In this document: positions 1 to 64,000 of the stretch, in pieces
How the letters are laid out: every line of letters starts with the position of its first letter
Numbering within the stretch: the first letter of the stretch is position 1
Assembly (NCBI GenBank): GCA_032622095.1
Contig: CP136062.1
Span: 150,530,875 to 150,594,874 of the forward strand
Direction: 5' to 3'
DNA: 64,000 nt
Source of the DNA: Siphonodentalium dalli
Lineage: Eukaryota; Mollusca; Scaphopoda; Gadilida; Siphonodentaliidae
Program-made: the position numbers and the translations under genes
The notes under the pieces: generated by a model
Told to the model about the DNA's origin: nothing
Database searches by the model: none
Seen by the model: the letters and a program-made list of their open reading frames with translations, nothing else

Positions 1-998
1 GCAATGACAAGTTGAGAAACTTGGATTGTTCACTTTTGATTACGAAACAACTTTTACTATAAAAAAAATCTGATGAAAGCAAGTTTCCGTGCATTTCACG
101 GAAACATGGAATTTCCCCACCCCCGCAATCGGTGAACGTCACAGACATGTTATAAAGGTCACGACATTGCCAACCGGACATGGATGTATAAAAGCCTCCT
201 TTGTCAAAGATTTCTTCATTTACAATGTCCTGAAAAACTATTCCACTTTGGAGCAATGACAAGTTGAGAAACTTGGATTGTTCACTTTTGATTACGAAAC
301 AACTTTTACTATAAAAAAAATCTGATGAATAAATGTTTGCGTGCATTTCACGGAAACTTGGAATTTACCCACCCCCGCAATCGATGAACGTCACAGACAA
401 GTTATAAAGGTCACGACATTGCCAACCGGACTTGGATGTATAAAAGACTCCTTTATCAAAGATTTCTTCATTTACAATGTCCTGAAAAACTATTCCACTT
501 TGGAGCAATGACAAGTTGAGAAACTTGGATTGTTCACTTTTGATTACGAAACAACTTTTACTATAAAAAAAATCTGATGAAAGCAAGTTTCCGTGCATTT
601 CACGGAAACATGGAATTTCCCCACCCCCGCAATCGGTGAACGTCACAGACATGTTATAAAGGTCACGACATTGCCAACCGGACTTGGATGCATAAAAGCC
701 TCCTCTGTCAAAGATTTCTTCATTTACAATGTCCTGAAAAACTATTCCACTTTGGAGCAATGACAAGTTGAGAAACTTGGATTGTTCACTTTTGATTACG
801 AAACAACTTTTACTATAAAAACAATCTGATGAAAGCAAGTTTCCGTGCATTTCACGGAAACTTGGAATTTCCCCGCCCCCGCAAATTTCTTCATTTAAAA
901 AACTACTTCACTTTGGAGCAATGACAAGTTGAGAAACTTGGATTGTTCACTTTTGATTACGAAATAACTTTTACTATACAAAAATCTGATTCCGTGCA
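1..998 (+). repeat. 252-bp satellite array, block S1 (about 4 monomers)
   Basis: Tandem head-to-tail monomers of about 252 bp run from the window edge to the kinase cassette. Each monomer contains a TATAAAAG (for example 439-446), a 6-bp stem closed by a GAGA loop (512-527), a run of 6-9 A, a CTGATGA, a 9-bp stem hairpin (587-609) and a C-rich tract. Two flavours alternate: CTGATGAATAAATG followed after the hairpin by TTTACCC, and CTGATGAAAGCAAG followed by TTTCCCC. The last monomer (about 870-998) is diverged and lacks the middle portion. Only the satellite is seen here; translated frames are broken. Confidence 0.95.
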
Positions 999-1133
999 GG
1001 ACAAAACCATGAACTGCAAAAAAGGAAAAATTAACGGGGATTCCCCTTCCTTACAAACGACAGAACCAGTCCTTGTGAGTCTTGGAAATGTTTGTATATA
1101 AAATTTGGTTGAGAATTTTTTTAAAGAAAAAAT
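999..1133 (-). other. 3' flank of kinase cassette K1
   Basis: Non-satellite sequence downstream of the kinase stop, conserved after every full copy. It contains a short palindromic AACGGGGATTCCCCTT block. I see no AATAAA or ATTAAA on the kinase strand apart from the one overlapping the K1 stop, so the poly(A) signal is either non-canonical or further away in the satellite. Confidence 0.5.
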
Positions 1134-1943
1134 TTATTGTAACCACTTATGTTCGCGGATTTCTGAGAGGGTTATGCGTTTATTCACATCTGGTTCCAGA
1201 AGTCTCAATACTAAATCGACACAGTCATTCCCAACTTCGAGCGATTTTGGCAGCAGTGTTTCTCCGGGGGTTTGATTCTTCACAATTTTCTGGATATATG
1301 AGTTGCTGAATGGCATTCTTCCAAACACCAATGAGTACATAATTATGCCCAAGCTCCATATATCTGCCATAAATGGATCGTAGTTTTCGCCCCGTATTAT
1401 TTCAGGGGAAATATATGAAGAGCTCCCACAGAAAGTATTGCTCAATTCCTTCATGTTGGACATGCGCCTCGCAAAGCCAAAGTCGGTTATCTTTGCTTTG
1501 CCATTTAAGTCGAGCAGGATATTTTCCAATTTGAGATCTCGGTGCGCTATCTTCTGCTCATGCAGATTAACAACACCGTGAATAATTTGTTTGAATAATT
1601 GCTTTGCTTCGCCTTCGTTCATGGGGCCATTGTAAGTAATCTTGTCCAAGAGGTCACCTCCCCGAACCAGTTCCATGAAGATGTAAATATTTTCCTTCAG
1701 TTCGATAACATTATGCAGCTTGACAACGCTATCTGAACTAATGCTCGAGAGAACGTTTATTTCTCTCGGTAAGAACTTTTCTAGGAACTCGGGTGAAGCA
1801 TTCGTCTTATTGATTATTTTCACCGCCATTTCGACGGCTTTCTTTCCATTATTGTATACGCATTCTCGGATCTTGCCGAACGACCCTTCGCCCAGCTTTC
1901 GACCCAGAATGTATCCTTTTTTCGCAAGAAATGAATTTTCCAT
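1134..1943 (-). CDS. TSSK-family serine/threonine protein kinase, copy K1
   Basis: Intronless 269-residue protein kinase made almost entirely of a catalytic domain. Seen: glycine loop GEGSFG (18-23), ATP-binding lysine K42 in AVKII, helix-C glutamate E61, catalytic loop HRDLKLEN (134-141, D136), DFG (154-156), activation loop TFCGSSSY (T170), SPE (179-181) and the closing PDVNKR (251-256). The FLEKFLPREI stretch (53-62) and the TFCGS/PDVNKR pair are typical of testis-specific serine kinases. The length matches short vertebrate members such as TSSK3 and TSSK6, which are also intronless or nearly so. By family it should phosphorylate Ser/Thr in late spermatids; that role is inferred. The start is set by the only N-terminal Met, 38 bp from a TATA box. 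Copy-specific change: D104 is Y here. An AATAAA overlaps the stop codon only in this copy. Confidence 0.9.
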   Translation of the reverse strand: MENSFLAKKGYILGRKLGEGSFGKIRECVYNNGKKAVEMAVKIINKTNASPEFLEKFLPREINVLSSISSDSVVKLHNVIELKENIYIFMELVRGGDLLDKITYNGPMNEGEAKQLFKQIIHGVVNLHEQKIAHRDLKLENILLDLNGKAKITDFGFARRMSNMKELSNTFCGSSSYISPEIIRGENYDPFMADIWSLGIIMYSLVFGRMPFSNSYIQKIVKNQTPGETLLPKSLEVGNDCVDLVLRLLEPDVNKRITLSEIREHKWLQ

Positions 1944-1980
1944 TTTTATTATAGAAAGTTTGAACTTTGTCCATTTCCTT

Positions 1981-1988
1981 TATTTATA
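1981..1988 (-). promoter_or_regulatory. TATA box of the kinase cassette (K1; same site in other copies)
   Basis: On the - strand the sequence reads TATAAATA, 38 bp upstream of the K1 ATG, so transcription should start only about 10 nt before the ATG (inferred). The same box is kept at the same distance in the other cassettes with intact 5' flanks (for example 9660-9667). Further upstream lies the inverted pair GTGACC/GGTCAC around 2021-2041, where the cassette passes into satellite. Confidence 0.6.
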
Positions 1989-2031
1989 GATTTTTTTCCA
2001 AACGACCCGAGCATCGGAGCGTGACCCTTGT

Positions 2032-5000
2032 CATAAAGGTCACGACATTGTCAACCGGACTTGGATGTATAAAAGCCTCCTTTATCAGAGATTTCTTCAT
2101 TTACAATGTCCTGAAAAACTATTCCACTTTGGAGCAATGACAAGTTGAGAAACTTGGATTGTTCATTTTTGATTACGAAACAACTTTTACTATAAAAAAA
2201 ATCTGATGAATAAATGTTTCCGTGAATTTCACGGAAACTTGGAATTTCCCCACCCCCCGCAATCGTGAACGTCACAGACATGTTATAAAGGTCACGACAT
2301 TGCCAACCGGACATGGATGTATAAAAGCCTCCTTTATCAAAGATTTCTTCATTTACAATGTCCTGAAAAACTATTCCACTTTGGAGCAATGACAAGTTGA
2401 GAAACTTGGATTGTTCACTTTTGATTACGAAACAACTTTTACTATAAAAAAAATCTGATGAATAAATGTTTCCGTGCATTTCACGGAAACTTGGAATTTA
2501 CCCACCCCCGCAATCGATGAACGTCACAGACAAGTTATAAAGGTCACGACATTGCCAACCGGACTTGGATGTATAAAAGCCTCCTTTATCAAAGATTTCT
2601 TCATTTACAATGTCCTGAAAACTATTCCACTTTGGAGCAATGACAAGTTGAGAAACTTGGATTGTTCACTTTTGATTACGAAACAACTTTTACTATAAAA
2701 AAAATCTGATGAAAGCAAGTTTCCGTGCATTTCACGGAAACATGGAATTTCCCCACCCACGCAATCGGTGAACGTCACAGACATGTTATAAAGGTCACGA
2801 CATTGCCAACCGGACATGGATGTATAAAAGCCTCCTTTATCAAAGATTTCTTCATTTACAATGTCCTGAAAAACTATTCCACTTTGGAGCAATGACAAGT
2901 TGAGAAACTTGGATTGTTCACTTTTGATCACGAAACAACTTTTACTATAAAAAAAATCTGATGAATAAATGTTTCCGTGAATTTCACGGAAACTTGGAAT
3001 TTCCCCACCCCCCGCAATCGGTGAACGTCACAGACATGTTATAAAGGTCACGACATTGCCAACCGGACATGGATGTATAAAAGCCTCCTTTATCAAAGAT
3101 TTCTTCATTTACAATGTCCTGAAAAACTATTCCACTTTGGAGCAATGACAAGTTGAGAAACTTGGATTGTTCACTTTTGATTACGAAACAACTTTTACTA
3201 TAAAAAAAATCTGATGAATAAATGTTTCCGTGCATTTCACGGAAACTTGGAATTTACCCACCCCCGCAATCGATGAACGTCACAGACAAGTTATAAAGGT
3301 CACGACATTGCCAACCGGACTTGGATGTATAAAAGCCTCCTTTATCAAAGATTTCATCATTTACAATGTCCTGCAAAACTATTCCACTTTGGAGCAATGA
3401 CAAGTTGAGAAACTTGGATTGTTCACTTTTGATTACGAAACAACTTTTACTATAAAAAAAATCTGATGAAAGCAAGTTTCCGTGCATTTCACGGAAACAT
3501 GGAATTTCCCCACCCCCGCAATCGGTGAACGTCACAGACATGTTATAAAGGTCACGACATTGCCAACCGGACATGGATGTATAAAAGCCTCCTTTGTCAA
3601 AGATTTCTTCATTTACAATGTCCTGAAAAACTATTCCACTTTGGAGCAATGACAAGTTGAGAAACTTGGATTGTTCACTTTTGATTACGAAACAACTTTT
3701 ACTATAAAAAAATCAGATGAATAAATGTTTCCGTGCATTTCACGGAAACTTGGAATTTACCCACCCCCCGCAATCGATGAACGTCACAGACAAGTTATAA
3801 AGGTCACGACATTGCCAACCGGACTTGGATGTATAAAAGACTCCTTTATCAAAGATTTCTTCATTTACAATGTCCTGAAAAACTATTCCACTTTGGAGCA
3901 ATGACAAGTTGAGAAACTTGGATTGTTCACTTTTGATTACGAAACAACTTTTACTATAAAAAAAATCTGATGAAAGCAAGTTTCCGTGCATTTCACGGAA
4001 ACATGGAATTTCCCCACCCCCGCAATCGGTGAACGTCACAGACATGTTATAAAGGTCACGACATTGCCAACCGGACTTGGATGCATAAAAGCCTCCTTTG
4101 TCAAAGATTTCTTCATTTACAATGTCCTGAAAAACTATTCCACTTTGGAGCAATGACAAGTTGAGAAACTTGGATTGTTCACTTTTGATTACGAAACAAC
4201 TTTTACTATAAAAACAATCTGATGAAAGCAAGTTTCCGTGCATTTCACGGAAACATGGAATTTCCCCACCCCCGCAATCGGTGAACGTCACAGACATGTT
4301 ATAAAGGTCACGACATTGCCAACCGGACATGGATGTATAAAAGCCTCCTTTATCAAAGATTTCTTCATTTACAATGTCCTGAAAAACTATTCCACTTTGG
4401 AGCAATGACAAGTTGAGAAACTTGGATTGTTCACTTTTGATCACGAAACAACTTTTACTATAAAAAAAATCTGATGAATAAATGTTTCCGTGAATTTCAC
4501 GGAAACTTGGAATTTCCCCACCCCCCGCAATCGGTGAACGTCACAGACATGTTATAAAGGTCACGACATTGCCAACCGGACATGGATGTATAAAAGCCTC
4601 CTTTATCAAAGATTTCTTCATTTACAATGTCCTGAAAAACTATTCCACTTTGGAGCAATGACAAGTTGAGAAACTTGGATTGTTCACTTTTGATTACGAA
4701 ACAACTTTTACTATAAAAAAAATCTGATGAATAAATGTTTCCGTGCATTTCACGGAAACTTGGAATTTACCCACCCCCGCAATCGATGAACGTCACAGAC
4801 AAGTTATAAAGGTCACGACATTGCCAACCGGACTTGGATGTATAAAAGCCTCCTTTATCAAAGATTTCATCATTTACAATGTCCTGCAAAACTATTCCAC
4901 TTTGGAGCAATGACAAGTTGAGAAACTTGGATTGTTCACTTTTGATTACGAAACAACTTTTACTATAAAAAAAATCTGATGAAAGCAAGTTTCCGTGCAT

Positions 5001-8000
5001 TTCACGGAAACATGGAATTTCCCCACCCCCGCAATCGGTGAACGTCACAGACATGTTATAAAGGTCACGACATTGCCAACCGGACATGGATGTATAAAAG
5101 CCTCCTTTGTCAAAGATTTCTTCATTTACAATGTCCTGAAAAACTATTCCACTTTGGAGCAATGACAAGTTGAGAAACTTGGATTGTTCACTTTTGATTA
5201 CGAAACAACTTTTACTATAAAAAAATCTGATGAATAAATGTTTCCGTGCATTTCACGGAAACTTGGAATTTACCCACCCCCCGCAATCGATGAACGTCAC
5301 AGACAAGTTATAAAGGTCACGACATTGCCAACCGGACTTGGATGTATAAAAGCCTCCTTTATCAAAGATTTCTTCATTTACAATGTCCTGAAAACTATTC
5401 CACTTTGGAGCAATGACAAGTTGAGAAACTTGGATTGTTCACTTTTGATTACGAAACAACTTTTACTATAAAAAAAATCTGATGAAAGCAAGTTTCCGTG
5501 CATTTCACGGAAACATGGAATTTCCCCACCCACGCAATCGGTGAACGTCACAGACATGTTATAAAGGTCACGACATTGCCAACCGGACATGGATGTATAA
5601 AAGCCTCCTTTATCAAAGATTTCTTCATTTACAATGTCCTGAAAAACTATTCCACTTTGGAGCAATGACAAGTTGAGAAACTTGGATTGTTCACTTTTGA
5701 TCACGAAACAACTTTTACTATAAAAAAAATCTGATGAATAAATGTTTCCGTGAATTTCACGGAAACTTGGAATTTCCCCACCCCCCGCAATCGGTGAACG
5801 TCACAGACATGTTATAAAGGTCACGACATTGCCAACCGGACATGGATGTATAAAAGCCTCCTTTATCAAAGATTTCTTCATTTACAATGTCCTGAAAAAC
5901 TATTCCACTTTGGAGCAATGACAAGTTGAGAAACTTGGATTGTTCACTTTTGATTACGAAACAACTTTTACTATAAAAAAAATCTGATGAATAAATGTTT
6001 CCGTGCATTTCACGGAAACTTGGAATTTACCCACCCCCGCAATCGATGAACGTCACAGACAAGTTATAAAGGTCACGACATTGCCAACCGGACTTGGATG
6101 TATAAAAGCCTCCTTTATCAAAGATTTCATCATTTACAATGTCCTGCAAAACTATTCCACTTTGGAGCAATGACAAGTTGAGAAACTTGGATTGTTCACT
6201 TTTGATTACGAAACAACTTTTACTATAAAAAAAATCTGATGAAAGCAAGTTTCCGTGCATTTCACGGAAACATGGAATTTCCCCACCCCCGCAATCGGTG
6301 AACGTCACAGACATGTTATAAAGGTCACGACATTGCCAACCGGACATGGATGTATAAAAGCCTCCTTTGTCAAAGATTTCTTCATTTACAATGTCCTGAA
6401 AAACTATTCCACTTTGGAGCAATGACAAGTTGAGAAACTTGGATTGTTCACTTTTGATTACGAAACAACTTTTACTATAAAAAAATCAGATGAATAAATG
6501 TTTCCGTGCATTTCACGGAAACTTGGAATTTACCCACCCCCCGCAATCGATGAACGTCACAGACAAGTTATAAAGGTCACGACATTGCCAACCGGACTTG
6601 GATGTATAAAAGACTCCTTTATCAAAGATTTCTTCATTTACAATGTCCTGAAAAACTATTCCACTTTGGAGCAATGACAAGTTGAGAAACTTGGATTGTT
6701 CACTTTTGATTACGAAACAACTTTTACTATAAAAAAAATCTGATGAAAGCAAGTTTCCGTGCATTTCACGGAAACATGGAATTTCCCCACCCCCGCAATC
6801 GGTGAACGTCACAGACATGTTATAAAGGTCACGACATTGCCAACCGGACTTGGATGCATAAAAGCCTCCTTTGTCAAAGATTTCTTCATTTACAATGTCC
6901 TGAAAAACTATTCCACTTTGGAGCAATGACAAGTTGAGAAACTTGGATTGTTCACTTTTGATTACGAAACAACTTTTACTATAAAAACAATCTGATGAAA
7001 GCAAGTTTCCGTGCATTTCACGGAAACATGGAATTTCCCCACCCCCGCAATCGGTGAACGTCACAGACATGTTATAAAGGTCACGACATTGCCAACCGGA
7101 CATGGATGTATAAAAGCCTCCTTTATCAAAGATTTCTTCATTTACAATGTCCTGAAAAACTATTCCACTTTGGAGCAATGACAAGTTGAGAAACTTGGAT
7201 TGTTCACTTTTGATCACGAAACAACTTTTACTATAAAAAAAATCTGATGAATAAATGTTTCCGTGAATTTCACGGAAACTTGGAATTTCCCCACCCCCCG
7301 CAATCGGTGAACGTCACAGACATGTTATAAAGGTCACGACATTGCCAACCGGACATGGATGTATAAAAGCCTCCTTTATCAAAGATTTCTTCATTTACAA
7401 TGTCCTGAAAAACTATTCCACTTTGGAGCAATGACAAGTTGAGAAACTTGGATTGTTCACTTTTGATTACGAAACAACTTTTACTATAAAAAAAATCTGA
7501 TGAATAAATGTTTCCGTGCATTTCACGGAAACTTGGAATTTACCCACCCCCGCAATCGATGAACGTCACAGACAAGTTATAAAGGTCACGACATTGCCAA
7601 CCGGACTTGGATGTATAAAAGCCTCCTTTATCAAAGATTTCATCATTTACAATGTCCTGCAAAACTATTCCACTTTGGAGCAATGACAAGTTGAGAAACT
7701 TGGATTGTTCACTTTTGATTACGAAACAACTTTTACTATAAAAAAAATCTGATGAAAGCAAGTTTCCGTGCATTTCACGGAAACATGGAATTTCCCCACC
7801 CCCGCAATCGGTGAACGTCACAGACATGTTATAAAGGTCACGACATTGCCAACCGGACATGGATGTATAAAAGCCTCCTTTGTCAAAGATTTCTTCATTT
7901 ACAATGTCCTGAAAAACTATTCCACTTTGGAGCAATGACAAGTTGAGAAACTTGGATTGTTCACTTTTGATTACGAAACAACTTTTACTATAAAAAAATC

Positions 8001-8677
8001 TGATGAATAAATGTTTCCGTGCATTTCACGGAAACTTGGAATTTACCCACCCCCCGCAATCGATGAACGTCACAGACAAGTTATAAAGGTCACGACATTG
8101 CCAACCGGACTTGGATGTATAAAAGACTCCTTTATCAAAGATTTCTTCATTTACAATGTCCTGAAAAACTATTCCACTTTGGAGCAATGACAAGTTGAGA
8201 AACTTGGATTGTTCACTTTTGATTACGAAACAACTTTTACTATAAAAAAAATCTGATGAAAGCAAGTTTCCGTGCATTTCACGGAAACATGGAATTTCCC
8301 CACCCCCGCAATCGGTGAACGTCACAGACATGTTATAAAGGTCACGACATTGCCAACCGGACTTGGATGCATAAAAGCCTCCTTTGTCAAAGATTTCTTC
8401 ATTTACAATGTCCTGAAAAACTATTCCACTTTGGAGCAATGACAAGTTGAGAAACTTGGATTGTTCACTTTTGATTACGAAACAACTTTTACTATAAAAA
8501 CAATCTGATGAAAGCAAGTTTCCGTGCATTTCACGGAAACTTGGAATTTCCCCGCCCCCGCAAATTTCTTCATTTAAAAAACTACTTCACTTTGGAGCAA
8601 TGACAAGTTGAGAAACTTGGATTGTTCACTTTTGATTACGAAATAACTTTTACTATACAAAAATCTGATTCCGTGCA
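2032..8677 (+). repeat. 252-bp satellite array, block S2 (about 26 monomers)
   Basis: About 6646 bp of monomers with higher-order periods: identical variant monomers recur at 1513 bp (6-mer) and 1260 bp (5-mer), giving a 2773-bp 11-mer (2984 to 5757, 4497 to 7270). Diagnostic variants include TGATCACGAAAC, TTCATCATTTAC with CCTGCAAAAC, and the hairpin variant CCGTGAATTTCACGG. Block S4 has the same length and order. Confidence 0.95.
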
Positions 8678-8812
8678 GGACAAAACCATGAACTGCAAAA
8701 AAGGAAAAATTAACGGGGATTCCCCTTCCTTACAAACGACAGAACCAGTCCTTGTGAGTCTTGGAAATGTTTGTATATAAAATTTGGTTGAGAATTTTTT
8801 TAAAGAAAAAAA

Positions 8813-9622
8813 TTATTGTAACCACTTATGTTCGCGGATTTCTGAGAGGGTTATGCGTTTATTCACATCTGGTTCCAGAAGTCTCAATACTAAATCGACA
8901 CAGTCATTCCCAACTTCGAGCGATTTTGGCAGCAGTGTTTCTCCGGGGGTTTGATTCTTCACAATTTTCTGGATATATGAGTTGCTGAATGGCATTCTTC
9001 CAAACACCAATGAGTACATAATTATGCCCAAGCTCCATATATCTGCCATAAATGGATCGTAGTTTTCGCCCCGTATTATTTCAGGGGAAATATATGAAGA
9101 GCTCCCACAGAAAGTATTGCTCAATTCCTTCATGTTGGACATGCGCCTCGCAAAGCCAAAGTCGGTTATCTTTGCTTTGCCATTTAAGTCGAGCAGGATA
9201 TTTTCCAATTTGAGATCTCGATGCGCTATCTTCTGCTCATGCAGATTAACAACACCGTGAATAATTTGTTTGAATAATTGCTTTGCTTCGCCTTCGTTCA
9301 TGGGGCCATTGTCAGTAATCTTGTCCAAGAGGTCACCTCCCCGAACCAGTTCCATGAAGATGTAAATATTTTCCTTCAGTTCGATAACATTATGCAGCTT
9401 GACAACGCTATCTGAACTAATGCTCGAGAGAACGTTTATTTCTCTCGGTAAGAACTTTTCTAGGAACTCGGGTGAAGCATTCGTCTTATTGATTATTTTC
9501 ACCGCCATTTCGACGGCTTTCTTTCCATTATTGTATACGCATTCTCTGATCTTGCCGAACGACCCTTCGCCCAGCTTTCGACCCAGAATGTATCCTTTTT
9601 TCGCAAGAAATGAATTTTCCAT
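8813..9622 (-). CDS. TSSK-family protein kinase, copy K2
   Basis: Full 269-residue open frame with all kinase motifs intact (GEGSFG, K42, HRD, DFG, SPE). It has D104 where K1 has Y. It shares with K3 and K4 a silent CAT codon for H134, marking these three as one lineage. TATA box TATAAATA at 9660-9667 on the same strand. The AATAAA overlapping the stop in K1 is AATAAT here. Predicted active on motif grounds; expression is unknown. Confidence 0.9.
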   Translation of the reverse strand: MENSFLAKKGYILGRKLGEGSFGKIRECVYNNGKKAVEMAVKIINKTNASPEFLEKFLPREINVLSSISSDSVVKLHNVIELKENIYIFMELVRGGDLLDKITDNGPMNEGEAKQLFKQIIHGVVNLHEQKIAHRDLKLENILLDLNGKAKITDFGFARRMSNMKELSNTFCGSSSYISPEIIRGENYDPFMADIWSLGIIMYSLVFGRMPFSNSYIQKIVKNQTPGETLLPKSLEVGNDCVDLVLRLLEPDVNKRITLSEIREHKWLQ

Positions 9623-9710
9623 TTTTATTATAGAAAGTTTGAACTTTGTCCATTTCCTTTATTTATAGATTTTTTTCCAAACGACCCGAGCATCGGAGCG
9701 TGACCCTTGT

Positions 9711-12700
9711 CATAAAGGTCACGACATTGTCAACCGGACTTGGATGTATAAAAGCCTCCTTTATCAGAGATTTCTTCATTTACAATGTCCTGAAAAACTA
9801 TTCCACTTTGGAGCAATGACAAGTTGAGAAACTTGGATTGTTCATTTTTGATTACGAAACAACTTTTACTATAAAAAAAATCTGATGAATAAATGTTTCC
9901 GTGAATTTCACGGAAACTTGGAATTTCCCCACCCCCCGCAATCGTGAACGTCACAGACATGTTATAAAGGTCACGACATTGCCAACCGGACATGGATGTA
10001 TAAAAGCCTCCTTTATCAAAGATTTCTTCATTTACAATGTCCTGAAAAACTATTCCACTTTGGAGCAATGACAAGTTGAGAAACTTGGATTGTTCACTTT
10101 TGATTACGAAACAACTTTTACTATAAAAAAAATCTGATGAATAAATGTTTCCGTGCATTTCACGGAAACTTGGAATTTACCCACCCCCGCAATCGATGAA
10201 CGTCACAGACAAGTTATAAAGGTCACGACATTGCCAACCGGACTTGGATGTATAAAAGCCTCCTTTATCAAAGATTTCTTCATTTACAATGTCCTGAAAA
10301 CTATTCCACTTTGGAGCAATGACAAGTTGAGAAACTTGGATTGTTCACTTTTGATTACGAAACAACTTTTACTATAAAAAAAATCTGATGAAAGCAAGTT
10401 TCCGTGCATTTCACGGAAACATGGAATTTCCCCACCCACGCAATCGGTGAACGTCACAGACATGTTATAAAGGTCACGACATTGCCAACCGGACATGGAT
10501 GTATAAAAGCCTCCTTTATCAAAGATTTCTTCATTTACAATGTCCTGAAAAACTATTCCACTTTGGAGCAATGACAAGTTGAGAAACTTGGATTGTTCAC
10601 TTTTGATCACGAAACAACTTTTACTATAAAAAAAATCTGATGAATAAATGTTTCCGTGAATTTCACGGAAACTTGGAATTTCCCCACCCCCCGCAATCGG
10701 TGAACGTCACAGACATGTTATAAAGGTCACGACATTGCCAACCGGACATGGATGTATAAAAGCCTCCTTTATCAAAGATTTCTTCATTTACAATGTCCTG
10801 AAAAACTATTCCACTTTGGAGCAATGACAAGTTGAGAAACTTGGATTGTTCACTTTTGATTACGAAACAACTTTTACTATAAAAAAAATCTGATGAATAA
10901 ATGTTTCCGTGCATTTCACGGAAACTTGGAATTTACCCACCCCCGCAATCGATGAACGTCACAGACAAGTTATAAAGGTCACGACATTGCCAACCGGACT
11001 TGGATGTATAAAAGCCTCCTTTATCAAAGATTTCATCATTTACAATGTCCTGCAAAACTATTCCACTTTGGAGCAATGACAAGTTGAGAAACTTGGATTG
11101 TTCACTTTTGATTACGAAACAACTTTTACTATAAAAAAAATCTGATGAAAGCAAGTTTCCGTGCATTTCACGGAAACATGGAATTTCCCCACCCCCGCAA
11201 TCGGTGAACGTCACAGACATGTTATAAAGGTCACGACATTGCCAACCGGACATGGATGTATAAAAGCCTCCTTTGTCAAAGATTTCTTCATTTACAATGT
11301 CCTGAAAAACTATTCCACTTTGGAGCAATGACAAGTTGAGAAACTTGGATTGTTCACTTTTGATTACGAAACAACTTTTACTATAAAAAAATCAGATGAA
11401 TAAATGTTTCCGTGCATTTCACGGAAACTTGGAATTTACCCACCCCCCGCAATCGATGAACGTCACAGACAAGTTATAAAGGTCACGACATTGCCAACCG
11501 GACTTGGATGTATAAAAGACTCCTTTATCAAAGATTTCTTCATTTACAATGTCCTGAAAAACTATTCCACTTTGGAGCAATGACAAGTTGAGAAACTTGG
11601 ATTGTTCACTTTTGATTACGAAACAACTTTTACTATAAAAACAATCTGATGAAAGCAAGTTTCCGTGCATTTCACGGAAACATGGAATTTCCCCACCCCC
11701 GCAATCGGTGAACGTCACAGACATGTTATAAAGGTCACGACATTGCCAACCGGACATGGATGTATAAAAGCCTCCTTTATCAAAGATTTCTTCATTTACA
11801 ATGTCCTGAAAAACTATTCCACTTTGGAGCAATGACAAGTTGAGAAACTTGGATTGTTCACTTTTGATCACGAAACAACTTTTACTATAAAAAAAATCTG
11901 ATGAATAAATGTTTCCGTGAATTTCACGGAAACTTGGAATTTCCCCACCCCCCGCAATCGGTGAACGTCACAGACATGTTATAAAGGTCACGACATTGCC
12001 AACCGGACATGGATGTATAAAAGCCTCCTTTATCAAAGATTTCTTCATTTACAATGTCCTGAAAAACTATTCCACTTTGGAGCAATGACAAGTTGAGAAA
12101 CTTGGATTGTTCACTTTTGATTACGAAACAACTTTTACTATAAAAAAAATCTGATGAATAAATGTTTCCGTGCATTTCACGGAAACTTGGAATTTACCCA
12201 CCCCCGCAATCGATGAACGTCACAGACAAGTTATAAAGGTCACGACATTGCCAACCGGACTTGGATGTATAAAAGCCTCCTTTATCAAAGATTTCATCAT
12301 TTACAATGTCCTGCAAAACTATTCCACTTTGGAGCAATGACAAGTTGAGAAACTTGGATTGTTCACTTTTGATTACGAAACAACTTTTACTATAAAAAAA
12401 ATCTGATGAAAGCAAGTTTCCGTGCATTTCACGGAAACATGGAATTTCCCCACCCCCGCAATCGGTGAACGTCACAGACATGTTATAAAGGTCACGACAT
12501 TGCCAACCGGACATGGATGTATAAAAGCCTCCTTTGTCAAAGATTTCTTCATTTACAATGTCCTGAAAAACTATTCCACTTTGGAGCAATGACAAGTTGA
12601 GAAACTTGGATTGTTCACTTTTGATTACGAAACAACTTTTACTATAAAAAAATCTGATGAATAAATGTTTCCGTGCATTTCACGGAAACTTGGAATTTAC

Positions 12701-13331
12701 CCACCCCCCGCAATCGATGAACGTCACAGACAAGTTATAAAGGTCACGACATTGCCAACCGGACTTGGATGTATAAAAGACTCCTTTATCAAAGATTTCT
12801 TCATTTACAATGTCCTGAAAAACTATTCCACTTTGGAGCAATGACAAGTTGAGAAACTTGGATTGTTCACTTTTGATTACGAAACAACTTTTACTATAAA
12901 AAAAATCTGATGAAAGCAAGTTTCCGTGCATTTCACGGAAACATGGAATTTCCCCACCCCCGCAATCGGTGAACGTCACAGACATGTTATAAAGGTCACG
13001 ACATTGCCAACCGGACTTGGATGCATAAAAGCCTCCTTTGTCAAAGATTTCTTCATTTACAATGTCCTGAAAAACTATTCCACTTTGGAGCAATGACAAG
13101 TTGAGAAACTTGGATTGTTCACTTTTGATTACGAAACAACTTTTACTATAAAAACAATCTGATGAAAGCAAGTTTCCGTGCATTTCACGGAAACTTGGAA
13201 TTTCCCCGCCCCCGCAAATTTCTTCATTTAAAAAACTACTTCACTTTGGAGCAATGACAAGTTGAGAAACTTGGATTGTTCACTTTTGATTACGAAATAA
13301 CTTTTACTATACAAAAATCTGATTCCGTGCA
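9711..13331 (+). repeat. 252-bp satellite array, block S3 (about 14 monomers)
   Basis: About 3621 bp, shorter than S2 by 3025 bp, i.e. 12 monomers. It carries the same variant monomers as S2. The shortening explains why K2-K3 spacing is 4654 bp while K1-K2 is 7679 bp, as expected from unequal crossing-over. Confidence 0.95.
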
Positions 13332-13466
13332 GGACAAAACCATGAACTGCAAAAAAGGAAAAATTAACGGGGATTCCCCTTCCTTACAAACGACAGAACC
13401 AGTCCTTGTGAGTCTTGGAAATGTTTGTATATAAAATTTGGTTGAGAATTTTTTTAAAGAAAAAAA

Positions 13467-14276
13467 TTATTGTAACCACTTATGTTCGCGGATTTCTGAG
13501 AGGGTTATGCGTTTATTCACATCTGGTTCCAGAAGTCTCAATACTAAATCGACACAGTCATTCCCAACTTCGAGCGATTTTGGCAGCAGTGTTTCTCCGG
13601 GGGTTTGATTCTTCACAATTTTCTGGATATATGAGTTGCTGAATGGCATTCTTCCAAACACCAATGAGTACATAATTATGCCCAAGCTCCATATATCTGC
13701 CATAAATGGATCGTAGTTTTCGCCCCGTATTATTTCAGGGGAAATATATGAAGAGCTCCCACAGAAAGTATTGCTCAATTCCTTCATGTTGGACATGCGC
13801 CTCGCAAAGCCAAAGTCGGTTATCTTTGCTTTGCCATTTAAGTCGAGCAGGATATTTTCCAATTTGAGATCTCGATGCGCTATCTTCTGCTCATGCAGAT
13901 TAACAACACCGTGAATAATTTGTTTGAATAATTGCTTTGCTTCGCCTTCGTTCATGGGGCCATTGTCAGTAATCTTGTCCAAGAGGTCACCTCCCCGAAC
14001 CAGTTCCATGAAGATGTAAATATTTTCCTTCAGTTCGATAACATTATGCAGCTTGACAACGCTATCTGAACTAATGCTCGAGAGAACGTTTATTTCTCTC
14101 GGTAAGAACTTTTCTAGGAACTCGGGTGAAGCATTCGTCTTATTGATTATTTTCACCGCCATTTCGACGGCTTTCTTTCCATTATTGTATACGCATTCTC
14201 TGATCTTGCCGAACGACCCTTCGCCCAGCTTTCGACCCAGAATGTATCCTTTTTTCGCAAGAAATGAATTTTCCAT
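13467..14276 (-). CDS. TSSK-family protein kinase, copy K3
   Basis: Full 269-residue kinase with the same protein sequence as K2 by eye and all catalytic motifs intact. It lies exactly 12333 bp from K1 and starts the second copy of the 12333-bp block, but has D104 rather than the Y of K1. The K1 change is therefore either recent or was not carried through the duplication. Confidence 0.9.
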   Translation of the reverse strand: MENSFLAKKGYILGRKLGEGSFGKIRECVYNNGKKAVEMAVKIINKTNASPEFLEKFLPREINVLSSISSDSVVKLHNVIELKENIYIFMELVRGGDLLDKITDNGPMNEGEAKQLFKQIIHGVVNLHEQKIAHRDLKLENILLDLNGKAKITDFGFARRMSNMKELSNTFCGSSSYISPEIIRGENYDPFMADIWSLGIIMYSLVFGRMPFSNSYIQKIVKNQTPGETLLPKSLEVGNDCVDLVLRLLEPDVNKRITLSEIREHKWLQ

Positions 14277-14364
14277 TTTTATTATAGAAAGTTTGAACTT
14301 TGTCCATTTCCTTTATTTATAGATTTTTTTCCAAACGACCCGAGCATCGGAGCGTGACCCTTGT

Positions 14365-17300
14365 CATAAAGGTCACGACATTGTCAACCGGACTTGGATG
14401 TATAAAAGCCTCCTTTATCAGAGATTTCTTCATTTACAATGTCCTGAAAAACTATTCCACTTTGGAGCAATGACAAGTTGAGAAACTTGGATTGTTCATT
14501 TTTGATTACGAAACAACTTTTACTATAAAAAAAATCTGATGAATAAATGTTTCCGTGAATTTCACGGAAACTTGGAATTTCCCCACCCCCCGCAATCGTG
14601 AACGTCACAGACATGTTATAAAGGTCACGACATTGCCAACCGGACATGGATGTATAAAAGCCTCCTTTATCAAAGATTTCTTCATTTACAATGTCCTGAA
14701 AAACTATTCCACTTTGGAGCAATGACAAGTTGAGAAACTTGGATTGTTCACTTTTGATTACGAAACAACTTTTACTATAAAAAAAATCTGATGAATAAAT
14801 GTTTCCGTGCATTTCACGGAAACTTGGAATTTACCCACCCCCGCAATCGATGAACGTCACAGACAAGTTATAAAGGTCACGACATTGCCAACCGGACTTG
14901 GATGTATAAAAGCCTCCTTTATCAAAGATTTCTTCATTTACAATGTCCTGAAAACTATTCCACTTTGGAGCAATGACAAGTTGAGAAACTTGGATTGTTC
15001 ACTTTTGATTACGAAACAACTTTTACTATAAAAAAAATCTGATGAAAGCAAGTTTCCGTGCATTTCACGGAAACATGGAATTTCCCCACCCACGCAATCG
15101 GTGAACGTCACAGACATGTTATAAAGGTCACGACATTGCCAACCGGACATGGATGTATAAAAGCCTCCTTTATCAAAGATTTCTTCATTTACAATGTCCT
15201 GAAAAACTATTCCACTTTGGAGCAATGACAAGTTGAGAAACTTGGATTGTTCACTTTTGATCACGAAACAACTTTTACTATAAAAAAAATCTGATGAATA
15301 AATGTTTCCGTGAATTTCACGGAAACTTGGAATTTCCCCACCCCCCGCAATCGGTGAACGTCACAGACATGTTATAAAGGTCACGACATTGCCAACCGGA
15401 CATGGATGTATAAAAGCCTCCTTTATCAAAGATTTCTTCATTTACAATGTCCTGAAAAACTATTCCACTTTGGAGCAATGACAAGTTGAGAAACTTGGAT
15501 TGTTCACTTTTGATTACGAAACAACTTTTACTATAAAAAAAATCTGATGAATAAATGTTTCCGTGCATTTCACGGAAACTTGGAATTTACCCACCCCCGC
15601 AATCGATGAACGTCACAGACAAGTTATAAAGGTCACGACATTGCCAACCGGACTTGGATGTATAAAAGCCTCCTTTATCAAAGATTTCATCATTTACAAT
15701 GTCCTGCAAAACTATTCCACTTTGGAGCAATGACAAGTTGAGAAACTTGGATTGTTCACTTTTGATTACGAAACAACTTTTACTATAAAAAAAATCTGAT
15801 GAAAGCAAGTTTCCGTGCATTTCACGGAAACATGGAATTTCCCCACCCCCGCAATCGGTGAACGTCACAGACATGTTATAAAGGTCACGACATTGCCAAC
15901 CGGACATGGATGTATAAAAGCCTCCTTTGTCAAAGATTTCTTCATTTACAATGTCCTGAAAAACTATTCCACTTTGGAGCAATGACAAGTTGAGAAACTT
16001 GGATTGTTCACTTTTGATTACGAAACAACTTTTACTATAAAAAAATCAGATGAATAAATGTTTCCGTGCATTTCACGGAAACTTGGAATTTACCCACCCC
16101 CCGCAATCGATGAACGTCACAGACAAGTTATAAAGGTCACGACATTGCCAACCGGACTTGGATGTATAAAAGACTCCTTTATCAAAGATTTCTTCATTTA
16201 CAATGTCCTGAAAAACTATTCCACTTTGGAGCAATGACAAGTTGAGAAACTTGGATTGTTCACTTTTGATTACGAAACAACTTTTACTATAAAAAAAATC
16301 TGATGAAAGCAAGTTTCCGTGCATTTCACGGAAACATGGAATTTCCCCACCCCCGCAATCGGTGAACGTCACAGACATGTTATAAAGGTCACGACATTGC
16401 CAACCGGACTTGGATGCATAAAAGCCTCCTTTGTCAAAGATTTCTTCATTTACAATGTCCTGAAAAACTATTCCACTTTGGAGCAATGACAAGTTGAGAA
16501 ACTTGGATTGTTCACTTTTGATTACGAAACAACTTTTACTATAAAAACAATCTGATGAAAGCAAGTTTCCGTGCATTTCACGGAAACATGGAATTTCCCC
16601 ACCCCCGCAATCGGTGAACGTCACAGACATGTTATAAAGGTCACGACATTGCCAACCGGACATGGATGTATAAAAGCCTCCTTTATCAAAGATTTCTTCA
16701 TTTACAATGTCCTGAAAAACTATTCCACTTTGGAGCAATGACAAGTTGAGAAACTTGGATTGTTCACTTTTGATCACGAAACAACTTTTACTATAAAAAA
16801 AATCTGATGAATAAATGTTTCCGTGAATTTCACGGAAACTTGGAATTTCCCCACCCCCCGCAATCGGTGAACGTCACAGACATGTTATAAAGGTCACGAC
16901 ATTGCCAACCGGACATGGATGTATAAAAGCCTCCTTTATCAAAGATTTCTTCATTTACAATGTCCTGAAAAACTATTCCACTTTGGAGCAATGACAAGTT
17001 GAGAAACTTGGATTGTTCACTTTTGATTACGAAACAACTTTTACTATAAAAAAAATCTGATGAATAAATGTTTCCGTGCATTTCACGGAAACTTGGAATT
17101 TACCCACCCCCGCAATCGATGAACGTCACAGACAAGTTATAAAGGTCACGACATTGCCAACCGGACTTGGATGTATAAAAGCCTCCTTTATCAAAGATTT
17201 CATCATTTACAATGTCCTGCAAAACTATTCCACTTTGGAGCAATGACAAGTTGAGAAACTTGGATTGTTCACTTTTGATTACGAAACAACTTTTACTATA

Positions 17301-20300
17301 AAAAAAATCTGATGAAAGCAAGTTTCCGTGCATTTCACGGAAACATGGAATTTCCCCACCCCCGCAATCGGTGAACGTCACAGACATGTTATAAAGGTCA
17401 CGACATTGCCAACCGGACATGGATGTATAAAAGCCTCCTTTGTCAAAGATTTCTTCATTTACAATGTCCTGAAAAACTATTCCACTTTGGAGCAATGACA
17501 AGTTGAGAAACTTGGATTGTTCACTTTTGATTACGAAACAACTTTTACTATAAAAAAATCTGATGAATAAATGTTTCCGTGCATTTCACGGAAACTTGGA
17601 ATTTACCCACCCCCCGCAATCGATGAACGTCACAGACAAGTTATAAAGGTCACGACATTGCCAACCGGACTTGGATGTATAAAAGCCTCCTTTATCAAAG
17701 ATTTCTTCATTTACAATGTCCTGAAAACTATTCCACTTTGGAGCAATGACAAGTTGAGAAACTTGGATTGTTCACTTTTGATTACGAAACAACTTTTACT
17801 ATAAAAAAAATCTGATGAAAGCAAGTTTCCGTGCATTTCACGGAAACATGGAATTTCCCCACCCACGCAATCGGTGAACGTCACAGACATGTTATAAAGG
17901 TCACGACATTGCCAACCGGACATGGATGTATAAAAGCCTCCTTTATCAAAGATTTCTTCATTTACAATGTCCTGAAAAACTATTCCACTTTGGAGCAATG
18001 ACAAGTTGAGAAACTTGGATTGTTCACTTTTGATCACGAAACAACTTTTACTATAAAAAAAATCTGATGAATAAATGTTTCCGTGAATTTCACGGAAACT
18101 TGGAATTTCCCCACCCCCCGCAATCGGTGAACGTCACAGACATGTTATAAAGGTCACGACATTGCCAACCGGACATGGATGTATAAAAGCCTCCTTTATC
18201 AAAGATTTCTTCATTTACAATGTCCTGAAAAACTATTCCACTTTGGAGCAATGACAAGTTGAGAAACTTGGATTGTTCACTTTTGATTACGAAACAACTT
18301 TTACTATAAAAAAAATCTGATGAATAAATGTTTCCGTGCATTTCACGGAAACTTGGAATTTACCCACCCCCGCAATCGATGAACGTCACAGACAAGTTAT
18401 AAAGGTCACGACATTGCCAACCGGACTTGGATGTATAAAAGCCTCCTTTATCAAAGATTTCATCATTTACAATGTCCTGCAAAACTATTCCACTTTGGAG
18501 CAATGACAAGTTGAGAAACTTGGATTGTTCACTTTTGATTACGAAACAACTTTTACTATAAAAAAAATCTGATGAAAGCAAGTTTCCGTGCATTTCACGG
18601 AAACATGGAATTTCCCCACCCCCGCAATCGGTGAACGTCACAGACATGTTATAAAGGTCACGACATTGCCAACCGGACATGGATGTATAAAAGCCTCCTT
18701 TGTCAAAGATTTCTTCATTTACAATGTCCTGAAAAACTATTCCACTTTGGAGCAATGACAAGTTGAGAAACTTGGATTGTTCACTTTTGATTACGAAACA
18801 ACTTTTACTATAAAAAAATCAGATGAATAAATGTTTCCGTGCATTTCACGGAAACTTGGAATTTACCCACCCCCCGCAATCGATGAACGTCACAGACAAG
18901 TTATAAAGGTCACGACATTGCCAACCGGACTTGGATGTATAAAAGACTCCTTTATCAAAGATTTCTTCATTTACAATGTCCTGAAAAACTATTCCACTTT
19001 GGAGCAATGACAAGTTGAGAAACTTGGATTGTTCACTTTTGATTACGAAACAACTTTTACTATAAAAAAAATCTGATGAAAGCAAGTTTCCGTGCATTTC
19101 ACGGAAACATGGAATTTCCCCACCCCCGCAATCGGTGAACGTCACAGACATGTTATAAAGGTCACGACATTGCCAACCGGACTTGGATGCATAAAAGCCT
19201 CCTTTGTCAAAGATTTCTTCATTTACAATGTCCTGAAAAACTATTCCACTTTGGAGCAATGACAAGTTGAGAAACTTGGATTGTTCACTTTTGATTACGA
19301 AACAACTTTTACTATAAAAACAATCTGATGAAAGCAAGTTTCCGTGCATTTCACGGAAACATGGAATTTCCCCACCCCCGCAATCGGTGAACGTCACAGA
19401 CATGTTATAAAGGTCACGACATTGCCAACCGGACATGGATGTATAAAAGCCTCCTTTATCAAAGATTTCTTCATTTACAATGTCCTGAAAAACTATTCCA
19501 CTTTGGAGCAATGACAAGTTGAGAAACTTGGATTGTTCACTTTTGATCACGAAACAACTTTTACTATAAAAAAAATCTGATGAATAAATGTTTCCGTGAA
19601 TTTCACGGAAACTTGGAATTTCCCCACCCCCCGCAATCGGTGAACGTCACAGACATGTTATAAAGGTCACGACATTGCCAACCGGACATGGATGTATAAA
19701 AGCCTCCTTTATCAAAGATTTCTTCATTTACAATGTCCTGAAAAACTATTCCACTTTGGAGCAATGACAAGTTGAGAAACTTGGATTGTTCACTTTTGAT
19801 TACGAAACAACTTTTACTATAAAAAAAATCTGATGAATAAATGTTTCCGTGCATTTCACGGAAACTTGGAATTTACCCACCCCCGCAATCGATGAACGTC
19901 ACAGACAAGTTATAAAGGTCACGACATTGCCAACCGGACTTGGATGTATAAAAGCCTCCTTTATCAAAGATTTCATCATTTACAATGTCCTGCAAAACTA
20001 TTCCACTTTGGAGCAATGACAAGTTGAGAAACTTGGATTGTTCACTTTTGATTACGAAACAACTTTTACTATAAAAAAAATCTGATGAAAGCAAGTTTCC
20101 GTGCATTTCACGGAAACATGGAATTTCCCCACCCCCGCAATCGGTGAACGTCACAGACATGTTATAAAGGTCACGACATTGCCAACCGGACATGGATGTA
20201 TAAAAGCCTCCTTTGTCAAAGATTTCTTCATTTACAATGTCCTGAAAAACTATTCCACTTTGGAGCAATGACAAGTTGAGAAACTTGGATTGTTCACTTT

Positions 20301-21010
20301 TGATTACGAAACAACTTTTACTATAAAAAAATCTGATGAATAAATGTTTCCGTGCATTTCACGGAAACTTGGAATTTACCCACCCCCCGCAATCGATGAA
20401 CGTCACAGACAAGTTATAAAGGTCACGACATTGCCAACCGGACTTGGATGTATAAAAGACTCCTTTATCAAAGATTTCTTCATTTACAATGTCCTGAAAA
20501 ACTATTCCACTTTGGAGCAATGACAAGTTGAGAAACTTGGATTGTTCACTTTTGATTACGAAACAACTTTTACTATAAAAAAAATCTGATGAAAGCAAGT
20601 TTCCGTGCATTTCACGGAAACATGGAATTTCCCCACCCCCGCAATCGGTGAACGTCACAGACATGTTATAAAGGTCACGACATTGCCAACCGGACTTGGA
20701 TGCATAAAAGCCTCCTTTGTCAAAGATTTCTTCATTTACAATGTCCTGAAAAACTATTCCACTTTGGAGCAATGACAAGTTGAGAAACTTGGATTGTTCA
20801 CTTTTGATTACGAAACAACTTTTACTATAAAAACAATCTGATGAAAGCAAGTTTCCGTGCATTTCACGGAAACTTGGAATTTCCCCGCCCCCGCAAATTT
20901 CTTCATTTAAAAAACTACTTCACTTTGGAGCAATGACAAGTTGAGAAACTTGGATTGTTCACTTTTGATTACGAAATAACTTTTACTATACAAAAATCTG
21001 ATTCCGTGCA
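14365..21010 (+). repeat. 252-bp satellite array, block S4 (about 26 monomers)
   Basis: About 6646 bp, the same length as S2, with the same order of variant monomers offset by 12333 bp (for example 2984 and 15317, 5238 and 17571). It belongs to the second copy of the 12333-bp duplication. Confidence 0.95.
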
Positions 21011-21145
21011 GGACAAAACCATGAACTGCAAAAAAGGAAAAATTAACGGGGATTCCCCTTCCTTACAAACGACAGAACCAGTCCTTGTGAGTCTTGGAAA
21101 TGTTTGTATATAAAATTTGGTTGAGAATTTTTTTAAAGAAAAAAA

Positions 21146-21955
21146 TTATTGTAACCACTTATGTTCGCGGATTTCTGAGAGGGTTATGCGTTTATTCACA
21201 TCTGGTTCCAGAAGTCTCAATACTAAATCGACACAGTCATTCCCAACTTCGAGCGATTTTGGCAGCAGTGTTTCTCCGGGGGTTTGATTCTTCACAATTT
21301 TCTGGATATATGAGTTGCTGAATGGCATTCTTCCAAACACCAATGAGTACATAATTATGCCCAAGCTCCATATATCTGCCATAAATGGATCGTAGTTTTC
21401 GCCCCGTATTATTTCAGGGGAAATATATGAAGAGCTCCCACAGAAAGTATTGCTCAATTCCTTCATGTTGGACATGCGCCTCGCAAAGCCAAAGTCGGTT
21501 ATCTTTGCTTTGCCATTTAAGTCGAGCAGGATATTTTCCAATTTGAGATCTCGATGCGCTATCTTCTGCTCATGCAGATTAACAACACCGTGAATAATTT
21601 GTTTGAATAATTGCTTTGCTTCGCCTTCGTTCATGGGGCCATTGTCAGTAATCTTGTCCAAGAGGTCACCTCCCCGAACCAGTTCCATGAAGATGTAAAT
21701 ATTTTCCTTCAGTTCGATAACATTATGCAGCTTGACAACGCTATCTGAACTAATGCTCGAGAGAACGTTTATTTCTCTCGGTAAGAACTTTTCTAGGAAC
21801 TCGGGTGAAGCATTCGTCTTATTGATTATTTTCACCGCCATTTCGACGGCTTTCTTTCCATTATTGTATACGCATTCTCTGATCTTGCCGAACGACCCTT
21901 CGCCCAGCTTTCGACCCAGAATGTATCCTTTTTTCGCAAGAAATGAATTTTCCAT
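21146..21955 (-). CDS. TSSK-family protein kinase, copy K4
   Basis: Full 269-residue kinase, same protein as K2 and K3 by eye, with intact G-loop, K42, D136 and D154. It is 7679 bp from K3 and 12333 bp from K2. Downstream satellite (S5) departs from the S3 pattern, so the right boundary of the 12333-bp duplication lies just beyond this gene. Confidence 0.9.
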   Translation of the reverse strand: MENSFLAKKGYILGRKLGEGSFGKIRECVYNNGKKAVEMAVKIINKTNASPEFLEKFLPREINVLSSISSDSVVKLHNVIELKENIYIFMELVRGGDLLDKITDNGPMNEGEAKQLFKQIIHGVVNLHEQKIAHRDLKLENILLDLNGKAKITDFGFARRMSNMKELSNTFCGSSSYISPEIIRGENYDPFMADIWSLGIIMYSLVFGRMPFSNSYIQKIVKNQTPGETLLPKSLEVGNDCVDLVLRLLEPDVNKRITLSEIREHKWLQ

Positions 21956-22043
21956 TTTTATTATAGAAAGTTTGAACTTTGTCCATTTCCTTTATTTATA
22001 GATTTTTTTCCAAACGACCCGAGCATCGGAGCGTGACCCTTGT

Positions 22044-23899
22044 CATAAAGGTCACGACATTGTCAACCGGACTTGGATGTATAAAAGCCTCCTTTATCAG
22101 AGATTTCTTCATTTACAATGTCCTGAAAAACTATTCCACTTTGGAGCAATGACAAGTTGAGAAACTTGTATTGTTCACTTTTGATTACGAAACAACTTTT
22201 ACTATAAAAAAAATCTGATGAATAAATGTTTCCGTGAATTTCACGGAAACTTGGAATTTCCCCACCCCCCGCAATCGGTGAACGTCACAGACATGTTATA
22301 AAGGTCACGACATTGCCAACCGGACATGGATGTATAAAAGCCTCCTTTATCAAAGATTTCTTCATTTACAATGTCCTGAAAAACTATTCCACTTTGGAGC
22401 AATGACAAGTTGAGAAACTTGGATTGTTCACTTTTGATTACGAAACAACTTTTACTATAAAAAAAATCTGATGAATAAATGTTTCCGTGCATTTCACGGA
22501 AACTTGGAATGTACCCACCCCCGCAATCGATGAACGTCACAGACAAGTTATAAAGGTCACGACATTGCCAACCGGACTTGGATGTATAAAAGCCTCCTTT
22601 ATCAAAGATTTCTTCATTTACAATGTCCTGAAAAACTATTCCACTTTGGAGCAATGACAAGTTGAGAAACTTGGATTGTTCACTTTTGATTACGAAACAA
22701 CTTTTACTATAAAAAAAATCTGATGAATAAATGTTTCCGTGCATTTCACCGAAACTTGGAATTTACCCACCCCCGCAATCGATGAACGTCACAGACAAGT
22801 TATAAAGGTCACGACATTGCCAACCGGACTTGGATGTATAAAAGACTCCTTTATCAAAGATTTCTTCATTTACAATGTCCTGAAAAACTATTCCACTTGG
22901 AGCAATGACAAGTTGAGAAACTTGGATTGTTCACTTTTGATTACGAAACAACTTTTACTATAAAAAAAATCTGATGAAAGCAAGTTTCCGTGCATTTCAC
23001 GGAAACATGGAATTTCCCCACCCCCGCAATCGGTGAACGTCACAGACATGTTATAAAGGTCACGACATTGCCAACCGGACATTGATGTATAAAAGCCTCC
23101 TTTGTCAAAGATTTCTTCATTTACAATGTCCTGAAAAACTATTCGACTTTGGAGCAATGACAAGTTGAGAAACTTGGATTGTTCACTTTTGATTACGAAA
23201 CAACTTTTACTATAAAAAAAATCTGATGAATAAATGTTTCCGTGCATTTCACGGAAACTTGGAATTTACCCACCCCCGCAATCGATGAACGTCACAGACA
23301 AGTTATAAAGGTCACGACATTGCCAACCGGACTTGGATGTATAAAAGACTCCTTTATCAAAGATTTCTTCATTTACAATGTCCTGAAAAACTATTCCACT
23401 TTGGAGCAATGACAAGTTGAGAAACTTGGATTGTTCACTTTTGATTACGAAACAACTTTTACTATAAAAAAAATCTGATGAAAGCAAGTTTCCGTGCATT
23501 TCACGGAAACATGGAATTTCCCCACCCCCGCAATCGGTGAACGTCACAGACATGTTATAAAGGTCACGACATTGCCAACCGGACTTGGATGCATAAAAGC
23601 CTCCTTTGTCAAAGATTTCTTCATTTACAATGTCCTGAAAAACTATTCCACTTTGGAGCAATGACAAGTTGAGAAACTTGGATTGTTCACTTTTGATTAC
23701 GAAACAACTTTTACTATAAAAACAATCTGATGAAAGCAAGTTTCCGTGCATTTCACGGAAACTTGGAATTTCCCCGCCCCCGCAAATTTCTTCATTTAAA
23801 AAACTACTTCACTTTGGAGCAATGACAAGTTGAGAAACTTGGATTGTTCACTTTTGATTACGAAATAACTTTTACTATACAAAAATCTGATTCCGTGCA
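22044..23899 (+). repeat. 252-bp satellite array, block S5 (about 7 monomers)
   Basis: About 1856 bp of monomers. Distinct variants appear here and continue rightwards: a TTCACCGAAAC hairpin mismatch (22747), GGACATTGATG and CTATTCGACTTTGG. A one-base deletion (CCACTTGGAGC, about 22893) interrupts the open frame. Confidence 0.93.
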
Positions 23900-24040
23900 G
23901 GACAAAACTATGAACTGCAAAAAAGGAAAAATTAACGGGGATTCCCCTTCCTTACAAACGACAGAACCAGTCCTTGTGAGTCTTGGAAATGTTTGTATAT
24001 AAAATTTGGTTGAGAATTTTTTTAAAGAAAAAAATTATTG

Positions 24041-24844
24041 TCACCACTTATGTTCGCGGATTTCTGAGAGGGTTATGCGTTTATTCACATCTGGTTCCAG
24101 AAGTCTCAATACTAAATCGACACAGTCATTCCCAACTTCGAGCGATTTTGGCAGCAGTGTTTCTCCGGGGGTTTGATTCTTCACAATTTTCTGGATATAT
24201 GAGTTGCTGAATGGCATTCTTCCAAACACCAATGAGTACATAATTATGCCCAAGCTCCATATATCTGCCATAAATGGATCGTAGTTTTCGCCCCGTATTA
24301 TTTCAGGGGAAATATATGAAGAGCTCCCACAGAAAGTATTGCTCAATTCCTTCATGTTGGACATGCGCCTCGCAAAGCCAAAGTCGGTTATCTTTGCTTT
24401 GCCATTTAAGTCGAGCAGGATATTTTCCAATTTGAGATCTCGGTGCGCTATCTTCTGCTCATGCAGATTAACAACACCGTGAATAATTTGTTTGAATAAT
24501 TGCTTTGCTTCGCCTTCGTTCATGGGGCCATTGTCAGTAATCTTGTCCAAGAGGTCACCTCCCCGAACCAGTTCCATGAAGATGTAAATATTTTCCTTCA
24601 GTTCGATAACATTATGCAGCTTGACAACGCTATCTGAACTAATGCTCGAGAGAACGTTTATTTCTCTCGGTAAGAACTTTTCTAGGAACTCGGGTGAAGC
24701 ATTCGTCTTATTGATTATTTTCACCGCCATTTCGACGGCTTTCTTTCCATTATTGTATACGCATTCTCTGATCTTGCCGAACGACCCTTCGCCCAGCTTT
24801 CGACCCAGAATGTATCCTTTTTTCGCAAGAAATGAATTTTCCAT
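24041..24844 (-). CDS. TSSK-family protein kinase, copy K5 (C-terminus two residues shorter)
   Basis: Kinase with all catalytic motifs intact. A single base change (GTAACC to GTCACC on + strand, near 24040) turns the codon for L268 into TGA, so the protein ends ...EHKW at 267 residues. The conserved tryptophan of the last helix is kept, so the fold should survive. The same change is in K6 and K7, defining a 3394-bp amplified unit. Confidence 0.9.
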   Translation of the reverse strand: MENSFLAKKGYILGRKLGEGSFGKIRECVYNNGKKAVEMAVKIINKTNASPEFLEKFLPREINVLSSISSDSVVKLHNVIELKENIYIFMELVRGGDLLDKITDNGPMNEGEAKQLFKQIIHGVVNLHEQKIAHRDLKLENILLDLNGKAKITDFGFARRMSNMKELSNTFCGSSSYISPEIIRGENYDPFMADIWSLGIIMYSLVFGRMPFSNSYIQKIVKNQTPGETLLPKSLEVGNDCVDLVLRLLEPDVNKRITLSEIREHKW

Positions 24845-24932
24845 TTTTATTATAGAAAGTTTGAACTTTGTCCATTTCCTTTATTTATAGATTTTTTTCC
24901 AAACGACCCGAGCATCGGAGCGTGACCCTTGT

Positions 24933-27293
24933 CATAAAGGTCACGACATTGTCAACCGGACTTGGATGTATAAAAGCCTCCTTTATCAGAGATTTCTTCA
25001 TTTACAATGTCCTGAAAAACTATTCCACTTTGGAGCAATGACAAGTTGAGAAACTTGGATTGTTCACTTTTGATTACGAAACAACTTTTACTATAAAAAA
25101 AATCTGATGAATAAATGTTTCCGTGAATTTCACGGAAACTTGGAATTTCCCCACCCCCCGCAATCGGTGAACGTCACAGACATGTTATAAAGGTCACGAC
25201 ATTGCCAACCGGACATGGATGTATAAAAGCCTCCTTTATCAAAGATTTCTTCATTTACAATGTCCTGAAAAACTATTCCACTTTGGAGCAATGACAAGTT
25301 GAGAAACTTGGATTGTTCACTTTTGATTACGAAACAACTTTTACTATAAAAAAAATCTGATGAATAAATGTTTCCGTGCATTTCACGGAAACTTGGAATT
25401 TACCCACCCCCGCAATCGATGAACGTCACAGACAAGTTATAAAGGTCACGACATTGCCAACCGGACTTGGATGTATAAAAGCCTCCTTTATCAAAGATTT
25501 CTTCATTTACAATGTCCTGAAAAACTATTCCACTTTGGAGCAATGACAAGTTGAGAAACTTGGATTGTTCACTTTTGATTACGAAACAACTTTTACTATA
25601 AAAAAAATCTGATGAAAGCAAGTTTCCGTGCATTTCACGGAAACATGGAATTTCCCCACCCCCGCAATCGGTGAACGTCACAGACATGTTATAAAGGTCA
25701 CGACATTGCCAACCGGACATGGATGTATAAAAGCCTCCTTTGTCAAAGATTTCTTCATTTACAATGTCCTGAAAAACTATTCCACTTTGGAGCAATGACA
25801 AGTTGAGAAACTTGGATTGTTCACTTTTGATTACGAAACAACTTTTACTATAAAAAAAATCTGATGAATAAATGTTTCCGTGCATTTCACGGAAACTTGG
25901 AATGTACCCACCCCCGCAATCGATGAACGTCACAGACAAGTTATAAAGGTCACGACATTGCCAACCGGACTTGGATGTATAAAAGCCTCCTTTATCAAAG
26001 ATTTCTTCATTTACAATGTCCTGAAAAACTATTCCACTTTGGAGCAATGACAAGTTGAGAAACTTGGATTGTTCACTTTTGATTACGAAACAACTTTTAC
26101 TATAAAAAAAATCTGATGAATAAATGTTTCCGTGCATTTCACCGAAACTTGGAATTTACCCACCCCCGCAATCGATGAACGTCACAGACAAGTTATAAAG
26201 GTCACGACATTGCCAACCGGACTTGGATGTATAAAAGACTCCTTTATCAAAGATTTCTTCATTTACAATGTCCTGAAAAACTATTCCACTTTGGAGCAAT
26301 GACAAGTTGAGAAACTTGGATTGTTCACTTTTGATTACGAAACAACTTTTACTATAAAACAAATCTGATGAAAGCAAGTTTCCGTGCATTTCACGGAAAC
26401 ATGGAATTTCCCCACCCCCGCAATCGGTGAACGTCACAGACATGTTATAAAGGTCACGACATTGCCAACCGGACATTGATGTATAAAAGCCTCCTTTGTC
26501 AAAGATTTCTTCATTTACAATGTCCTGAAAAACTATTCGACTTTGGAGCAATGACAAGTTGAGAAACTTGGATTGTTCACTTTTGATTACGAAACAACTT
26601 TTACTATAAAAAAAATCTGATGAATAAATGTTTCCGTGCATTTCACGGAAACTTGGAATTTACCCACCCCCGCAATCGATGAACGTCACAGACAAGTTAT
26701 AAAGGTCACGACATTGCCAACCGGACTTGGATGTATAAAAGACTCCTTTATCAAAGATTTCTTCATTTACAATGTCCTGAAAAACTATTCCACTTTGGAG
26801 CAATGACAAGTTGAGAAACTTGGATTGTTCACTTTTGATTACGAAACAACTTTTACTATAAAAAAAATCTGATGAAAGCAAGTTTCCGTGCATTTCACGG
26901 AAACATGGAATTTCCCCACCCCCGCAATCGGTGAACGTCACAGACATGTTATAAAGGTCACGACATTGCCAACCGGACTTGGATGCATAAAAGCCTCCTT
27001 TGTCAAAGATTTCTTCATTTACAATGTCCTGAAAAACTATTCCACTTTGGAGCAATGACAAGTTGAGAAACTTGGATTGTTCACTTTTGATTACGAAACA
27101 ACTTTTACTATAAAAACAATCTGATGAAAGCAAGTTTCCGTGCATTTCACGGAAACTTGGAATTTCCCCGCCCCCGCAAATTTCTTCATTTAAAAAACTA
27201 CTTCACTTTGGAGCAATGACAAGTTGAGAAACTTGGATTGTTCACTTTTGATTACGAAATAACTTTTACTATACAAAAATCTGATTCCGTGCA
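24933..27293 (+). repeat. 252-bp satellite array, block S6 (about 9 monomers)
   Basis: About 2361 bp. With the K5 cassette it forms a 3394-bp unit repeated as S7 plus K6. It contains a run of three consecutive in-frame monomers (25400-26137 on the - strand). Confidence 0.95.
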
Positions 27294-27434
27294 GGACAAA
27301 ACTATGAACTGCAAAAAAGGAAAAATTAACGGGGATTCCCCTTCCTTACAAACGACAGAACCAGTCCTTGTGAGTCTTGGAAATGTTTGTATATAAAATT
27401 TGGTTGAGAATTTTTTTAAAGAAAAAAATTATTG

Positions 27435-28238
27435 TCACCACTTATGTTCGCGGATTTCTGAGAGGGTTATGCGTTTATTCACATCTGGTTCCAGAAGTCT
27501 CAATACTAAATCGACACAGTCATTCCCAACTTCGAGCGATTTTGGCAGCAGTGTTTCTCCGGGGGTTTGATTCTTCACAATTTTCTGGATATATGAGTTG
27601 CTGAATGGCATTCTTCCAAACACCAATGAGTACATAATTATGCCCAAGCTCCATATATCTGCCATAAATGGATCGTAGTTTTCGCCCCGTATTATTTCAG
27701 GGGAAATATATGAAGAGCTCCCACAGAAAGTATTGCTCAATTCCTTCATGTTGGACATGCGCCTCGCAAAGCCAAAGTCGGTTATCTTTGCTTTGCCATT
27801 TAAGTCGAGCAGGATATTTTCCAATTTGAGATCTCGGTGCGCTATCTTCTGCTCATGCAGATTAACAACACCATGAATAATTTGTTTGAATAATTGCTTT
27901 GCTTCGCCTTCGTTCATGGGGCCATTGTCAGTAATCTTGTCCAAGAGGTCACCTCCCCGAACCAGTTCCATGAAGATGTAAATATTTTCCTTCAGTTCGA
28001 TAACATTATGCAGCTTGACAACGCTATCTGAACTAATGCTCGAGAGAACGTTTATTTCTCTCGGTAAGAACTTTTCTAGGAACTCGGGTGAAGCATTCGT
28101 CTTATTGATTATTTTCACCGCCATTTCGACGGCTTTCTTTCCATTATTGTATACGCATTCTCTGATCTTGCCGAACGACCCTTCGCCCAGCTTTCGACCC
28201 AGAATGTATCCTTTTTTCGCAAGAAATGAATTTTCCAT
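27435..28238 (-). CDS. TSSK-family protein kinase, copy K6 (267 residues)
   Basis: Same protein as K5, ending after W267. It has a silent CAT codon for H122 (ACACCATGAA on + strand, about 27870) that is shared only with K7, so K6 and K7 are the most recent pair of the 3394-bp triplet. Catalytic residues are intact. Confidence 0.9.
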   Translation of the reverse strand: MENSFLAKKGYILGRKLGEGSFGKIRECVYNNGKKAVEMAVKIINKTNASPEFLEKFLPREINVLSSISSDSVVKLHNVIELKENIYIFMELVRGGDLLDKITDNGPMNEGEAKQLFKQIIHGVVNLHEQKIAHRDLKLENILLDLNGKAKITDFGFARRMSNMKELSNTFCGSSSYISPEIIRGENYDPFMADIWSLGIIMYSLVFGRMPFSNSYIQKIVKNQTPGETLLPKSLEVGNDCVDLVLRLLEPDVNKRITLSEIREHKW

Positions 28239-28326
28239 TTTTATTATAGAAAGTTTGAACTTTGTCCATTTCCTTTATTTATAGATTTTTTTCCAAACGA
28301 CCCGAGCATCGGAGCGTGACCCTTGT

Positions 28327-30687
28327 CATAAAGGTCACGACATTGTCAACCGGACTTGGATGTATAAAAGCCTCCTTTATCAGAGATTTCTTCATTTACA
28401 ATGTCCTGAAAAACTATTCCACTTTGGAGCAATGACAAGTTGAGAAACTTGGATTGTTCACTTTTGATTACGAAACAACTTTTACTATAAAAAAAATCTG
28501 ATGAATAAATGTTTCCGTGAATTTCACGGAAACTTGGAATTTCCCCACCCCCCGCAATCGGTGAACGTCACAGACATGTTATAAAGGTCACGACATTGCC
28601 AACCGGACATGGATGTATAAAAGCCTCCTTTATCAAAGATTTCTTCATTTACAATGTCCTGAAAAACTATTCCACTTTGGAGCAATGACAAGTTGAGAAA
28701 CTTGGATTGTTCACTTTTGATTACGAAACAACTTTTACTATAAAAAAAATCTGATGAATAAATGTTTCCGTGCATTTCACGGAAACTTGGAATTTACCCA
28801 CCCCCGCAATCGATGAACGTCACAGACAAGTTATAAAGGTCACGACATTGCCAACCGGACTTGGATGTATAAAAGCCTCCTTTATCAAAGATTTCTTCAT
28901 TTACAATGTCCTGAAAAACTATTCCACTTTGGAGCAATGACAAGTTGAGAAACTTGGATTGTTCACTTTTGATTACGAAACAACTTTTACTATAAAAAAA
29001 ATCTGATGAAAGCAAGTTTCCGTGCATTTCACGGAAACATGGAATTTCCCCACCCCCGCAATCGGTGAACGTCACAGACATGTTATAAAGGTCACGACAT
29101 TGCCAACCGGACATGGATGTATAAAAGCCTCCTTTGTCAAAGATTTCTTCATTTACAATGTCCTGAAAAACTATTCCACTTTGGAGCAATGACAAGTTGA
29201 GAAACTTGGATTGTTCACTTTTGATTACGAAACAACTTTTACTATAAAAAAAATCTGATGAATAAATGTTTCCGTGCATTTCACGGAAACTTGGAATGTA
29301 CCCACCCCCGCAATCGATGAACGTCACAGACAAGTTATAAAGGTCACGACATTGCCAACCGGACTTGGATGTATAAAAGCCTCCTTTATCAAAGATTTCT
29401 TCATTTACAATGTCCTGAAAAACTATTCCACTTTGGAGCAATGACAAGTTGAGAAACTTGGATTGTTCACTTTTGATTACGAAACAACTTTTACTATAAA
29501 AAAAATCTGATGAATAAATGTTTCCGTGCATTTCACCGAAACTTGGAATTTACCCACCCCCGCAATCGATGAACGTCACAGACAAGTTATAAAGGTCACG
29601 ACATTGCCAACCGGACTTGGATGTATAAAAGACTCCTTTATCAAAGATTTCTTCATTTACAATGTCCTGAAAAACTATTCCACTTTGGAGCAATGACAAG
29701 TTGAGAAACTTGGATTGTTCACTTTTGATTACGAAACAACTTTTACTATAAAAAAAATCTGATGAAAGCAAGTTTCCGTGCATTTCACGGAAACATGGAA
29801 TTTCCCCACCCCCGCAATCGGTGAACGTCACAGACATGTTATAAAGGTCACGACATTGCCAACCGGACATTGATGTATAAAAGCCTCCTTTGTCAAAGAT
29901 TTCTTCATTTACAATGTCCTGAAAAACTATTCGACTTTGGAGCAATGACAAGTTGAGAAACTTGGATTGTTCACTTTTGATTACGAAACAACTTTTACTA
30001 TAAAAAAAATCTGATGAATAAATGTTTCCGTGCATTTCACGGAAACTTGGAATTTACCCACCCCCGCAATCGATGAACGTCACAGACAAGTTATAAAGGT
30101 CACGACATTGCCAACCGGACTTGGATGTATAAAAGACTCCTTTATCAAAGATTTCTTCATTTACAATGTCCTGAAAAACTATTCCACTTTGGAGCAATGA
30201 CAAGTTGAGAAACTTGGATTGTTCACTTTTGATTACGAAACAACTTTTACTATAAAAAAAATCTGATGAAAGCAAGTTTCCGTGCATTTCACGGAAACAT
30301 GGAATTTCCCCACCCCCGCAATCGGTGAACGTCACAGACATGTTATAAAGGTCACGACATTGCCAACCGGACTTGGATGCATAAAAGCCTCCTTTGTCAA
30401 AGATTTCTTCATTTACAATGTCCTGAAAAACTATTCCACTTTGGAGCAATGACAAGTTGAGAAACTTGGATTGTTCACTTTTGATTACGAAACAACTTTT
30501 ACTATAAAAACAATCTGATGAAAGCAAGTTTCCGTGCATTTCACGGAAACTTGGAATTTCCCCGCCCCCGCAAATTTCTTCATTTAAAAAACTACTTCAC
30601 TTTGGAGCAATGACAAGTTGAGAAACTTGGATTGTTCACTTTTGATTACGAAATAACTTTTACTATACAAAAATCTGATTCCGTGCA
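28327..30687 (+). repeat. 252-bp satellite array, block S7 (about 9 monomers)
   Basis: About 2361 bp, the same length and variant order as S6, offset 3394 bp. Confidence 0.95.
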
Positions 30688-30828
30688 GGACAAAACTATG
30701 AACTGCAAAAAAGGAAAAATTAACGGGGATTCCCCTTCCTTACAAACGACAGAACCAGTCCTTGTGAGTCTTGGAAATGTTTGTATATAAAATTTGGTTG
30801 AGAATTTTTTTAAAGAAAAAAATTATTG

Positions 30829-31632
30829 TCACCACTTATGTTCGCGGATTTCTGAGAGGGTTATGCGTTTATTCACATCTGGTTCCAGAAGTCTCAATAC
30901 TAAATCGACACAGTCATTCCCAACTTCGAGCGATTTTGGCAGCAGTGTTTCTCCGGGGGTTTGATTCTTCACAATTTTCTGGATATATGAGTTGCTGAAT
31001 GGCATTCTTCCAAACACCAATGAGTACATAATTATGCCCAAGCTCCATATATCTGCCATAAATGGATCGTAGTTTTCGCCCCGTATTATTTCAGGGGAAA
31101 TATATGAAGAGCTCCCACAGAAAGTATTGCTCAATTCCTTCATGTTGGACATGCGCCTCGCAAAGCCAAAGTCGGTTATCTTTGCTTTGCCATTTAAGTC
31201 GAGCAGGATATTTTCCAATTTGAGATCTCGGTGCGCTATCTTCTGCTCATGCAGATTAACAACACCATGAATAATTTGTTTGAATAATTGCTTTGCTTCG
31301 CCTTCGTTCATGGGGCCATTGTCAGTAATCTTGTCCAAGAGGTCACCTCCCCGAACCAGTTCCATGAAGATGTAAATATTTTCCTTCAGTTCGATAACAT
31401 TATGCAGCTTGACAACGCTATCTGAACTAATGCTCGAGAGAACGTTTATTTCTCTCGGTAAGAACTTTTCTAGGAACTCGGGTGAAGCATTCGTCTTATT
31501 GATTATTTTCACCGCCATTTCGACGGCTTTCTTTCCATTATTGTATACGCATTCTCTGATCTTGCCGAACGACCCTTCGCCCAGCTTTCGACCCAGAATG
31601 TATCCTTTTTTCGCAAGAAATGAATTTTCCAT
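30829..31632 (-). CDS. TSSK-family protein kinase, copy K7 (267 residues)
   Basis: Third member of the 3394-bp triplet: L268 replaced by a stop, silent CAT for H122 as in K6, catalytic motifs intact. The flank variant AAACTATGAACTG (other copies AAACCATGAACTG) also marks K5-K7 as a clade. Confidence 0.9.
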   Translation of the reverse strand: MENSFLAKKGYILGRKLGEGSFGKIRECVYNNGKKAVEMAVKIINKTNASPEFLEKFLPREINVLSSISSDSVVKLHNVIELKENIYIFMELVRGGDLLDKITDNGPMNEGEAKQLFKQIIHGVVNLHEQKIAHRDLKLENILLDLNGKAKITDFGFARRMSNMKELSNTFCGSSSYISPEIIRGENYDPFMADIWSLGIIMYSLVFGRMPFSNSYIQKIVKNQTPGETLLPKSLEVGNDCVDLVLRLLEPDVNKRITLSEIREHKW

Positions 31633-31720
31633 TTTTATTATAGAAAGTTTGAACTTTGTCCATTTCCTTTATTTATAGATTTTTTTCCAAACGACCCGAG
31701 CATCGGAGCGTGACCCTTGT

Positions 31721-33325
31721 CATAAAGGTCACGACATTGTCAACCGGACTTGGATGTATAAAAGCCTCCTTTATCAGAGATTTCTTCATTTACAATGTCC
31801 TGAAAAACTATTCCACTTTGGAGCAATGACAAGTTGAGAAACTTGGATTGTTCACTTTTGATTACGAAACAACTTTTACTATAAAAAAAATTTGATGAAT
31901 AAATGTTTCCGTGAATTTCACGGAAACTTGGAATTTCCCCACCCCCCGCAATCGGTGAACGTCACAGACATGTTATAAAGGTCACGACATTGCCAACCGG
32001 ACATGGATGTATAAAAGCCTCCTTTATCAAAGATTTCTTCATTTACAATGTCCTGAAAAACTATTCCACTTTGGAGCAATGACAAGTTGAGAAACTTGGA
32101 TTGTTCACTTTTGATTACGAAACAACTTTTACTATAAAAAAAATCTGATGAATAAATGTTTCCGTGCATTTCACGGAAACTTGGAATTTACCCACCCCCG
32201 CAATCGATGAACGTCACAGACAAGTTATAAAGGTCACGACATTGCCAACCGGACTTGGATGTATAAAAGCCTCCTTTATCAAAGATTTCTTCATTTACAA
32301 TGTCCTGAAAAACTATTCCACTTTGGAGCAATGACAAGTTGAGAAACTTGGATTGTTCACTTTTGATTACGAAACAACTTTTACTATAAAAAAAATCTGA
32401 TGAAAGCAAGTTTCCGTGCATTTCACGGAAACATGGAATTTCCCCACCCCCGCAATCGGTGAACGTCACAGACATGTTATAAAGGTCACGACATTGCCAA
32501 CCGGACATGGATGTATAAAAGCCTCCTTTGTCAAAGATTTCTTCATTTACAATGTCCTGAAAAACTATTCCACTTTGGAGCAATGACAAGTTGAGAAACT
32601 TGGATTGTTCACTTTTGATTACGAAACAACTTTTACTATAAAAAAAATCTGATGAATAACTGTTTCCGTGCATTTCACGGAAACTTGGAATTTACCCACC
32701 CCCGCAATCGATGAACGTCACAGACAAGTTATAAAGGTCACGACATTGCCAACCGGACTTGGATGTATAAAAGACTCCTTTATCAAAGATTTCTTCATTC
32801 ACAATGTCCTGAAAAACTATTCCACTTTGGAGCAATGACAAGTTGAGAAACTTGGATTGTTCACTTTTGATTACGAAACAACTTTTACTATAAAAAAAAT
32901 CTGATGAAAGCAAGTTTCCGTGCATTTCACGGAAACATGGAATTTCCCCACCCCCGCAATCGGTGAACGTCACAGACATGTTATAAAGGTCACGACATTG
33001 CCAACCGGACTTGGATGCATAAAAGCCTCCTTTGTCAAAGATTTCTTCATTTACAATGTCCTGAAAAACTATTCCACTTTGGAGCAATGACAAGTTGAGA
33101 AACTTGGATTGTTCACTTTTGATTACGAAACAACTTTTACTATAAAAACAATCTGATGAAAGCAAGTTTCCGTGCATTTCACGGAAACTTGGAATTTCCC
33201 CGCCCCCGCAAATTTCTTCATTTAAAAAACTACTTCACTTTGGAGCAATGACAAGTTGAGAAACTTGGATTGTTCACTTTTGATTACGAAATAACTTTTA
33301 CTATACAAAAATCTGATTCCGTGCA
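31721..33325 (+). repeat. 252-bp satellite array, block S8 (about 6 monomers)
   Basis: About 1605 bp, shortened by three monomers relative to S6/S7. Private substitutions: AATTTGATGA at about 31890, AATAACTGTTTCC at about 32655 and TTCATTCACAATG at about 32795. Confidence 0.93.
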
Positions 33326-33460
33326 GGACAAAACCATGAACTGCAAAAAAGGAAAAATTAACGGGGATTCCCCTTCCTTACAAACGACAGAACCAGTCCT
33401 TGTGAGTCTTGGAAATGTTTGTATATAAAATTTGGTTGAGAATTTTTTTAAAGAAAAAAA

Positions 33461-34270
33461 TTATTGTAACCACTTATGTTCGCGGATTTCTGAGAGGGTT
33501 ATGCGTTTATTCACATCTGGTTCCAGAAGTCTCAATACTAAATCGACACAGTCATTCCCAACTTCGAGCGATTTTGGCAGCAGTGTTTCTCCGGGGGTTT
33601 GATTCTTCACAATTTTCTGGATATATGAGTTGCTGAATGGCATTCTTCCAAACACCAATGAGTACATAATTATGCCCAAGCTCCATATATCTGCCATAAA
33701 TGGATCGTAGTTTTCGCCCCGTATTATTTCAGGGGAAATATATGAAGAGCTCCCACAGAAAGTATTGCTCAATTCCTTCATGTTGGACATGCGCCTCGCA
33801 AAGCCAAAGTCGGTTATCTTTGCTTTGCCATTTAAGTCGAGCAGGATATTTTCCAATTTGAGATCTCGGTGCGCTATCTTCTGCTCATGCAGATTAACAA
33901 CACCGTGAATAATTTGTTTGAATAATTGCTTTGCTTCGCCTTCGTTCATGGGGCCATTGTCAGTAATCTTGTCCAAGAGGTCACCTCCCCGAACCAGTTC
34001 CATGAAGATGTAAATATTTTCCTTCAGTTCGATAACATTATGCAGCTTGACAACGCTATCTGAACTAATGCTCGAGAGAACGTTTATTTCTCTCGGTAAG
34101 AACTTTTCTAGGAACTCGGGTGAAGCATTGGTCTTATTGATTATTTTCACCGCCATTTCGACGGCTTTCTTTCCATTATTGTATACGCATTCTCTGATCT
34201 TGCCGAACGACCCTTCGCCCAGCTTTCGACCCAGAATGTATCCTTTTTTCGCAAGAAATGAATTTTCCAT
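33461..34270 (-). CDS. TSSK-family protein kinase, copy K8
   Basis: Full 269-residue kinase with the LQ C-terminus restored and all motifs intact. A silent change in T47 (GCATTGGTC on + strand, about 34122) is shared with the truncated copy at 40602-41173. From here rightwards the promoter tract reads TTTTATTCC instead of TTTTTTTCC, so K8 marks the left edge of a different subfamily. Confidence 0.9.
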   Translation of the reverse strand: MENSFLAKKGYILGRKLGEGSFGKIRECVYNNGKKAVEMAVKIINKTNASPEFLEKFLPREINVLSSISSDSVVKLHNVIELKENIYIFMELVRGGDLLDKITDNGPMNEGEAKQLFKQIIHGVVNLHEQKIAHRDLKLENILLDLNGKAKITDFGFARRMSNMKELSNTFCGSSSYISPEIIRGENYDPFMADIWSLGIIMYSLVFGRMPFSNSYIQKIVKNQTPGETLLPKSLEVGNDCVDLVLRLLEPDVNKRITLSEIREHKWLQ

Positions 34271-34358
34271 TTTTATTATAGAAAGTTTGAACTTTGTCCA
34301 TTTCCTTTATTTATAGATTTTATTCCAAACGACCCGAGCATCGGAGCGTGACCCTTGT

Positions 34359-35207
34359 CATAAAGGTCACGACATTGTCAACCGGACTTGGATGTATAAA
34401 AGCCTCCTTTATCAGAGATTTCTTCATTTACAATGTCCTGAAAAACTATTCCACTTTGGAGCAATGACAAGTTGAGAAACTTGGATTGTTCACTTTTGAT
34501 TACGAAACAACTTTTACTATAAAAAAAAATCTGATGAAAGCAAGTTTCCGTGCATTTCACGGAAACTTGGAATTTCCCCACCCCCGCAATCGGTGAACGT
34601 CACAGACATGTTATAAAGGTCACGACATTGCCAACCGGACATGGATGTATAAAAGCCTCCTTTATCAAAGATTTCTTCATTTACAATGTCCTGAAAAACT
34701 ATTCCACTTTGGAGCAATGACAAGTTGAGAAACTTGGATTGTTCACTTTTGATTACGAAACAACTTTTACTATAAAAAAAATCTGATGAATAAATGTTTT
34801 CGTGCATTTCACGGAAACTTGGAATTTACCCACCCCCGCAATCGATGAACGTCACAGACAAGTTATAAAGGTCACGACATTGCCAACCGGACTTGGATGT
34901 ATAAAAGCCTCCTTTATCAAAGATTTCTTCATTTACAATGTCCTGTAAAACTATTCCACTTTGGAGCAATGACAAGTTGAGAAACTTGGATTGTTCACTT
35001 TTGATTACGAAACAACTTTTACTATAAAAACAATCTGATGAAAGCAAGTTTCCGTGCATTTCACGGAAACTTGGAATTTCCCCGCCCCCGCAAATTTCTT
35101 CATTTGAAAAACTATTTAACTTTGGAGCAATGACAAGTTGAGAAACTTGGATTGTTCACTTTTGATTACGAAATAACTTTTACTATACAAAAATCTGATT
35201 CCGTGCA
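34359..35207 (+). repeat. 252-bp satellite array, block S9 (about 3 monomers)
   Basis: About 849 bp. Variants include a longer A run before CTGATG, GTTTTCGTGC and CCTGTAAAAC. It corresponds to S12 with one extra monomer (253 bp). Confidence 0.93.
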
Positions 35208-35342
35208 GGACAAAACCATGAACTGCAAAAAATGAAAAATTAACGGGGATTCCCCTTCCATACAAACGACAGAACCAGTCCTTGTGAGTCTTGGAAATGT
35301 TTGTATATAAAATTTGGTTGAGAATTTTTTTAAAGAAAAAAA

Positions 35343-36152
35343 TTATTGTAACCACTTATGTTCGCGGATTTCAGAGAGGGTTATGCGTTTATTCACATCT
35401 GGTTCCAGAAGTCTCAATACTAAATCGACACAGTCATTCCCAACTTCGAGCGATTTTGGCAGCAGTGTTTCTCCGGGGGTTTGATTCTTCACAATTTTCT
35501 GGATATATGAGTTGCTGAATGGCATTCTTCCAAACACCAATGAGTACATAATTATGCCCAAGCTCCATATATCTGCCATAAATGGGTCGTAGTTTTCGCC
35601 CCGTATTATTTCAGGGGAAATATATGAAGAGCTCCCACAGAAAGTATTGCTCAATTCCTTCATGTTGGACATGCGCCTCGCAAAGCCAAAGTCGGTTATC
35701 TTTGCTTTGCCATTTAAGTCGAGCAGGATATTTTCCAATTTGAGATCTCGGTGCGCTATCTTCTGCTCATGCAGATTAACAACACCGTGAATAATTTGTT
35801 TGAATAATTGCTTTGCTTCGCCTTCGTTCATGGGGCCATTGTCAGTAATCTTGTCCAAGAGGTCACCTCCCCGAACCAGTTCCATGAAGATGTAAATATT
35901 TTCCTTCAGTTCGATAACATTATGCAGCTTGACAACGCTATCTGAACTAATGCTCGAGAGAACGTTTATTTCTCTCGGTAAGAACTTTTCTAGGAACTCG
36001 GGTGAAGCATTCGTCTTATTGATTATTTTCACCGCCATTTCGACGGCTTTCTTTCCATTATTGTATACGCATTCTCTGATCTTGCCGAACGACCCTTCGC
36101 CCAGCTTTCGACCCAGAATGTATCCTTTTTTCGCAAGAAATGAATTTTCCAT
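35343..36152 (-). CDS. TSSK-family protein kinase, copy K9
   Basis: Full 269-residue kinase, motifs intact. A silent GAC for D189 (AATGGGTCG on + strand) is shared with K10-K12 and both truncated copies. It is the first gene of the 6650-bp duplication and the counterpart of K11. Confidence 0.9.
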   Translation of the reverse strand: MENSFLAKKGYILGRKLGEGSFGKIRECVYNNGKKAVEMAVKIINKTNASPEFLEKFLPREINVLSSISSDSVVKLHNVIELKENIYIFMELVRGGDLLDKITDNGPMNEGEAKQLFKQIIHGVVNLHEQKIAHRDLKLENILLDLNGKAKITDFGFARRMSNMKELSNTFCGSSSYISPEIIRGENYDPFMADIWSLGIIMYSLVFGRMPFSNSYIQKIVKNQTPGETLLPKSLEVGNDCVDLVLRLLEPDVNKRITLSEIREHKWLQ

Positions 36153-36240
36153 TTTTATTATAGAAAGTTTGAACTTTGTCCATTTCCTTTATTTATAGAT
36201 TTTATTCCAAACGACCCGAGCATCGGAGCGTGACCCTTGT

Positions 36241-37562
36241 CATAAAGGTCACGACATTGTCAACCGGACTTGGATGTATAAAAGCCTCCTTTATCAGAGA
36301 TTTCTTCATTTACAATGTCCTGAAAAACTATTCCACTTTGGAGCAATGACAAGTTGAGAAACTTGGATTGTTCACTTTTGATTACGAAACAACTTTTACT
36401 ATAAAAAAAAATCTGATGAAAGCAAGTTTCCGTGCATTTCACGGAAACTTGGAATTTCCCCACCCCCGCAATCGGTGAACGTCACAGACATGTTATAAAG
36501 GTCACGACATTGCCAACCGGACATGGATGTATAAAAGCCTCTTTTATCAAAGATTTCTTCATTTACAATGTCCTGAAAAACTATTCCACTTTGGAGCAAT
36601 GACAAGTTGAGAAACTTGGATTGTTCACTTTTGATTACGAAACAACTTTTACTATAAAAAAAATCTGATGAATAAATGTTTGCGTGCATTTCACGGAAAC
36701 TTGGAATTTACCCACCCCCGCAATCGATAAACGTCACAGACAAGTTATAAAGGTCACAACATTGCCAACCGGACTTGGATGTATAAAAGCCTCCTGAAAA
36801 ACTATTCCACTTTGGAGCAATGACAAGTTGAGAAACTTGGATTGTTCACTTTTGATTACGAAACAACTTTTACTATAAAAACAATCTGATGAAAGCAAGT
36901 TTCCGTGCATTTCACGGAAACTTGGAGTTTCCCCGCCCCCGCAATCGATGAACGTCACAGACAAGTTATAAAGGTCACGACATTGCCAACCGGACTTGGA
37001 TGTATAAAAGCCTCCTTTATCAAAGATTTCTTCATTTACAATGTCCTGAAAAACTATTCCACTTTGGAGCAATGACAAGTTGAGAAACTTGGATTGTTCA
37101 CTTTTGATTACGAAACAACTTTTACTATAAAAAAAATCTGATGAATAAATGTTTTCGTGCATTTCACGGAAACTTGGAATTTACCCACCCCCGCAATCGA
37201 TGAACGTCACAGACAAGTTATAAAGGTCACGACATTGCCAACCGGACTTGGATGTATAAAAGCCTCCTTTATCAAAGATTTCTTCATTTACAATGTCCTG
37301 TAAAACTATTCCACTTTGGAGCAATGACAAGTTGAGAAACTTGGATTGTTCACTTTTGATTACGAAACAACTTTTACTATAAAAACAATCTGATGAAAGC
37401 AAGTTTCCGTGCATTTCACGGAAACTTGGAATTTCCCCGCCCCCGCAAATTTCTTCATTTGAAAAACTATTTAACTTTGGAGCAATGACAAGTTGAGAAA
37501 CTTGGATTGTTCACTTTTGATTACGAAATAACTTTTACTATACAAAAATATGATTCCGTGCA
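36241..37562 (+). repeat. 252-bp satellite array, block S10 (about 5 monomers)
   Basis: About 1322 bp. One monomer is internally deleted: after AAAAGCCTCC at about 36795 the sequence jumps straight to TGAAAAACTATTCC, losing about 38 bp. The same deletion occurs in S13, confirming the 6650-bp duplication. Confidence 0.93.
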
Positions 37563-37697
37563 GGACAAAACCATGAACTGCAAAAAATGAAAAATTAACG
37601 GGGATTCCCCTTCCATACAAACGACAGAACCAGTCCTTGTGAGTCTTGGAAATGTTTGTATATAAAATTTGGTTGAGAATTTTTTTAAAGAAAAAAA

Positions 37698-38507
37698 TTA
37701 TTGTAACCACTTATGTTCGCGGATTTCAGAGAGGGTTATGCGTTTATTCACATCTGGTTCCAGAAGTCTCAATACTAAATCGACACAGTCATTCCCAACT
37801 TCGAGCGATTTTGGCAGCAGTGTTTCTCCGGGGGTTTGATTCTTCACAATTTTCTGGATATATGAGTTGCTGAATGGCATTCTTCCAAACACCAATGAGT
37901 ACATAATTATGCCCAAGCTCCATATATCTGCCATAAATGGGTCGTAGTTTTCGCCCCGTATTATTTCAGGGGAAATATATGAAGAGCTCCCACAGAAAGT
38001 ATTGCTCAATTCCTTCATGTTGGACATGCGCCTCGCAAAGCCAAAGTCGGTTATCTTTGCTTTGCCATTTAAGTCGAGCAGGATATTTTCCAATTTGAGA
38101 TATCGGTGCGCTATCTTCTGCTCATGCAGATTAACAACACCGTGAATAATTTGTTTGAATAATTGCTTTGCTTCGCCTTCGTTCATGGGGCCATTGTCAG
38201 TAATCTTGTCCAAGAGGTCACCTCCCCGAACCAGTTCCATGAAGATGTAAATATTTTCCTTCAGTTCGATAACATTATGCAGCTTGACAACGCTATCTGA
38301 ACTAATGCTCGAGAGAACGTTTATTTCTCTCGGTAAGAACTTTTCTAGGAACTCGGGTGAAGCATTCGTCTTATTGATTATTTTCACCGCCATTTCGACG
38401 GCTTTCTTTCCATTATTGTATACGCATTCTCTGATCTTGCCGAACGACCCTTCGCCCAGCTTTCGACCCAGAATGTATCCTTTTTTCGCAAGAAATGAAT
38501 TTTCCAT
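37698..38507 (-). CDS. TSSK-family pseudokinase, copy K10 (HRD to HRY, promoter displaced by T)
   Basis: Frame of 269 residues is open, but the catalytic-loop aspartate D136 is tyrosine (HRYLKLEN; GAGATATCGG on + strand at about 38097). The proton-acceptor Asp is essential in active kinases, so this copy should be inactive. A 646-bp T element (38518-39163) lies 10 bp upstream of the ATG and moves the TATA box to 39194-39201, nearly 690 bp away. The open frame continues upstream into T for 44 more codons; that extension is transposon sequence, so I keep the usual Met. It could be a pseudogene or a catalytically dead but folded protein. Confidence 0.85.
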   Translation of the reverse strand: MENSFLAKKGYILGRKLGEGSFGKIRECVYNNGKKAVEMAVKIINKTNASPEFLEKFLPREINVLSSISSDSVVKLHNVIELKENIYIFMELVRGGDLLDKITDNGPMNEGEAKQLFKQIIHGVVNLHEQKIAHRYLKLENILLDLNGKAKITDFGFARRMSNMKELSNTFCGSSSYISPEIIRGENYDPFMADIWSLGIIMYSLVFGRMPFSNSYIQKIVKNQTPGETLLPKSLEVGNDCVDLVLRLLEPDVNKRITLSEIREHKWLQ

Positions 38508-38517
38508 TTTTATTATA

Positions 38518-39163
38518 GGTGACACTCCACAGTTTCTGCAGGGATTGGTGCAAAAATAAGGGGGCATCAATTCAATGAAAAATAACAGAAATGTGATCCC
38601 ACAACACATATACAATGTATATATACCTGGGTTGAGCATATACTAGGCTTAAAGATTTTGGTACAGAATTGTCATTTTAGTGGGGGTAGCAAGAGTTATG
38701 CCCCTTGATTGTGTGCCTGAAAAATGAAATTTTGATGCAAAAATGACCAAAATAAGCGATTTTCAGGCTCGTGGGACACAAAAACCAGAAGATCTGTGGT
38801 ATAGCCGCCTATGTTGTCTGGAAGAACACTGTTTCCTCACAAAAATATCAAAAAATTTCAAACTTCTCACCACTGTAAGTTTAAAAAAAATATTTTTCAT
38901 GCAGATGACAAATTTTAGGTGCTAAAATGTCACGCTGGTGTCTGGAGCCACTGTTTCGCAGAAATCGCTACTACTTCATACTGGTGGGGTCAAGGTCACA
39001 TGAAACAATATTTTTCAAAACTCAAAGACATCCTCTAAAAATCCACAAATTCATAACTAACCTTCTCTCAATAAACATACCACACCCATGGTGACAGAAA
39101 ACACTGGTACTCTATTCTAAGAAATTTACCCCTACTGATAATTCGAAACTGTGGAGTGTCACC
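38518..39163 (+). mobile_element. T element, subtype C (solo copy, 646 bp)
   Basis: Non-coding element with perfect 19-bp terminal inverted repeats (GGTGACACTCCACAGTTTC at 38518-38536 and its complement at 39145-39163). The other kinase copies give the empty site ATTATAGAAAG; here it reads ATTATA-T-ATAGAAAG, a clean 3-bp ATA duplication. It resembles the other T subtypes in scattered blocks (CAAAAATGACCAAAAT, GCAGATGACAAATTTT, CACTGTTTCGC, CCCCTACTGAT). Confidence 0.88.
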
Positions 39164-39244
39164 ATAGAAAGTTTGAACTTTGTCCATTTCCTTTATTTAT
39201 AGATTTTATTCCAAACGACCCGTGCATCGGAGCGTGACCCTTGT

Positions 39245-40603
39245 CATAAAGGTCACGACATTGTCAACCGGACTTGGATGTATAAAAGCCTCCTTTATCA
39301 GAGATTTCTTCATTTACAATGTCCTGAAAAACTATTCCACTTTGGAGCAATGACAAGTTGAGAAACTTGGATTGTTCACTTTTGATTACGAAACAACTTT
39401 TACTATAAAAAAAAATCTGATGAATAAATGTTTCCGTGCATTTCACGGAAACTTGGAATTTCCCCACCCCCGCAATCGGTGAACGTCACAGACATGTTAT
39501 AACGGTCACGACATTGCCAACCGGACATGGATGTATAAAAGCCTCCTTTATCAAAGATTTCTTCATTTACAATGTCCTGAAAAACTATTCGACTTTGGAG
39601 CAATGACAAGTTGAGAAACTTGGATTGTTCACTTTTGATTACGAAACAACTTTTACTATAAAAAAAAACTGATGAATAAATGTTTCCGTGCATTTCACGG
39701 AAACTTGGAATTTCCCCCCCCCCCCCCCCCGCAATCGATGAACGTCACAGACAAGTTATAAAGGTCACGACATTGCCAACCGGACTTGGATGTATAAAAG
39801 CCTCCTTTATCAAAGATTGGTTCATTTATAATGTCCTTAAAAAACTATTCCACTTTGGAGCAATGACAAGTTGAGAAACTTGGATTGTTCACTTTTGATT
39901 ACGAAACAACTTTTACTATAAAAAAAACAATCTGATGAAAGCAAGTTTCCGTTTATTTCACGGAAACTTGGAATTTCCCCACCCCCGCAATCGGTGAACG
40001 TCACAGACAAGTTATAAAGGTCACGACATTGCCAACCGGACTTGGATGTATAAAAGCCTCCTTTATCAAAGATTTCTTCATTTACAATGTCCTGAAAAAC
40101 TATTCCACTTTGGAGCAATGACAAGTTGAGAAACTTGGATTGTTCACTTTTGATTACGAAACAACTTTTACTATAAAAAAAAATCTGATGAATAAATGTT
40201 TCCGTGCATTTCACGGAAACTTGGAATTTCCCCACCCCCGCAATCGGTGAACGTCACAGACATGTTATAACGGTCACGACATTGCCAACCGGACATGGAT
40301 GTATAAAAGCCTCCTTTATCAAAGATTTCTTCATTTACAATGTCCTGAAAAACCATTCGACTTTGGAGCAATGACAAGTTGAGAAACTTGGATTGTTCAC
40401 TTTTGATTACGAAACAACTTTTACTATAAAAAAAAACGGATGAATTTGGAAGTTTCCGTGCATTTCACGGAAACTTGGAATTTACCCACCCCCGCAATCG
40501 ATGAACGTCACAGACAAGTTATAAAGGTCACGACATTGCCAACCGGACATGGATGTATAAAAGCCTCCTTTATCAAAGATTTCTTCATTTACAATGTCCT
40601 GAA
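39245..40603 (+). repeat. 252-bp satellite array, block S11 (about 5 monomers)
   Basis: About 1359 bp with private variants: TTATAACGGTCACG, ATTGGTTCATTTATAATG, and a C run expanded to 17 at 39714-39730 (normally 4-6). It ends within the CCTGAA of a monomer, where it joins kinase sequence directly. Confidence 0.93.
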
Positions 40604-41173
40604 TGGGTCGTAGTTTTCGCCCCGTATTATTTCAGGGGAAATATATGAAGAGCTCCCACAGAAAGTATTGCTCAATTCCTTCATGTTGGACATGCGCCTC
40701 GCAAAGCCAAAGTCGGTTATCTTTGCTTTGCCATTTAAGTCGAGCAGGATATTTTCCAATTTGAGATCTCGGTGCGCTATCTTCTGCTCATGCAGATTAA
40801 CAACACCGTGAATAATTTGTTTGAATAATTGCTTTGCTTCGCCTTCGTTCATGGGGCCATTGTCAGTAATCTTGTCCAAGAGGTCACCTCCCCGAACCAG
40901 TTCCATGAAGATGTAAATATTTTCCTTCAGTTCGATAACATTATGCAGCTTGACAACGCTATCTGAACTAATGCTCGAGAGAACGTTTATTTCTCTCGGT
41001 AAGAACTTTTCTAGGAACTCGGGTGAAGCATTGGTCTTATTGATTATTTTCACCGCCATTTCGACGGCTTTCTTTCCATTATTGTATACGCATTCTCTGA
41101 TCTTGCCGAACGACCCTTCGCCCAGCTTTCGACCCAGAATGTATCCTTTTTTCGCAAGAAATGAATTTTCCAT
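40602..41173 (-). pseudogene. Truncated TSSK kinase, residues 1-191
   Basis: Identical in style to the full copies from the ATG through DPF (residues 189-191), then abruptly joined to satellite, adding three codons before a stop. The glycine loop, K42, HRD and DFG are present, but the C-lobe from subdomain IX onward is gone, so it cannot fold as a complete kinase. The breakpoint shares two A's with the satellite (40602-40603), pointing to a deletion or illegitimate join. Promoter region and TATA box are intact. The silent T47 change links it to K8. Confidence 0.88.
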
Positions 41174-41261
41174 TTTTATTATAGAAAGTTTGAACTTTGT
41201 CCATTTCCTTTATTTATAGATTTTATTCCAAACGACCCGAGCATCGGAGCGTGACCCTTGT

Positions 41262-41857
41262 CATAAAGGTCACGACATTGTCAACCGGACTTGGATGTAT
41301 AAAAGCCTCCTTTATCAGAGATTTCTTCATTTACAATGTCCTGAAAAACTATTCCACTTTGGAGCAATGACAAGTTGAGAAACTTGGATTGTTCACTTTT
41401 GATTACGAAACAACTTTTACTATAAAAAAAATCTGATGAATAAATGTTTTCGTGCATTTCACGGAAACTTGGAATTTACCCACCCCCGCAATCGATGAAC
41501 GTCACAGACAAGTTATAAAGGTCACGACATTGCCAACCGGACTTGGATGTATAAAAGCCTCCTTTATCAAAGATTTCTTCATTTACAATGTCCTGTAAAA
41601 CTATTCCACTTTGGAGCAATGACAAGTTGAGAAACTTGGATTGTTCACTTTTGATTACGAAACAACTTTTACTATAAAAACAATCTGATGAAAGCAAGTT
41701 TCCGTGCATTTCACGGAAACTTGGAATTTCCCCGCCCCCGCAAATTTCTTCATTTGAAAAACTATTTAACTTTGGAGCAATGACAAGTTGAGAAACTTGG
41801 ATTGTTCACTTTTGATTACGAAATAACTTTTACTATACAAAAATCTGATTCCGTGCA
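41262..41857 (+). repeat. 252-bp satellite array, block S12 (about 2.4 monomers)
   Basis: About 596 bp. Equivalent to S9 minus one monomer. Confidence 0.93.
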
Positions 41858-41992
41858 GGACAAAACCATGAACTGCAAAAATTGAAAAATTAACGGGGAT
41901 TCCCCTTCCATACAAACGACAGAACCAGTCCTTGTGAGTCTTGGAAATGTTTGTATATAAAATTTGGTTGAGAATTTTTTTAAAGAAAAAAA

Positions 41993-42802
41993 TTATTGTA
42001 ACCACTTATGTTCGCGGATTTCAGAGAGGGTTATGCGTTTATTCACATCTGGTTCCAGAAGTCTCAATACTAAATCGACACAGTCATTCCCAACTTCGAG
42101 CGATTTTGGCAGCAGTGTTTCTCCGGGGGTTTGATTCTTCACAATTTTCTGGATATATGAGTTGCTGAATGGCATTCTTCCAAACACCAATGAGTACATA
42201 ATTATGCCCAAGCTCCATATATCTGCCATAAATGGGTCGTAGTTTTCGCCCCGTATTATTTCAGGGGAAATATATGAAGAGCTCCCACAGAAAGTATTGC
42301 TCAATTCCTTCATGTTGGACATGCGCCTCGCAAAGCCAAAGTCGGTTATCTTTGCTTTGCCATTTAAGTCGAGCAGGATATTTTCCAATTTGAGATCTCG
42401 GTGCGCTATCTTCTGCTCATGCAGATTAACAACACCGTGAATAATTTGTTTGAATAATTGCTTTGCTTCGCCTTCGTTCATGGGGCCATTGTCAGTAATC
42501 TTGTCCAAGAGGTCACCTCCCCGAACCAGTTCCATGAAGATGTAAATATTTTCCTTCAGTTCGATAACATTATGCAGCTTGACAACGCTATCTGAACTAA
42601 TGCTCGAGAGAACGTTTATTTCTCTCGGTAAGAACTTTTCTAGGAACTCGGGTGAAGCATTCGTCTTATTGATTATTTTCACCGCCATTTCGACGGCTTT
42701 CTTTCCATTATTGTATACGCATTCTCTGATCTTGCCGAACGACCCTTCGCCCAGCTTTCGACCCAGAATGTATCCTTTTTTCGCAAGAAATGAATTTTCC
42801 AT
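41993..42802 (-). CDS. TSSK-family protein kinase, copy K11
   Basis: Full 269-residue kinase with intact motifs, exactly 6650 bp from K9 and the same protein. The 3' flank carries a private change (GCAAAAATTGAAAAAT at about 41876). TATA box and short leader are intact, so this is a plausible active copy. Confidence 0.9.
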   Translation of the reverse strand: MENSFLAKKGYILGRKLGEGSFGKIRECVYNNGKKAVEMAVKIINKTNASPEFLEKFLPREINVLSSISSDSVVKLHNVIELKENIYIFMELVRGGDLLDKITDNGPMNEGEAKQLFKQIIHGVVNLHEQKIAHRDLKLENILLDLNGKAKITDFGFARRMSNMKELSNTFCGSSSYISPEIIRGENYDPFMADIWSLGIIMYSLVFGRMPFSNSYIQKIVKNQTPGETLLPKSLEVGNDCVDLVLRLLEPDVNKRITLSEIREHKWLQ

Positions 42803-42890
42803 TTTTATTATAGAAAGTTTGAACTTTGTCCATTTCCTTTATTTATAGATTTTATTCCAAACGACCCGAGCATCGGAGCGTGACCCTTGT

Positions 42891-44212
42891 CATAAAGGTC
42901 ACGACATTGTCAACCGGACTTGGATGTATAAAAGCCTCCTTTATCAGAGATTTCTTCATTTACAATGTCCTGAAAAACTATTCCACTTTGGAGCAATGAC
43001 AAGTTGAGAAACTTGGATTGTTCACTTTTGATTACGAAACAACTTTTACTATAAAAAAAAATCTGATGAAAGCAAGTTTCCGTGCATTTCACGGAAACTT
43101 GGAATTTCCCCACCCCCGCAATCGGTGAACGTCACAGACATGTTATAAAGGTCACGACATTGCCAACCGGACATGGATGTATAAAAGCCTCCTTTATCAA
43201 AGATTTCTTCATTTACAATGTCCTGAAAAACTATTCCACTTTGGAGCAATGACAAGTTGAGAAACTTGGATTGTTCACTTTTGATTACGAAACAACTTTT
43301 ACTATAAAAAAAATCTGATGAATAAATGTTTGCGTGCATTTCACGGAAACTTGGAATTTACCCACCCCCGCAATCGATAAACGTCACAGACAAGTTATAA
43401 AGGTCACAACATTGCCAACCGGACTTGGATGTATAAAAGCCTCCTGAAAAACTATTCCACTTTGGAGCAATGACAAGTTGAGAAACTTGGATTGTTCACT
43501 TTTGATTACGAAACAACTTTTACTATAAAAACAATCTGATGAAAGCAAGTTTCCGTGCATTTCACGGAAACTTGGAGTTTCCCCGCCCCCGCAATCGATG
43601 AACGTCACAGACAAGTTATAAAGGTCACGACATTGCCAACCGGACTTGGATGTATAAAAGCCTCCTTTATCAAAGATTTCTTCATTTACAATGTCCTGAA
43701 AAACTATTCCACTTTGGAGCAATGACAAGTTGAGAAACTTGGATTGTTCACTTTTGATTACGAAACAACTTTTACTATAACAAAAATCTGATGAATAAAT
43801 GTTTTCGTGCATTTCACGGAAACTTGGAATTTACCCACCCCCGCAATCGATGAACGTCACAGACAAGTTATAAAGGTCACGACATTGCCAACCGGACTTG
43901 GATGTATAAAAGCCTCCTTTATCAAAGATTTCTTCATTTACAATGTCCTGTAAAACTATTCCACTTTGGAGCAATGACAAGTTGAGAAACTTGGATTGTT
44001 CACTTTTGATTACGAAACAACTTTTACTATAAAAACAATCTGATGAAAGCAAGTTTCCGTGCATTTCACGGAAACTTGGAATTTCCCCGCCCCCGCAAAT
44101 TTCTTCATTTGAAAAACTATTTAACTTTGGAGCAATGACAAGTTGAGAAACTTGGATTGTTCACTTTTGATTACGAAATAACTTTTACTATACAAAAATA
44201 TGATTCCGTGCA
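42891..44212 (+). repeat. 252-bp satellite array, block S13 (about 5 monomers)
   Basis: About 1322 bp, duplicate of S10 including the short monomer (about 43440). One private change: CTATAACAAAAATC at about 43777. Confidence 0.93.
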
Positions 44213-44347
44213 GGACAAAACCATGAACTGCAAAAAATGAAAAATTAACGGGGATTCCCCTTCCATACAAACGACAGAACCAGTCCTTGTGAGTCTTGGA
44301 AATGTTTGTATATAAAATTTGGTTGAGAATTTTTTTAAAGAAAAAAA

Positions 44348-45157
44348 TTATTGTAACCACTTATGTTCGCGGATTTCAGAGAGGGTTATGCGTTTATTCA
44401 CATCTGGTTCCAGAAGTCTCAATACTAAATCGACACAGTCATTCCCAACTTCGAGCGATTTTGGCAGCAGTGTTTCTCCGGGGGTTTGATTCTTCACAAT
44501 TTTCTGGATATATGAGTTGCTAAATGGCATTCTTCCAAACACCAATGAGTACATAATTATGCCCAAGCTCCATATATCTGCCATAAATGGGTCGTAGTTT
44601 TCGCCCCGTATTATTTCAGGGGAAATATATGAAGAGCTCCCACAGAAAGTATTGCTCAATTCCTTCATGTTGGACATGCGCCTCGCAAAGCCAAAGTCGG
44701 TTATCTTTGCTTTGCCATTTAAGTCGAGCAGGATATTTTCCAATTTGAGATATCGGTGCGCTATCTTCTGCTCATGCAGATTAACAACACCGTGAATAAT
44801 TTGTTTGAATAATTGCTTTGCTTCGCCTTCGTTCATGGGGCCATTGTCAGTAATCTTGTCCAAGAGGTCACCTCCCCGAACCAGTTCCATGAAGATGTAA
44901 ATATTTTCCTTCAGTTCGATAACATTATGCAGCTTGACAACGCTATCTGAACTAATGCTCGAGAGAACGTTTATTTCTCTCGGTAAGAACTTTTCTAGGA
45001 ACTCGGGTGAAGCATTCGTCTTATTGATTATTTTCACCGCCATTTCGACGGCTTTCTTTCCATTATTGTATACGCATTCTCTGATCTTGCCGAACGACCC
45101 TTCGCCCAGCTTTCGACCCAGAATGTATCCTTTTTTCGCAAGAAATGAATTTTCCAT
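44348..45157 (-). CDS. TSSK-family pseudokinase, copy K12 (HRY, promoter displaced by T)
   Basis: Duplicate of K10 at 6650 bp: D136 is Y, and a T element sits 10 bp upstream of the ATG, with the TATA box pushed to 45844-45851. One additional silent change in F212 (GCTAAATGG on + strand, 44519-44527). Both defects therefore predate the 6650-bp duplication. The frame has stayed open since, which may only reflect youth. Confidence 0.85.
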   Translation of the reverse strand: MENSFLAKKGYILGRKLGEGSFGKIRECVYNNGKKAVEMAVKIINKTNASPEFLEKFLPREINVLSSISSDSVVKLHNVIELKENIYIFMELVRGGDLLDKITDNGPMNEGEAKQLFKQIIHGVVNLHEQKIAHRYLKLENILLDLNGKAKITDFGFARRMSNMKELSNTFCGSSSYISPEIIRGENYDPFMADIWSLGIIMYSLVFGRMPFSNSYIQKIVKNQTPGETLLPKSLEVGNDCVDLVLRLLEPDVNKRITLSEIREHKWLQ

Positions 45158-45167
45158 TTTTATTATA

Positions 45168-45813
45168 GGTGACACTCCACAGTTTCTGCAGGGATTGGTG
45201 CAAAAATAAGGGGGCATCAATTCAATGAAAAATAACAGAAATGTGATCCCACAACACATATACAATGTATATATACCTGGGTTGAGCATATACTAGGCTT
45301 AAAGATTTTGGTACAGAATTGTCATTTTAATGGGGGTAGCAAGAGTTATGCCCCTTGATTGTGTGCCTGAAAAATGAAATTTTGATGCAAAAATGACCAA
45401 AATAAGCGATTTTCAGGCTCGTGGGACACAAAAACCAGAAGATCTGTGGTATAGCCGCCTATGTTGTCTGGAAGAACACTGTTTCCTCACAAAAATATCA
45501 AAAAATTTCAAACTTCTCACCACTGTAAGTTTAAAAAAAATATTTTTCATGCAGATGACAAATTTTAGGTGCTAAAATGTCACGCTGGTGTCTGGAGCCA
45601 CTGTTTCGCAGAAATCGCTACTACTTCATACTGGTGGGGTCAAGGTCACATGAAACAATATTTTTCAAAACTCAAAGACATCCTCTAAAAATCCACAAAT
45701 TCATAACTAACCTTCTCTCAATAAACATACCACACCCATGGTGACAGAAAACACTGGTACTCTATTCTAAGAAATTTACCCCTACTGATAATTCGAAACT
45801 GTGGAGTGTCACC
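45168..45813 (+). mobile_element. T element, subtype C (solo copy, 646 bp)
   Basis: Same insertion site, ATA flanks and length as the copy at 38518-39163, with one difference noticed (TTTTAATGGGGG versus TTTTAGTGGGGG). It was copied with the 6650-bp block rather than inserted independently. Confidence 0.88.
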
Positions 45814-45894
45814 ATAGAAAGTTTGAACTTTGTCCATTTCCTTTATTTATAGATTTTATTCCAAACGACCCGTGCATCGGAGCGTGACCCTTGT

Positions 45895-47249
45895 CATAAA
45901 GGTCACGACATTGTCAACCGGACTTGGATGTATAAAAGCCTCCTTTATCAGAGATTTCTTCATTTACAATGTCCTGAAAAACTATTCCACTTTGGAGCAA
46001 TGACAAGTTGAGAAACTTGGATTGTTCACTTTTGATTACGAAACAACTTTTACTATAAAAAAAAATCTGATGAATAAATGTTTCCGTGCATTTCACGGAA
46101 ACTTGGAATTTCCCCACCCCCGCAATCGGTGAACGTCACAGACATGTTATAACGGTCACGACATTGCCAACCGGACATGGATGTATAAAAGCCTCCTTTA
46201 TCAAAGATTTCTTCATTTACAATGTCCTGAAAAACTATTCGACTTTGGAGCAATGACAAGTTGAGAAACTTGGATTGTTCACTTTTGATTACGAAACAAC
46301 TTTTACTATAAAAAAAAAATGATGAATAAATGTTTCCGTGCATTTCACGGAAACTTGGAATTTCCCCCCCCCCCCCCGCAATCGATGAACGTCACAGACA
46401 AGTTATAAAGGTCACGACATTGCCAACCGGACTTGGATGTATAAAAGCCTCCTTTATCAAAGATTGGTTCATTTATAATGTCCTTAAAAAACTATTCCAC
46501 TTTGGAGCAATGACAAGTTGAGAAACTTGGATTGTTCACTTTTGATTACGAAACAACTTTTACTATAAAAAAACAATCTGATGAAAGCAAGTTTCCGTTT
46601 ATTTCACGGAAACTTGGAATTTCCCCACCCCCGCAATCGGTGAACGTCACAGACAAGTTATAAAGGTCACGACATTGCCAACCGGACTTGGATGTATAAA
46701 AGCCTCCTTTATCAAAGATTTCTTCATTTACAATGTCCTGAAAAACTATTCCACTTTGGAGCAATGACAAGTTGAGAAACTTGGATTGTTCACTTTTGAT
46801 TACGAAACAACTTTTACTATAAAAAAAAATCTGATGAATAAATGTTTCCGTGCATTTCACGGAAACTTGGAATTTCCCCACCCCCGCAATCGGTGAACGT
46901 CACAGACATGTTATAACGGTCACGACATTGCCAACCGGACATGGATGTATAAAAGCCTCCTTTATCAAAGATTTCTTCATTTACAATGTCCTGAAAAACC
47001 ATTCGACTTTGGAGCAATGACAAGTTGAGAAACTTGGATTGTTCACTTTTGATTACGAAACAACTTTTACTATAAAAAAAAACGGATGAATTTGGAAGTT
47101 TCCGTGCATTTCACGGAAACTTGGAATTTACCCACCCCCGCAATCGATGAACGTCACAGACAAGTTATAAAGGTCACGACATTGCCAACCGGACATGGAT
47201 GTATAAAAGCCTCCTTTATCAAAGATTTCTTCATTTACAATGTCCTGAA
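45895..47249 (+). repeat. 252-bp satellite array, block S14 (about 5 monomers)
   Basis: Duplicate of S11, with the expanded C run at 14 (46364-46377) instead of 17 and an A-run change before ATGATG at 46320. Ends at the same satellite-kinase breakpoint. Confidence 0.93.
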
Positions 47250-47819
47250 TGGGTCGTAGTTTTCGCCCCGTATTATTTCAGGGGAAATATATGAAGAGCT
47301 CCCACAGAAAGTATTGCTCAATTCCTTCATGTTGGACATGCGCCTCGCAAAGCCAAAGTCGGTTATCTTTGCTTTGCCATTTAAGTCGAGCAGGATATTT
47401 TCCAATTTGAGATCTCGGTGCGCTATCTTCTGCTCATGCAGATTAACAACACCGTGAATAATTTGTTTGAATAATTGCTTTGCTTCGCCTTCGTTCATGG
47501 GGCCATTGTCAGTAATCTTGTCCAAGAGGTCACATCCCCGAACCAGTTCCATGAAGATGTAAATATTTTCCTTCAGTTCGATAACATTATGCAGCTTGAC
47601 AACGCTATCTGAACTAATGCTCGAGAGAACGTTTATTTCTCTCGGTAAGAACTTTTCTAGGAACTCGGGTGAAGCATTCGTCTTATTGATTATTTTCACC
47701 GCCATTTCGACGGCTTTCTTTCCATTATTGTATACGCATTCTCTGATCTTGCCGAACGACCCTTCGCCCAGCTTTCGACCCAGAATGTATCCTTTTTTCG
47801 CAAGAAATGAATTTTCCAT
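47248..47819 (-). pseudogene. Truncated TSSK kinase, residues 1-191 (second copy)
   Basis: Same breakpoint after F191 as 40602-41173. It has a private G96C change (VRGCDLLD; GTCACATCC on + strand at about 47529) and lacks the T47 silent change of its partner. Missing C-lobe, so presumed non-functional. Confidence 0.88.
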
Positions 47820-47907
47820 TTTTATTATAGAAAGTTTGAACTTTGTCCATTTCCTTTATTTATAGATTTTATTCCAAACGACCCGAGCATCGGAGCGTGA
47901 CCCTTGT

Positions 47908-48450
47908 CATAAAGGTCACGACATTGTCAACCGGACTTGGATGTATAAAAGCCTCCTTTATCAGAGATTTCTTCATTTACAATGTCCTGAAAAACTATTC
48001 CACTTTGGAGCAATGACAAGTTGAGAAACTTGGATTGTTCACTTTTGATTACGAAACAACTTTTACTATAAAAAAAAATCTGATGAAAGCAAGTTTCCGT
48101 GCATTTCACGGAAACTTGGAATTTCCCCACCCCCGCAATCGGTGAACGTCACAGACATGTTATAAAGGTCACGACATTGCCAACCGGACATGGATGTATA
48201 AAAGCCTCCTTTATCAAAGATTTCTTCATTTACAATGTCCTGAAAAACTATTCCACTTTGGAGCAATGACAAGTTGAGAAACTTGGATTGTTCACTTTTG
48301 ATTACGAAACAACTTTTACTATAAAAAAAATCTGATGAATAAATGTTTGCGTGCATTTCACGGAAACTTGGAATTTACCCACCCCCGCAATCGATAAACG
48401 TCACAGACAAGTTATAAAGGTCACAACATTGCCAACCGGACTTGGATGTA
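47908..48450 (+). repeat. 252-bp satellite array, block S15 (about 2 monomers)
   Basis: Last satellite before the transposon cluster. It stops inside CTTGGATGTA, with T1 starting at the next base; the expected continuation TAAAAGCC is not found on the other side of the cluster. Confidence 0.93.
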
Positions 48451-49097
48451 GGTGACACTCCACAGTTTCAACAGGTATGGGCCCAGAAATAGGGGGCCCA
48501 TAGATTCATTGAAATTTATCTGGAGTATGATCCCAGACCATATAGACAATATATATATGCCTGAAATTAGTACAGAATAGGCATTCAGAATTTGATACAT
48601 AATTTCCATAATATATGGGCTATCAAGAGTTATGGCCCTTGATCTTTTGATCGAAAATGTGATTTTTATTCAAAAAATGACCAAAATATTGCATTTTCAT
48701 ACCCAAGAGGCACGAATACCAGATTTTTTCAAGCATGCTCACCAATGTTGGTTTAAAGGCCTCTGGCTTCCAACATCAATGTGAAAAAATTTCAAACTTT
48801 CGCCGTTAAATTTTCCAGAAAATCAATTTTTAATGCAGATGACAAATTTTGGGTGCTAAAAAATTGACCCAGTATCTAGAGCCACTGTTTCGCAGAAAAC
48901 GCTACTGCTGTCTATGGGTGGGGTCAAGGTCACTTGCACTTAATTTTTTCATCAGTCTAGAACACCTTCTAAAATTACACAAATTCATATCCCACCTTGT
49001 CTCAATATACATACCACATGAATGGTGCCAGAAACCACTAGCACTTTATATCTATAAAATCACCCCTACTGATCATTCGAAACTGTGGAGTGTCACC
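48451..49097 (+). mobile_element. T element T1, subtype A (647 bp)
   Basis: 19-bp inverted termini intact. Left flank is satellite (GATGTA); right flank is TTAA followed by U1. It differs from T2 and T3 at several positions (GAAATTTATC, CCCAGACC, CATGCTCACC, CACTTGCACTT), so it is an older or separate copy. Open frames up to 90 codons inside show no recognisable protein. Confidence 0.88.
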
Positions 49098-49939
49098 TTA
49101 AGGGGAATGCAATTTCATTAATCTTTAATAGGGACCACACCTCCATATTCTCTGCATTATACCGCTTAAAATGATATATTACACCCCATGCGTTATTGCA
49201 ATCACAGGCAGCAAGATTGGGTGGGGATTTACATGCACCCCCATGATTTCACCTCTTTTGGGTCTTTCAGAACCCAATGACGTTATGCTTGACGTAGTGA
49301 CAAAATGTATATATTCAACCATCATTTATAGCTTGAAAAAGGTCTGAAATGCTAAAATGTTGTATAAAATATATTATGAGATGCATATTTCCCTCAGATA
49401 TCAAAATAAAACATAATATTTCATGCAACTACTATCTTTAATACTCTCCCAAAACCATGGGTTAAACAATTCCAAGTCCTATTAAGCATTAAGGGAAAGC
49501 TATACAAGGTTATGACATCACATGAACAATATGTTGTCAAGTGAAATATGTCCAGAGAAACCTGAATTATTATATTTCACACTTGTGAGTAAGAAAGACT
49601 GAATATCTAATCTGTTAGTATACTGTGTAATGTCAATGTCAGCCTTTTCAGCTAAGATTCAAGGAGCATGATGTCATGAAGAAGTACCCATCATCTAAAA
49701 AATCATCAATAACAATACACATGAACCACCACCACCACCCCCCCCCCCCCACTGCTCCAAGACTCCATATCCCCACCAATTTATATGTCTAAAGGCCACC
49801 TGTATTGGAATATCCATAGAAGAATGGTGTATTTAACATAAAATGTTCCTTCTAACTGAGCAGATTTGCTAAAAATGATTTTCAATGTAAATATTTGTCA
49901 AGTTGACAGATGATAATGGTGCTATTTGCTGGTCTTTAA
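49098..49939 (+). mobile_element. U segment U1 (non-autonomous internal region, about 842 bp)
   Basis: Begins TTAAGGGGAATGCAAT and ends TTTGCTGGTCTTTAA. It is followed in tandem by U2 sharing the TTAA at 49936-49939. No open frame of note. Its first 200 bp resemble the start of the internal region at 53835 (TATACCG.TTAAAATGATATAT), and its end resembles the end of that region at 58285. Contains a C run near 49738. Interpreted as an internally deleted relative of the transposase-bearing element. Confidence 0.65.
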
Positions 49940-50776
49940 GGGGAATGCAATTTCATTAATCTTTAATAGGGACCACACCTCCATACTCTCTGCATTATAC
50001 CGCTTAAAATGATATATTACACCCCATGCGTTATTGCAATCACAGGCAGCAAGATTGGGTGGGGATTTACATGCACCCCCATGATTTCACCTCTTTTGGG
50101 TCTTTCAGAACCCAATGACGTTATGCTTGACGTAGTGACAAAATGTATATATTCAACCATCATTTATAGCTTGAAAAAGGTCTGAAATGCTAAAATGTTG
50201 TATAAAATATATTATGAGATGCATATTTCCCTCAGATATCAAAATAAAACATAATATTTCATGCAACTACTATCTTTAATACTCTCCCAAAACCATGGGT
50301 TAAACAATTCCAAGTCCTATTTAGCATTAAGGGAAAGCTATACAAGGTTATGACATCACATGAACAATATGTTGTCAAGTGAAATATGTCCAGAGAAACC
50401 TGAATTATTATATTTCACACTTGTGAGTAAGAAAGACTGAATATCTAATCTGTTAGTATACTGTGTAATGTCAATGTCAGCCTTTTCAGCTAAGATTCAA
50501 GGAGCATGATGTCATGAAGAAGTACCCATCATCTAAAAAATCATCAATAACAATACACATGAACCACCACCACCACCCCCCCCCCCCCCACTGCTCCAAG
50601 ACTCCATATCCCCACCAATTTATATGTCTAAAGGCCACCTGTATTGGAATATCCATAGAAGAATGGTGTATTTAACATAAAATGTTCCTTCTAACAGCAG
50701 ATTTGCTAAAAATGATTTTCAATGTAAATATTTGTCAAGTTGACAGATGATAATGGTGCTATTTGCTGGTCTTTAA
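49936..50776 (+). mobile_element. U segment U2 (about 841 bp)
   Basis: Tandem duplicate of U1 with few changes (CATACTCTC, CCTATTTAGC, CTAACAGCAG). Ends with TTAA at 50773-50776, immediately before T2. Confidence 0.65.
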
Positions 50777-51423
50777 GGTGACACTCCACAGTTTCAACAG
50801 GTATGGGCCCAGAAATAGGGGGCCCATAGATTCATTGATATTTATCTGGATTATGATCCCAAACCATATAGACAATATATATATGCCTGAAATTAGTACA
50901 GAATAGGCATTCAGAATTTGATACATAATTTCCATAATATATGGGCTATCAAGAGTTATGGCCCTTGATCTTTTGATCGAAAATGTGATTTTTATTCAAA
51001 AAATGACCAAAATATTGCATTTTCATACCCAAGAGGCACGAATACCAGATTTTTTCAAGCATGGTCACCTTTGTTGGTTTAAAGGCCTCTGGCTTTCAAC
51101 ATCAATGTGAAAAAAATTCAAACTTTCGCCGTTAAATTTTCCAGAAAATCAATTTTTAATGCAGATGACAAATTTTGGGTGCTAAAAAATTGACCCAGTA
51201 TCTAGAGCCACTGTTTCGCAGAAAACGCTACTGCTGTCTATGGGTGGGGTCAAGGTCACTTTCACTTAATTTTTTCATCAGTCTAGAACACCTTCTAAAA
51301 TTACACAAATTCATATCCCACCTTGTCTCAATATACATACCACATGAATGGTGCCAGAAACCACTAGCACTTTATATCTATAAAATCACCCCTACTGATC
51401 ATTCGAAACTGTGGAGTGTCACC
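50777..51423 (+). mobile_element. T element T2, subtype A (647 bp)
   Basis: Intact 19-bp inverted termini, flanked by TTAA on both sides. One difference from T3 noticed (CACCTTTGTTGG versus CACCTATGTTGG). With U3 and T3 it forms a compact T-U-T unit. Confidence 0.88.
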
Positions 51424-51428
51424 TTAAG

Positions 51429-52265
51429 TTAAGGGGAATGCAATTTCACTAATCTTTAATATGGACCACACCTCCATATTCTCTGCATTATACCGCTTAA
51501 AATGATATATTACACCCCATGCGTTATTGCAATCACAGGCAGCAAGATTGGGTGGGGATTTACATGCACCCCCATGATTTCACCTCTTTTGGGTCTTTCA
51601 GAACCCAATGACGTTATGCTTGACGTAGTGACAAAATGTATATATTCAACCATCATTTATAGCTTGAAAAAGGTCTGAAATGCTAAAATGTTGTATAAAA
51701 TATATTATGAGATGCATATCTTCCTCAGATATCAAAATAAAACAGAATATTTCATGCAACTACTATCTTTAATACTCTCCCAAAACCATTGGTTAGACAA
51801 TTCCAAGTCTTATTTAGCATTAAGGGAAAGTTATACAAGGTTATGACATCACATGAACAATATGTTGTCAAGTGAAATATGTCCAGGGAAACCTGAATTA
51901 TTATTTTTCACACTTGTGAATAAGAAATACTGAATATCTAATCTTTTAGTATACTGTGTAATGTCAAAATCAGCCTTTTCAGCTAAGATTCAAGGAGCAT
52001 GATGTCATGAAGAAGTACCCATCATCTAAAAAATCATCAATAACAAACAATACACATGAACCACCCCCCCCCCCCCACTGCTCCAAGACTCCATATCCCC
52101 ACCAATTTATATGTCTAAAGGCCACCTGTATTGGAATATCCATAGAAGAATGGTGTATTTAACATAAAATGTTCCTTCTAACTGAGCAGATTTGCTAAAA
52201 ATGATTTTCAATGTAAATATTTGTCAAGTTGACAGATGATAATGGTGCTATTTGCTGGTCTTTAA
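51429..52265 (+). mobile_element. U segment U3 (about 837 bp)
   Basis: Third U copy, more diverged from U1/U2 than those are from each other (TATGGACC, CATATCTTCC, CCATTGGTTAGAC). Preceded by an extra TTAAG (51424-51428) after T2. Contains an expanded C run near 52064. Confidence 0.65.
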
Positions 52266-52912
52266 GGTGACACTCCACAGTTTCAACAGGTATGGGCCCA
52301 GAAATAGGGGGCCCATAGATTCATTGATATTTATCTGGATTATGATCCCAAACCATATAGACAATATATATATGCCTGAAATTAGTACAGAATAGGCATT
52401 CAGAATTTGATACATAATTTCCATAATATATGGGCTATCAAGAGTTATGGCCCTTGATCTTTTGATCGAAAATGTGATTTTTATTCAAAAAATGACCAAA
52501 ATATTGCATTTTCATACCCAAGAGGCACGAATACCAGATTTTTTCAAGCATGGTCACCTATGTTGGTTTAAAGGCCTCTGGCTTTCAACATCAATGTGAA
52601 AAAAATTCAAACTTTCGCCGTTAAATTTTCCAGAAAATCAATTTTTAATGCAGATGACAAATTTTGGGTGCTAAAAAATTGACCCAGTATCTAGAGCCAC
52701 TGTTTCGCAGAAAACGCTACTGCTGTCTATGGGTGGGGTCAAGGTCACTTTCACTTAATTTTTTCATCAGTCTAGAACACCTTCTAAAATTACACAAATT
52801 CATATCCCACCTTGTCTCAATATACATACCACATGAATGGTGCCAGAAACCACTAGCACTTTATATCTATAAAATCACCCCTACTGATCATTCGAAACTG
52901 TGGAGTGTCACC
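52266..52912 (+). mobile_element. T element T3, subtype A (647 bp)
   Basis: Near-identical to T2. Left flank is CTTTAA from U3; right flank TTAA leads directly into a kinase gene fragment. Confidence 0.88.
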
Positions 52913-52916
52913 TTAA

Positions 52917-53170
52917 TTTGCCATTTAAGTCGAGCAGGATATTTTCCAATTTGAGATCTCGGTGCGCTATCTTCTGCTCATGCAGATTAACAACACCGTG
53001 AATAATTTGTTTGAATAATTGCTTTGCTTCGCCTTCGTTCATGGGGCCATTGTCAGTAATCTTGTCCAAGAGGTCACCTCCCCGAACCAGTTCCATGAAG
53101 ATGTAAATATTTTCCTTCAGTTCGATAACATTATGCAGCTTGACAACGCTATCTGAACTAATGCTCGAGA
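52917..53170 (-). pseudogene. Internal TSSK kinase fragment, residues about 65-149
   Basis: 254 bp matching the kinase from LSSISS through LDLNGK, including HRDLKLEN with D136 intact. No start, glycine loop or DFG. Bounded by T3 on one side and by 16 bp of satellite (53171-53186) plus T4 on the other. It is a remnant of a cassette broken by the transposon cluster. Confidence 0.9.
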
Positions 53171-53186
53171 AACAACTTTTACTATA
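53171..53186 (+). repeat. 16-bp satellite scrap before T4
   Basis: AACAACTTTTACTATA from the satellite monomer, fused to the kinase fragment. It ends in ATA, the same three bases that follow T5 at 58934. Confidence 0.75.
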
Positions 53187-53834
53187 GGTGACACTCCACA
53201 GTTTCTGGGCCCGATCTCTAAAAATTGCGCCTGAGGCTATTTCAGTTGTTACTATTCTGATCATTGTTAAAAATAGTCCCAACAATATATATATGCTTAG
53301 AATGGCCACATTAAAGACTTTCAAATTTTGTATAAAAAATGAGAAATGATTGTTAGAGTGAAGAGTTATTCCCCTTGGTCTTCATTGCAAAAACACTGTT
53401 TTTCGTGCAAAAAATGACCAAAATTGGGCTAATTTTCCCCAAATTTACTGGAAAACAAGAAAATCTACAGTAAATACACCTATATATCTTGATAAAACAC
53501 TGTCTCTACGATCAAATATCAAAAATTGCCAACTTTCTCACCACTGTAACTTTTTTAAATTAATTCTGAATGCAGACGACACTTTTATAATGAAAAAAAC
53601 ACACTCTTATATTCATGGGCACTGTTTCGCGCAAAGCCCAGTTGAACTGTATAGGTGAAGCCACGCCCACTTTTTTCTATTTTTAGAAAAACTATAACAG
53701 TCACTCAAAAATTACCACATTCCATAACTCACCTATCAGTAATATATATACCACAGGCATGGTGTTCAATAGTACTGAGTCTATTTTATTAAAAATTTAC
53801 CCCTACTGATCATTCGAAACTGTGGAGTGTCACC
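53187..53834 (+). mobile_element. T element T4, subtype B (left terminal direct repeat, 648 bp)
   Basis: Begins GGTGACACTCCACAGTTTC and ends with its complement. Internal sequence differs from subtypes A and C but keeps the common blocks (AAAATGACCAAAAT, CACTGTTTCGC, CCCCTACTGATCATTCGAA). Followed by TTAA. Confidence 0.88.
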
Positions 53835-54357
53835 TTAATAGAAAACTAATTTTATAAAATCAAGCCAACTCCCATGCCATGTTATTCTGTGGGTTATACC
53901 GATTAAAATGATATATGACACCCTATGTCACCAATGACTAGTGTTAAGGAACAACCAGCCAGTTAAAGGTGCATATTACTGAAAAAAATAAAATAAAACC
54001 CAATTTAAAGGTGTATGACGTTAAATATCAGATTCACGACGTCGCAACAAAACTCCCTTGTTGTTCTATGCAATAATCAGTTTAAATGGCACCAAAACAA
54101 TAGATACTCATTGACACAAGTTTCTTTTTCCCAAAGCTAGGTGATACCACATATGTACATGCATGCATGCCTCATATATGTGGGTTTGAATGCCTTTAAG
54201 TTGGTCTGGGGCACCTGCCACAGCCTCACAGTCATTAATGTGACATCAAATTAGGAAACAATATGTTGCCATGGCTGGCAGTGACGTTTTTCTTTGTTGG
54301 GATCAGATCATTTAAGTATATACAGACTTTGTTTAACTCAGATAGCAATTATTTAAA
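53835..54357 (+). other. 5' part of internal region I, upstream of transposase
   Basis: 523 bp without a gene. The first 180 bp align by eye with the start of U (TTAA, then the conserved TATACCG.TTAAAATGATATAT and a CGACGTCGCAACAAAA block). A TATATA at about 54317-54322 lies some 36 bp before the transposase ATG and could be its TATA box. Confidence 0.5.
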
Positions 54358-56265
54358 ATGAGAAAACACAAAGGAGGGCGAAAGAAGGATAATGGAGGTC
54401 GTTTTCAAAAGGGACATGTATATTATGGGACAGCATGTAATTATATTGTTTCTGCTGGGAATGAAGCTGTGTCAAACAGTACTATCAGTAGTTCAGTTGT
54501 CAGTGCTGGGATGGAACCAATCCACAGACCAGACCCAGGAATTTATTCTGAGGCCAAGTTATTAATGCAAGAGTCAGTTGTTCCTTCAAAATTGAGACCA
54601 AGAGAGAAGGAGACAACTGACAGAGATTCAACACCTTATTCTGAAGGAGAAAATATTATAGCTAATGTTCAAATACTGGATGAGCTTTATGGAACATTCT
54701 ATATTGAACATGGAAGTGCCTGTGATAATCTGTGTCCAAAGATGATAGTTATTAGGCGCCAGGGTTTATGTATTTCTGCTGCGCTCAAATGTAGATTTTG
54801 TGATTTCGTAGGATCTGTTCGCGCCCTTTCCTCGCAAGTAAGAGCCATAACTAGGAAACGTGGACCTGCCAAAGGTAGCTTGAATGACCGAATGTGTCTT
54901 GCAATGTTAAAAACAAAAACTGGTCCGTCCGATATGCACATGATATTATCATGCCTCAATATACAGCCACCATCTCAGTCTTTGCTGCACACTAGGCTCA
55001 ATGAATTGGCTGACATAGTAATAAAAGAGAACAAGGTAGCACTGACTGGGAACCAATCCTTCATTGGAGATGTACTGAAACTCGCTGATGCAGATGAGAA
55101 AGTTGATCTTGCTATTGATACAGCCTATAATAACCGGGTGCAAGCAGGGTATGAGGCAGGGACGCAGGCTGTATCAATAGCAACAGAACATATGACATCA
55201 AAGAAATTGCCACTGTCTTTGCATGTATCTAATAAGCTATGCACCAAAAGGAAATGCAGCCATGATCTAAAAGAACATCCAGACTGCAGAAAAAACTATT
55301 TATCCACAGACTCAATAGCATCAAGTGAAGCTAAATCTTTGCAATGTCACTTTAAAAATATTTCAACTCCAGCTATTCTTACAGTGCGCTCAATAACCAC
55401 TGATGCCAGTACCCAAATGGGGAAAGCCATTACCGATCATTCAAAGAAGACAGGTTACAAAATTACCCATTACCACTGTTATATACACAAGATGAGGACA
55501 TTACAGAAGAAAGTAAAGAAGATGAAATTATGTACAGAGTTGAATGGAATGGATAAAACTATATACAGTGAAAAACTATCATCATGCACAAGAAGACGCG
55601 TCCAGACAGAATTAACAAGAATTCATAAAGCCTTCCCCTCCAGCGATAAATTCATTGAAAAATCTGTTGCGGCCATAAAAAATATTGTCCCCTGCTTCTT
55701 CAACAATCACCAGAACTGTCGGCGTTCATCTCTTGTCTGTATAGCTCATTTGAAATCATATACCATGAAACACCTCCCTTATGGACAGCATCTCAAACTG
55801 AGTGGAAAAGGAAAGAAGGAGCTGACAAAAGTATTAGACGATATTGTAAAACCAGAAGTTATTTCCAAGATGTCCAAGCTCTTCTCAACTAATAAAAATG
55901 AAAATCTGCATCAGCGAGTCTTCACGTATGCACCTAAAAATACAACCTGGAGTAGAAACTTCCCAGCCATGTGTCATTCGGCACTTCATTCAGCTACCTT
56001 TGGCACAGGAAGATCTACAGTTATGCTTGCGAAACAGATAGGGCTAAACTGTAGTAATACCGATGTATTAAAAGCTGAAATGAAGAAAAGAGACCAAAGA
56101 CAGAAATATCACCGGACACAAAAATCTACATTTGAGTCAAAGCAGAAACGATATTTTGCCCGAAAACTTAAATATGACAGGAAAGTTTTGCAGGGATCTC
56201 TGTACACCGCAAATAATGAAGCGGCTACAAAATGCGGACACTCATATGCAATTGATCCACAATAA
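54358..56265 (+). CDS. DDE transposase-like protein (Mutator/Kolobok-type fold), 635 residues
   Basis: Long uninterrupted frame, by far the largest in the window. Seen: basic N-terminus (KHKGGRKK); a Cys cluster C122/C126 with C145/C148, likely zinc-binding; D254 in AIDTAYNNR followed by an aromatic/Gly stretch; D349 in TTDAST; a CxxH motif (C374-H377, HCYIHKM); and E515 in KNENLHQRV followed by TYAPK. An Asp-Asp-CxxH-Glu series of this kind is the catalytic core of MULE, hAT, Kolobok and related RNase-H-fold transposases. The order and spacing, especially D-x2-Y-x2-R and NExLH, best fit the metazoan Mutator-like transposase domain. The C-terminus is highly basic. It should cut and join the T ends. 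A poly(A) signal lies 98 bp after the stop. The superfamily assignment is from memory of motifs, not a search. Confidence 0.75.
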   Translation: MRKHKGGRKKDNGGRFQKGHVYYGTACNYIVSAGNEAVSNSTISSSVVSAGMEPIHRPDPGIYSEAKLLMQESVVPSKLRPREKETTDRDSTPYSEGENIIANVQILDELYGTFYIEHGSACDNLCPKMIVIRRQGLCISAALKCRFCDFVGSVRALSSQVRAITRKRGPAKGSLNDRMCLAMLKTKTGPSDMHMILSCLNIQPPSQSLLHTRLNELADIVIKENKVALTGNQSFIGDVLKLADADEKVDLAIDTAYNNRVQAGYEAGTQAVSIATEHMTSKKLPLSLHVSNKLCTKRKCSHDLKEHPDCRKNYLSTDSIASSEAKSLQCHFKNISTPAILTVRSITTDASTQMGKAITDHSKKTGYKITHYHCYIHKMRTLQKKVKKMKLCTELNGMDKTIYSEKLSSCTRRRVQTELTRIHKAFPSSDKFIEKSVAAIKNIVPCFFNNHQNCRRSSLVCIAHLKSYTMKHLPYGQHLKLSGKGKKELTKVLDDIVKPEVISKMSKLFSTNKNENLHQRVFTYAPKNTTWSRNFPAMCHSALHSATFGTGRSTVMLAKQIGLNCSNTDVLKAEMKKRDQRQKYHRTQKSTFESKQKRYFARKLKYDRKVLQGSLYTANNEAATKCGHSYAIDPQ

Positions 56266-56362
56266 TGTATGCAGTTGATGTTGCTTTAATTATAATTCAA
56301 CTTAATTTCAAAACAACAGAAATAGGTTGTGTGATGTATTTATTCCACACCCACTGCCATTG

Positions 56363-56368
56363 AATAAA
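56363..56368 (+). terminator. Poly(A) signal AATAAA of the transposase gene
   Basis: First AATAAA after the stop codon (98 bp), followed by a GT-containing stretch. Plausible 3' end signal. Confidence 0.5.
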
Positions 56369-56470
56369 TATTAGTGTATACCTCCAGTGGAATACAAGCC
56401 GCAACTGTTCTTGTTGATGTTGTTGCCAAGAAAGATGATGTACATTATGTCAATCATCTGCTTCCGGTGA

Positions 56471-56514
56471 CCCCCCCCCCCCATAACTTCTAGTTCGCCC
56501 CCCCCCCCCTACCC
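56471..56514 (+). repeat. Paired poly-C runs
   Basis: Two C homopolymers of about 10 separated by a short spacer in the intergenic part of I. Similar C runs occur in U1-U3 and at about 58097, so poly-C is a habit of this genome or element. Confidence 0.7.
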
Positions 56515-56636
56515 CGATAACTACTGGGTATTTGTCAGACTTAAATTACAATAAAGGTAGCTATAGTAACTAGTAACAATGAAGGTGACATTCATGGACT
56601 GATTGAACTTATCTGACTGAATGGTGTAGAATGAAT

Positions 56637-56811
56637 ACAGAACACAACTTGTATCATAATCTCAAATCTTTTATCAAACCGGCCGGTTGCGGATGGTGCA
56701 AAGTTATATTTTGCTCAAGCTATGCTCCCGCGAAATATAAAATATATCCTTGTGCCATCCGCAACTCAATTGATAAAGGAGTCTTGATTTAAGGTGCGTG
56801 TTGTGTTCTGT
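56637..56811. repeat. Large imperfect inverted repeat (hairpin element, about 175 bp)
   Basis: The arm starting ACAGAACACAAC at 56637 is matched by GTTGTGTTCTGT ending at 56811. Inner blocks also pair: CTTTTATCAA with TTGATAAAGGAG, and GTTGCGGATGG with CCATCCGCAAC. It lies between the convergent genes and could be a nested fold-back MITE or a structural boundary. Confidence 0.65.
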
Positions 56812-57265
56812 CTATATTTATATATGCTGAACAGATGCTGAAACAGAAGCATAGATTTATTATCAAGAAAACATTCACAGATTGAATCACCATGAAGTAA
56901 ATTTTAACTTGTTACCCACCTATAACTGACTAAAGACAATCGCGCCACCCCCTGCGCTCATCATTTATCCTGGAACAGTAGAGTTGAATTTCACTTGTTT
57001 CGTTCGTACTCAGATGCACATATCTGATAGCAGAGGTACCAGCAAATTATAATGTAGAGTATCACACTGTCATCTGGTCCAATTAACATGTGAGGAAATG
57101 AACTAAAACTTTATAACTTTCATTTTTGTGTATATAACAGTGGTAATGGTCAATTTTGTCACCTGTCTTCTTTAAGTGGGTACTGGCATCAGTGGTTATT
57201 GAGCGTACTGCAAGAATAGCTGGAGTTGAAATATTGCAAGACAAATGTTTGATCTTTACATTAAA

Positions 57266-57676
57266 TCACAAAAGGCAATCAGCATACCCCCTGTGGTGCG
57301 AACATTCACCATTCCCTCTGCAAATCTGACGTTTTGAATTAACTCCTCCTGGCTCCATGCTGAGATGATCCACCCGTATACATGTCTTCTTGTGACAGAG
57401 GTGCGAAATATGATATTTTTCAAGAAGATGTTGTTGATGGAGCAAATAATATGCAAGACGATGAACTAAAACTTTTCTACTTTGCTTCATTTCATTAGAT
57501 TTATCAATGTATGTTAAATTGTATGTGCAGTACCCATCTGCATTGGGTGTACCAACATATACCCTGCACCGACCACTGTCCTTGCTACATTTGTCAAGAT
57601 GATTCCTGAATCTCTGCCTCTCATCAGTGCTCAGCTCCGTTAGAAACAGATCGCACTGTCTGGAAGAACGAGCCAT
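57266..57676 (-). CDS. His-Me finger (HNH-like) homing-type endonuclease, I-PpoI zinc-loop family, 136 residues
   Basis: C-terminal half reads HISHLCHKKTC, then HLSMEP, VNSKR, C, GEC, HH and DCLL. This is the zinc-binding loop pattern of His-Me homing endonucleases. Putative catalytic H92 and metal-binding N113 are 21 residues apart, as are H98 and N119 of I-PpoI. C94, C99 and H104 sit where I-PpoI has C100, C105 and H110 of one zinc site, probably completed by C37. C119, C125, H127/H128 and C134 would form the second site. At 136 residues it is slightly shorter than I-PpoI (about 163). Predicted to cleave double-stranded DNA. The Met at 57676 is the first in frame. It is convergent with the transposase and about 1 kb from it; a possible AATAAA on this strand is at 56856-56861. 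An upstream exon cannot be excluded. Confidence 0.78.
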   Translation of the reverse strand: MARSSRQCDLFLTELSTDERQRFRNHLDKCSKDSGRCRVYVGTPNADGYCTYNLTYIDKSNEMKQSRKVLVHRLAYYLLHQQHLLEKYHISHLCHKKTCIRVDHLSMEPGGVNSKRQICRGNGECSHHRGYADCLL

Positions 57677-57810
57677 ATCGTGCTGGACTGGACCTGAGGA
57701 TGGAAAACAGATGAAAACTACACTAGTGTGGGTAGACTTAATGCTATAATGCTATGGGCTGTCACTTTATTTGAATGGAAAATGCATTAATATAAATCTG
57801 AATTTGCATG

Positions 57811-57980
57811 AAGTGCAAATTTCCAAATAACATGCCGCATAACTCATTTGCACTTAGGAATAGCAAAGTAGCACTTAAGTACAGCAAACATGATTGCACT
57901 TAAATGCAGAAAGATTGCACTTGGTTGCACTTAAGTTCAATTTATCTATTCCATTGCAAATTAGTTATGCTTAAGTGCAA
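57811..57980. repeat. Subterminal cluster of TTGCACTTA / TAAGTGCAA motifs
   Basis: At least seven occurrences of the core in both orientations: about 57811, 57848, 57871, 57894, 57915, 57925 and 57971. They sit between the endonuclease gene start and the right end of the internal region. Such clusters often bind transposase or a regulator; here that is inference. The motif pair is self-complementary around CTTAAG. Confidence 0.6.
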
Positions 57981-58285
57981 ATATTAATGCATGCCACTTC
58001 AGTTTTAGAAATGCAAATTAACTGCTGACAGCCCAACGCACTAAGCAAGAAATCTACCTAATCACACTAGTGGGCAGATGATTTATGACCTGATGACCCC
58101 CCCCCCCCAATCCCATTAAGGGCCCCAGAGGCAGAAAATGGTGAGAAAATATTACCCAAAGCTTTTCAAATGAAGGGCACTGTAGATATATCAGCTGTTT
58201 AAAACACCACAATGTATTATTGGGCTGTGTGGTCTGATTAGAAACATATTTCTGTGATAATTTATGGGTAATGCTGGGCTTTGAA
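57981..58285 (+). other. 3' part of internal region I
   Basis: No gene seen. Contains a C run at about 58097. The final bases, GCTGGGCTTTGAA, resemble the end of U (GCTGGTCTTTAA), supporting a common origin of I and U. Confidence 0.5.
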
Positions 58286-58933
58286 GGTGACACTCCACAG
58301 TTTCTGGGCCCGATCTCTAAAAATTGCGCCTGAGGCTATTTCAGTTGTTACTATTCTGATCATTGTTAAAAATAGTCCCAACAATATATATATGCTTAGA
58401 ATGGCCACATTAAAGACTTTCAAATTTTGTATAAAAAATGAGAAATGATTGTTAGAGTGAAGAGTTATTCCCCTTGGTCTTCATTGCAAAAACACTGTTT
58501 TTCGTGCAAAAAATGACCAAAATTGGGCTAATTTTCCCCAAATTTACTGGAAAACAAGAAAATCTACAGTAAATACACCTATATATCTTGATAAAACACT
58601 GTCTCTACGATCAAATATCAAAAATTGCCAACTTTCTCACCACTGTAACTTTTTTAAATTAATTCTGAATGCAGACGACACTTTTATAATGAAAAAAACA
58701 CACTCTTATATTCATGGGCACTGTTTCGCGCAAAGCCCAGTTGAACTGTATAGGTGAAGCCACGCCCACTTTTTTCTATTTTTAGAAAAACTATAACAGT
58801 CACTCAAAAATTACCACATTCCATAACTCACCTATCAGTAATATATATACCACAGGCATGGTGTTCAATAGTACTGAGTCTATTTTATTAAAAATTTACC
58901 CCTACTGATCATTCGAAACTGTGGAGTGTCACC
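58286..58933 (+). mobile_element. T element T5, subtype B (right terminal direct repeat, 648 bp)
   Basis: Reads identical to T4 over its whole length by eye, in the same orientation. Left flank TTTGAA, right flank ATAAATCGGGG, which is inverted satellite. Confidence 0.88.
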
Positions 58934-59109
58934 ATAAATCGGGGGTGGGTAAATTCCAAGTTTCCGTGAAATGCACGGAAACATTTATTCATCAGTTTTT
59001 TTTTATAGTAAAAGTTGTTTCGTAATCTAAAGTGAACAATCCAAGTTTCTCAACTTGTCATTGCTCCAAAGTGGAATAGTTTTTCAGGACATTGTAAATG
59101 AAGAAATCT
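58934..59109 (-). repeat. Inverted satellite segment (about 0.7 monomer)
   Basis: The only stretch of satellite on the opposite strand in the window. It reads GGGTGGGTAAATTCC through ACATTGTAAATGAAG and then switches abruptly to + orientation at CACAAGTTATAAAGG. It marks an inversion breakpoint next to T5. Confidence 0.9.
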
Positions 59110-60948
59110 TCACAAGTTATAAAGGTCACGACATTGCCAACCGGACTTGGATGTATAAAAGCCTCCTTTATCAAAGATTTCTTCATTTACAATGTCCTGA
59201 AAAACTATTCCACTTTGGAGCAATGACAAGTTGAGAAACTTGGATTGTTCACTTTTGATTACGAAACAACTTTTACTATAAAAAAAATCTGATGAATAAA
59301 TGTTTCCGTGCATTTCACGGAAACTTGGAATTTCCCCGCCCCCGCAATCGATGAACGTCACAGACAAGTTATAAAGGTCACGACATTGCCAACCGGACTT
59401 GGATGTATAAAAGCCTCCTTTATCAAAGATTTCTTCATTTACAATGTCCTGAAAAACTATTCCACTTTGGAGCAATGGCAAGTTGAGAAACTTGGATTGT
59501 TCACTTTTGATTACGAAACAACTTTTACTATAAAAAAAATCTGATGAATAAATGTTTGCGTGCATTTCACGGAAACTTGGAATTTACCCACCCCCGCAAT
59601 CGATGAACGTCACAGACATGTTATAACGGTCACGACATTGCCAACCGGACATGGATGTATAAAAGCCTCCTTTATCAAAGATTTCTTCATTTACAATGTC
59701 CTGAAAAACTATTCCACTTTGGAGCAATGACAAGTTGAGAAACTTGGATTGTTCACTTTTGATTACGAAACAACTTTTACTATAAAAAAAAACTGATGAA
59801 TAAATGTTTCCGTGCATTTCACGGAAACTTGGAATTTACCCACCCCCGCAATCGATGAACGTCACAGACCAGTTATAAAGGTCACGACATTGCCAACCGG
59901 ACTTGGATGTATAAAAGCCTACTTTATCAAAGATTTCTTCATTTACAATGTCCTGAAAAACTATTCCACTTTGGAGCAATGACAAGTTGAGAAACTTGGA
60001 TTGTTCACTTTTGATTACGAAACAACTTTTACTATAAAAAAACAATCTGATGAAAGCAAGTTTCCGTTTATTTCACGGAAACTTGGAATTTCCCCACCCC
60101 CGCAATCGGTGAACGTCACAGACAAGTTATAAAGGTCACGACATTGCCAACCGGACTTGGATGTATAAAAGCCTCCCTTATCAAAGATTTCTTCATTTAC
60201 AATGTCCTGAAAAACTATTCCACTTTGGAGCAATGACAAGTTGAGAAACTTGGATTGTTCACTTTTGATTACGAAACAACTTTTACTATAAAAATAATCA
60301 GATGAATAAATGTTTCCGTGCATTTCACGGAAACTTGGAATTTCCCCGCCCCCGCAATCGATGAACGTCACAGACAAGTTATAAAGGTCACGACATTGCC
60401 AACCGGACTTGGATGTATAAAAGCCTCCTTTATCAAAGATTTCTTCATTTACAATGTCCTGAAAAACTATTCCACTTTGGAGCAATGGCAAGTTGAGAAA
60501 CTTGGATTGTTCACTTTTGATTACGAAACAACTTTTACTATAAAAAAAATCTGATGAATAAATGTTTGCGTGCATTTCACGGAAACTTGGAATTTACCCA
60601 CCCCCGCAATCGATGAACGTCACAGACAAGTTATAAAGGTCACGACATTGCCAACCGGACTTGGATGTATAAAAGCCTCCTTTATCAAAGATTTCTTCAT
60701 TTACAATGTCCTGAAAAACTATTCCACTTTGGATTGTTCACTTTTGATTACGAAACAACTTTTACTATAAAAACAATCTGATGAAAGCGTTTCCGTGCAT
60801 TTCACGGAAACTTGGAATTTCCCCGCCCCCGCAAATTTCTTCATTTGAAAAACTATTTAACTTTGGAGCAATGACAAGTTGAGAAACTTGGATTGTTCAC
60901 TTTTGATTACGAAATAACTTTTACTATACAAAAATCTGATTCCGTGCA
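59110..60948 (+). repeat. 252-bp satellite array, block S16 (about 7 monomers)
   Basis: Normal orientation. It shares TTATAACGGTCACG and the GTTTATTTCACGG hairpin variant with S11/S14, so it belongs to that subfamily. A 1010-bp repeat of four monomers is visible (59308 and 60318). One monomer near 60730 has lost about 27 bp. Confidence 0.93.
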
Positions 60949-61083
60949 GGACAAAACCATGAACTGCAAAAAAGGAAAAATTAACGGGGATTCCCCTTCC
61001 ATACAAACGACAGAACCAGTCCTTGTGAGTCTTGGAAATGTTTGTATATAAAATTTGGTTGAGAATTTTTTTAAAGAAAAAAA

Positions 61084-61893
61084 TTATTGTAACCACTTAT
61101 GTTCGCGGATTTCAGAGAGGGTTATGCGTTTATTCACATCTGGTTCCAGAAGTCTCAATACTAAATCGACACAGTCATTCCCAACTTCGAGCGATTTTGG
61201 CAGCAGTGTTTCTCCGGGGGTTTGATTCTTCACAATTTTCTGGATATATGAGTTGCTGAATGGCATTCTTCCAAACACCAATGAGTACATAATTATGCCC
61301 AAGCTCCATATATCTGCCATAAATGGATCGTAGTTTTCGCCCCGTATTATTTCAGGGGAAATATATGAAGAGCTCCCACAGAAAGTATTGCTCAATTCCT
61401 CCATGTTGGACATGCGCCTCGCAAAGCCAAAGTCGGTTATCTTTGCTTTGCCATTTAAGTCGAGCAGGATATTTTCCAATTTGAGATCTCGGTGCGCTAT
61501 CTTCTGCTCATGCAGATTAACAACACCGTGAATAATTTGTTTGAATAATTGCTTTGCTTCGCCTTCGTTCATGGGGCCATTGTCAGTAATCTTGTCCAAG
61601 AGGTCACCTCCCCGAACCAGTTCCATGAAGATGTAAATATTTTCCTTCAGTTCGATAACATTATGCAGCTTGACAACGCTATCTGAACTAATGCTCGAGA
61701 GAACGTTTATTTCTCTCGGTAAGAACTTTACTAGGAACTCGGGTGAAGCATTCGTCTTATTGATTATTTTCACCGCCATTTCGACGGCTTTCTTTCCATT
61801 ATTGTATACGCATTCTCTGATCTTGCCGAACGACCCTTCGCCCAGCTTTCGACCCAGAATGTATCCTTTTTTCGCAAGAAATGAATTTTCCAT
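61084..61893 (-). CDS. TSSK-family protein kinase, copy K13
   Basis: Full 269-residue kinase on the far side of the transposon cluster, with G-loop, K42, D136, DFG and SPE intact. It has two private substitutions, E55V in FLVKFLP and K165E in SNMEEL. The first replaces a residue of the TSSK-typical FLEKFLPREI stretch before helix C; the effect is unknown. D189 is GAT as in the left part of the array rather than GAC as in K9-K12. TATA box kept. Confidence 0.9.
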   Translation of the reverse strand: MENSFLAKKGYILGRKLGEGSFGKIRECVYNNGKKAVEMAVKIINKTNASPEFLVKFLPREINVLSSISSDSVVKLHNVIELKENIYIFMELVRGGDLLDKITDNGPMNEGEAKQLFKQIIHGVVNLHEQKIAHRDLKLENILLDLNGKAKITDFGFARRMSNMEELSNTFCGSSSYISPEIIRGENYDPFMADIWSLGIIMYSLVFGRMPFSNSYIQKIVKNQTPGETLLPKSLEVGNDCVDLVLRLLEPDVNKRITLSEIREHKWLQ

Positions 61894-61981
61894 TTTTATT
61901 ATAGAAAGTTTGAACTTTGTCCATTTCCTTTATTTATAGATTTTATTCCAAACGACCCGAGCATCGGAGCGTGACCCTTGT

Positions 61982-63169
61982 CATAAAGGTCACGACATTG
62001 TCAACCGGACTTGGATGTATAAAAGCCTCCTTTATCAGAGATTTTTTCATTTACAATGTCCTGAAAAACTATTCCACTTTGGAGCAATGACAAGTTGAGA
62101 AACTTGGATTGTTCACTTTTGATTACGAAACAACTTTTACTATAAAAAAAAATCTGATGAAAGCAAGTTTCCGTGCATTTCACGGAAACTTGGAATTTCC
62201 CCACCCCCGCAATCGGTGAACGTCACAGACAAGTTATAAAGGTCACGACATTGCCAACCGGACATGGATGTATAAAAGCCTCCTTTATCAAAGATTTCTT
62301 CATTTACAATGTCCTGAAAAACTATTCCACTTTGGAGCAATGACAAGTTGAGAAACTTGGATTGTTCACTTTTGATTACGAAACTTTTACTATAAAAAAA
62401 ATCTGATGAATAAATGTTTTCGTGCATTTCACGGAAACTTGGAATTTACCCACCCCCGCAATCGATGAACGTCACAGACAAGTTATAAAGGTCACGACAT
62501 TGCCAACCGGACTTGGATGTATAAAAGCCTCCTTTATCAAAGATTTCTTCATTTACAATGTCCTGAAAAACTATTCCACTTTGGAGCAATGACAAGTTGA
62601 GAAACTTGGATAGTTCACTTTTGATTACGAAATAACTTTTACTATAAAAACAATCTGATGAAAGCATTTTACGGAAACTTGGAATTTCCCCGCCCCCGCA
62701 ATCGATGAACGTCACAGACAAGTTATAAAGGTCACGACATTGCCAACCGGACTTGGATGTATAAAAGCCTCCTTTATCAAAGATTTCTTCATTTACAATG
62801 TCCTGAAAAACTATTCCACTTTGGAGCAATGACAAGTTGAGAAACTTGGATTGTTCACTTTTGATTACGAAACAACTTTTACTATAAAAAAAATCTGATG
62901 AATAAATGTTTCCGCGCATTTCACGGAAACTTGGAATTTACCCACCCCCGCAATCGATGAACGTCACAGACAAGTTATAAAGGTCACGACATTGCCAACC
63001 GGACTTGGATGTATAAAAGCCTCCTTTATCAAAGATTTCTTCATTTACAATGTCCTGAAAAACTATTCCACTTTGGAGCAATGACAAGTTGAGAAACTTG
63101 GATTGTTCACTTTTGATTACGAAACAACTTTTACTATAAAAAAAATCTGATGAAAGCAAGTTTCCGTTT
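61982..63169 (+). repeat. 252-bp satellite array, block S17 (about 4.7 monomers)
   Basis: Contains a 4-bp deletion in the ACGAAACAACTT block (about 62383), a shortened hairpin (GAAAGCATTTTACGG at about 62663) and CCGCGCATTTC at about 62913. Ends in GTTTCCGTTT where T6 is inserted. Confidence 0.93.
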
Positions 63170-63815
63170 GGTGACACTCCACAGTTTCGAATGATCAGTA
63201 GGGGTGATTTTATAGATATAAAGTGCTAGTGGTTTCTGGCACCATTCATGTGGTATGTATATTGAGACAAGGTGGGATATGAATTTGTGTAATTTTAGAA
63301 GGTGTTCTAGACTGATGAAAAAATTAAGTGCAAGTGACCTTGACCCCACCCATAGACAGCAGTAGCGTTTTCTGCGAAACAGTGGCTCTAGATACTGGGT
63401 CAATTTTTTAGCACTCAAAATTTTCATCTGCGTTAAAAATTGATTTTCTGGAATATTCAACGGCGAAAGTTTGAAATTTTTTCACATTGATGTTGGAAGC
63501 CAGAGGCCTTTAAACCAACAAAGGTGACCATGCTTGAAAAAATCTGGTATTCGTGCCTCTTGGGTATGAAAATGCAATATTTTGGTCATTTTTTGAATAA
63601 AAATCACATATTCGATCAAAATATCAAGGGCCATAACTCTTGATAGCCCATATATTATGGAAATTATGTATCAAATTCTGAATGCCTATTCTGTACTAAT
63701 TTCAGGCATATATATATTGTCTATATGGTTTGGGATCATAATCCAGATAAATTTCAATGAATCTATGGGCCCCCTATTTCTGGGCCCATACCTGTTGAAA
63801 CTGTGGAGTGTCACC
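63170..63815 (-). mobile_element. T element T6, subtype A, reverse orientation (646 bp)
   Basis: Reverse complement of the T1-T3 subtype with intact 19-bp inverted termini. It is closest to T1 at the CACTTGCACTT position. Inserted in satellite on its left; joined through TTAA to an inverted U on its right. Confidence 0.88.
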
Positions 63816-64000
63816 TTAAAGACCAGCAAATAGCACCATTATCATCTGTCAACTTGACAAATATTTACATTGAAAATCATTTTTAGCAAATCTGCTCAGT
63901 TAGAAGGAACATTTTATGTTAAATACACCATTCTTCTATGGATATTCCAATACAGGTGGCCTTTAGACATATAAATTGGTGGGGATATGGAGTCTTGGAG
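63816..64000 (-). mobile_element. U segment U4, reverse orientation, cut by window end
   Basis: Begins TTAAAGACCAGCAAATAG, the complement of the U terminus, and continues to the window edge. The U-T junction is the same as at U2-T2 and U3-T3. Confidence 0.7.

Follow-up and report, generated by a model that had tools for sequence, protein, structure and literature searches.

The 64,000-nt window of the Siphonodentalium dalli genome analyzed here holds an element, T-I-T, in which two long direct repeats (LTDRs; T4 and T5) enclose an internal region (I, or INT) (Table 1). T4 and T5 lie in the same orientation and show 0 differences between them. Each starts with GGTGACACTCCACAGTTTC and has the reverse complement of that 19-mer at its other end, with GG..CC as the termini. 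The two identical 648-bp direct repeats with 19-bp inverted termini around 4.45 kb that were described in an earlier, sequence-only reading were therefore borne out, and the same is true of the two proteins that it had reported for I; as in that reading, no reverse transcriptase was seen.

The plus-strand protein, read at first as a 635-residue Asp-Asp-CxxH-Glu protein, matches the Pfam family 'Mutator' (PF20700) with an E value of 1.7e-37. Its residues D254, D349, C374xxH377, and E515 are also present in a relative of 44% identity (the triad was read by eye). Moreover, C295, C300, H302, C310 and C446, H451, C454, C461 are common to two families (by eye) and are putative zinc fingers. INT also contains an antisense copy of a transposase segment, which is present in young A-type copies at L009-L013 and L022. 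It was not found in L029-L032 and was therefore rejected as a general feature and taken to be family-specific.

The convergent endonuclease is encoded in a minus-strand frame (57751-57266) of 161 aa from stop to stop, or 136 aa from the ATG at 57676. This frame matches zf-His_Me_endon (PF05551, E 3.7e-13). The similarity of the window nuclease alone to I-PpoI is weak (E 0.11); when it is combined with five relatives into a six-nuclease profile, I-PpoI (1evw) is matched with an E value of 4.5e-7. The residues and spacing of the His-Cys box, SHLCxxxxCxxxxHLxxExxxxN, are present in the alignment of the six nucleases. A structure predicted from the single sequence had a mean pLDDT of 50.9 and was left out of the argument. 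Apart from the transposase and nuclease, all stop-to-stop frames touching INT are 93 aa or shorter, and judged by this length no reverse transcriptase was seen among them; an LTR retrotransposon was rejected on this ground.

Table 1. Features of T-I-T and of related copies, in positions of the window.
Feature	Position	Strand	Basis or remark
T' copy, ATA on both sides	38518..39163	+	repeat of it at 45168-45813
Non-autonomous array T'-U-U-T'-U-T'	48451..52912	+	LTDRs 48451-49097, 50777-51423, 52266-52912
Outer target-site duplication, left copy ATA	53184..53186	.	matching 3-bp pair at 6/6 T-I-T places
Left LTDR (T4), 648 bp, 19-bp inverted ends, GG..CC	53187..53834	+	repeat comparison
Left LTDR/INT junction, candidate nuclease site; INT tip TTAA at 53835-53838	53829..53843	+	11/15 matches to I-PpoI site
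Internal region INT, 4451 bp	53835..58285	+	constant inner flanks
Kolobok-type DDE transposase, 635 aa	54358..56265	+	PF20700; D254, D349, C374xxH377, E515
Inverted copy of transposase segment, second Asp to CxxH; in frame behind nuclease stop	57126..57235	-	
I-PpoI-like His-Me nuclease, 136 aa from ATG	57266..57676	-	PF05551; I-PpoI profile match
Right INT/LTDR junction, candidate nuclease site; INT tip TGAA at 58282-58285	58277..58291	-	9/15 matches to I-PpoI site
Right LTDR (T5), identical to T4, 648 bp	58286..58933	+	repeat comparison
Outer target-site duplication, right copy ATA	58934..58936	.	same basis as left copy
T' copy adjoining a U tip	63170..63815	-	repeat comparison

Elsewhere in the window, what had been read as solo T copies and T-U-T arrays was recovered as related T' copies and T'-U-T' arrays. 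The outer flanks of the array at 48451..52912 differ (GTA vs TTA), and its U-U joint has a single TTAA at 49936-49939. In this non-autonomous relative exactly one TTAA is retained in 26/26 U-U (INT-INT) joints. In the array of copy F, the right tip of U is TGAA and not TTAA, and the empty site of this T'-U array is visible in the INT of the window; TAA occurs once in one of the two and twice in the other. L030 appears to have an INT-INT joint with a larger deletion, and an exact-pattern search found none in L031 and L029. The distant nuclease relatives L033 and L035 have no LTDR pair in the stretch examined, and hence no junctions.

T-I-T was found at six places in the 2.23-Gb genome, one of which is an array (B) and one of which is interrupted by another insertion. 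At 6/6 of these places a 3-bp target-site duplication of varied sequence is found at the outer edges only, and the inner LTDR/INT flanks are constant. Because it recurs at six places with matching outer and constant inner flanks, T-I-T moves as one unit, which supports the first of two possibilities raised in the sequence-only reading. Complete solo T sites likewise carry a 3-bp duplication (3/3, duplicate loci counted once).

The second possibility, that the ends of a T-ended element are kept alike, was supported by the LTDR variants; the endonuclease may help in this, as that reading suggested. In the count, which took in six elements with 13 LTDRs in all and no copies that are older or broken (L014-L021, L024-L028), 5 informative variant sites are concordant between both ends of an element, 8 are singletons, 1 is mixed, and 0 are side-specific.

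The 3-bp duplication first brought Zator and Academ into consideration; the literature pointed to KolobokP, the lineage that Kojima & Bao described (2022, Mob DNA 13:24; PMC9587614). In KolobokP elements each LTDR measures about 450 or 660 bp, has RR..YY termini, and bears short inverted ends of its own; the transposase has one zinc finger, of the CCHC type, following the first D and another between C/DxxH and E, and an I-PpoI-like His-Me nuclease is encoded downstream on the complementary strand (PMC9587614). Their target duplications measure 3-5 bp, and they occur with solo LTDRs, multimers, and INT-INT joints that lack 3-4 bp (PMC9587614). T-I-T shares the LTDR-INT-LTDR order, with an LTDR of the ~660-bp class (648 bp, 19-bp inverted ends, GG..CC), and a DDE transposase in which a putative CCHC finger follows the first D and a second lies between CxxH and E (by eye). 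The nuclease is encoded downstream of the transposase on the opposite strand, and 3-bp duplications (6/6), solo T copies, array B, and INT-INT joints minus one tetramer are all found. Kolobok elements in general target TTAA (PMC9587614); the duplication here is not this tetramer, being 3 bp and varied. T-I-T is very probably a young and probably recently active autonomous KolobokP transposon, a comparison made against the main text of PMC9587614; this family may or may not be among those that its authors list. No evidence was found against the identity of the element or its movement as a unit.

Resemblances to other mobile DNA are partial. Like LTR retrotransposons, T-I-T has direct ends that are long and identical, its ends also occur solo, and the variants in its two ends form an LTR-like pattern; unlike in them, no reverse transcriptase was seen among the INT frames, and every T end bears inverted termini and, when solo, a duplication of its own. 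As in bacterial composite transposons and IS26 translocatable units (PMC9587614), two direct mobile end units carry an internal region; however, in T-I-T it is the internal region, not the end unit, that holds the transposase gene. The element class itself is already published, with the upkeep of its composite form and the role of its nuclease left as open questions by its authors (PMC9587614). The new part is the proposal for a nuclease site that is set out below.

I-PpoI is a His-Cys box homing endonuclease encoded in a group I intron, and enzymes of this type cut a semi-palindromic site, leaving 4-nt 3' overhangs (TTAA). The nuclease of T-I-T shares the His-Cys active-site and zinc-ligand pattern and, as proposed here, may share a TTAA-centred site; in contrast to I-PpoI it is encoded by a transposon, and the sequence similarity is weak. 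The LTDR/INT junctions appear to resemble the I-PpoI homing site, a likeness newly noted here and absent from the main text of PMC9587614. The left junction (A-L) is the best 15-mer of the whole element, positions inside the LTDR reach 10/15, and the right junction (A-R) is equalled or bettered at 30/11464 positions. Both L031 junctions match at 12/15, and of the six best positions in that family two are internal; the junctions of L029 and L032 are equalled or exceeded at other positions. For a nuclease that has diverged, likeness to the I-PpoI site gives weak guidance.

This pattern was noticed after the fact and then sought in four more families, and 3/5 of the families share LTDR ends. TTAA forms the INT tip at 7/10 junctions of the five families vs 2/31 outer LTDR flanks, the latter being hand-picked from retrieved loci (29, plus two added later, one of which is TTAA) and not independent, since both flanks of one insertion share its duplication. 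The other tips include TGAA at A-R and TAAA in L032. Inverted symmetry of the tips is 4, 5, 5, 6, and 6 out of 6 in the five families.

From this, it is proposed, at about even odds, that the His-Me nuclease recognizes the LTDR/INT junction, cuts there, and drives exchange between LTDRs. The full reading, to which we assign a probability of roughly 0.45, is that a captured rDNA-type homing endonuclease has the junction as its site, so that the composite form would be cut by its own enzyme at the inner repeat edges, and the breaks would lead to LTDR exchange, arrays, and LTR-like alike ends. The transposase presumably moves the composite by using the outermost LTDR ends and an LTDR alone by using both ends of that LTDR, and the likeness of the LTDRs presumably comes from recombination or from copying via an intermediate with one LTDR. 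The nuclease would recognize GNNACC, then TTAA, then mostly purines, as in the I-PpoI site, and would leave a 4-nt overhang formed by the INT tip, while the majority of outer ends and solo LTDRs would stay uncut. The broken end on the LTDR side could then invade the other LTDR, giving arrays and alike LTDRs, and two breaks could release an LTDR, with re-ligation giving INT-INT with one tetramer. Where a Kolobok end adjoins a TTAA target, as in L031 (TTAA followed by GGTAGC), the combined sequence gives most of the I-PpoI site, a likeness through which transposon and nuclease may have been pre-adapted.

A plausible alternative, which we place a little short of even odds, is that the TTAA tips are a relic or requirement of the transposase rather than a nuclease site, and that INT-INT joints arise from LTDR excision by the transposase and microhomology closure at TTAA. 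The TTAA target of Kolobok agrees with this, as does KolobokP-1_MeMe, whose INT has TATA at both tips and a single TATA at joints (PMC9587614), and the single TTAA in 26/26 U-U joints fits such closure as well. However, the duplications here are 3 bp and varied, and therefore this transposase does not demand TTAA. Moreover, the tips of L032 match each other inverted (4/4) and not directly (2/4), and the I-PpoI likeness of LTDR end plus tip is left unexplained.

It is less likely that T-I-T arises by replicative integration of a circle of one LTDR and one INT, like an IS26 translocatable unit, with the LTDR copied and the outer duplication made in one step. Outer 3-bp duplications, constant inner flanks, and LTDR pairs identical at insertion would be expected from this and agree with what is observed; yet LTDR exchange accounts for the same facts, and extra steps are required for solo LTDRs with their own duplications and for INT-INT joints. 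Also rather unlikely is a nuclease cut inside the LTDR or at abutting LTDR ends on a circle, leading to unequal exchange, as suggested in PMC9587614: multimers and alike LTDRs fit it, but the best I-PpoI-like 15-mer lies at the left junction and not within the LTDR. Finally, the sequence-only reading had allowed that two MITEs flank an unrelated gene pair by chance, and although solo T copies exist, this is refuted by the recurrence of the unit at six places with constant inner and matching outer flanks.

The T-I-T copies thus suggest where the nuclease of the element may act. If it cuts the LTDR/INT junction, the upkeep of the composite form and the role of the nuclease would reduce to a simple cleavage assay. 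Junction cutting, if true, would also suggest why an rDNA-type homing endonuclease resides in a KolobokP transposon.

The window element is a KolobokP, a DNA transposon lineage in which two long terminal direct repeats (LTDRs) enclose an internal region (INT, here 53835-58285), and the same architecture has been described in seven animal phyla (Kojima and Bao, 2022; PMC9587614). The components named by the sequence-only reading are all present, namely two 648-bp repeats (T) of the same sequence around a DDE protein and a convergent I-PpoI-like endonuclease. The 635-aa DDE protein matches PF20700 (E 1.7e-37) and carries residues D254, D349, C374xxH377 and E515. The His-Me nuclease matches PF05551 (E 3.7e-13), and its comparison with I-PpoI (1evw) gave E 0.11 when the single sequence was the query, improving to 4.5e-7 when a six-nuclease profile was used. 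Directly after the nuclease stop, and in frame, lies an inverted copy of the ~110-bp transposase gene segment that spans the second Asp through CxxH (57126-57235, minus strand). This segment is present in young copies (L009-L013 and L022) and absent from L029-L032; it could give rise to a hairpin transcript. Elsewhere, at C3:298462244-298509663, nuclease fragments (residues about 29-63) form 78-79-bp tandem repeats, a satellite-like array derived from the nuclease gene.

Further searches of the genome (2.23 Gb, 9 contigs) with T and INT as queries, after which loci were fetched, found T-INT-T at at least six places (A, the window copy, to F); copy numbers are lower bounds, since scoring was confined to the top candidates from each search. 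Place B is an array, T-INT-T-INT-INT-T, on C4. All six places have a 3-bp repeat at the outer flanks (ATA, TAA, TTT, TCA, TAT and TTT) and constant inner flanks, and the element thus moves as a unit, as had been proposed. Some INT fragments among the matches listed (e.g., C6:161686153-161686474) have no adjoining T match there. Solo T occurs at three complete sites (L017 and L018, with flanks in common, counted as one), each with a 3-bp repeat (CGA, TAT and ACA). In F, INT is interrupted by an array of a non-autonomous relative (T'-U, with U as internal part) flanked by TAA on both sides, where the window INT has a single TAA. Older, broken copies were also found (L014, L016, L020, L021 and L028). 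Around the window element (1-48000 and 59000-63000), tandem protein kinase gene arrays with 269-aa ORFs (one tested: Pkinase, E 5.8e-68) are flanked by stretches of a 252-bp repeat that itself contains long open frames.

The six elements have 13 LTDRs, which show 14 variant states: eight are singletons, five are concordant (shared by every LTDR of the element or elements that carry them), one, at position 371, is mixed, and none is specific to left or right. Left and right LTDRs differ within elements by 0, 0, 2, 2, 3 and 2, and between elements by a mean of 4.2, equal for same and opposite sides. Both LTDRs of an element therefore descend from one recent sequence, as LTRs do; on these alignments, copying at transposition or later exchange could be the source.

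The LTDR/INT junctions of five families, namely A, U (window array, 48451-52912), L029/L030, L031 and L032 (the last three with 57%, 44% and 25% amino acid identity to A), were compared with the I-PpoI site over 15 positions.

LTDRs of the window element and likeness of left (-L) and right (-R) LTDR/INT junctions to the I-PpoI site
Feature	Position	Description
T4, left LTDR	53187-53834	648 bp, 19-bp inverted ends, identical to T5
T5, right LTDR	58286-58933	648 bp, direct repeat of T4, 19-bp inverted ends
A-L / A-R		11/15, 9/15
U-L / U-R		10/15, 8/15
L029-L / L029-R		9/15, 8/15
L031-L / L031-R		12/15, 12/15
L032-L / L032-R		9/15, 9/15

A-L is the best I-PpoI-like 15-mer of the entire window element, the top two positions of the U array are both LTDR|INT junctions, and the six best in L031 comprise four junctions and two internal positions; for L029 and L032 the likeness is equalled or exceeded elsewhere. 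Random 9-mers in place of the ten INT tips reached the observed match sum in 0 of 20000 trials, which overstates the case because the families share ancestry. The distant L032 (C2:178172000-178181999) forms a perfect 4495-bp tandem array, and its LTDR of 452 bp is the other KolobokP length class. Genome-wide, GCTACCTTAAAG was counted 525 times and its reversed control 206 times. Of the 100 places listed, many form convergent pairs ~1.3 kb apart (e.g., C1:13632708-13634023), and these probably represent a large family of non-autonomous elements related to L031.

That the junction is the nuclease cut site is, on sequence likeness, about an even bet against the reading of TTAA tips as a transposase relic. 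TTAA forms 7/10 INT tips versus 2/31 outer flanks (1/29 before two further flanks were added), and Fisher's p of 1.6e-4 overstates this because families share ancestry and both flanks of an insertion carry its duplication. The tips that differ are TGAA at A-R and TAAA at both ends of the L032 INT; the right tip of U is TGAA in the array of F versus TTAA in the window. One U copy (51424-51436) begins TTAAGTTAAGGGG, with an extra TTAAG exactly at the proposed cut site. Direct tip repeats are expected from a target-duplication origin, and inverted ones if a nuclease site faces each LTDR. Over the first six bases of the two tips, inverted likeness is 4/6 (A), 5/6 (U and L029) and 6/6 (L031 and L032), and in L032, the deciding case though one family only, the tetramers match 4/4 as inverted and 2/4 as direct repeats.

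Published forms include solo LTDRs, multimers and INT-INT joints without 3-4 bp (PMC9587614). Exactly one TTAA was found in 26/26 U-U joints at nine places, all but one with a G beside it; the gapped pattern requires one T of the tetramer, so joints with none escape detection, and arrays multiply joints, so events are fewer than 26. TTAA overhangs left by the nuclease would re-ligate into such joints, and microhomology closure, compatible with a transposase relic, would equally leave a single TTAA. The only A-family joint keeps TGAA, L030 appears to have one with a larger deletion, and exact patterns found none in L031 and L029.

In the literature searched, Kojima and Bao (2022) was the only paper on KolobokP or, from 2021, LTDR-ended DNA transposons; an excerpt of PMC12750733 cites it in connection with bivalve lncRNAs. 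The main text of Kojima and Bao contains neither 'GGTAGC' nor 'CTCTCTTAAGG' and leaves the nuclease cutting position open, and the proposed nuclease site is the part that would go beyond it.
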